From assembly GCA_003252375.1 (NCBI GenBank), contig QKEJ01000083.1, positions 1 through 35,998 on the forward strand: a stretch of 35,998 nucleotides of DNA, in the 5' to 3' direction. Shown here one piece after another: positions 1 to 35,998 of the stretch; within the stretch, counting starts at the first letter, position 1, and each line of letters begins with the position of its first letter. The position numbers were made by a program, and so were the translations under genes. The stretch is from Halodesulfovibrio sp. (GTDB lineage Bacteria > Desulfobacterota > Desulfovibrionia > Desulfovibrionales > Desulfovibrionaceae). The notes under the pieces were generated by a model, which did not search any database, was not told the origin of the DNA, and saw only the letters and a program-made list of their open reading frames with translations.

Positions 1-1
1 A

Positions 2-334
2 GCAGTTGCTCTTGTCCCTGAAGGCGGGTTTGCCTACACTCTTGCCCCGGACGCCGCACATGGATGGCACAACTCCACCCTCACGCTGAACATGCTGGGA
101 CAGCCCCAGCAATGGTCCATCAGTGGAAAGAACGGGCGCATGAGCATAACATTCAACAGATATGACGCTCCGGCCGAATCATTGCCGGAAAAGTATACTA
201 TTGAATCCGGGGATGAGAGCAGCGCCGTTCTCATCATCAAGGAGCGGGTCCGACCGGAGAAGGCCTTTACGGAAGCGCAGCTCAGACTGGACATTCCGCA
301 AGGCACGACCATACGCCCCCTGCCGCACAACTGA
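2..334 (+). CDS. Hypothetical protein, C-terminal part (5' end outside window)
   Basis: The frame is open from the first bases of the window and ends at a TGA at 332-334. About 110 residues are visible. They contain alternating polar and hydrophobic stretches such as STLTLNML, MSITFNRYD and AVLIIKERV, which look like beta strands, possibly of a beta-sandwich or other extracytoplasmic domain. There is no cysteine and no motif I recognise. The first internal ATG is at 92, but the open frame runs upstream of it with ordinary codon use, so the true start is probably outside the window. The function is unknown. The gene is followed after 39 bases by another small unknown gene on the same strand, so the two could be co-transcribed. 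Confidence 0.6.
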   Translation, partial: AVALVPEGGFAYTLAPDAAHGWHNSTLTLNMLGQPQQWSISGKNGRMSITFNRYDAPAESLPEKYTIESGDESSAVLIIKERVRPEKAFTEAQLRLDIPQGTTIRPLPHN

Positions 335-373
335 ACCGATCCCGTCGCCCCGGCGGCGTTACACGAGGTATTC

Positions 374-748
374 ATGGAAGAACGCAACACGCAAGCCACA
401 TCGGAAACTCCCGAGGCATGTCCGCTGGACAACCTCCGGTTCGGCTTCAGGGTCTGGCTCGGTGAAATAAGGCTCATGTGCATCGGTCTCGGTCGCAGCT
501 TCGAGATCCGCCAGCTGGAAAAACGGCTGGAGCAGGAACAGGCACATCTCGGACGCCATACAGCACAGCACATGCTCACCGAAGGGGAAGGACCACTCGA
601 ACCATCCCTTGACATGATCCGCTCGGCACGGCAGGTGCAATTCCTGCAGGATGAAATCGTCCGTCTGAGAGAAGAACAGGAACAGGCCGCCGAACGGGCG
701 GAGAACGCCAAACGCACAACTTGCTGCTCCGGGCAGCACTCAGCATAG
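374..748 (+). CDS. Hypothetical coiled-coil protein, 124 aa
   Basis: This is a small soluble protein with no signal peptide or membrane segment. Two charged helices rich in Glu, Gln and Arg lie at about residues 44-65 (FEIRQLEKRLEQEQAHL) and 85-110 (VQFLQDEIVRLREEQEQAAER), and both have heptad-like spacing typical of coiled coils. The last residues include a Cys-Cys pair (TTCCSGQ). It ends 8 bases before the rpiB start and lies in the same direction, so it is probably in one transcription unit with rpiB and cysS. I do not recognise the family. An adaptor or oligomerising role would be a guess from the coiled coil alone. Confidence 0.65.
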   Translation: MEERNTQATSETPEACPLDNLRFGFRVWLGEIRLMCIGLGRSFEIRQLEKRLEQEQAHLGRHTAQHMLTEGEGPLEPSLDMIRSARQVQFLQDEIVRLREEQEQAAERAENAKRTTCCSGQHSA

Positions 749-756
749 AGGCTCAC

Positions 757-1191
757 ATGTCCAAGAAAGTATGCATAGGTTCCGACCACGCCGGATACGC
801 CCTCAAGCAGACCCTTATCCCGTTTCTCTCCGCCCTTGGCTGGACCGTGGAAGATGTGGGGCCGGCCTGCACTGACAGCTGCGACTACCCCGTGTTTGCC
901 CAGAAGCTCTGCACCATGGTGCTTGAAGAGTCCATTCCCGGCATCCTCATCTGCGGCACCGGAATCGGCATGTCCATGGCCGCCAACCGCCACGAAGGCA
1001 TTCGCGCAGCCCTGTGCACCAACGAATTTCATGCCCGTGCAACCCGCCAGCACAACAATGCCAATGTTCTGTGCCTCGGTGAACGCGTTACCGGCCCCGG
1101 TGTGGCCATGGAACTGGCCCGCATTTTCCTTGAAACGCCCTTCGAGGGCGGGCGTCACCAGCGCCGCATAGATCTCTTTGACGGAAAGTAG
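757..1191 (+). CDS. rpiB: Ribose-5-phosphate isomerase B
   Basis: RpiB interconverts ribose 5-phosphate and ribulose 5-phosphate in the cytoplasmic pentose phosphate pathway. The protein has 144 residues, close to the usual 145-150. Visible signatures are the N-terminal GSDHAGYALK phosphate-binding segment, the catalytic-cysteine loop ICGTGIGMSMAANR followed by HEGIRAALC, and NNANVLCLGER. The start is the ATG at 757 with GAGG 5-6 bases upstream. An in-frame TTG at 721 would add 12 residues that overlap the previous gene and do not look like RpiB. The gene is followed after 10 bases by cysS. Its product can feed prs, which lies 4.6 kb downstream. Confidence 0.93.
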   Translation: MSKKVCIGSDHAGYALKQTLIPFLSALGWTVEDVGPACTDSCDYPVFAQKLCTMVLEESIPGILICGTGIGMSMAANRHEGIRAALCTNEFHARATRQHNNANVLCLGERVTGPGVAMELARIFLETPFEGGRHQRRIDLFDGK

Positions 1192-1201
1192 GACTTACCG
1201 C

Positions 1202-2659
1202 ATGCAGCTCTACAACACCCTCACCCGCCACAAGGAAGAATTCGTTCCCTCCACGCCCGGCAAGGTCAACATGTACGTCTGCGGCATCACCGCCTACGAC
1301 CTCTGCCACATAGGCCATGCCCGTTCCGCCGTGGTATTCGACGTTCTGGTGCGCTACCTGCGCAGTACAGGCCTTGACGTGACCTTCGCCCGAAACTTCA
1401 CGGACGTGGACGACAAGATCATCAACCGCGCCAATCAGGAAGGGCTTTCCAGTACCGCCGTGGCCGAAAAATACATCCAGACCTTTTACGAGGACATGGA
1501 CAGACTGAACGTGCTGCGCGCGGACATTGAACCGAAGTGCACCGAACACATCGACGAAATGCTCGCCCTGTGCGAAGACCTCATCGCCAAAGGGAAGGCC
1601 TATGCCACCCCTGCCGGAGACGTCTATTTCCGTGTCCGGGCCTTCCCGGAATACGGCAAGCTCTCCGGCCGCGACGTGGATGATATGCGCTCCGGCGCCC
1701 GCGTCGCTCCGGGTGAGGAAAAGGAAGACCCGCTGGACTTCGCCCTGTGGAAGAGCGCCAAGCCTGGTGAACCCTTCTGGGAAAGCCCGTGGGGTCAGGG
1801 ACGTCCCGGCTGGCATATCGAATGCTCTGCCATGAGTGAAAAACACATGCCACTGCCGCTGGATATCCACGGCGGGGGGCTCGATCTCATCTTCCCGCAC
1901 CACGAAAACGAAATCGCCCAGACAGAAGCCGCCACCGGCGACCATATGGCACGCTACTGGGTGCACAACGGCTTCGTGCAGGTAGACTCAGAAAAGATGT
2001 CCAAGTCGCTTGGCAACTTCAAGACCATCCGCGACATTCTGGAGAACTACCTGCCCGAGACCCTGCGCTTTTTCCTGCTGACCAAGCACTACCGCAGCCC
2101 CATCGACTTCACGTTTGAGGTCATGGACGATGCGGAAAAGAACCTGAAGCGCATTTATGAAACCAAGGCCCAGCTGGCCGAGGAACTGGCCCGGACCAAG
2201 TGGTCCCGCGCCGACCTGCCTGCGGAAATCACCGCAGAATTCGAGGAACACCTCGCAGCATGGCATGCGGCCATGGCCGACGACATGAACACCGCCGCCG
2301 CACTCGGCCACGTGTTCAGCATTGTCCGGCTCATCAACCGCATCACGGAAGACAAGGCCATGCGCAAGGCGGACGGAGCCAAGACCCTGTTCTCCAGAGC
2401 GCTTGAAGCCTTTGATGAATGGGCCGGAATCCTTGGCGTCTTCTCCATGGAAGCCTCCGCGTTCCTGAGCGATCTCAAACAGTGCAAAACCGTACGCAAA
2501 GGCATCGACCCGGCCAAGGTGGAAGACCTTATCGCCCGCAGACAGGAAGCCAGAAAGGCAAAGGATTTCGCCTTGTCGGACTCCCTGCGGGACGAGCTTG
2601 TCACCCTTGGAGTGGACGTGCGGGATACCCCCGCCGGTCCTGCCTGGGACGTGCTGTAG
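1202..2659 (+). CDS. cysS: Cysteinyl-tRNA synthetase
   Basis: CysS charges tRNA-Cys with cysteine. The protein has 485 residues, normal for this class I synthetase. It starts [13 protein letters not shown] as family members do, so the ATG at 1202 is chosen over an in-frame TTG at 1178 inside rpiB. Residue Cys27 (MYVCG) is the first zinc ligand. The HIGH motif appears as HIGH at residues 36-39, and KMSKS lies at 265-269. The zinc-site motif GWHIECSAM and the [15 protein letters not shown] segment are also present. The C-terminal part ([13 protein letters not shown]) is the usual anticodon-region end. The gene is 7 bases upstream of the protease gene and is probably co-transcribed with rpiB. 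Confidence 0.96.
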
Positions 2660-2666
2660 GAGCACC

Positions 2667-4145
2667 ATGAACGGCATCAAGGCCATTATCGCCGCACTGT
2701 TCCGCCGACCCCGGAGTTTCTCCGGGGTACGGCTTGCGGCAATCTGCGGCTTCCTGTTCGTCCTGTCTCTGCTTGTTCCTGCGCAGTCTGGAAAAGCGGA
2801 CCTCAGGGACCTGTTCAGCGACTTCACCCTCAAGGATGAACTGGAACTCGGCCGCAAGTTCAGCATCCTCGTCAAGTCCCGCATGCCCCTGGTGGAAGAC
2901 CCGGAAATCGTCAGCTACGTCAAGGACATCATCACGCGGCTGCAGACCACGATGAAGCCGCAGCCCTACGCCTTTGAAGCCAACGTCATCCTCGACAATT
3001 CCCTCAACGCCTTCGCCGTTCCCGGCGGCTATCTGTTCGTGCACACGGGCCTGCTGCTCAATTTGGACAACGAGTCCGAACTGGCCGGTATTCTCGGCCA
3101 CGAACTGGCTCACATTACCCAACAGCACATCGCCGGACGCATTGCCAAAGCCAAAAAAACCCAGGTACTCGGCCTGGCCGGGGCTCTGGCCGGTATTTTC
3201 CTGGGCGGCAGCAGCAACATCCAGAGCGGGCTGGCTGTGGGCTCCATAGCAGCGGCGCAGGCGGCCATGCTCAATTACAGCCGACAGGATGAACGGGAAG
3301 CGGACCAGATGGGTCTCATATATCTGGTTGGGGGCGGATACAACCCCAAGGGGCTGGTCGGCGGTTTCGAGGCCATCCGCAGCAAGCAATGGCAGATGGG
3401 CTCAAACACCCCGGCCTACCTGAGCACGCACCCCGATGTAAACGAACGAATCCAGTATCTCTCCGACCGCATCAGAACCCTGCCCATTGAGGTGCAACTG
3501 CGCCCGGAGAACAATGCCCGCTTCCTGCGCATCAAGACCCTTATCAGAGCACGCTACACGGACCCGGCTACAGCCATCCGCCACTTTGACACGGAAATTC
3601 GCCAAGGCACGGCCATCCCGCTCATGGGCAAGGCCATAGCCCTCTCCCGGCTGAACCGGATAACGGAAGCAGCCGATGCCTTCGACCTCGCTCTGGACTG
3701 GGCTCCCAATGACGTTCTGGTCAACCGTGAAGCGGGCATCTTCCATTACCTCAAGGGCAACCTGGACCGTGGTGCCACCCTGCTTCAGAAAGCGGTCATC
3801 ATGAACAGCCAGGACTACCTCAGCGACTTCTACTATGCCCGGCTGCTGGCCACCAAGGGAGACCTCAAGGGAGCATCCGACTACTACGAGGAAATCCTCC
3901 GCCACCTGCCGGAAGACTCGGAAGTCCATTACTATTACGGCCGGCTGCTGGGCGAACACCGCTACCTTTTCAAGGCGCACCTGCACCTTGCCTACAGCGC
4001 GCTCTATAAGAACGACCGCAAGAAGACCCAGTACCACCTCGGGCTGGCCACGGCCAACGCCCACCGCCCCGACGAGAAGGAACAACTGGAGCGCTTCTCG
4101 GCACGGTTCAAGGAGCGGGCCGAGTTCTGGCCCGACAGCGACTAG
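2667..4145 (+). CDS. M48-family zinc metalloprotease with C-terminal TPR repeats (BepA/YfgC-like)
   Basis: The 492-residue protein has a hydrophobic N-terminal signal or anchor at about residues 22-40, so it is exported to the periplasm. The protease domain carries the HExxH zinc motif as HELAH at residues 145-149 in the context ILGHELAHITQQH. The third zinc ligand is probably Glu209 in SRQDEREAD, which matches the SRxxExxAD pattern of M48 peptidases. Residues from about 290 to the end form helical pairs typical of TPR repeats. This layout is that of BepA (YfgC), a periplasmic chaperone-protease in outer-membrane protein assembly. That specific role is inferred from architecture. The start is the ATG at 2667 behind a GTAGGAG ribosome site that overlaps the cysS stop. 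Confidence 0.88.
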   Translation: MNGIKAIIAALFRRPRSFSGVRLAAICGFLFVLSLLVPAQSGKADLRDLFSDFTLKDELELGRKFSILVKSRMPLVEDPEIVSYVKDIITRLQTTMKPQPYAFEANVILDNSLNAFAVPGGYLFVHTGLLLNLDNESELAGILGHELAHITQQHIAGRIAKAKKTQVLGLAGALAGIFLGGSSNIQSGLAVGSIAAAQAAMLNYSRQDEREADQMGLIYLVGGGYNPKGLVGGFEAIRSKQWQMGSNTPAYLSTHPDVNERIQYLSDRIRTLPIEVQLRPENNARFLRIKTLIRARYTDPATAIRHFDTEIRQGTAIPLMGKAIALSRLNRITEAADAFDLALDWAPNDVLVNREAGIFHYLKGNLDRGATLLQKAVIMNSQDYLSDFYYARLLATKGDLKGASDYYEEILRHLPEDSEVHYYYGRLLGEHRYLFKAHLHLAYSALYKNDRKKTQYHLGLATANAHRPDEKEQLERFSARFKERAEFWPDSD

Positions 4146-4226
4146 CCCCCGTCCCGACCGGGACGCGCGGAATACAAGAACGACCATGCCGCATGCCGCA
4201 CGCATGCGCCCTGCTGGAGATACATG

Positions 4227-4766
4227 ATGGAATTACGCGGAACGACCATACTGGCGGTCAAGGATGAAAACGGCGTTGCCATGGCCGGAGACGGACAGGT
4301 TACCCTCGGTCAGAGCATCGTGATGAAGCATACCGCACGCAAGGTCCGCCGCATTTACCGCGACAGGATCATTGCCGGGTTTGCCGGCGCCACCGCGGAT
4401 GCCTTTACCCTCTTCGAACGGTTCGAGGCCAAGCTGGAGGAATTCCGCGGAAATCTCACACGCGCAAGCGTCGAAATGGCCAAGGACTGGCGCAAGGACA
4501 AGTACCTGCGCAAGCTGGAAGCCATGCTCATCGTCGCGGACGCCGAGCACATCCTCATCCTCAGCGGCACCGGTGACGTGATCGAACCCGATGACGGGCT
4601 CGCCGCCATCGGCAGCGGCGGTGCCTACGCCCTTTCCGCAGCGCGCGCCCTGGCCCGCAACACCGACCTTGCCGCCGAGGAGATCTGCCTGCGCTCCATG
4701 GCCATTGCCGGTGAAATCTGTGTCTTCACCAACAACAACCTGACCGTCGAAACCATCACCCGATGA
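4227..4766 (+). CDS. hslV: ATP-dependent protease subunit HslV (ClpQ)
   Basis: HslV is the proteolytic core of the cytoplasmic HslUV protease. The mature enzyme starts at the threonine of the ELRGTTIL segment, which acts as the N-terminal nucleophile after the short propeptide is removed. Family signatures include [53 protein letters not shown] and [16 protein letters not shown]. Two adjacent ATGs lie at 4224 and 4227. The GGAG at 4214-4218 favours 4227, giving 179 residues. The gene ends in a four-base ATGA overlap with ispE, implying translational coupling. The ATPase partner gene hslU, often next to hslV, is not in this window. Confidence 0.95.
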
Positions 4767-5671
4767 GCACGGGCCGAAATACCGTCCCCACGGATGCCGC
4801 ATCCCCGGTGCTCCTGCGTGCCGGATGCAAGATCAACCTGTATCTGGACATTCTCGGCAGGCGCGCCGACGGCTATCATGAGCTGGACACCCTGTTCTAC
4901 CCGTTGCCCGCCCCTTTCGACACCCTGACGGTGTCACCGGGAACCGACGGTTCGGGCTTGCGGATCGAATGCGAGCGGGCCGACCTGTGCACGCAGGACA
5001 ACACCCTGCACAAGGCGTGGCGTCTTTTTGCCGAGGCAACAGGATACGCCCCGGACCTGCATGTGCATCTTGAAAAGGGCATCCCGGACGGCGCCGGGCT
5101 GGGTGGCGGCAGTGCCGATGCGGCCGCGCTCCTGTCCCACCTCAATGACGGCGCCGGACCTGCCGGACTTGACGCCGGTCAATTGAACGCCCTTGCCGCG
5201 CGCATCGGCGCGGATGTCCCCTTCTTCCTGCGCAATGTTCCTGCCCGCGCCACGGGTATCGGCGAGCACCTTGTACCGCACGACGTGAATCTTGCGGGGT
5301 TCACGCTGGTACTGGCCTGCCCGCCGGAGCACGTGTCCACGCCATGGGCCTTCTCGGCATGGGACCGGGAACATACGGCCATGGAAGCGCCTACAGCGAC
5401 GCCCGATAGGTTGACATCTTCAGTTCATACGTATACAAGACCCTCCTCTCGTGCCTTGTGGCTTTTTAACAGCTTTGAATCGGTGGTATTTGCGGCCTTT
5501 CCGAAGCTGCGGGCGTACAAGGGATCACTCATCAGGCATGGCTCAGCCGCAGCTGTGATGAGTGGAAGTGGCGCAAGCCTCTTCGCCCTGTACAGAGAGA
5601 CGGAAAAGGCATTGAAGGCGTCTGCCGCCCTTCGCGAGATGGGAGTGCAGACCTTCATCCACCACCTGTAG
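4763..5671 (+). CDS. ispE: 4-diphosphocytidyl-2-C-methyl-D-erythritol kinase
   Basis: IspE phosphorylates CDP-methylerythritol in the MEP pathway of isoprenoid synthesis. The protein has 302 residues. GHMP-kinase motifs are visible: the N-terminal [21 protein letters not shown], the ATP-binding [15 protein letters not shown] loop at about residues 113-127, ADVPFF, and the C-terminal [12 protein letters not shown] motif. The ATG at 4763 overlaps the hslV stop. Between about 5395 and 5470 base composition drops and codons become atypical (AGG, TTG, TCA, CAT, ACA, AGA), encoding a low-complexity linker. A promoter-like sequence lies in that stretch. tRNA-Gln begins only 4 bases after the stop codon. 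Two other MEP genes (fused ispDF) lie 24 kb downstream. Confidence 0.95.
5411..5439 (+). promoter_or_regulatory. Possible sigma-70 promoter inside ispE for tRNA-Gln and prs
   Basis: A consensus TTGACA at 5411-5416 is followed by TATACA at 5432-5437 (15-base spacer) or TACAAG at 5434-5439 (17-base spacer). It lies in a locally AT-richer part of ispE about 240 bases upstream of tRNA-Gln. The perfect -35 box is the main support, and the -10 assignment is uncertain. Confidence 0.4.
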
Positions 5672-5675
5672 GTGT

Positions 5676-5751
5676 TGGGGCGTCGCCAAGTTGGTAAGGC
5701 AACGGGTTTTGGTCCCGTCATTCGAGGGTTCAAGTCCTTCCGCCCCAGCCA
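5676..5751 (+). tRNA. tRNA-Gln (anticodon UUG)
   Basis: The 76-base sequence folds as a complete cloverleaf with 3' CCA encoded. The acceptor stem TGGGGCG pairs with CGCCCCA over seven base pairs. The anticodon stem ACGGG/CCCGT encloses the loop TTTTGGT, with TTG at the anticodon positions, which reads CAA. The T-arm is GAGGG-TTCAAGT-CCTTC, with one G-T pair. The gene lies between ispE and prs on the same strand, 4 bases after the ispE stop, so it must be processed from a longer transcript or be driven by the promoter inside ispE. Confidence 0.96.
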
Positions 5752-5799
5752 TACTACATTTACAGGTGAGTTACAGACCTCAGGCCCGGAATTGATACC

Positions 5800-6738
5800 A
5801 TGCACGGCGACTTGAAGATACTCACTGGCTCCTCCAATCCGGAGCTGGCCAAGGCCATCTGCAATCATCTTGGCTGCCAGCTCACCCCCGCTGTATGCGA
5901 AACCTTCAGCGACGGTGAAATCCGCATTGAAATCGGTGCCAACGTCCGCGGTGACGACGTGTTCGTCGTCCAGTCCACTTGCGCCCCCGTGAACTACAAC
6001 CTGATGCAGCTGTGCCTCATGCTCGACGCGCTCAAGCGCGCCAGCGTCGGCCGCGTCACCGCTGTTGTTCCCTACTACGGCTATGCCCGTCAGGACCGCA
6101 AGGTTGTGCCCAGAGCCCCCATCAGCGCAAAGGTTGTTGCAGACTTTTTGACCATGGCCGGCATGCACCGCCTGGTCACCGTCGACCTGCATGCGGGGCA
6201 GATCCAGGGCTTCTTCAACACCCCCGTGGACAACCTGTACGCGGCACCGGTCATCCTTGAATACCTGCGGGACATCAAGGACGAGATCGTCATGGTCTCT
6301 CCCGATGCCGGTGGGGTTGAACGGGCCCGCGCCTTCGCAAAGCGCCTGAACGCAGGGCTCGCCATCATCGACAAGCGCCGCGACAAGCCCAACCAGGCCC
6401 AGGCCATGCACGTCATCGGTGACGTGAAGGGCAAGGTCGCCGTAGTTGTCGACGACATGATCGACACGGCCGGCACCATGGTGGCCGCTGCCAACGTGCT
6501 CATGGACAACGGCGCCAAGGAAGTCATGGCCTGCGCAACCCACCCCGTGCTTTCCGGCCCGGCCATCGACCGCCTCAACAGCTCCGCCTATTCCAAGGTG
6601 CTGGTGACGGATACCGTACCGCTGGGCGACAAGCTCGAGAACTGCGAGAAGCTGCAGGTGCTTTCCATTGCGGGCCTGCTTGCACGCTCCATTCACAACA
6701 TCCATACGGAATCTTCCGTTAGCGTATTGTTTGTTTAG
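5800..6738 (+). CDS. prs: Ribose-phosphate pyrophosphokinase (PRPP synthetase)
   Basis: Prs makes PRPP from ribose 5-phosphate and ATP for nucleotide, histidine and tryptophan synthesis. The protein has 312 residues, typical for class I enzymes. Visible signatures are [24 protein letters not shown] near the N-terminus, the flexible-loop region [22 protein letters not shown], and the PRPP-binding loop [13 protein letters not shown] at about residues 217-229. The start is the ATG at 5800, with only a weak GGA upstream. The gene lies 48 bases after tRNA-Gln and 58 bases before rplY. The order prs-rplY-pth recurs in many bacteria. Confidence 0.96.
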
Positions 6739-6796
6739 TGTTTTTTTATCTGCAGCGAGTGAAACACCTCGTGGTGGAACCCTAAAGGAGTAAACT

Positions 6797-7405
6797 ATGT
6801 CCGAAAGAATCACCTACCCTATCAAGAAGCGCGACGGCCTCGGCAAGGGCGCCAACCGCCGCCTGCGTGAGCAGGGCCTCATTCCCGGCATCTTCTACAG
6901 CACTACCGGTGAAAATATTCCCGTTGTGACTGAATCCCTGCCTTTCGAACGTCTCTACAAGAGCGTTGGCAAGACCGCTGTGTTCAACCTCGATATCGAG
7001 GGTGAAAGCAAGCCCTGCCTGCTCTGGAAGATTGAAATGCACCCCTTCAAGCAGCGAGTGCAGCACGTTGACTTCTACGGCGTTGACCTGGAAAAGGAAA
7101 TCAACGTCAAGGTTGCCATCAAGCGCGTTGGCAACTCCAAGGGCGTGAAGGCCGGCGGCCGTCTGGAAGAATACCGTGACGCCGTCACCATCATCGGCAA
7201 GCCCGAACTGCTGCCCCCCCACATCACTGTCGACATCACCGAAATGCAGATCGAAGACGCCGTGTTCGCCTCCGCCCTGCAGCTGCCCGAAGGCGTTCGC
7301 GTGAAGTATGACAATGACTTCGTCATCCTGCGAATCGTTCCCGGCCGTGCAGCAGCCGCGACCGAGGAGTCCGAAGACGATGGCAAGAAGAAGAAGAAAA
7401 AGTAG
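6797..7405 (+). CDS. rplY: 50S ribosomal protein L25 (TL5/CTC long form)
   Basis: L25 binds 5S rRNA in the large ribosomal subunit. The protein has 202 residues, so it is the long TL5/CTC type with an N-terminal 5S-rRNA-binding domain (about 1-95) and a C-terminal beta domain (about 96-185). The segment KKRDGLGKGANRRLREQGLIPGIFYS is the usual N-terminal signature. The protein ends with an acidic stretch (EESEDD) and a lysine run, a tail common in this group. The start has a strong AAAGGAG site 6 bases upstream. A strong terminator follows the stop codon. Confidence 0.95.
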   Translation: MSERITYPIKKRDGLGKGANRRLREQGLIPGIFYSTTGENIPVVTESLPFERLYKSVGKTAVFNLDIEGESKPCLLWKIEMHPFKQRVQHVDFYGVDLEKEINVKVAIKRVGNSKGVKAGGRLEEYRDAVTIIGKPELLPPHITVDITEMQIEDAVFASALQLPEGVRVKYDNDFVILRIVPGRAAAATEESEDDGKKKKKK

Positions 7406-7422
7406 CATCAACGCTCACTTTC

Positions 7423-7461
7423 GGCCCCATACTGCATGGTATGGGGCCGTTTTCTGTTTTT
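7423..7461 (+). terminator. Rho-independent terminator after rplY
   Basis: A ten-base stem GGCCCCATAC / GTATGGGGCC with loop TGCATG is followed by a T-rich tract (GTTTTCTGTTTTT). It closes the prs-rplY unit ahead of pth. Confidence 0.9.
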
Positions 7462-7502
7462 AGCGGGTCACGTTTGGCCCAGCACACGCGAGGGCATTCA
7501 GC

Positions 7503-8114
7503 ATGCAAGTAGCCGGCCTCATCGTCGGCCTGGGAAACCCGGGCAAGGAATACGAAAACACCCGTCACAACCTCGGCTTCATGGCTGTCGACCACCTCAT
7601 GGACGACGCCCGCCGGTTCACGGCTGATGCCTGCACCTCCCTTTCCACGGGCAAGGGCAAGTATCAGCTCTGGAAATGCCTGCCGGGCGGGCTGCGCTCC
7701 CCGTGGCTGGTGGCAAAACCGCAGACCTACATGAACCTGTCGGGCGAGGCGGTCGGGCATATCTGCAATTTTTACAACCTGGACGCCGAACAGGTTCTGG
7801 TGGTGCACGACGAACTGGACCTGCCCCTTGGCCGCATGAAGTTCAAGACCGGCGGCGGCCTTGCCGGCCACAACGGCCTCAAGTCCATTGCCCAGCATCT
7901 GGGAACACGGGACTTCCATCGTCTGCGCCTGGGCATAGGCAAGCCGGAACACGCCAACACCGCAGGATATGTGCTCAGCAAGTTCTCCGGGGAGGAACCC
8001 CGTCTGGTTGGCGACGTGCTGGATGGCGCCCTGCGGGGCATGCTGGCTTTCATCGAACGGGGCCCCGCTGACGCCATTGCGCTTGTCAACGCCTTCGGCA
8101 CCGCTGCTTCGTAA
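7503..8114 (+). CDS. pth: Peptidyl-tRNA hydrolase
   Basis: Pth cleaves the ester link of peptidyl-tRNAs released from stalled ribosomes. The protein has 203 residues. It begins with LIVGLGNPGKEYENTRHNLGF, which contains Asn12 and the catalytic His22. It also carries KPQTYMNLSG, the VVHDELDLPLG segment with the catalytic-site Asp, and KTGGGLAGHNGLKSI, which includes the conserved Asn. The ATG at 7503 has a GAGGG site about 9 bases upstream. The gene lies just after the rplY terminator and about 95 bases before the CarD-type regulator. Confidence 0.96.
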   Translation: MQVAGLIVGLGNPGKEYENTRHNLGFMAVDHLMDDARRFTADACTSLSTGKGKYQLWKCLPGGLRSPWLVAKPQTYMNLSGEAVGHICNFYNLDAEQVLVVHDELDLPLGRMKFKTGGGLAGHNGLKSIAQHLGTRDFHRLRLGIGKPEHANTAGYVLSKFSGEEPRLVGDVLDGALRGMLAFIERGPADAIALVNAFGTAAS

Positions 8115-8209
8115 CGCGCAAATCAAATTGGCATGGACTACCGGGGCGGAATAAGCTATTGTACTTTTTCGCGCTAAGAGAATTTGTGACAGACTGCAAG
8201 GAGTGAACG

Positions 8210-8722
8210 TTGTTCTCACCAAACCAACTCGTGGTGTATCCGGCTCAGGGTGTGGGCAAGGTAGAACGGATTGAACGCCAGACCATCGGCGGCATCGATA
8301 CCGAATTCTACATCGTCCGTATTCTGAGCAACAACGTTACGCTCATGGTTCCCGTCAAGAATGCCGCCAATGTCGGCCTCCGCGCCGTGTGCTCCGCCGA
8401 CAAGGGCAGCGCCATCCTTGAAGACCTCGGGGACCGTACCGGGTTCACCGGGTACACCGGCCAGAACTGGAACCGGCGCTACCGCGAATATTCCGAAAAG
8501 CTCAAGAGCGGTGAACTTGCCGACGTGGCATACGTCCTGAAGGAACTGCTGCTCATCGGCAAGGACAAGGAACTGTCCTTTGGCGAACGCAGACTGCTTG
8601 AGCAGGCCATGGGGCTCATTACCCTTGAGCTGGCTCACGCGCTTGACCGCCCACAGGAAGAGGTGCAGGCCACCATCGAGGAAATGTTTGCGGACGTCCT
8701 TGCAGTGCAGGAAAAAAATTAG
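8210..8722 (+). CDS. CarD/CdnL-family RNA polymerase-binding regulator
   Basis: CarD/CdnL proteins bind the RNA polymerase beta subunit and stabilise open promoter complexes, especially at rRNA and housekeeping promoters. The 170-residue protein has the N-terminal CarD/Mfd-like domain (FSPNQLVVYPAQGVGKVERIE at the start, then FYIVRILSNNVTLMVPV) and a helical C-terminal domain (about residues 75-165) with ENLxSGELADVAYVLKEL-like spacing and SFGERRLLEQAMGLI. The start is a TTG at 8210, set by an AAGGAG site six bases upstream. No ATG fits. It lies upstream of rho, so two general transcription factors are neighbours. A weak TTGGCA box lies at 8128-8133. Confidence 0.92.
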   Translation: MFSPNQLVVYPAQGVGKVERIERQTIGGIDTEFYIVRILSNNVTLMVPVKNAANVGLRAVCSADKGSAILEDLGDRTGFTGYTGQNWNRRYREYSEKLKSGELADVAYVLKELLLIGKDKELSFGERRLLEQAMGLITLELAHALDRPQEEVQATIEEMFADVLAVQEKN

Positions 8723-8959
8723 CCAGGCATGTTGCCTTCCAGCGTTCTTTACGCTAGGCTTTCCTTCAACGCACCTTCGGTGTGCCCACCAACCCCTGAG
8801 CACGCCTTTCAATCTCTATGATGACTTTCCTGCGGTGTGACATCGCGCACACCTGACAGAAATCCACGTTTATATCCTTTCCCTTCGCATGCTGAACCGG
8901 ATGCCCGGTCTGCCTGCCTACAATCCCACATCTTCACCCTACAACGCATCTGAGTCCTT

Positions 8960-10429
8960 ATGGCTACAAAGAAAGACGTTGATGAGACCAAGCATGAGGC
9001 AGCCCCGCGTTCGCGCGGCAAGTCCAAGTCTCCTCAGAGAAAGCACAAGCAGTCCCCCGCATCCAAGGGCGATAACAAGCCCAAGTCCCCCAATCGCCAG
9101 CAGAAGCGCATGCCCGAAACCGATGATTTCGAGCTGGAAGCGGCTGCCGCAGCTGCGGCTGATTGCGGCGAGGGCGGTCTCCATCTTTCCGAACTGAAGC
9201 TCAAGACGGCCGCAGAGCTCATGGAGCTGGCGGACCAGTACCAGATAGAGAACCCCAGCAACCTCCGCAAGCAGGAGCTTATCTTCGCCCTGCTGCAGCG
9301 ATGCGCCGCCCAGAACGGGGCCATCTTCGGCGATGGCGTTCTCGAAATCCTGCCCGACGGCTTCGGTTTCCTCCGCTCCCCCATGTACAGCTACATGCCG
9401 GGGCCCGATGACATCTACGTCTCTCCCTCGCAGATCCGCCGCTTCGGCCTCAGAAAGGGCGACGTGGTGTATGGCCAGATTCGTCCCCCCAAGGAAGGCG
9501 AACGCTACTTCGCCCTGCTGCGGGTCACCGAAATCGGATTTGAGCCGCCGGAAAAATCCAAGAACCTTGTCCTTTTTGACAACCTGACCCCCATCTACCC
9601 GCAGCGCCAGCTCAAGATGGAAAACGGCAAGGACAATCATTCCGGACGCGTTATCGACCTCATGGCCCCCATCGGCTGCGGCCAACGCGGCCTGATCGTG
9701 GCGCCCCCCCGCACCGGCAAAACCATGCTGCTGCAATCCCTGGCAAACTCCATCAACGCCAATAATCCTGACGTCTACCTCATCATCCTGCTCATTGACG
9801 AGCGCCCCGAGGAAGTGACGGACATGGAGCGCACGGTAAAGAACGCCGAAGTGGTCAGCTCCACTTTCGACGAACCCCCGCAGCGCCATGTGCAGGTTGC
9901 CGAAATGGTGCAGGAAAAGGCCAAACGCCTTGTGGAACGAGGCAAGGATGTCGTCATCCTGCTCGACTCCATCACCCGCCTCGGACGCGCCTACAACGCC
10001 GTGACCCCCTCTTCGGGCCGCGTGCTTTCGGGCGGTCTGGACGCCAACGCCCTGCAGCGCCCCAAGCGTTTCTTCGGCGCAGCGCGCAACCTTGAAGAAG
10101 GCGGCAGCCTTACCATCATCGCCACCGCCCTCATCGACACCGGTTCGCGCATGGACGAAGTCATCTTCGAAGAATTCAAGGGCACCGGCAACCTCGACAT
10201 CTACCTTGATCGTCACCTTGCGGAGAAACGAGTCTTCCCCGCCATCGACATCAACCGTACCGGCACCCGCAAGGAAGACCTCCTGCTCGAAGAGGAAGTC
10301 CTCAATCGTGTCTGGATCCTGCGCAAGATCCTTTCGCCCATGTCCTCCATCGACAGCATGGAGTTCCTGCTGGGCAAGATGCGCGGCACCAAGAGCAACT
10401 CCGAGTTCTTTGTCGCCATGACAAAGTAG
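8960..10429 (+). CDS. rho: Transcription termination factor Rho
   Basis: Rho is the RNA-dependent ATPase/helicase that ends transcription. The protein has 489 residues against about 420 in E. coli. The extra length is an N-terminal tail of about 70 residues, rich in Lys, Ser, Pro and Gln and then Ala, before the canonical start [14 protein letters not shown]. The RNA-binding domain has [16 protein letters not shown]. The ATPase domain has Walker A PPRTGKT with Lys254, the [10 protein letters not shown] segment, Walker [18 protein letters not shown], and the C-terminal VAMTK end. The ATG at 8960 has only a poor ribosome site. The 237 bases between the CarD-type gene and rho hold no gene I can support. 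A terminator follows. Confidence 0.97.
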
Positions 10430-10454
10430 CCATCCCTCCATCGCTTGCACGAAA

Positions 10455-10488
10455 GGCCCGTTTCCATGAGGAAACGGGCCTTTTTTTT
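10455..10488 (+). terminator. Rho-independent terminator after rho
   Basis: An eleven-base perfect stem GGCCCGTTTCC / GGAAACGGGCC with loop ATGA is followed directly by eight T residues. It separates rho from the hydrogenase operon. Confidence 0.95.
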
Positions 10489-10862
10489 GTGGAACACCAT
10501 CTGCCCGCCTTGCGCCTTCCCGCCACCTTGCACCAGACCACTACAGGCAAGAAAAACGCTGATTGCTTGTTCAAACTGCACTCTAGGCATTGATTCCGCG
10601 ATGAACAACTTGGCGAGTACGTGCGGCAATAGCAGAACCGATCACGAATATTTCATGATTGCTCACTCAAACAACTGTTTGTGCGCTCATAATGACATTG
10701 CCGTAACAATCACATTTTTCTATGGAAATTCTCCTAAAAGATTTGCAATCCATTGACACGACGCGAAAACGGATTGTAACTATCAATGTGGTTTTCATAA
10801 AGCTATAGGGTGTTATATAGCATGGGGTTTTTCAAAACGCCAAAAAGTTTAAGGAGGCAGGG
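10489..10862 (+). promoter_or_regulatory. Non-coding upstream region of the hys operon
   Basis: This 374-base stretch is clearly richer in A and T than its surroundings, mostly from about 10560 onward, and has no coding frame I can support. It contains a promoter candidate at 10753-10780 and ends with the AAGGAGG ribosome site of hysB at 10851-10857. Its length leaves room for regulator binding, which fits the known control of [NiFeSe] hydrogenase by selenium and nickel in D. vulgaris. I could not identify an operator with confidence. Confidence 0.55.
10753..10780 (+). promoter_or_regulatory. Probable sigma-70 promoter of hysBA
   Basis: A perfect TTGACA at 10753-10758 is followed after 16 bases by TGTAAC at 10775-10780, which matches TATAAT at four of six positions. 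It lies about 83 bases upstream of the hysB ATG in an AT-rich stretch. Confidence 0.5.
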
Positions 10863-11819
10863 ATGAGTCTCAGCAGGCGTGATTTTGTAAAATTGTGCAC
10901 AGGCACGGTGGCTGGCATGGGTATTTCCCAGATGTTCCACCCCGGTGTCTGTGAAGCCATTTCCGGTAGTCTCAACGGCAGCCGTCCTCCGGTGCTGTGG
11001 GTACAGGGTTCTGGCTGCACCGGCTGTTCGGTATCGTTGCTGAACGCCGTCAACCCGCACATCAAGCAGGTTCTGCTCGATGTTATCAGTCTCGAGTTCC
11101 ACCCGACCGTCATGGCCTGGGAAGGCGAACCCGCCATGGAACACATGTTCAAGATTGCCGAGGAATACAAGGGCGGCTTCTTCCTTGCTGTGGAAGGTGC
11201 CGTGCCCGTTGCGGCAGATGGCAAGTATTGCGTCATCGGTGAAGCCCATCACAAGGAAATCACCATGGTTGACGCAATGAAGGAACTGGCCCCCAAGGCC
11301 GCCGCTGTTCTGGCTCTGGGTACCTGTGCCGCATATGGCGGCATCCCCGCAGCAGAAGGCAGCGAAACCGGCGCCATGTCCGTCAAGTCGTTCTTCGAAC
11401 AGGAAGGCATTGCCACTCCGGTGGTAAACATCCCCGGCTGCCCGCCCCATCCCGACTGGATCGTGGGTACCGTGGTTGTCGCTCTCGAAGCCATTAAGAC
11501 GCACGGCCTTGAAGCCGGGCTTGGTGAAGTCGTCAAGCTGCTTGACGATCAGGGCCGCCCCACACCCTTCTTTGGTGAAAACATTCACGACAACTGTCCT
11601 TACCTGCCCTTCTTCGAAGAGGACAAGATGAGTGAAACGCTCACCGATAAGGAAGGCTGCCGCATGAACCTGGGCTGCAAGGGCCCCAATGCCATGGCAG
11701 ACTGTTTCAAGCGCAAGTGGAACAACGGCATCAACTGGTGCGTGCAGAACTCTGTATGTATCGGCTGCGTGGAACCCGACTTCCCCGACGGACAGTCCCC
11801 GTTCTACGAGCCCATGTAA
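10863..11819 (+). CDS. hysB: Periplasmic [NiFeSe] hydrogenase, small subunit
   Basis: This subunit carries the three iron-sulfur clusters that pass electrons from the Ni-Fe-Se site to cytochrome c3. The 318-residue precursor begins with a Tat signal (SRRDFVK at residues 4-10, then a hydrophobic stretch to about 30), so the folded dimer is exported by Tat. The proximal-cluster motif is GSGCTGCSVSLL. The C-terminal part has Cys281, Cys293, Cys299 and Cys302 (CFKRKWNNGINWCVQNSVC, then IGC). The cysteine in NWCVQ replaces the proline of standard [NiFe] enzymes and predicts a [4Fe-4S] medial cluster. The sequence closely resembles D. vulgaris HysB as I remember it. The ribosome site is AAGGAGG, and hysA follows after 40 bases. 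Confidence 0.96.
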   Translation: MSLSRRDFVKLCTGTVAGMGISQMFHPGVCEAISGSLNGSRPPVLWVQGSGCTGCSVSLLNAVNPHIKQVLLDVISLEFHPTVMAWEGEPAMEHMFKIAEEYKGGFFLAVEGAVPVAADGKYCVIGEAHHKEITMVDAMKELAPKAAAVLALGTCAAYGGIPAAEGSETGAMSVKSFFEQEGIATPVVNIPGCPPHPDWIVGTVVVALEAIKTHGLEAGLGEVVKLLDDQGRPTPFFGENIHDNCPYLPFFEEDKMSETLTDKEGCRMNLGCKGPNAMADCFKRKWNNGINWCVQNSVCIGCVEPDFPDGQSPFYEPM

Positions 11820-11859
11820 GCTGGCCTTGACGCCTTTCATTGTTTGAAGGAGGAACAAT

Positions 11860-13404
11860 ATGTCTTCTTGTTCACGCACAGGTGCTGCCGGTCACGGCAA
11901 GTCCGCAACCATCGCCATTGATCCGGTGACCCGCATTGAAGGTCACCTCAAGGCCGAGGTTGTCGTCGAAGACGGCAAGGTTGTGGACGCCCACCTTACG
12001 GGTGGCATGTACCGCGGTTTTGAAACGATTCTCCGTGGTCGCGATCCCCGCGACTCTTCCCAGATAGTACAGCGCATTTGCGGCGTCTGCCCCACGGCAC
12101 ACGCAACCGCTTCGGTTATGGCTCAGGATTCCGCCATGGGCACCAAGGTGACCACTAACGGCCGCATCACCCGTAACCTGATCCTCGGCGCCAACTACCT
12201 GCAGTCCCATATCCTGCACTTCTACCATCTGGCCGCCCAGGACTTTGTCCAGGGGCCGGACAGCGCACCTTTCGTGCCCCGCTACAAGCACTCCGACCTG
12301 CTCACCGACCGCAACAAGGGCCTTGCCGCTGTCAACGCCGCGGCTGTGGACCAGTACGTCGAAGCGCTGGACGTACGTCAGATCTGCCATGAAATGGTTG
12401 CCATCTTCGGCGGCAAGATGCCTCATGCTCAGGGGCTCGTTGCCGGTGGCGCCTCCGAAATCCCCACCAAGGACCGCATACTCGAATATGCTGCACGGTT
12501 CGACAAGGTGAAGGAATTCGTCATCAACAAGTACCTGCCCGTCGTCTACACCGTCGGCTCTCAGTACAAGGATCTCTTCGCTGTCGGCCAGGGCCACCGC
12601 GCCTGTATCGCCTACGGCGTGTTCCCCCTGAACGACGACATGACCGAGTTCATGCTGAACCCCGGCGTGTACTACGGCGGCAAGGATCACAAGCTTGATC
12701 CTGCCAAGATTCACGAAGACGTGAAGTACTCCTGGTTCGACGACAGCACCTCCGGGCTGCACTACTCCAAGGGGCAGACCAAGCCTGCTCCCACCAAGGA
12801 AGGCGCTTACTCCTTCGTCAAGGCACCCCGTTATGACGGCGTGGCCTGCGAAGTGGGTCCCCTGGCCCGTATGTGGGTGGAAAACCCGACCCTGTCCCCC
12901 GTGGGCCAGAAGATGCTCAAGGAGCACTTCGGCCTCAACGCCAAGAAGTTCCGCGACCTGGGCGAAGACGCCGCGTTCTCCCTCATGGGCCGCCATGTGG
13001 CCCGTGCCGAGGAAACCTGGTACCTGCTCGGCTTCGTCGAACAGTGGCTGAAGGACGTGAAGCCCGGTGAAGAAACCTACGTGAAGCCCGAGATTCCGGT
13101 TTCCGGCATAGGCACCGGCTTTACCGAAGCCCCCCGTGGTTCCCTGCTGCACTTCCTCAAGATCGAGGACAGCAAGATCGACAACTACCAGATCGTCTCC
13201 GCAACACTGTGGAACTGCAACCCCCGGGATGACAAGGGCCAGCGCGGCCCCGTGGAAGAAGCCCTTATCGGCATTCCCGTTCCGGACATTGAAAACCCCG
13301 TCAACGTGGCGCGGCTCATCCGCGCCTTTGACCCGTGACTGGGCTGTGCCGTGCACGTGATGCACGCAGAGTCCGGCAAGGTTTCCGTTATCGAGTGCAA
13401 GTAA
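11860..13404 (+). CDS. hysA: Periplasmic [NiFeSe] hydrogenase, large subunit (selenoprotein; UGA 13336-13338 = Sec493)
   Basis: This catalytic subunit holds the Ni-Fe site. Residues RICGVC (Cys74, Cys77) give two ligands near the N-terminus. The C-terminal ligand motif is DP-U-LGC-AVH: the codon at 13336-13338 is TGA and aligns with the nickel ligand that is Cys in [NiFe] enzymes. The same frame continues with LGCAVHVMHAESGKVSVIEC and a final Lys, to TAA at 13402-13404, giving 514 residues. If TGA were a stop, the protein would lack both C-terminal metal ligands. Sec493 and Cys496 are the ligands. HysD should cleave after His499, removing 15 residues. A SECIS-like hairpin follows the TGA. There is no signal peptide, and export is with HysB. 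Cys4 near the start may be lipidated. Confidence 0.96.
13336..13374 (+). promoter_or_regulatory. UGA selenocysteine codon with bacterial SECIS-like hairpin
   Basis: Eleven bases after the TGA, CGTGCA (13350-13355) pairs with TGCACG (13361-13366) around the loop CGTGA. The stem extends downward as GGGCTGTG (13341-13348) against CAGAGTCC (13367-13374), with one G-G mismatch, one G-T pair and a bulged C. Bacterial SECIS elements lie in the reading frame just downstream of UGA at this spacing and recruit SelB-Sec-tRNA. The element also encodes residues after Sec. Confidence 0.8.
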
Positions 13405-13428
13405 CTCGTCGGAGTCATGCCATATTGG

Positions 13429-13455
13429 GAGGGCCGGTCATCCGGCCCTCTTTTT
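13429..13455 (+). terminator. Terminator or attenuator between hysA and hysD
   Basis: A nine-base perfect stem GAGGGCCGG / CCGGCCCTC with loop TCAT is followed by five T residues. hysD lies 150 bases further on without an obvious strong promoter, so partial readthrough is likely. A second hairpin without a T-run (CCGGAGGG / CCCTCCGG) lies at 13499-13519. Confidence 0.8.
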
Positions 13456-13605
13456 ACTGGAACCACCTGCATACAATGCGGTGCGTGCCTTCTGCCAGCC
13501 GGAGGGCCTGCCCCTCCGGTCAGGCAGGTGGCACTTGCGTCCCTTTCCGCCAGCGGATAGCATCTGCCTCGTTCATCAACCCTCCCCAGCACAACAGGAT
13601 TGATC

Positions 13606-14085
13606 ATGGCTAAACTTTTGGTTCTCGGCATTGGCAACAGCCTGCTTACCGATGACGGCGTAGGCGTCTTCGCCGCGGAAGCCCTGCAGAAGGAATCGTG
13701 GCCCGAGGAGGTGACCATCATCGAAGGCGGCACCTTCACACAGGACATTTTCTACCTCTTCGAAGGATACGACCGCCTCCTTGTTCTCGATGTCATACAT
13801 GCCGGTCACAAGCCAGGAACACTGTATCAGCTGACCGAGGACGATCTTATTTCCAATGAAAAGCAACGCATGTCCATCCACGACATAGACATGGTCGATT
13901 CTCTCAAGATGTGCGAGCTTAAATGTGGCAGCAGACCACGTATGGAAATCCTTGGTATGGAACCACAGGATATCACGTCATGGAACATAGGGCTTTCCGA
14001 ACCGTGCCAGACAGTCTTTGAGGACTTTCTCTCTCTTGCACGCAAGACAATTCAACGCATTGTCGGTGAAATGCAGGCAACGTAA
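13606..14085 (+). CDS. hysD: Hydrogenase maturation endopeptidase for HysA
   Basis: This HyaD/HupD/HybD-type protease checks nickel insertion and removes the C-terminal tail of the large subunit in the cytoplasm before Tat export. The protein has 159 residues. Family signatures are LVLGIGNSLLTDDGVGVFAAE at the N-terminus with the metal-ligand Asp region, EGGTFTQDIFYLFEGYDRLLVLDVI with a second conserved acidic residue, and GMEPQDITSWNIGLSEP near the end. The start is the ATG at 13606 with AGGA six bases upstream. The TTG at 13600 is too close to that site. Position right after hysA indicates HysA as the substrate. It is distinct from the second protease gene at 17487. Confidence 0.9.
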   Translation: MAKLLVLGIGNSLLTDDGVGVFAAEALQKESWPEEVTIIEGGTFTQDIFYLFEGYDRLLVLDVIHAGHKPGTLYQLTEDDLISNEKQRMSIHDIDMVDSLKMCELKCGSRPRMEILGMEPQDITSWNIGLSEPCQTVFEDFLSLARKTIQRIVGEMQAT

Positions 14086-14098
14086 GGCATGCAGCATG

Positions 14099-14122
14099 GC
14101 CCTGACACCTGTCAGGGCTTTT
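14099..14122 (+). terminator. Rho-independent terminator after hysD
   Basis: A perfect stem GCCCTGAC / GTCAGGGC with loop ACCT is followed by TTTT. It ends the hys operon. Confidence 0.85.
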
Positions 14123-14710
14123 CCGCATACGGCTCTCCCCTCCACTGAGATTCACGCACATTTTTTTTCGGGAATCATATCTTCCACGTCCGGATATTGT
14201 GCAACCACACAGGTTTATCCACCACCCCTTCACGGCACACTGAGCACTCACGTCTCTTGCAGCCGCACATTCCCTCCCCCCTTTCCGCCTTCCGTTCCTG
14301 CCCATACAATACTCCCCAGCCCCCCGCATGACTGTTGCAGGACAGAGCGAATTGTCCACCTGCACGGAATACAACAGCCGCTCTTCCCTGTTTGCTCATT
14401 CAAATTTCCATCAAACAATTTTGAAAAACACCACCCTTCAATCACATACATCAATATGGTAAAGGAAAGTGCATTGAAGAAATGTATCTGCAAAGACATT
14501 TATCCTCCTTACCCTCTTTATCTTTTTGCTCTTTTGGTTGTATAGTCGCCGTGATTCTCGTTCAAGGGTGCTGCTTGTAACGGAAATCACGCAATACCTA
14601 TCCTGGCAGAAGGTAACGCACCCGCCCGGTCGCACTGGTTGCCCGGGCCAACTTCCGGAGTACGGGATGCTCCGGGATATGCAGACCCTGTTTTATTCAA
14701 GGAGGTTCCT
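14123..14710 (+). promoter_or_regulatory. Long non-coding region upstream of hynBA
   Basis: These 588 bases separate the two hydrogenase operons. Composition differs sharply from neighbouring genes, with C-rich and A/T-rich stretches and several short homopolymer runs. The frames present have poor codon use and no motif, so I see no gene. It should hold the hyn promoter and any metal-responsive control. A -10-like TATAGT lies at 14541-14546 without a good -35 box. The hynB ribosome site AAGGAGG lies at 14699-14705. Confidence 0.5.
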
Positions 14711-15664
14711 ATGAAGTTTTCTGTGGGTCTCGGCAAAGATGGCGCGGAAGAGCGTCTGGAACGGAACGGCGTATCACGCCGTGACTTCCTGAAGTTCTGC
14801 TCTACCCTTGCCGTTGCCATGGGTATGGGGCCGGCATTTGGCAGCGAGATTGCCAGAGCCATGACCGCTCCCGGTCGCCCTTCCGTGGTCTATCTGCACA
14901 ATGCCGAGTGCACCGGCTGCTCCGAATCCGTTCTGCGGGCATTCCAGCCCTTCATTGATGAGCTGATTCTGGACACCATTTCTCTGGATTACCATGAAAC
15001 CATCATGGCTGCTGCCGGTGAAGCTGCGGAAGAAGCGCTGCACCATGCCGTCAACAGCCCGCACGGATTCATCGCCGTGACCGAAGGCGCGCTGCCCACC
15101 AAGGACAACGGCATTTACGGCAAGGTTGCCGGCCGCACCATGCTGGAAATCAACAGCGAAATCCTTCCCAAGGCCCAGGCCGTCATCAACTACGGCACCT
15201 GCGCCACCTTCGGTGGTGTGCAGGCCGCTGCACCGAACCCGACGGACGCCAAGGGCGTGAACGAAGCCCTCAAGCACCTCGGTGTCAATGGTATCAACAT
15301 TTCCGGTTGCCCCCCGAACCCGTACAACCTTGTTGGCACCATCGTATACTACCTGACCAAGCACGCCCTGCCGGAGCTTGATTCCCTGAATCGTCCCACC
15401 ATGTTCTTCGGGCAGTCCGTTCACGAACAGTGCCCGCGCCTCCCGCACTTCGAAGCCGGCGAGTTCGCTCCCTCCTTCGGATCCGAAGAGGCCCGGAAGG
15501 GCTGGTGTCTCTATGAACTGGGCTGCAAGGGTCCTGATACCTACAACAACTGTCCCAAGATCAAGTTCAACCAGACCAACTGGCCCGTTGAAGCCGGCCA
15601 TCCCTGCATCGGTTGCTCAGAGCCCGATTTCTGGGATGCCATGAGCCCCTTCTACGAAAGCTAG
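14711..15664 (+). CDS. hynB: Periplasmic [NiFe] hydrogenase, small subunit
   Basis: This subunit carries the electron-transfer iron-sulfur clusters of the second hydrogenase. The 317-residue precursor has a Tat signal (SRRDFLKF at about residues 22-29, followed by a hydrophobic segment) and the proximal-cluster motif [13 protein letters not shown]. The C-terminal part has [19 protein letters not shown] with Cys281 and Pro292, then IGC with Cys302. The proline at the position used by Cys in HysB is the hallmark of a [3Fe-4S] medial cluster. The ATG at 14711 has AAGGAGG five bases upstream. An upstream in-frame ATG at 14639 would add unrelated residues. hynA follows after 45 bases. The subunit is called HynB in D. 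vulgaris and HynA in some other species. Confidence 0.96.
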
Positions 15665-15709
15665 TCTGTTGCCATTGATCTTGAACGAACATCCCAAGGA
15701 GGATGACAT

Positions 15710-17413
15710 ATGAGCGGTTGTAGAGCGCAGAAGGCCCCTGCCGGTATTCCGGTTACTCCTCAGAGCACGTACTCCGGTAAGGTGGTCGTTGACCCCATTA
15801 CCCGTATTGAGGGGCATCTTCGTATCGAAGTTGAAGTTGATAACGGCAAGATCTCCAATGTATGGAGCTCTTCCCAGCTGTTCCGCGGCCTGGAACTCAT
15901 TCTGAAAGGCCGCGATCCCCGCGATGCACAGCACTTCACCCAGCGTTCCTGCGGTGTGTGTACCTATGTGCACGCTCTTGCATCCACCCGCTGCGTGGAT
16001 AACGCCATCGGCGTGCGCATTCCCAAGAATGCCACGCTGATCCGTAACATTGTCCTCGGCGCGCAGTACATGCACGACCATCTCGTGCACTTCTATCACC
16101 TGCACGCCCTTGACTGGGTAGACGTAACCAACGCCCTGAAGGCCGATCCGGTGAAGGCTGCCAAGATCGCCAACACCATCTCCGGCCGTCCCACCAAGGC
16201 TGAAGACCTGAAGGCCGTTCAGGCCAAGCTGAAGACGTTTGTGGACAGCGGCCAGCTGGGCCCGTTCACCAACGCCTACTTCCTCGGCGGCCATCCTTCC
16301 TACTATCTGGAACCCGAAGTGGACCTCATCGCCACCGCCCACTACCTGGAAGCCCTGCGCCTCCAGGTCAAGGCTGCCCGCATGATGGCCACCTTCGGCG
16401 GCAAGAACCCCCACACCCAGTTCACGGTTGCCGGCGGCGTTACCTGCTATGACGCGCTTACTCCCAAGCGCATCAAGGAATTCCGCGACCTGTGGAAGGA
16501 AACCAACGACTTCATCAATCAGGTGTACATCCCCGATCTGTTGGCTGTTGCCGCCAACTACAAGGATTGGAGCCTGTACGGCGGCACCTCGAACTTCATC
16601 ACCTTCGGCGAATTCCCGAAGGACGAGTACGATCTGAACAGCCGCTTCCTGAACCCCGGCGTCATCATGAACCGCGACCTCGGCAAGATGACTGCCTTCA
16701 ACCCGGACAAGATTCAGGAACACGTCAAGTACAGCTGGTACGAAGGCGACAAGTCCCACCATCCGTACGAAGGCGTCACCGAACCCCGCTACACCGACAT
16801 GCACGGCGAAGACCGCTACTCCTGGATGAAGGCTCCCCGGTACATGGACGAAGCCATGGAAACCGGTCCCCTCGCCCAGGTTCTGGCAGCCTACGCCGCC
16901 AACCACCCGAAGATCACCCCGCTGGTCAACATGGTGCTCGGCAAGCTGGGTGTTGGCGCTGAAGCCCTGTTCTCCACCCTCGGCCGTACGGCTGCCCGCG
17001 GTATTGAAACCGTGGTCATCGCCGAAGAAACCGGTCGCATGCTGGACGAACTGGAAGCCAACGTGGCTGCCGGCGACAACAAGATCTACGAAGAAATCGA
17101 AATGCCCCGCGATGCGGAAGGCGTCGGCTTCGTCACCGCTCCCCGTGGCGCACTGTCCCACTGGATCAAGATTCGCGATCACAAGATCGAGAACTTCCAG
17201 CTGGTCGTGCCCTCCACCTGGAGCCTCGGACCGCGCTGCGGCAACGACAAGATCTCCCCTGTGGAAGAAGCACTTGTCGGCACGCCCGTGGCCGATCCCA
17301 AGCGCCCCGTGGAAATCCTTCGTACGGTCCACTCCTTCGACCCCTGCATCGCCTGCGGCGTGCACGTGATCGACAGCCAGACCAACGAAGTCCACAAGTT
17401 CAAGATCCTGTAG
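15710..17413 (+). CDS. hynA: Periplasmic [NiFe] hydrogenase, large subunit
   Basis: This catalytic subunit of the standard [NiFe] uptake hydrogenase has 567 residues. The N-terminal metal motif is RSCGVC (Cys81, Cys84) and the C-terminal one is DPCIACGVH (Cys546, Cys549). Here the first C-terminal ligand is Cys, in contrast to Sec in HysA. Cleavage after His552 would remove the 15-residue tail VIDSQTNEVHKFKIL and is expected to be done by the protease at 17487. There is no signal peptide, so export depends on the Tat signal of HynB. Cys4 (MSGC) is at the same place as in HysA. The ribosome site is AAGGAGG, and a terminator follows the stop codon. Confidence 0.97.
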   Translation: MSGCRAQKAPAGIPVTPQSTYSGKVVVDPITRIEGHLRIEVEVDNGKISNVWSSSQLFRGLELILKGRDPRDAQHFTQRSCGVCTYVHALASTRCVDNAIGVRIPKNATLIRNIVLGAQYMHDHLVHFYHLHALDWVDVTNALKADPVKAAKIANTISGRPTKAEDLKAVQAKLKTFVDSGQLGPFTNAYFLGGHPSYYLEPEVDLIATAHYLEALRLQVKAARMMATFGGKNPHTQFTVAGGVTCYDALTPKRIKEFRDLWKETNDFINQVYIPDLLAVAANYKDWSLYGGTSNFITFGEFPKDEYDLNSRFLNPGVIMNRDLGKMTAFNPDKIQEHVKYSWYEGDKSHHPYEGVTEPRYTDMHGEDRYSWMKAPRYMDEAMETGPLAQVLAAYAANHPKITPLVNMVLGKLGVGAEALFSTLGRTAARGIETVVIAEETGRMLDELEANVAAGDNKIYEEIEMPRDAEGVGFVTAPRGALSHWIKIRDHKIENFQLVVPSTWSLGPRCGNDKISPVEEALVGTPVADPKRPVEILRTVHSFDPCIACGVHVIDSQTNEVHKFKIL

Positions 17414-17439
17414 TTTCTGCAGGAAAATGCAAAAAACTG

Positions 17440-17471
17440 GGGAACCCGGCCTTGCGCCGGGTTCCCTTTTT
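17440..17471 (+). terminator. Terminator or attenuator between hynA and hynC
   Basis: An eleven-base perfect stem GGGAACCCGGC / GCCGGGTTCCC with loop CTTGC is followed by five T residues. The protease gene starts 16 bases later, so some readthrough would be needed to express hynC and hypC. This mirrors the hysA-hysD junction. Confidence 0.88.
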
Positions 17472-17486
17472 CAGATAAGGTACCGC

Positions 17487-17981
17487 ATGAGCAATGGTAA
17501 ACGAATTCTGGTACTTGGTGTAGGCAACATCCTGTACACCGATGAAGGACTGGGCGTGCGCGCCGTGGAACGGCTGCAGGAGGAGTACACCTTCTCCGAA
17601 AACGTCACCCTCATGGATGGCGGCACGCTGGGCATGAAACTCATGGATTCCATGATGGACAGCGACTATCTGATCGTAGTAGATGCGGTTCTGGGGGGCA
17701 GTGATCCTGCTTCCGTGTATCGCCTGACCGGCGAGGACCTGCGCAAGAGCCTCGGTTTCAACGATTCCATGCACCAGACAGACCTCGTCGACACGCTCAT
17801 TTACTGCGAGCTGGCCGGCAACCGTCCCGAAACGGTCGTCATCGGCATGGAGCCGGTGGACTACCACAGCATGGGGCTGGAAGTCTCTCCCGCCGTGGCA
17901 AACCGGCTGCCCGACATGTGCAGATTCGTCCTGGACGAGGTAGCCTCCGTAGGCGGCAGTTTCACCCCCAAGGCGTCCTGA
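17487..17981 (+). CDS. hynC: Hydrogenase maturation endopeptidase for HynA
   Basis: This HyaD/HupD-type protease trims the C-terminus of a [NiFe] large subunit after nickel loading. The protein has 164 residues. It shows LVLGVGNILYTDEGLGVRAVERLQ with the conserved acidic metal ligand, MDGGTLGMKLMDSMMDSDYLIVVDAV with the second one, and GMEPVDYHSMGLEVSP. The start is the ATG at 17487 with ATAAGG about six bases upstream. The frame is open back to 17427 but runs through the terminator hairpin there. Position after hynA suggests HynA as the substrate. It differs clearly from HysD, so each hydrogenase appears to have a dedicated protease. Confidence 0.92.
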   Translation: MSNGKRILVLGVGNILYTDEGLGVRAVERLQEEYTFSENVTLMDGGTLGMKLMDSMMDSDYLIVVDAVLGGSDPASVYRLTGEDLRKSLGFNDSMHQTDLVDTLIYCELAGNRPETVVIGMEPVDYHSMGLEVSPAVANRLPDMCRFVLDEVASVGGSFTPKAS

Positions 17982-18015
17982 CGGTCCGCCGACATACATC
18001 TTTCCGGAGGTCTCC

Positions 18016-18267
18016 ATGTGTCTTGCCATTCCCGCTGAAGTTGTCGAACTGCAAACCAACGACATGGCGCGCTGCCGCGTCGGAAAAAGCGATACATATG
18101 TCGACGTATCCACCATGCTGCTCGAAGCCCCGGCTGAACTGGGCGATTACCTCATAGTTCATGCCGGCTTCGCCCTGCGCAAGCTTGATTTTCAGGAAGC
18201 CCAGGAAACCCTGCGGCTCCTTCGGCAAATGGCCAATATCAACGAAGAAACCCCCGGAGCCTTCTAG
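18016..18267 (+). CDS. hypC: Hydrogenase assembly chaperone HypC/HupF
   Basis: HypC works with HypD to build and deliver the Fe(CN)2CO unit to the large-subunit precursor. The protein has 83 residues and begins MCLAIPAEVV, with the essential Cys2 and the MCLAIP family signature. It also shows YVDVSTMLLEAPAELGDYLIVHAGFALRKLD, typical of HypC. A CCGGAGG ribosome site lies five bases upstream. It is the last hydrogenase gene of the block, 34 bases after hynC. hypA, hypB, hypD, hypE and hypF are not in the window, so the rest of the machinery must be encoded elsewhere. Confidence 0.95.
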   Translation: MCLAIPAEVVELQTNDMARCRVGKSDTYVDVSTMLLEAPAELGDYLIVHAGFALRKLDFQEAQETLRLLRQMANINEETPGAF

Positions 18268-18299
18268 GCCCCGCACATCCGATTCCATCAGGTGTCGTC

Positions 18300-18869
18300 G
18301 TGAAACGTCTGAAAACCATCCTTGCCCTCGGAGACTCGTTAACCGAGGGTTTTGGCGTTCCGGCAGAGGCATCCTTCCCCATCGTGCTGCAATCCCTGCT
18401 GCGCGGGCGCGGACACAACGTCTCCATCATCAATGAGGGCCTGAGCGGCGACACCGCCTTTGGCGGCCTGAAACGCCTTGAGCGCTATCTCGCCAACAAG
18501 CCGCGTCCCGATGCGGTTATCGTGGAGCTGGGGGCCAACGACGCCATCCAGTCCGCAGACCCGTGGGATGTGGAGGCAACCCTGGACCGCATCATCCAGC
18601 GCCTCACGGAACTGGAGATTCCCTGCCTGCTCACCGGCATGCGCCCGCTTATCCCCATGGAGAGCGACTACGCCGAGGCCTTCGAGGCGATCTACTCCAA
18701 GCTTGCCGAGCGCTATGACCCCGTCTTCTACCCGTTCTTCCTGGACGGGGTCGCCGGGAATCCCGAGCTGAACCAGAGTGACGGCATCCACCCCAACAGA
18801 GAGGGAACGGCCCAGGTGGCCACCAATATCCTGCCCTTTGCCGAAGCACTGCTCAAGCGCGCAGGGTAG
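18300..18869 (+). CDS. SGNH/GDSL-family esterase (TesA-like arylesterase or lysophospholipase)
   Basis: The 189-residue protein has all four SGNH blocks: GDSLTEG with nucleophile Ser13, EGLSGDT with Gly50, LGANDA with Asn80, and SDGIHPN with Asp161 and His164. It therefore should hydrolyse esters or thioesters, in the group of TesA and arylesterases. No signal peptide is evident, unlike E. coli TesA, so a cytoplasmic location is likely. The substrate cannot be told from sequence. The start is the GTG at 18300 with an AGGTG site about six bases upstream, 32 bases after hypC. It may be read through from the hydrogenase operon but has no clear link to it. Confidence 0.88.
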   Translation: MKRLKTILALGDSLTEGFGVPAEASFPIVLQSLLRGRGHNVSIINEGLSGDTAFGGLKRLERYLANKPRPDAVIVELGANDAIQSADPWDVEATLDRIIQRLTELEIPCLLTGMRPLIPMESDYAEAFEAIYSKLAERYDPVFYPFFLDGVAGNPELNQSDGIHPNREGTAQVATNILPFAEALLKRAG

Positions 18870-18881
18870 CACGCACCGGCC

Positions 18882-19367
18882 ATGTCCCGCCCATTCAGGC
18901 TCTTTGCGTACGGCACCCTCAAGCAGAACGGGGGCCACTACGCCTCTCTGTGCCGTGAGGCCCGCCTGCTGGGACCAGGCCTTGTGCGCGGCCGTGTTGT
19001 CGAACGCCCGGAGGGGTATCCGGTCCTGTTTGTCCCGCCGGATACCATTCTGGCCTTTGCCACGGATGCTGCCGGTGCGGCATCCTGCTCGGATACTACG
19101 GCACAGGCGTCGGTTCCGGATCCGGACACGTTCCTGCAACCGCCCAGCCCCCCTTCTCCATGGACGCTGGTGCGGGGCGACATCCTGCTCTTCGACTCGG
19201 AAACACCCCACCTCGCCCGGCTGGACGCGTTCGAAGACTTCTTCATCAACCGGCCCAGCATGTACGAACGGGTGCTTCTTCCTGTATGGTCACAGGGCAC
19301 GCTTCTGCCCTGCTGGACATACATATCCCCTCATTCCATCCGTTTCTCCAAGGAATTCAGCAGGTAG
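18882..19367 (+). CDS. Gamma-glutamylcyclotransferase-like (AIG2/GGCT fold) protein
   Basis: The 161-residue protein opens with FRLFAYGTLKQNGGHY, and YGTLK at residues 10-14 is the signature of the gamma-glutamylcyclotransferase fold. A second matching region is LARLDAFEDFFINRPSMYERVLLPV, where the Glu after LDAF fits the usual catalytic acid position. A Ser/Thr/Pro-rich insert of about 35 residues (about 65-100) lies between the two halves, making it longer than minimal members. Members cyclise gamma-glutamyl amines or peptides, but many are uncharacterised. The ATG at 18882 lies 12 bases after the esterase stop. The C-terminus runs to 19367, about 100 bases before ileS. Confidence 0.78.
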   Translation: MSRPFRLFAYGTLKQNGGHYASLCREARLLGPGLVRGRVVERPEGYPVLFVPPDTILAFATDAAGAASCSDTTAQASVPDPDTFLQPPSPPSPWTLVRGDILLFDSETPHLARLDAFEDFFINRPSMYERVLLPVWSQGTLLPCWTYISPHSIRFSKEFSR

Positions 19368-19470
19368 AACCATATCCCCGCAGGCAGTCCCAGCCTTGAC
19401 TTTACGGATGTATTGCAGCATTCTTCCGCACTTGCATCCCCATTGACATTATCAAACCAAAGAGACTTCC

Positions 19471-22293
19471 ATGAGCGACTACAAAAAGACGCTGCATTTG
19501 CCCCAGACCAAATTTCCCATGAAAGCCAACCTCACCCAGAAAGAGCCGGAAATGCTCAAGTTCTGGGAAGAAACTGGGGCTTATGACGCCATGATTGCCG
19601 CCAGCGGCAGCAAAGGCGATTACGTACTGCACGACGGCCCTCCCTATGCCAACGGCAACATTCACCTCGGCCACGCTCTGAACAAGATTCTCAAGGATAT
19701 AATCGTCAAGTCCAAGAACATGCAGGGTCTCAAGGCCGAATACATTCCCGGCTGGGACTGTCACGGCCTGCCCATTGAACTGAAGGTGGAAAAGCAGCTC
19801 GGCGACAAGAAGAAGACCATTCCCGAGCACGTCTTCCGCAAGCTTTGCCGCGAATACGCCGCCAAGTTCGTGGAGATCCAGCGCAAGGAATTCAAGCGTC
19901 TCGGCGTCATGGGCATCTGGGACGAACCGTACCTGACCATGCGCCCCACCTATGAAGCCGCAACCGCCCGCGAGCTCGGCAACTTCATGAAGGACGGATA
20001 CGTGGCCCGCAGCAAGAAGCCCATCTACTGGTGCTGCTCCTGCCAGACCGCCTTGGCCGAAGCCGAAGTGGAATACGCCGATCACGTGTCGCCCTCCATC
20101 TACGTGCGCTTCCCGCTCAATGATGCGAAACTGAAAGATATTTTCCCGGCTGCCGATCCGGCTAAGGCTTTTGCCGTCATCTGGACCACCACGCCATGGA
20201 CCATCCCGGACAACATGGGTATCGCCCTGCACCCGGAACTGGAGTACTCCCTGCTTGAAAAGGACGGCGAGTTCTACCTGCTGGCCTCCGGTCTGGTGGA
20301 AACCAGTGCCAAGGCCTTCGGATGGGAAGCCTACTCCGTCGTGGGCACCGCCCTCGGCACCGCTCTGGAAGGGCTGGTGGCCAAGCACCCCATCTACGAC
20401 CGCGAATCTCCCCTGTGCCTTGGCGATCATGTGACCCTCGAGGCCGGTACCGGCTGCGTTCACACCGCCCCGGGCCACGGCCGTGAAGACTTCGAAGTGG
20501 GCCAGAAATATGGTCTGGAGACCTACTCCCCCATGAACGACGAAGGCCGTTTCCTCGATTCCGTGGAGTTCTTCGCCGGCCTCTCGGTCTTCGAGGCCAA
20601 CCCCAAGGTCATCGAAAAGCTTGAGGAAGTGGGCAACCTGCTGGCGCAGAGCAAGGTCAAGCACTCCTACCCGCACTGCTGGCGCTGCAAGGAGCCCGTC
20701 ATCTTCCGCGCCACCACCCAGTGGTTCATCACCATGGAAGCCAACCAGCTGCGCACCCGCGCCCTCGACGCCATCCGCAATGATGTGGCCTGGATCCCCG
20801 CATGGGGCGAGGAACGCATCCATCAGATGATCGAAAACCGGCCCGACTGGTGCATCAGCCGCCAGCGCATGTGGGGCGTGCCGATCATCGCCCTGCTCTG
20901 CGAAAGCTGTGACGAGGCGTGGTACGACACCGACTGGGTCATGGACATTGTTTCCCGTTTCGAAAAGCACGAACTGGGCTGCGACTACTGGTTCTCCACC
21001 CCGCTTGAACAGATCGTGCCCGAAGGGCTTACCTGTCCCAAGTGCGGCGGCAATCACTGGAAGCTCAGCAAGGACATCCTTGACGTGTGGTTCGACTCCG
21101 GCACCAGCTTTGCCGCCGTCGTGGAGCAGCGCAAGGAACTGCGCTACCCCGCGGACATGTATCTTGAAGGCTCCGACCAGCACCGCGGCTGGTTCCACAG
21201 CTCGCTGCTCGCCAGCATCGGCACCCGCGGCCATGCCCCCTACAAGGAAGTGCTTACCCACGGCTACGTGGTGGACGGCAACGGCCACAAGATGTCCAAG
21301 TCGCTGGGCAACGGCATCGAGCCCATGGAAGTGATCAACAAGCACGGCGCGGAAATCCTGCGCATGTGGGTCTCCTCCGTTGACTACCGGGAAGACGTGC
21401 GCATCTCCGACGAGATCCTCAACCGTCTCGTGGACGCCTACCGCCGCATCCGCAACACCTGCCGGTACATCCTCGGCAACATCAGCGACCTGACCGCCGA
21501 CACCCTGGTTCCCGTCGACGAGATGGAATCGCTGGACCGCTTTGCCCTCGATGTGGCCTTCCGGGCGCACGAGCGGGTGCAGGCAGCCTACAACGACTAC
21601 GAATTCCACAAGGTCTACCACACGCTGCACAACCTGTGCACGGTGGACCTTTCCGCCTTCTACCTGGACATCCTCAAGGATCGCCTCTACTCCTCCGCCA
21701 AGGAGAGCAGGGAACGCCGCAGCGCCCAGACCGCCATGCTGCACATCCTGCGCCTGCTTATCCGGGACATGGCCCCCGTGCTGAGCTTTACGGCGGAAGA
21801 GGTATTCCAGTTCCTGCCGGAAGAACTGAAGCACAACGCCAACACCGTGTTTGCCGTCTCCGCAGACGACGTGCCCGCATGCACCATGCCCGCCGATGAA
21901 CGCGCTGCCTGGGAAACCCTGCTGCTGGTCCGCTCGGAAATTACCAAGGCCATTGAACCCGTCCGCAAGTCCGGGGAAATCGGGCACCCGCTCGATACGC
22001 ACATCACCCTGTACCTGGACGACAAGCTGGCCGCGACGCTGGAAAGCCTGCACACGGACCTTCGGGCCAACTGCATCGTTTCCAAGCTCACCACGGCGCC
22101 GCATGCCGAGGCCCCTGCTGACGCCTACACGGCCGAGGAACTGGAAGGTCTGCGCATTACCGTTGCCAAGGCCCCCGGCGAAAAGTGCGAACGCTGCTGG
22201 ATCTACAGCGAAGAGCTGGGGACGGACCCGGCCCACCCCACCCTCTGCCCGCGCTGTACCGGCGTGATGCAGACCATGACGCCGGAAGACTAA
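19471..22293 (+). CDS. ileS: Isoleucyl-tRNA synthetase
   Basis: IleS charges tRNA-Ile and edits misactivated valine. The 940-residue protein is the normal length for the bacterial type with a C-terminal zinc finger. The HIGH motif is HLGH in [16 protein letters not shown], and KMSKS occurs in [15 protein letters not shown]. Editing-domain segments such as [11 protein letters not shown] and [18 protein letters not shown] are present. The C-terminal zinc site is [11 protein letters not shown] followed by CPRC. The ATG at 19471 follows an AAGAGAC stretch. A terminator follows, with lspA 61 bases downstream of the stop, the frequent ileS-lspA pair of bacteria. Confidence 0.97.
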
Positions 22294-22300
22294 ACTGATC

Positions 22301-22330
22301 GGGCCTGCCGCTCCGGCGGCAGGCCCTTTT
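22301..22330 (+). terminator. Terminator between ileS and lspA
   Basis: A ten-base perfect stem GGGCCTGCCG / CGGCAGGCCC with loop CTCCGG is followed by TTTT. The short T-run suggests partial termination, allowing lspA to be read from ileS. Confidence 0.82.
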
Positions 22331-22354
22331 GCACATCCCAACAAGCGAGCCTGC

Positions 22355-22825
22355 ATGCGAACCCGCTTCAAAGCCATTTACGGCCTGGGCCTCATCGTCG
22401 CCCTGCTCGACCAGTACACCAAGTACTGGGTTGTCACCACGATCCCCCGATTCATATCGATTACCGTCATCCCGGACTTCTTCAACCTGGTCAACGTGCA
22501 CAACAGCGGTGCGGCCTTTGGTTTTCTCAATGATCCGGACACGGAATGGCAGGTGTGGATGTTTGCGGCCGCCGCACTCATCGCCATCGGCCTCATACAG
22601 TATCTCGCCAGCACGTCGAAGCGCAGCGCAACCCTCTTCTGCGGGCTCGGGTTCGTGCTCGGCGGTGCGGTAGGCAATCTCATCGACCGCGTGCTGCACC
22701 ATTCCGTCATCGACTTCCTGGACTTCTACATAGGGGAGTACCACTGGCCGGCATTCAACGTGGCGGACATAGGCATCTGCCTCGGCGCCGGTCTTGTCAT
22801 GCTCTCCATGTACCGCAACAAGTAG
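22355..22825 (+). CDS. lspA: Lipoprotein signal peptidase (signal peptidase II)
   Basis: LspA cleaves signal peptides of diacylglyceryl-modified prolipoproteins in the inner membrane. The 156-residue protein has four hydrophobic segments at about residues 8-25, 67-85, 94-108 and 135-152. Conserved blocks are DQYTKYW, FFNLVNVHNSGAAFGFL, and GGAVGNLIDRVLHHSVIDF. The catalytic aspartates are expected at Asp120 (VIDF) and Asp138 (FNVADI). One predicted client, the lipoprotein CpoB, is encoded two genes downstream. The ATG at 22355 has no strong ribosome site, with GCGAG about six bases upstream. Confidence 0.94.
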   Translation: MRTRFKAIYGLGLIVALLDQYTKYWVVTTIPRFISITVIPDFFNLVNVHNSGAAFGFLNDPDTEWQVWMFAAAALIAIGLIQYLASTSKRSATLFCGLGFVLGGAVGNLIDRVLHHSVIDFLDFYIGEYHWPAFNVADIGICLGAGLVMLSMYRNK

Positions 22826-22851
22826 TCCGGGCCGCACGCAGGAGCCATGCA

Positions 22852-23121
22852 ATGAACGAGCTTTTCCCCATTCTCGACCTCTTCCGTCAGGGTAACATCT
22901 CTCCGCTGCTCATGGCGGCAGCCCTTGCGCTTCCCATTTTGCCGAATCTATGGTGTATTTGGCACGCGTATCGTCACGAATTTACTACACCTGCCGAAAA
23001 ATACGGCTGGATGTTGGCCGGAGTCTTCCTGCCGGTGGCAGGCGGTCTCCTCTATCTTCTCTTTGGCTGGCGCCGTACGCACGGTCTCGCCGGCTGGGCC
23101 CAGAGCCCCAACCGCAAGTAA
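22852..23121 (+). CDS. Small membrane protein with PLDc_N-type domain, 89 aa
   Basis: The protein has two hydrophobic segments (about residues 17-37 and 52-70) separated by a charged loop (WHAYRHEFTTPAEKYGW). The pattern LPNLWCIWHAYR followed by GWMLAGVFLPVAGGLLYLLFGWRR matches the short two-helix domain found at the N-terminus of cardiolipin synthases and as stand-alone proteins (PLDc_N). The function of the stand-alone forms is unknown. The ATG at 22852 has GGAG seven bases upstream. The frame is open far upstream through lspA in another phase, but that is a shadow. It lies between lspA and cpoB, both envelope genes, with gaps of 26 and 9 bases. Confidence 0.8.
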   Translation: MNELFPILDLFRQGNISPLLMAAALALPILPNLWCIWHAYRHEFTTPAEKYGWMLAGVFLPVAGGLLYLLFGWRRTHGLAGWAQSPNRK

Positions 23122-23130
23122 GGAATTGCC

Positions 23131-24099
23131 ATGCACCTTCTTTACCGTAGCATTCTCATCCTTCTCTGTTTTTCAGTGCTCGCCTCCTGCGTGCAGCGCA
23201 ACGATCTGGATACGCTGGAACTGCGGGTATATGAGCAGGAACAGCAAATCAAGAAACTGAACGATCGCCTCGGACAGACCACCAAGGAACTCGAGGCATC
23301 ACGCCCCGAACAGGCCGACATGTGGTCCGATGTTCAGTCCATGCGCAACCGCATGGCTGCCATCGACGCCATGCTCGAGGATATTCAGCAACGCTCCATG
23401 ATGCAGGAAGACCGCCAGGCGGAACAGACCCGCATGATGGAATCGCTGCAGAACGCCACGACCTATCTTGATGCAAGCATGCGCATCATGGCCTCGCAGA
23501 TGGCCATTGAACTGCCGGTGTACCGTCCTGCCGCGCTCGCCCAGACGGCCACCATCGTCGGTTCCTCCAACGCCACTGCAGAACCGGTTGTCGGCCAGGT
23601 AAGTGCCACGGCCAACAAGGCCGAGGACACCCCGCCCCCGCCGGCCGACCAGAACGGCACGACCCTGGTCGCCGCTGACGGGACCGTTCTGGTGGTCAAC
23701 CCCGGCAAGGCTCCCGAACCGGCCGTGACCGAGCAGAGCCTGTACGATGCCGCATACAAGGCCTTCATGGAACGCCGCTACAAGGACGCCCTGCGCATGT
23801 GGGAACAGTTCGAGAAGATCTATCCCAAGCATTCGCTCGTCGCCAATGCCGTATTCTGGCAGGGTGAAACCAATTACCAGCTCAAGGAGTACGGCCCGGC
23901 CGTGCTGGCATATCAGCGGGTCATCGACACCTATTCCAAGAGCGACAAGTACCGTTCCGCCATGCTCAAGCAGGGCATCTCGTTCGGCAAGCTGGGCAAG
24001 AAGACGGCAGCCAAGGTCCGCCTTGAAGAGCTGATCAAGAAATTCCCCAAGTCTCCCGAAGCTGACCGCGCCAAGAAGGCGCTCAAAGAAATCCAGTAG
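23131..24099 (+). CDS. cpoB: Tol-Pal system protein CpoB (YbgF), predicted lipoprotein
   Basis: CpoB links the Tol-Pal complex to peptidoglycan synthesis at division in model bacteria. The 322-residue precursor has a lipoprotein signal with the lipobox LASC at residues 17-20, so Cys20 should be lipidated. A coiled-coil region follows (about 30-130, with ELRVYEQEQQIKKLNDRL). Then comes a Pro/Ala-rich linker (about 140-195) and a C-terminal TPR domain from about residue 205 (LYDAAYKAFMERRYKDALRMW, then YQLKEYGPAVLAYQRVI). In E. coli CpoB the protein is periplasmic, not lipidated, so this version is membrane anchored. tol and pal genes are not in the window. Confidence 0.9.
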   Translation: MHLLYRSILILLCFSVLASCVQRNDLDTLELRVYEQEQQIKKLNDRLGQTTKELEASRPEQADMWSDVQSMRNRMAAIDAMLEDIQQRSMMQEDRQAEQTRMMESLQNATTYLDASMRIMASQMAIELPVYRPAALAQTATIVGSSNATAEPVVGQVSATANKAEDTPPPPADQNGTTLVAADGTVLVVNPGKAPEPAVTEQSLYDAAYKAFMERRYKDALRMWEQFEKIYPKHSLVANAVFWQGETNYQLKEYGPAVLAYQRVIDTYSKSDKYRSAMLKQGISFGKLGKKTAAKVRLEELIKKFPKSPEADRAKKALKEIQ

Positions 24100-24126
24100 C
24101 GTGCCCGAAGGCACGGAGAAATACCC

Positions 24127-24561
24127 ATGACCGAAAAAGCATTCCGCAAGAACATTCACCTCACCTTCCCGCAGGACCTTGCCGGCAACCCGCTGGTATG
24201 CAACCTGACGCGCCTGTTCGACCTGTCCTTCAATATCCTGAAAGCCCAGATCACCCCCCGCAAGGAAGGATACATGACCCTGGAGCTCATCGGGACCGAA
24301 GAGAATTACACGAAGGGCATCAGCTACCTGAAGGAGAACCACATCAAGGTCTCTCCCGTTGCCCAGCGCATCTCCCGGGATGAGGAGTCATGCATGCACT
24401 GCGGCATGTGCACAGCCATCTGTCCCAACAATTCCCTGTCCAACGACCGGGAAGCCCGCATCGTGCTGTTCGACAAGGAACGGTGCACGGCATGCGGCAT
24501 GTGCGTCCGGGTCTGTCCTGTCAACGCCATGAACGTGGAAGTGGAAAACGGCCCCTGGTAA
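24127..24561 (+). CDS. NIL-domain 2[4Fe-4S] ferredoxin-like protein
   Basis: The 144-residue protein has an N-terminal NIL domain (about residues 5-80), a small ACT-like fold also found at the end of methionine ABC-transporter ATPases. Two four-cysteine cluster motifs follow: CMHCGMCTAICP at about residues 89-100 and CTACGMCVRVCP at about 118-129. Stand-alone NIL-ferredoxins occur widely in anaerobes, and several sit near genes for sulfur insertion into amino acids or homocysteine formation, but no such gene is adjacent here. A role in electron transfer is safe, and the partner is unknown. The start is ATG at 24127 with GGAG about nine bases upstream. Confidence 0.88.
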   Translation: MTEKAFRKNIHLTFPQDLAGNPLVCNLTRLFDLSFNILKAQITPRKEGYMTLELIGTEENYTKGISYLKENHIKVSPVAQRISRDEESCMHCGMCTAICPNNSLSNDREARIVLFDKERCTACGMCVRVCPVNAMNVEVENGPW

Positions 24562-24593
24562 CAGGGATGGAACCAACATATCGGAGTCTGGGC

Positions 24594-25154
24594 ATGGAGC
24601 AGTACATACAGCCGTCGCAGGGACAACCGGAACAGCGGGCCTTCTCGCGCATTCGCCTGTACATGAAGGGCCTGATTCGCCGCCTCGAGTCGCCCCTTGA
24701 GCCGCCCAAGTTCTCCGGCTTCTCCCTGCCGGACTCTCCGGTGGACAGCAAGACGCTGGCCAACGCCCATATCCCGGAAGCCCTTGTGTCCTTCCTTCTG
24801 GATATGGATACCAAACTCAATGCCGTGCTTGCCCACCTCAAGCAGGATCGCCTGAGCGACGACTTCCCCCTCAAGGCCGAGATTCTCGAGCTTAGCGGGG
24901 CGGGAGTACGCTGCGTGGATTCCGGAGACCTGCAGATAGGCGACCATATTGAGCTGATCCTGTACCTCAGCGAATTCCCGCTGCGGGTTGCCGGAGCCAT
25001 TGGCACCGTACTGCGCAAAGATACCGAAGACGACGGCAGACTCTCCTGCGCCATAGAGTTCAGCCGCATACGGGAGGACGATCTGGAAAAGATTGTCCAG
25101 CACGTCTTTGTCGAGGAACGTCGCAAGATACGCACCATGCGGCTTGAAGAATAA
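24594..25154 (+). CDS. PilZ-domain-like protein
   Basis: The 186-residue protein has an N-terminal helical region (about 1-90) and a C-terminal beta-rich domain (about 100-186: AEILELSGAGVRCVDSG, then IGDHIELILYLSEFPLRVAGAIGTVLR, then CAIEFSRIREDDLEKIVQHVF). The layout matches PilZ domains that bind cyclic di-GMP. The usual ligand motifs RxxxR and D/NxSxxG are degenerate: ELSGAG stands where DxSxxG is expected and no clear RxxxR precedes it. Binding of cyclic di-GMP is therefore uncertain. The ATG at 24594 has GGAG seven bases upstream. The ATG at 24567 has its purine run too close. It is directly upstream of cheZ, suggesting a motility link. Confidence 0.7.
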   Translation: MEQYIQPSQGQPEQRAFSRIRLYMKGLIRRLESPLEPPKFSGFSLPDSPVDSKTLANAHIPEALVSFLLDMDTKLNAVLAHLKQDRLSDDFPLKAEILELSGAGVRCVDSGDLQIGDHIELILYLSEFPLRVAGAIGTVLRKDTEDDGRLSCAIEFSRIREDDLEKIVQHVFVEERRKIRTMRLEE

Positions 25155-25232
25155 CACCGACGGCTCGGGAGCGGCACCTATCGCACCTGCACGCTGATCA
25201 TAAGACGATTGAACCGAGACGGGGAGAAAGAC

Positions 25233-25973
25233 ATGAAGACCCAGGAGCAGATTATCGATTCGGTCATGGAGCGCGTCTCCACACAGGTTGCGGACAGCAT
25301 CAAGGATGTCATCTCCAAGACCGTGGAAGAGGCCCTCACCAGCAACCTTACCCGGGCGCTGCTGGAAAGCGAATTCTACCGCCGCCTCAGTGAGGACATG
25401 CGTGACGGGCTGCAGAGCATCTACAAGGAAATATCCACCGCAGCCAAGAAAGAGAATGGCGGCACCACGGAAGTATCCGCCCAGACCCAGACCAACCAGC
25501 TTTTCAGCGAAGCCTCCAAGCAGCTGGATGAAGTCCGCATGACCCTGGAAGAGGCCACCGGCAAGATCATGGATATTCTCGAGCTGCAGATGGTGCTGCG
25601 CAGCAAGGCGGCCTCGCACCTTGAAGCCCTGGCCAAGAATCATCCTGAGGACAAGGACCTCAAGGCCCTGGGCGACCTTGAAGAACGGCTTGGCAACAAC
25701 CTCACGGACATCATGACCCATCTGAGCTTCCAGGACCTCACCGGACAGCGCATCAAGCGGATCATCAACGCCATCCAGCGCATCGAAGCCACGGTTCTGG
25801 ACCTCTACCTGTCCACCGGCCTCATCATCAAGGCCCGTGAAGAAAATCCCGAAGAGGATTTCGAATCGCTGGACGCCAAGTCCAAGCAGAAGGTTTCCGA
25901 GCTGAAGGGCCCCACCCGCGATGCCTCGCAGAACGATGTGGACGACCTTCTTGCTCAGCTTGGCCTCGGCTAG
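25233..25973 (+). CDS. cheZ: Chemotaxis phosphatase CheZ
   Basis: CheZ dephosphorylates CheY-P and so controls flagellar switching. The 246-residue protein is mostly helical. The active-site segment is LSFQDLTGQRIKRIINAIQ, with Asp168 and Gln172 in the place of E. coli CheZ Asp143 and Gln147. The C-terminal end SQNDVDDLLAQLGLG resembles the CheY-binding tail of E. coli CheZ. Together these two features make the assignment strong. The ATG at 25233 has GGGGAG six bases upstream. It is followed by a strong terminator. No other chemotaxis gene is in the window. The PilZ-like gene upstream could tie second-messenger signalling to chemotaxis. Confidence 0.92.
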   Translation: MKTQEQIIDSVMERVSTQVADSIKDVISKTVEEALTSNLTRALLESEFYRRLSEDMRDGLQSIYKEISTAAKKENGGTTEVSAQTQTNQLFSEASKQLDEVRMTLEEATGKIMDILELQMVLRSKAASHLEALAKNHPEDKDLKALGDLEERLGNNLTDIMTHLSFQDLTGQRIKRIINAIQRIEATVLDLYLSTGLIIKAREENPEEDFESLDAKSKQKVSELKGPTRDASQNDVDDLLAQLGLG

Positions 25974-25998
25974 CCCCGGCCATACCACCGATATTCAG

Positions 25999-26032
25999 GA
26001 CAACCCCGCCCCGCGGGGTTGTCTTTTTTTTT
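25999..26032 (+). terminator. Rho-independent terminator after cheZ
   Basis: A ten-base perfect stem GACAACCCCG / CGGGGTTGTC with a five-base loop is followed by nine T residues, a strong terminator. Confidence 0.95.
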
Positions 26033-26113
26033 AGACGTGCCATATTCTTACATGGTCGCCCTTCTTCGATACCATTTCATCCACCATGGCGGCCAAACAA
26101 AGGCAGGTACATC

Positions 26114-27007
26114 ATGACCCAACTTCCACTCGCCATCATCGGCGCTGGCCCGGCCGGGCTCTCCGCCGCCATATACGCGGCCCGCGCAGGCATCAGAACC
26201 CAGGTTTTCGGCAGCACGCCCAAGGTGGCCGGAGACTATGAAATAGACAACTACTTCGGATTCAGCCAGACCATTTCCGGAAAAACCCTTATCGAGGAAG
26301 GACGCCGGCAGGCAGAACGCTTCGGCGCCCGGCTGACGGACGAGAAGGTGATCGGTTTGCACCACGCGGATGCAGGCGGTTTCCACATCAAGACCGACAT
26401 GGACGAATACGAGGCCTGCGGCATCATCCTCGCCACGGGCGTGGCCCGGGTACGTCCCGGCATAGACAACCTGGCCGACTACGAAGGCAAGGGGGTTTCC
26501 TACTGCGTCAGCTGCGACGGATTCTTCTATCGGGGACGCACGGTCACGGTTCTGGGGGAAGGCATTTATGCCGCCAACCAGGCGCTGGAGCTGCTCGCCT
26601 ACACGCCCAATGTATCCGTGTGCACCCAGGGACGGGAAAACACCATGACCGAAGAGTTCCGGCAGCGGCTCGATGCCGCGAACATCCCCGTCACCACGCG
26701 CAGGATAACCACCCTGTCCGGCAACAACGGCCTTGCCTCCGTCGCCTTTGAGGACGGCACCACCATGGATACCGAAGGTCTGTTCATCGCCATGGGAGAA
26801 GCCTCCTCCCTCGATTTCGCCTACACCCTCGGCGTGGAGCGCAAGGGAGTGTTTCTGGTTGCGGACACCGAGCAGAAGACAAACATAGACGGCGTGTTCG
26901 CTGCAGGCGACTGCACCGGCGGATTTCTGCAGATCAGCGTTGCCGTAGGCGAAGGCGCCAAGGCCGCCAAAGCCGCCATCGCCCACGTGAAAAAACTGTG
27001 CGCATGA
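26114..27007 (+). CDS. Thioredoxin-reductase-like FAD flavoprotein without NADPH motifs
   Basis: The 297-residue protein has the thioredoxin reductase fold: FAD motif AIIGAGPAGLSAAIYAARAG at the N-terminus, the redox pair CVSC (Cys131, Cys134) in VSYCVSCDGFF, and the C-terminal FAD motif IDGVFAAGDCTGGFLQISVAVGEGAKAA. The NAD(P)H-binding region is altered. The usual GGGxSAxE is replaced by GEGIYAANQ at about 148-156, and the HRRxxxR segment that binds NADPH phosphate is replaced by CTQGREN. It may take electrons from another donor, such as ferredoxin, as in FFTR-type enzymes, or have lost pyridine nucleotide use. No thioredoxin gene is adjacent. The ATG at 26114 follows a GCAGG site. Confidence 0.85.
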   Translation: MTQLPLAIIGAGPAGLSAAIYAARAGIRTQVFGSTPKVAGDYEIDNYFGFSQTISGKTLIEEGRRQAERFGARLTDEKVIGLHHADAGGFHIKTDMDEYEACGIILATGVARVRPGIDNLADYEGKGVSYCVSCDGFFYRGRTVTVLGEGIYAANQALELLAYTPNVSVCTQGRENTMTEEFRQRLDAANIPVTTRRITTLSGNNGLASVAFEDGTTMDTEGLFIAMGEASSLDFAYTLGVERKGVFLVADTEQKTNIDGVFAAGDCTGGFLQISVAVGEGAKAAKAAIAHVKKLCA

Positions 27008-27092
27008 GCGCGGCGTTCCGCCGAAAGCCCGCTGTCTTCTTGACATGCCAGCCCCTTGGGGGCTATAGGAAGCGGCTCATTGGCGACACCGT

Positions 27093-27168
27093 GGGCCTAT
27101 AGCTCAGTTGGCAGAGCCTCCGGCTCATAACCGGCAGGTCCCAGGTTCAAATCCTGGTGGGCCCACCA
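27093..27168 (+). tRNA. tRNA with CAU anticodon (tRNA-Ile2 or elongator tRNA-Met)
   Basis: The 76-base cloverleaf includes 3' CCA. The acceptor stem GGGCCTA pairs with TGGGCCC (one G-T pair), the D-arm is GCTC...GAGC, the loop CTCATAA gives anticodon CAT, and the T-arm is CCAGG-TTCAAAT-CCTGG. The outermost anticodon-stem pair (27-43) is a U-C mismatch. The C4-G69 and C5-G68 pairs are features I recall as favouring lysidine modification by TilS, which would make it tRNA-Ile2 reading AUA. It is not an initiator tRNA, since the three G-C pairs of the anticodon stem are absent. Confidence 0.92.
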
Positions 27169-27176
27169 CGAAAATC

Positions 27177-27209
27177 AAGGGTTTGCGGAATATTCCGCAA
27201 ACCCTTTTT
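27177..27209 (+). terminator. Rho-independent terminator after the CAU tRNA
   Basis: A perfect palindrome of 15+15 bases (arm AAGGGTTTGCGGAAT), effective loop AATATT, is followed by more T residues. It begins 9 bases after the tRNA CCA end. Confidence 0.95.
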
Positions 27210-27439
27210 CCATTTCTCGCGCCCCGGCCGTGCACAACGCGCCGCACGCTTCCGGCCGGATTCTCCCCCTGCAAAGACTTTCCTTGACCCGACCTTATAT
27301 GTTATGTCATAGCACTCATCCGCTCCGCCTTGGTGTTTCCATGCCCTTGCGGCGTGAAACACACCCGGAATCGACATCAGAGTCCGGGGTCAGAGCGGCA
27401 CTGTTGCGTAACGGCCATACGCACACATGCAAACAGAAC
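27210..27439 (+). promoter_or_regulatory. Non-coding leader region upstream of the NIF3 gene
   Basis: This region lies between the tRNA terminator and a second terminator and has no convincing gene. A TTGACC box at 27284-27289 could be part of a promoter, but a matching -10 box is poor. A small hairpin can form between GTGTTTC (27333-27339) and GAAACAC (27356-27362). It could be a transcribed leader or the body of a small RNA ending at the terminator at 27440-27485. Confidence 0.4.
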
Positions 27440-27485
27440 GCAGGTGCTTTCGCTGAGATACCGTCAAGAAAGCACCTGCTTTTTT
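27440..27485 (+). terminator. Terminator-like hairpin ten bases before the NIF3 start codon
   Basis: A twelve-base perfect stem GCAGGTGCTTTC / GAAAGCACCTGC with a 16-base loop is followed by six T residues. The NIF3 ribosome site (AAGG) comes immediately after the T-run, so the hairpin sits inside the likely leader of that gene or ends a small RNA. Confidence 0.85.
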
Positions 27486-27495
27486 AAGGCAACGC

Positions 27496-28302
27496 ATGAA
27501 AGCGCTGGAAATCATTTCCATCATAGAGCAGACCGCCATCCCCGCAGGTGCAGCCTCGTGGGACAAGTGCGGTGTGCAGGTGGCGGGCAGAAGGGAAAAC
27601 GTATCCTCTCTGGCCGTAGCACTCGACCCTACGCTGGAAACCATCGAGCGCGCCCTCGCCTTGGGCGTGGATTTCATCCTTACGCACCACCCGCTTTCCA
27701 TGCAGCCACGCTATCTTGATACCGTGGACAGCCATTACCGGACCGTTGCCGCGCTGCTGGAAAGCAGGGTCTGGCTCTACGGTGCGCATACCTCGCTCGA
27801 CGCCAACCCCCGTGGCCCGGTTTCCTGGCTTGCGGAAGAGCTGGAGCTTGAGGCATGCCGCGTACTTGAGCCCACCCACGGCATTGAGCTCCCGCAGGAT
27901 CCCGCCGTCACCCTTGGCTTCGGCTGCCTTGGCACCCTGCCGAAACCGATGACCTACGCCGGGTTCTGTGATAGACTTTCCGAAGTTGTCGAACGGCAGT
28001 TCTGGATATCCAGCGGCCCGCAACCGGGCACGGTTTCCACGGTCGGCTACTGTACCGGCTCCGGCAGCAGCCTGGCCGATGCCGCCTTTGCCCAGGGGGC
28101 TGATGTCTTCATTACGGGAGACGTCAAGTATCACACGGCACTGGATGCCATAGGCAACCTCATCGATGTGGGCCATTTCAGCCTTGAGGAAGAGATGATG
28201 CGGCGCTTCGCCCTGCTCCTCGGCGAACGGCTGCCCACGGTGGACATATTTTTCCTGCCCGCGCAGGACCCCATGCACCTTGCCCTGCAAGGTGCGCGTT
28301 AA
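27496..28302 (+). CDS. NIF3-family dinuclear metal-binding protein
   Basis: The 268-residue protein belongs to the Nif3/YbgI family (also annotated as GTP cyclohydrolase I type 2), hexameric proteins with a two-metal site of uncertain biological role. Metal-binding motifs are ILTHHPLSM at about residues 61-69 and YGAHTSLDAN at about 95-104, and further ligands near the end are DVGHFSLEEE. The start MKALEIISIIEQ is typical. The gene has an AAGG site six bases upstream, directly behind a terminator-like hairpin. It precedes the zinc-ribbon coiled-coil gene by 53-59 bases, a pairing seen in many bacteria, and the two likely share a transcript. Confidence 0.92.
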   Translation: MKALEIISIIEQTAIPAGAASWDKCGVQVAGRRENVSSLAVALDPTLETIERALALGVDFILTHHPLSMQPRYLDTVDSHYRTVAALLESRVWLYGAHTSLDANPRGPVSWLAEELELEACRVLEPTHGIELPQDPAVTLGFGCLGTLPKPMTYAGFCDRLSEVVERQFWISSGPQPGTVSTVGYCTGSGSSLADAAFAQGADVFITGDVKYHTALDAIGNLIDVGHFSLEEEMMRRFALLLGERLPTVDIFFLPAQDPMHLALQGAR

Positions 28303-28361
28303 CGCAACCTACCCCTGCTCCGGCATGCTGCCGGAAGGGTCACTGTTCAGGAGGAATGAAC

Positions 28362-29138
28362 TTGAGCCTGTATCTGAAACAGATAGAACAGCTTGTAGCC
28401 CTGCAGAGGGTTGATGACGAAATCCTCGTCATCGCACGCGAACTTCAGGACGCCCCCAATGAGGTCAGAGGACTTCAGGAGCGTTTCAACGTTCTTGATG
28501 ATCAGCGCAATCGCTTCATCGAAAAGATTGACCACCTGAAGGAACAGGAAAAGCGCCTTGGCGGCGAAATCGAAAACGACGCCCTGAAGGTGAAGAAGAG
28601 CAAGTCCAAGCTCATGCTCGTGGGAAACACCAAGGAATACCACGCCATGATGCGCGAAATGGACAACCTCGAAAAGGTCAACCGCCTGCGTGAAGAGGAA
28701 AAGCTGGCCCTTGCCGAAGAGCTGACCCGTCAGACCGCCGGCCTTGAGGACCTGGAAGCTTCCTACAACGAACTGAAGGCTGACCTGGAAACCAAGAAGG
28801 CAAGCCTGCAGGAACGTATTGACGAAGCCAACAAGGTCATCGCCAAGCTCAACGTCAAGCGTGAATCCGCATGCCATGAAGTGCCGGCTCCCATCCTGAG
28901 CCGTTACGAGTTCATCCGCGAGCGCCTGGACAACCCGGTCATCGTCTCGGTTGAAGAAGGCGTCTGCAACGGCTGCCATATTGCCATTCCGCCCCAGAGC
29001 TTCATCGAACTGCAGAAGGGCCACCAGATTCTGAGCTGCCCCAACTGCCAGCGCCTCATCTACTGGTGCGAACACTTCAGCGAGTGCCCTGCCCCCGCTC
29101 AGGTGGCCGCCCCGGCTGAGGAAACCGAAGAAGCATAA
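28362..29138 (+). CDS. Coiled-coil protein with C4-type zinc ribbon (DUF164/zf-RING_7)
   Basis: The protein has about 258 residues. Residues 10-175 form a long antiparallel coiled coil with heptads rich in Glu, Lys and Leu. The C-terminal part has a zinc ribbon: GVCNGCHIAIP and LSCPNCQRLIYWC give four metal cysteines. An acidic Ala/Glu/Pro tail ends the protein. The family is widespread and is often encoded next to NIF3, as here, with nucleic-acid binding suggested but not settled. The AGGAGG site at 28349-28354 is one base from the ATG at 28356 and seven bases from an in-frame TTG at 28362, so I prefer the TTG. rnpB starts 8 bases after the stop. Confidence 0.88.
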   Translation: MSLYLKQIEQLVALQRVDDEILVIARELQDAPNEVRGLQERFNVLDDQRNRFIEKIDHLKEQEKRLGGEIENDALKVKKSKSKLMLVGNTKEYHAMMREMDNLEKVNRLREEEKLALAEELTRQTAGLEDLEASYNELKADLETKKASLQERIDEANKVIAKLNVKRESACHEVPAPILSRYEFIRERLDNPVIVSVEEGVCNGCHIAIPPQSFIELQKGHQILSCPNCQRLIYWCEHFSECPAPAQVAAPAEETEEA

Positions 29139-29146
29139 GCATTTCA

Positions 29147-29507
29147 GGAGTCGGACGGGTTATCGCTGCGGGCCATCGGCCCGGAGAGGAAAGTCCGGGC
29201 TCCGCAGGGCAGAGCGCTGGGTAACGCCCAGGAAGAGTGATCTTCGGACAGTGCCACAGAAAACAAACCGCCTTCGGACTCCGGTCCGACGGTAAGGGTG
29301 AAACGGTGGGGTAAGAGCCCACCAGATGCCACGGTGACGCGGCATGCTTGGTAAACCCCGTTCGGAGCAAGACCAAATAGGGAAGCATTTAAGGTCGGCC
29401 CGGCCGCTGCTTCCGGGTAGGTTGCTGGAGGTCACGGGTAACCGTGATCCTAGATGAATGATAGCCCCCCTGCAAAGGGGACAGAACCCGGCTTACAGTC
29501 CGACTCC
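29147..29507 (+). ncRNA. rnpB: RNase P RNA, bacterial class A
   Basis: This is the catalytic RNA that trims the 5' leader of tRNA precursors. Its two ends pair: GGAGTCGGAC at 29147-29156 with GTCCGACTCC at 29498-29507 (helix P1). Conserved core blocks are present: GAGGAAAGTCCGGGCTCC near the 5' end, CAGGGCAGAGCGCTGGGTAACG, CCACAGAAAACAAACCGCC, GGTAAGGGTGAAACGGTG, GGTAAGAGCCCACC and GGTAAACCCCG, and near the 3' end AGATGAATGATAGCC and ACAGAACCCGGCTTACAG. The pattern is that of ancestral type A RNA. The mature ends are set from P1 and may differ by a base or two. Confidence 0.97.
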
Positions 29508-29521
29508 ACTACGTGATCCGA

Positions 29522-29544
29522 AAAGGGCGCCGCAGGCGCCCTTT
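29522..29544 (+). terminator. Hairpin terminator after rnpB
   Basis: A ten-base perfect stem AAAGGGCGCC / GGCGCCCTTT with loop GCA is followed by CTTC. The T-tract is partly within the stem, so efficiency is uncertain. Confidence 0.75.
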
Positions 29545-29576
29545 CTTCATGATGACACATACCACCGAGGATGTTC

Positions 29577-30770
29577 ATGAAATGCTGGTCCATCATACTG
29601 GCTGCAGGTAACGGAAGCCGCATGGCCGAGGCCGCAGGCGGCACCAAGAAACAGTTCGTGGAATGGAAGGGTGCCCCGCTCTTCTGGCATTCCGCCGCCA
29701 CGTTCTCGCACGTGGCCCGCCTGCAGGGCATCGTGTTCGTCTTTCCGGAAAGCGACCTTGAGAGCGCCCGGGCACAGCTGGCCGAACTGGACTGCTTTCG
29801 CACTCTCGGACTGCCGTGGCATGCCGTGGCCGGTGGCGAACGCCGACAGGATTCCGTCTGCAACGGGCTCGCCGCCCTGCCCTCCGACTGCGATACCGTC
29901 CTTGTTCATGACGCCGCACGTCCCTTCATGACAGCCGCTCTGGTCAACAGACTGCTTGACCGCCTTGAGGCGGGAGCCTGCGGCGTTGTCCCCGCGCTCC
30001 CGGTAACGGACACCATCAAGGTCGTGCATGAGAAAACCATAACCACCACGCCGGACCGCGCCTCCCTGCGTGCCGTGCAGACGCCTCAGGGATTTGTACG
30101 CACCGTCCTGCAGCAGGCGCATGATGCATGCCGGGCCAACAGCCTGCATGTCACGGACGATGCCTCCGTGCTGGAACATGCGGGCATTCCCGTGACCATC
30201 GTGGACGGCGACCCCGGCAACCAGAAAATTACCCATCCCGAGGATCTCGACATGCTGAACCGTCAGAGCGAAGCCGCCCAACCGCCACTGGTGCCCGTTG
30301 TGGGCTGGGGATACGACGTCCACCGGTACGGCACCGGCCGCCCCATGAAACTCGGTGGCGTCCCCATTGCGGGCGGCCCCGAAGTGGTGGCCCACTCAGA
30401 CGGCGATGTCCTGCTGCACGCCCTTACCGACGCCCTGCTCGGATGCATTGGCGGTGGCGATATCGGCGAACATTTTCCCGACACCTCTGCTGAGTTCGAC
30501 AATATCTCCAGCGCCGTGCTGCTGAATGAAATCCTCGAACGGGTGCTGCAGGCCAGAGTCCGGATCACCAACGTGGACCTGACCATCATTGCCCAGATTC
30601 CCCGCCTTGCCCCATGGAAGGAGCAGATAAAAAAGAACGTCTGCCGCCTGCTGGCGCTCTCTCCCATCCAGGTAAACGTCAAGGCCACCACCGAGGAGAA
30701 ACTCGGCTTCACCGGAGAGAAGAAGGGCATCAAGGCCGTTGCCACGGTTACGGCCCTGCGCCCGGCCTGA
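29577..30770 (+). CDS. ispDF: Bifunctional IspD/IspF enzyme of the MEP pathway
   Basis: The fused protein has 397 residues. The N-terminal IspD domain (about 1-230) makes CDP-methylerythritol and shows IILAAGNGSRM, GGTKKQFV, VLVHDAARPF and the product-site region GDPGNQKITHPEDL. The C-terminal IspF domain (about 240-397) forms the cyclodiphosphate and shows GWGYDVHRYG with zinc ligands Asp247 and His249, AHSDGDVLLHALTDALLG, and FTGEKKGIKAVATV. IspD and IspF act on either side of the IspE kinase step, and ispE is at 4763. The GAGG site favours the ATG at 29577 over that at 29571. A long inverted repeat follows. Confidence 0.95.
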   Translation: MKCWSIILAAGNGSRMAEAAGGTKKQFVEWKGAPLFWHSAATFSHVARLQGIVFVFPESDLESARAQLAELDCFRTLGLPWHAVAGGERRQDSVCNGLAALPSDCDTVLVHDAARPFMTAALVNRLLDRLEAGACGVVPALPVTDTIKVVHEKTITTTPDRASLRAVQTPQGFVRTVLQQAHDACRANSLHVTDDASVLEHAGIPVTIVDGDPGNQKITHPEDLDMLNRQSEAAQPPLVPVVGWGYDVHRYGTGRPMKLGGVPIAGGPEVVAHSDGDVLLHALTDALLGCIGGGDIGEHFPDTSAEFDNISSAVLLNEILERVLQARVRITNVDLTIIAQIPRLAPWKEQIKKNVCRLLALSPIQVNVKATTEEKLGFTGEKKGIKAVATVTALRPA

Positions 30771-30810
30771 TTCCGCCACGACTGCAGGCGTGACAGAACA
30801 GGCATGTCGC

Positions 30811-30858
30811 GCATGACAAGACGGGCCGGATGCATCCATCCGGCCCGTCTTGTCATGC
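30811..30858. terminator. Perfect 22-bp inverted repeat between convergent genes (likely bidirectional terminator)
   Basis: Arms at 30811-30832 and 30837-30858 are perfect reverse complements around the loop CATC. They lie between ispDF (plus) and the DsrE-like gene (minus), 19 bases from the latter's stop. No T-run follows on either strand. Confidence 0.75.
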
Positions 30859-30877
30859 GTGAGGCTCTCGGCAGCAG

Positions 30878-31225
30878 CTAGAAGGTCACGACCTCGTACC
30901 CCGCCTCCATGTACTGACTCATGGAGGGATGTCCGCTCATGTCCCCTATGAGCGGTATGCCTTCCGCCTCTATGGCCTTGTCCACATGCTGCTTGACCGA
31001 GCAGGCCTTGCAGGCTCCCACGATCAGCCCGGCAGCCTTGGCCTGCACATACAGCTTGTGCATGAAATGATGACTGTCCGCTATGGCGGGGATGACGGCA
31101 CATGCGCCTCCCTCCACCACGATCTTCACGCCGTACCCCTTCTCCTGCATGTCCAATCCGTTGAGCAGGACATGAATGAAGCACATCACGTCGCCATTAA
31201 AGGGAAAGAGTGCCACCTTCTTCAT
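30878..31225 (-). CDS. DsrE-like small cytoplasmic protein
   Basis: The 115-residue protein starts MKKVALFPFNGDVMCFIHVLLNGLDM, and continues with a Rossmann-like alternation and a KAAGLIVGACKACSVKQH segment containing a Cys-x-x-Cys pair. The pattern resembles DsrE/DsrF-family proteins (sulfur-transfer or related small proteins), especially stand-alone forms in sulfate reducers. The match is by overall pattern, and I am not certain of a sulfur-carrier role. The start has GGGAG seven bases upstream. It is the last gene of the minus-strand kor cluster, 57 bases after korB, and could be co-transcribed with it. Confidence 0.65.
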   Translation of the reverse strand: MKKVALFPFNGDVMCFIHVLLNGLDMQEKGYGVKIVVEGGACAVIPAIADSHHFMHKLYVQAKAAGLIVGACKACSVKQHVDKAIEAEGIPLIGDMSGHPSMSQYMEAGYEVVTF

Positions 31226-31282
31226 ATCGGATCTCCCTGCAAGAACGGGCACCCGGCCATTCGCCCGGGCGCCCGCACAGTG

Positions 31283-32134
31283 CTAGATGTATGCCTGCAT
31301 GATGCCTTCAAGCACGGCCTTGTCCACGGGCTGCTTGCCCAGCGCCCCCTTGGCGCACATGGGCAACCGCTCATTAAGAGGCTTGCGGTCCGTCTTCCAG
31401 ATGACCCCCATGGGAATCCTGTCACCGAACTCGTAGGCCTTTTCCATGGCGGCATCCCAATTGGTGGGATCATAGTCGTCGCCAAGCTCATAACACCGCT
31501 GCTTGTACCAGCCGAAGGTGTTCACCTTGTTGAACGAGATGCAGGGGGAGAAGATATCCACCATGGCAAAGCCCGGATGGTTGATGGCGGCCTGAATCAT
31601 CTTTACAAGATGCGGCACATTACCCGAAAACGCGCGGGCCACGAAGTTGGCGCGCATGGCAACAGCCACGGCAATGGGGTTGAAGGGGGCGTTGGTCACG
31701 CCATCGGGCTGCGACTTGGTCACATGCCCCTCGAAGGTCGTCGGGCTGGCCTGCCCCTTGGTAAGGCCGTAAATCTGGTTATCATGCGCCAGCAGGGTCA
31801 TGTCCACATTCCGGCGAATGGCGGCGAGGAAATGGTTGCCCCCTTCACCGTAGTTGCAGCCGTCTCCGCTCTCCGCAATGACGGTCAGGGCAGGATTGAC
31901 CAGCTTGACAGCCTGTGCGGGCGGCAGTCCGCGACCATGCAGGCCGTTGAAGCCGTTGAGCGTGATATAGTGCGGCGCCTTGGCAGCCTGCCCTATCCCC
32001 GAGACATGGGCAACCTGATGCGGCGCAAGGTCCAGTTCGGCCAACGCCTGTTTCAGCGCCTTGAGCACATCATGATTGCCGCATCCGGGGCACCACGAGG
32101 TCTTGTATTCACCATACGCATTGATATCGATCAT
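31283..32134 (-). CDS. korB: 2-oxoacid:ferredoxin oxidoreductase, beta subunit
   Basis: The beta subunit binds thiamine diphosphate and a [4Fe-4S] cluster and, with the alpha subunit, oxidatively decarboxylates a 2-oxoacid to its acyl-CoA with reduced ferredoxin. The 283-residue protein has the N-terminal TSWCPGCGNHDVLKAL (cluster cysteines), the TPP-binding AESGDGCNYGEGGNHFLAA segment, and MVDIFSPCISFNK with another cysteine. The name Kor reflects resemblance to 2-oxoglutarate enzymes of the two-subunit type, but substrate choice (2-oxoglutarate or other) is not certain from sequence. The ATG has GAGG upstream. The gene begins 15 bases after the alpha subunit gene. Confidence 0.88.
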   Translation of the reverse strand: MIDINAYGEYKTSWCPGCGNHDVLKALKQALAELDLAPHQVAHVSGIGQAAKAPHYITLNGFNGLHGRGLPPAQAVKLVNPALTVIAESGDGCNYGEGGNHFLAAIRRNVDMTLLAHDNQIYGLTKGQASPTTFEGHVTKSQPDGVTNAPFNPIAVAVAMRANFVARAFSGNVPHLVKMIQAAINHPGFAMVDIFSPCISFNKVNTFGWYKQRCYELGDDYDPTNWDAAMEKAYEFGDRIPMGVIWKTDRKPLNERLPMCAKGALGKQPVDKAVLEGIMQAYI

Positions 32135-32149
32135 TGTGCACCTCGTTTG

Positions 32150-33835
32150 CTACCCGGCCAGCTTGCCGAGGATATAGTCCGGAGTAAAGGGCCTGCCATC
32201 GTACCGCAACACGGTTCCGTGCATGGCAAAACCGGTTTCCTGACGCAACAGCCGCGCAAACTGGGCGGTCTTGTTGCCCTCCACGCAGATCACCTCTTCC
32301 GCTGCCTCAAGGTCCGCCATGAATTGCCCGGGGTTGAGAGGCCATACCTGCGAGAAGCTGAGCACGCCCACACTTTCTCCCTTGGCATTCAGCATGTCCG
32401 CCGCCTCTCGAGCAGCCCCTTCCGTGGATCCCCAGCAGACCAGCAAGCGTTTGGGATGCGCCGCACCGAATCGCTTGGGAGGCACCACCTCGTCCACCAT
32501 GCCCTCGGCCTTGATGAAACGCTTGTCATTCATGGCCACGCGCATGCCCATGTCCTCGGTGATATGCCCGTCCTCGGTATGCTCATGACAGTCCGCCAGA
32601 ACGATGGAAGATCCGTACCCCGGAATGCGTCTCGGAGAGAGACCGTCACGGGTCAGGGCATACCGCCTGTACTGCTCCGCGGCGCCGTCACCAAGGTCCG
32701 GCTGCGCAACAGCAGGCAGGCGGGAGAGATCAAAGGGCACCACCCCCATATGCCGGTCTGCCAACTCCTGGTCGGTCAGCACGAATGCGGGAGTCTGGTA
32801 TTTTTCCGTAATATCAAAGGCCTTGTGGGTCAGCAGGAAGCATTCCTCAATGGTTCCGGGTGCAAAGATGGCCCGCGGGAATTCCCCATGCCCTGCATAG
32901 AGCACGAGGTTAAGGTCCGCCTGCTCGGTTCTGGTGGGCAACCCCGTAGCAGGACCAGGCCGTTGCGCCAGCACGATGACCACGGGCTGCTCCATGACAC
33001 CGGCAAGGCTTACGGCTTCCGTCATCAGGGCAAATCCGCCGCCCGAAGTGGGCACCAGCGTGGGGGCTCCGGCGTAGGAGGCGCCAAGCCCCATGTTCAA
33101 CGCGGCGATTTCGTCCTCCACCTGCTCGACAATCACGCCCATCTTCCTGCCGTGCGTAATAAGATTCTGGGCAACCGAGGTTGCGGGCGTCATGGGATAG
33201 AAGGAGCAGAACTTCACACCTGCGGCAAGCGCTCCCAACGCGATGGCCTCATTGCCGTTCAGGAACATGCGAGGGGTCAGATTCTTCGGCTGAGGCAGTT
33301 TTTCGCATTCGAGACCGTTTGCCAGCCCCCACGCATACGCATCATCCAGCACCTGCATGTTCTGCTGCACCACGGCATCGCCCTTCTTGCCGAAACTGTC
33401 ATGCACCAACTTCGAAGGAATCTCCTTGGCGATTCCCAGCGCACTGCACAGTACGCCCAGTGCCGCCACATTCTGGAAGATGGCCTTGGGCGCCAGCGTG
33501 GCAAATGGCACCTTCAGCGCGGGCAGGCCCAACGCATCCAGCTCCTCGTCCAGCACCAGCAGCCCCTTGGAACTCAGGGAATTCCTGTGCAGTTCCACGG
33601 TTTCCTGATTCAGGGCCACCAGAATATCGCAGGCGTCCGTGGGACCGGTAAGAGGCTCCACCCCGACCCGGATGTTGTAGGTATTATGACCACCGCGCAC
33701 GCGGGACATATAGTCCTGCGTGACAAGCACCTCATAGCCCGCCCGGATCATGCTCTTGCAGAGCAGCTGTCCCACCGTGACCAGCCCCTGCCCGGCCGCA
33801 CCTCCGATAACAATATGCCTGCTGTGTATGCTCAC
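32150..33835 (-). CDS. korA: 2-oxoacid:ferredoxin oxidoreductase, fused gamma-alpha subunit
   Basis: The 561-residue protein combines two domains. Residues 1 to about 190 are the gamma domain, starting IVIGGAAGQGLVTVGQLL and including YMSRVRGGHNTYNIRV. From about 195 the alpha (pyrimidine-binding) domain follows, with KFCSFYPMTPATSV, EDEIAALNMGLGASYAG, LVPTSGGGFALMTEAV and PGPATGLPTRTEQADL. Such gamma-alpha fusions are common in two-subunit enzymes. The start is the GTG at 33835, preceded by AAGGAG seven bases upstream. The frame is open further to 34051 but runs into the ferritin terminator and gene. The mRNA can form a small ATGCC/GGCAT hairpin just before the ribosome site. Confidence 0.9.
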   Translation of the reverse strand: MSIHSRHIVIGGAAGQGLVTVGQLLCKSMIRAGYEVLVTQDYMSRVRGGHNTYNIRVGVEPLTGPTDACDILVALNQETVELHRNSLSSKGLLVLDEELDALGLPALKVPFATLAPKAIFQNVAALGVLCSALGIAKEIPSKLVHDSFGKKGDAVVQQNMQVLDDAYAWGLANGLECEKLPQPKNLTPRMFLNGNEAIALGALAAGVKFCSFYPMTPATSVAQNLITHGRKMGVIVEQVEDEIAALNMGLGASYAGAPTLVPTSGGGFALMTEAVSLAGVMEQPVVIVLAQRPGPATGLPTRTEQADLNLVLYAGHGEFPRAIFAPGTIEECFLLTHKAFDITEKYQTPAFVLTDQELADRHMGVVPFDLSRLPAVAQPDLGDGAAEQYRRYALTRDGLSPRRIPGYGSSIVLADCHEHTEDGHITEDMGMRVAMNDKRFIKAEGMVDEVVPPKRFGAAHPKRLLVCWGSTEGAAREAADMLNAKGESVGVLSFSQVWPLNPGQFMADLEAAEEVICVEGNKTAQFARLLRQETGFAMHGTVLRYDGRPFTPDYILGKLAG

Positions 33836-33931
33836 AAGGTCTCTCCTTCGATGCCGAAAGGCATGCAGCTTGACCGCCTGCCCCCGTGCACTGTTCCGGG
33901 TTCCAAAGACATGTTCCCGACCGGGAAACAC

Positions 33932-33962
33932 AAAAAGGGGCCGGGCATCACAGCCAGGCCCC
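33932..33962 (-). terminator. Rho-independent terminator after ferritin (minus strand)
   Basis: Read on the minus strand, GGGGCCTGGC pairs with GCCCGGCCCC (one mismatch) around TGTGAT, followed by five T residues. It lies 12 bases after the ferritin stop and separates it from korAB. Confidence 0.85.
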
Positions 33963-33974
33963 ATATAAACAGGA

Positions 33975-34484
33975 TTATGCCACCACTGGCGGGGTAAAGA
34001 CGCGGGTTCCCAGTTCGGCATTAAGCATGAGCATGCCCTGTCCTTCACCATTGATCATGCGCAGCTTGCCGATGACATCGCGCACGGAATCCTCTTCCTC
34101 CACCTGCTCGGAAATGAACCACTGCAGGAAGATGCCGGTGGCATGGTCGCGCTCGTCCTGCGCCAGGTTGGCGAGGTTGTTGATGCGCGCGGTTACATGC
34201 TCTTCATGCTTGAGGGTTTCCTCGAACACCTCAATGGTGTTCTTCCAATCGTGCGGCGGTGCATCAATGGCCTGCAGGATCACCCGGCCACCCCGCTCGC
34301 TGATGTAGTCGTAGAACCGCATGGCATGGAACAATTCTTCCTGCGCCTGCGCCCGCATCCACTGCGCAAAGCCGGTCATGCCAAGATCGGCAAAGTACGC
34401 GGACATGGCGAGATACAGATAGCTTGAGTACATCTCCCATTTGACCTGATCGTTGAGGGCCTGATTCATCTTTTCGCTGAGCAT
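33975..34484 (-). CDS. ftnA: Ferritin (non-haem, FtnA type)
   Basis: Ferritin oxidises Fe(II) and stores the mineral in a 24-subunit shell in the cytoplasm, and it protects anaerobes against iron-driven oxidation. The 169-residue protein has the four-helix bundle with ferroxidase residues at the same numbers as E. coli FtnA: Glu17, Glu50, His53, Glu94 and Gln127. Segments are NDQVKWEMYSSYLYLAMSAYF, QAQEELFHAMRFYDY, KHEEHVTARI and FLQWFISEQVEEE. There is no haem-binding Met of bacterioferritin in the usual place. The ATG at 34484 has AAGGAG upstream. It is transcribed divergently from the small zinc-ribbon gene at 34741. Confidence 0.95.
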   Translation of the reverse strand: MLSEKMNQALNDQVKWEMYSSYLYLAMSAYFADLGMTGFAQWMRAQAQEELFHAMRFYDYISERGGRVILQAIDAPPHDWKNTIEVFEETLKHEEHVTARINNLANLAQDERDHATGIFLQWFISEQVEEEDSVRDVIGKLRMINGEGQGMLMLNAELGTRVFTPPVVA

Positions 34485-34582
34485 GTGTATCTCCTTCACT
34501 GTGTTGCTTCGATTTGAGACGGTAAAATGCGTACGATTTCCGGCAGATGGCACCGGGCCGCCGAACGCATGATCAGACTCCG

Positions 34583-34610
34583 ATAGTACACGTAACGAAG
34601 GAATATGCAA
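34583..34610 (-). promoter_or_regulatory. Possible promoter of ferritin (minus strand)
   Basis: On the minus strand TTGCAT (34610-34605) is followed after 16 bases by TACTAT (34588-34583), about 99 bases upstream of the ferritin start. No clear iron-responsive operator was recognised. Confidence 0.35.
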
Positions 34611-34740
34611 GAGGAGGAGAGAAAATCCGTACGGAACTTCCCGCAGCTGCCGGGGTTGCCCCGTGGCACGGAATGCAGTATGCCCACTCCAGCCCGTCTG
34701 CCGCAATGCGGCAGCGGGAAATTCGACCCGGAGAAATGCC

Positions 34741-34950
34741 ATGTGGGGAAGCAACAGATGGGCCCGCAACGCCCAGACCACCATACCGTGCAAGCACTGT
34801 GGCCACCCGATTACGGTTGTGCGAAGCTGCCAGCACGTCTACATGCAGTGTGAGCAATGCAAGAAACAGGGGGATCTCAACGAGTATATCCCGCTGATGG
34901 ACGATGTGCTCGAGGAATTCATGGAAGGCGTATTCTGCGACCGGGTCTGA
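34741..34950 (+). CDS. Small four-cysteine zinc-ribbon protein, 69 aa
   Basis: The protein reads MWGSNRWARNAQTT, then CKHCGHPITVV, then CEQCKK, and ends with an acidic helix (DDVLEEFMEGVF). The two Cys-x-x-Cys pairs spaced by about 18 residues predict a small zinc ribbon. The ATG at 34741 has GGAG seven bases upstream. The frame is open from an ATG at 34663, but those residues look unlike a protein. The gene is divergent from ferritin and convergent with the APS-reductase-like gene. I do not recognise a named family. A regulatory or scaffold role is possible but unsupported. Confidence 0.7.
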   Translation: MWGSNRWARNAQTTIPCKHCGHPITVVRSCQHVYMQCEQCKKQGDLNEYIPLMDDVLEEFMEGVFCDRV

Positions 34951-35002
34951 GCACCAGCCCGGTGCTGCGTCTCCCGCAGGAGGCTCGCAGCATACATTCG
35001 CC

Positions 35003-35050
35003 CATCCATACGCAAGCAGCCACCCAGGGGTGGCTGCTTGCGTATGGATG
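35003..35050. terminator. Perfect 23-bp inverted repeat between convergent genes (likely bidirectional terminator)
   Basis: Arms at 35003-35025 and 35028-35050 are perfect reverse complements with two bases between them. The repeat lies between the zinc-ribbon gene (plus) and the APS-reductase-like gene (minus), whose stop codon begins 2 bases beyond it. No T-run follows. Confidence 0.75.
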
Positions 35051-35052
35051 GA

Positions 35053-35730
35053 TCAGAAATACCCCAGGCTGCGCAGGGTATCCAGACAAGCCTCCTTGTC
35101 CGGCGCCCGGCCCGCGCGCTCCGCGCCGTCAAGGGACTTTTCCGTACAGGGAACACAGCCCAGCGAGCGGTATCCTTCGGAATACAGGGCGCAATACGGC
35201 AGCTGTTCCTGCATGATATAGGCCCACACGTCCACCTCGGTAAAATCGAGCAACGGGTGCACCATCATGCAGTTGGGCCTTTCCCGCCGTTCACGGGCCG
35301 GTCTGTCCCTGTCGGGATGCTCATCCCGCCGGATACCCGTCAGAAGCGCCTCAACCCCCATCTCCACAACGGAACGCGAAAGAGGCTCCACCTTCAGGGC
35401 CGCACAGCAGGCAACCTTGTCCTGCGCCACGGGGAACAGTTCCAGGTCCACCGCCGGACGGGCAATGGTGAGGTCGATATCCCATTCCACGGCCAGATGG
35501 TCCCTGAAATCCATGACCTCCACAAACTTGCACCCGGTATCAAGATTCAACGCCCGGACATGCGAGAGCCCCAGACCCGACATGACCTTTCGCCACAAAT
35601 GCAGCAGCACGGTTGAATCCTTGCCACCGGTCCAGGCCACGGCCACACTTTCCGGGCCGAATTCCAGCGCGGTCTCCTCCAGCAGTTCACAGGCCACTGC
35701 CACCTTTTCCCCAAGGGTCATTTCCATCAT
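35053..35730 (-). CDS. APS/PAPS-reductase-family protein without the C-terminal catalytic motif
   Basis: The 225-residue protein has the PP-loop VAWTGGKDSTVLLHL (TGGKDS at 34-39), which binds adenylyl sulfate or another nucleotide. It has the four cysteines of [4Fe-4S] APS reductases: Cys108-Cys109 in VACCAALKVEPL and Cys192, Cys195 in SLGCVPC. The segment TGIRRDEHPDRDRPA also matches the family. The catalytic ECGLH or ECGIH end of true reductases is missing: the protein ends DKEACLDTLRSLGYF, with a single Cys215. It may therefore be an APS-reductase-like enzyme of different function. The start is uncertain. The MMEM cluster at 35730 is preferred, but the frame is open upstream to about 35966. 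Confidence 0.72.
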   Translation of the reverse strand: MMEMTLGEKVAVACELLEETALEFGPESVAVAWTGGKDSTVLLHLWRKVMSGLGLSHVRALNLDTGCKFVEVMDFRDHLAVEWDIDLTIARPAVDLELFPVAQDKVACCAALKVEPLSRSVVEMGVEALLTGIRRDEHPDRDRPARERRERPNCMMVHPLLDFTEVDVWAYIMQEQLPYCALYSEGYRSLGCVPCTEKSLDGAERAGRAPDKEACLDTLRSLGYF

Positions 35731-35966
35731 GCGTATCCAATACATCCAAAAGGTTCTTTTCATACCCGAAGCGCGGAGCCCTTTTCCAAAGAAGTGCACC
35801 GCCCCGGGACAGCCACAGGTGGTGTACTGGCAATGCCCGTCGGTTGCAAGCCGCTTGCGGTCCCCACGCGTTGCCGGAAAGCGCCCCCTGCCCCCCAAGA
35901 GGAACGTCCCATCCTTCAGCATACCTACGGAACCGCCAGCTGCCGGGTAGACTTCAGTGGATGCGG
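35731..35966 (-). other. Open in-frame region upstream of the APS-reductase-like gene, coding status unclear
   Basis: The reading frame of the gene at 35053-35730 continues upstream without a stop to about 35966. It includes possible starts at 35922, 35763 and 35745. The encoded stretch contains GHCQYTTCGCPGAVHFF, with three closely spaced cysteines, and is rich in Gly and Arg. I cannot tell whether it is a genuine N-terminal domain or a chance open frame in GC-rich DNA. The remaining bases to 35998 show nothing I can name. Confidence 0.3.
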
Positions 35967-35998
35967 CTCACCCCGCCCCAGCTGCCTGACGGAGTATC

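Follow-up and report, generated by a model that had tools for sequence, protein, structure and literature searches.

The large-subunit gene of a [NiFeSe] hydrogenase, hysA (11860–13404, forward strand), from a Halodesulfovibrio sp. carries an in-frame UGA codon (13336–13338, forward strand) that is almost certainly read as selenocysteine (Sec) through a SECIS element, completing the subunit. All positions refer to the window, the whole stretch of 35,998 nucleotides that was analyzed. The frame opens with ATG at 11860, meets the TGA at 13336–13338, and then reads LGCAVHVMHAESGKVSVIECK up to a TAA at 13402–13404. Because it stays open to this stop, the gene is 22 codons longer, TGA included, than the plain ORF call (11860–13338; 492-residue product), as the original prediction had claimed. 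We regard the in-frame UGA and the readthrough extension as confirmed.

The readthrough protein

The readthrough protein has 514 residues, with Sec at position 493, and its C-terminus reads DPULGCAVHVMHAESGKVSVIECK. It scores 908 bits against the curated NCBIfam model NF045518 (cut-off 780) over residues 16–504. This is a dedicated HysA model of the kind "exception", which we take to serve recoded genes. When aligned to characterized HysA proteins, a comparison that the original prediction had suggested, the readthrough sequence matched solved [NiFeSe] large subunits, its best-matching structures, through the Sec position and up to the last residue. In this alignment, U493 and C496 fall on the UxxC/CxxC pair at the C-terminus of the solved enzymes, the in-frame UGA accounting for the first residue of the pair. 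The two positions of this pair are metal ligands, and U493 would by homology bind Ni. Among the 11 distinct solved [NiFeSe] sequences listed, nine stop at the position corresponding to H499 and two (5jsu and 5jsh) reach the one corresponding to 514. The nine shorter chain ends fit a cleavage at that point, as in matured chains, and by homology 13357–13401 (forward strand) would encode the C-terminal peptide V500–K514, cut off after H499 at maturation. The 492-residue product ends before the residues aligned to the ligand pair and the cleavage site, in line with the earlier claim that both would be missing if the UGA were not read through. According to a 2026 review (PMC13188914), selenoprotein genes are frequently truncated by automatic tools, in agreement with the original prediction; for hysA itself, truncation is a possibility only, as NCBIfam does hold the dedicated model.

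Directly shown here are the reading frame with its homology, a conserved hairpin, and the genes of the Sec machinery; that SelB binds, that Sec is inserted, and that the protein is exported, cleaved, and loaded with metal are inferred. The hysA product would be the large subunit of a periplasmic [NiFeSe] hydrogenase. SelB with Sec-tRNA(Sec) would bind the SECIS hairpin, with its apical loop CGUGA, just 3′ of the UGA at 13336–13338, Sec would be inserted at this codon, and translation would continue to the UAA at 13402. The Ni–Fe site would be held by Sec493 and Cys496 together with the cysteines of the N-terminal RICGVC motif. The protease encoded at 13606–14085 would then cut after His499, taking off VMHAESGKVSVIECK, and the mature subunit would pair with HysB.

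The SECIS hairpin

The SECIS element spans 13339–13376 (forward strand), as judged from its fold and from its conservation relative to controls, the lower stem being weakly conserved. It is built from a lower stem (13339–13345 with 13370–13376), a middle stem (13347–13349 with 13366–13368), and an apical hairpin (13351–13365, forward strand) in which the stem GUGCA/UGCAC closes the loop CGUGA (13356–13360). The original prediction had placed a hairpin 11 bases after the TGA; the hairpin is there, and the spacing needs correction, as the apical stem starts at 13351 and leaves 12 bases between. The 45 nt that begin with the UGA have a folding energy of −23.9 kcal/mol; relative to dinucleotide shuffles, z is −3.69, with 1 of 200 as good. 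For 13336–13390, z is −2.31 (6 of 200 shuffles as good), and for the 75-nt stretch 13330–13404 it is only −1.37 (24 of 200).

A bacterial SECIS model is given in the 2026 review (PMC13188914), in the legend of its Fig 2: an apical loop of 3–9 nt, an upper stem of 4–16 bp, a G within the first two loop positions that is usually followed by G or U, a distance of 16–37 nt from the UGA to the apical loop, and a minimum free energy of −7.5 kcal/mol or below. The hairpin agrees with the model, as the original prediction had proposed: the loop has 5 nt and the apical stem 5 bp, CGUGA conforms to the rule on the G, and 17 nt (13339–13355) separate the UGA from the apical loop. The energy of −23.9 kcal/mol also lies below the limit, which is lenient, since all seven Cys sequences described below pass it too. 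Rfam returned no SECIS family at gathering score over the whole window, nor at E up to 10 over 13250–13460, where ten weak matches all fell far under their gathering scores.

Conservation across the order

A search with NF045518 in 297 genomes of the order found 84 places over the cut-off, from 83 genomes. The codon at the Sec position was read in every one of them and is TGA in 84 of 84. Two genomes (G272 and G275) hold truncated sub-cut-off matches that end before the Sec site, and another sub-cut-off match (G265:C209:3899–5011, 265.5 bits) contains one internal TGA. The nearest named relatives of the window's HysA are both from Halodesulfovibrio (L031, 83.0%, and L020, 80.7% protein identity), and the nearest same-genus genome encodes a HysA at 92.2%. 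One same-genus hysA (L053, genome G143) has a second in-frame TGA at 2806–2808, its Sec-UGA at 2932 being intact. The extra TGA aligns with the Trp of ATLWNCNPRDD in the window's HysA and is probably a nonsense change or a sequencing error in that genome.

Counts for the hairpin use distinct 45-mers (49 TGA, 7 Cys), because named and other loci share identical 45-mers and possibly come from the same genomes. Of 17 named loci, 14 gave a site (12 TGA, 2 TGC); L032 and L035 end before it, and L028 was left out of this count, though a TGA is present there. Among the sub-cut-off matches listed, the site was read in four that were taken as Cys controls and in the window's [NiFe] gene. The seven Cys sequences comprise these four [NiFe] controls (L129–L132), two loci from Selenomonadales, and the [NiFe] large subunit of the window itself (site at 17345), which served as an internal control. 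Since L129–L132 were chosen for having no reported internal stop, their Cys codon follows from selection, and only the absence of the hairpin in them is a result.

All five apical pairs are present in 48 of the 49 distinct TGA sequences, versus none of the seven Cys sequences. As the protein is so conserved, each distinct 45-mer was compared with 500 random synonymous versions built from the codons of its own gene (for the window's 45-mer, the codons of L044, which has an identical 45-mer). Apical pairs average 4.98 in the TGA sequences (synonymous expectation 3.97) and 2.86 in the Cys sequences (expectation 3.23). In one relative, L117, a Gln at position 502 breaks an apical pair with no compensation. 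The apical stem is a strong discriminator of TGA from Cys sequences, the Cys controls being few and four of them preselected.

The other features of the element discriminate little. None of the 500 synonymous versions of the window's 45-mer folds as well (mean −12.2, sd 2.8). Across the set, the 45-nt energy beats the synonymous versions at P ≤ 0.05 in 22 of the 49 TGA sequences, whose z averages −1.51, and in one of the seven Cys sequences, whose z averages −0.95, which makes the energy of the whole stretch a weak discriminator and leaves the apical stem as the only strongly supported part. The GU of the loop occurs in all 49 TGA sequences, but in all seven Cys sequences as well; because it begins the conserved Val500 codon, shared with the Cys sequences, it fits the model and carries no independent weight. 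The lower stem averages 5.08 of 7 pairs in the TGA sequences, against a synonymous expectation of 4.55, and its pair 13343–13372 is found in only 6 of 49; given this variability, the long stem of the window is partly local to its clade. One apical pair (13353–13363) covaries, being G–C in 47 of the distinct sequences, U–A in one, and C–G in one. All 49 were paired there in 7 of 20,000 shuffles, a statistic that ignores relatedness and reflects at least two changes, not many. In this family comparison, the 5-bp apical stem is the most constrained part of the SECIS.

Gene neighborhood and selenocysteine machinery

The genomic partners of HysA, its small subunit and its maturation protease, adjoin hysA, and both score over their cut-offs. 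Upstream, hysB (10863–11819, forward strand) encodes the [NiFeSe] small subunit (NF045520, 588.2 bits, cut-off 470) with a Tat signal (TIGR01409, 25.9 bits, cut-off 16.7). Downstream, hysD (13606–14085, forward strand; start at TTG 13600 or ATG 13606 possible) encodes the [NiFeSe] maturation protease (NF045519, 253 bits, cut-off 190). A probable intrinsic terminator (13427–13452, forward strand) lies 3′ of hysA, where 13422–13465 folds at −22.1 kcal/mol (z −4.11) and is followed by a T run. The pattern scan of the forward strand after hysA listed no terminator; our guess is that this is due to G–T pairs running into the T tract. At 29147–29511, the window also contains an RNase P RNA (RF00010, 342.6 bits).

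A Cys-type [NiFe] hydrogenase set adjoins downstream (14639–17413), its small subunit preceding a large subunit. It shares superfamily and layout with hysBA (PF00374, PF01058, PF14720) and has DPCIACGVH at the same place. It differs from hysA in reading TGC at 17345–17347, in forming 3 of 5 apical pairs, and in the fold of its site, which gives z −0.01 against dinucleotide shuffles. By eye, a 184-residue ORF after this hydrogenase (set 14639–17981) is a candidate maturation protease.

The original prediction expected selA, selB, selC, and selD elsewhere in the genome. All four were found, each over its cut-off, in an assembly of 3.44 Mb (203 contigs, 86.5% complete), so that their absence is excluded. 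There is one match each for selA (618 bits), selB (363 bits), and selD (334 bits). For selC, a tRNA-Sec scores 80.2 bits (gathering score 47) and is the sole one of 16 matches over the gathering score; ARAGORN also calls it, with anticodon TCA. Judged by the presence of these genes, the organism is predicted to decode Sec. The selD gene itself has an in-frame UGA within a UAAK motif, in agreement with the UxxK that the review (PMC13188914) gives for selenophosphate synthetase. Of the five best formate dehydrogenase matches, three carry a UGA in UHSATVAAL, namely L067, L068, and L071, a fragment at a contig end; no UGA was seen in L069 or in L070, the latter matching only from position 138. The review (PMC13188914) lists UHxP, from which the UHSA of this genome's FdhA differs. 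These UGA codons mark selD and the three FdhA genes or fragments as other probable Sec genes of the genome.

Alternative explanations

The gene could be that of a Cys-type [NiFe] hydrogenase in which the TGA arose by sequencing error or nonsense mutation. The state of the assembly, with its 203 contigs and 86.5% completeness, leaves some room for this, and L053 provides an example of a lone extra TGA, at a Trp codon, that looks like a defect. Yet TGA stands at the same codon in 84 of 84 HysA places, which makes an error or mutation very unlikely; the downstream reading is also conserved and the Sec machinery is in the genome, and we give this explanation next to no weight. Were the TGA instead a true stop, as the simple ORF call finishing at 13338 would have it, the 492-residue product would have to function as a truncated subunit. 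That product would end short of the residues aligned to the ligand pair and of the cleavage site, whereas all 84 genes have ULGCAVHV unchanged and the solved [NiFeSe] chains contain the UxxC stretch, which renders a functional truncation extremely improbable.

In general, UGA may undergo some basal readthrough, and the codon might be read otherwise, for example by near-cognate insertion of Trp or Cys with no SECIS involved. This has a negligible chance of being correct in view of the full apical stem in 48 of 49 TGA versus 0 of 7 Cys sequences and the presence of selA–D. Sequencing error, true stop, and SECIS-free readthrough were therefore all rejected, on the conserved TGA, the conserved tail, the apical stem, and selA–D. 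The interpretation of hysA in the original prediction, that its UGA is read as Sec, is supported.

The peptide removed at maturation

In the 84 genes, the invariant stretch covers residues 493–500 and is followed by L, M, or V at 501, by H at 502 in 76, and by A at 503 in 78. Conservation drops further on, with E at 504 in 69 genes and E at 507 in 46. The tail after Sec ranges from 10 to 31 residues. In L120, the protein ends directly after A503, so that the removed peptide would have only four residues, and the hairpin is whole. In 13 of these 84 genes, UGA appears to have two roles, encoding Sec and ending the frame (L061, L066, L075, L097, L106, L110, L118, L119, L120, L123, L126, L127, and L128); in L120, the two are only 11 codons apart.

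The covarying pair 13353–13363 joins the third position of codon 498 (Val) to the first position of codon 502, and its changes accordingly turn His502 into Asn or Asp. Residue 502 is Asn in 6 of 84 genes (one 45-mer) and Asp in 1 of 84, always with a compensating third base at Val498. It is conceivable, if somewhat doubtful, that V500, L/M501, H502, and A503 are kept mainly as RNA, encoding the loop and the 3′ strand of the apical hairpin, and less for the protein; the compensated changes at 502 and the whole hairpin of the short-tailed L120 hint at this. Alternatively, the needs of the protease may hold the start of the removed peptide. Retention mainly for the RNA is countered by Gln502 in L117, which breaks the pair uncompensated, and by the seven Cys sequences, in which Val500 and the VHV stretch are found too.

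Relation to known systems

We take 5jsu, 5jsh, 2wpn, and others to be HysAB of Desulfovibrio vulgaris. The window's HysA belongs to the same family, with Sec/Cys at the aligned position, the same apparent cleavage point, and a closely similar tail (ending VIECK, versus VIEVK), and differs by five extra residues near 152–156. Chains 1cc1 and 4kl8, presumably the [NiFeSe] hydrogenase of Desulfomicrobium baculatum, match the window's HysA over residues 11–499 and 10–499. According to a 2023 paper (PMC10362691), the D. baculatum enzyme has U493, the same number as in the window's HysA, and undergoes C-terminal cleavage; its SECIS is described there as unlike that of E. coli. Two HysA-like large subunits from Selenomonadales (L033 and L034, 44–46% identity) have TGC at the site (DPCLACAVH). 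In a plasmid collection, 19 records gave short matches covering 2–3% of the query; the annotation reads nickel-dependent hydrogenase large subunit in 18 of these and is absent from one.

A readthrough HysA with a SECIS was already described in 2016 (PMC4730141), and the window's hysA is a gene of this known kind, common to many relatives and ordinary for its bacterial order. A modest addition beyond the known systems is that part of the maturation peptide may be kept for encoding the SECIS hairpin. Where the tail is very short, hysA is a candidate for a naturally minimal SECIS, and the correct end of hysA matters to the annotation, expression, and modeling of the enzyme.
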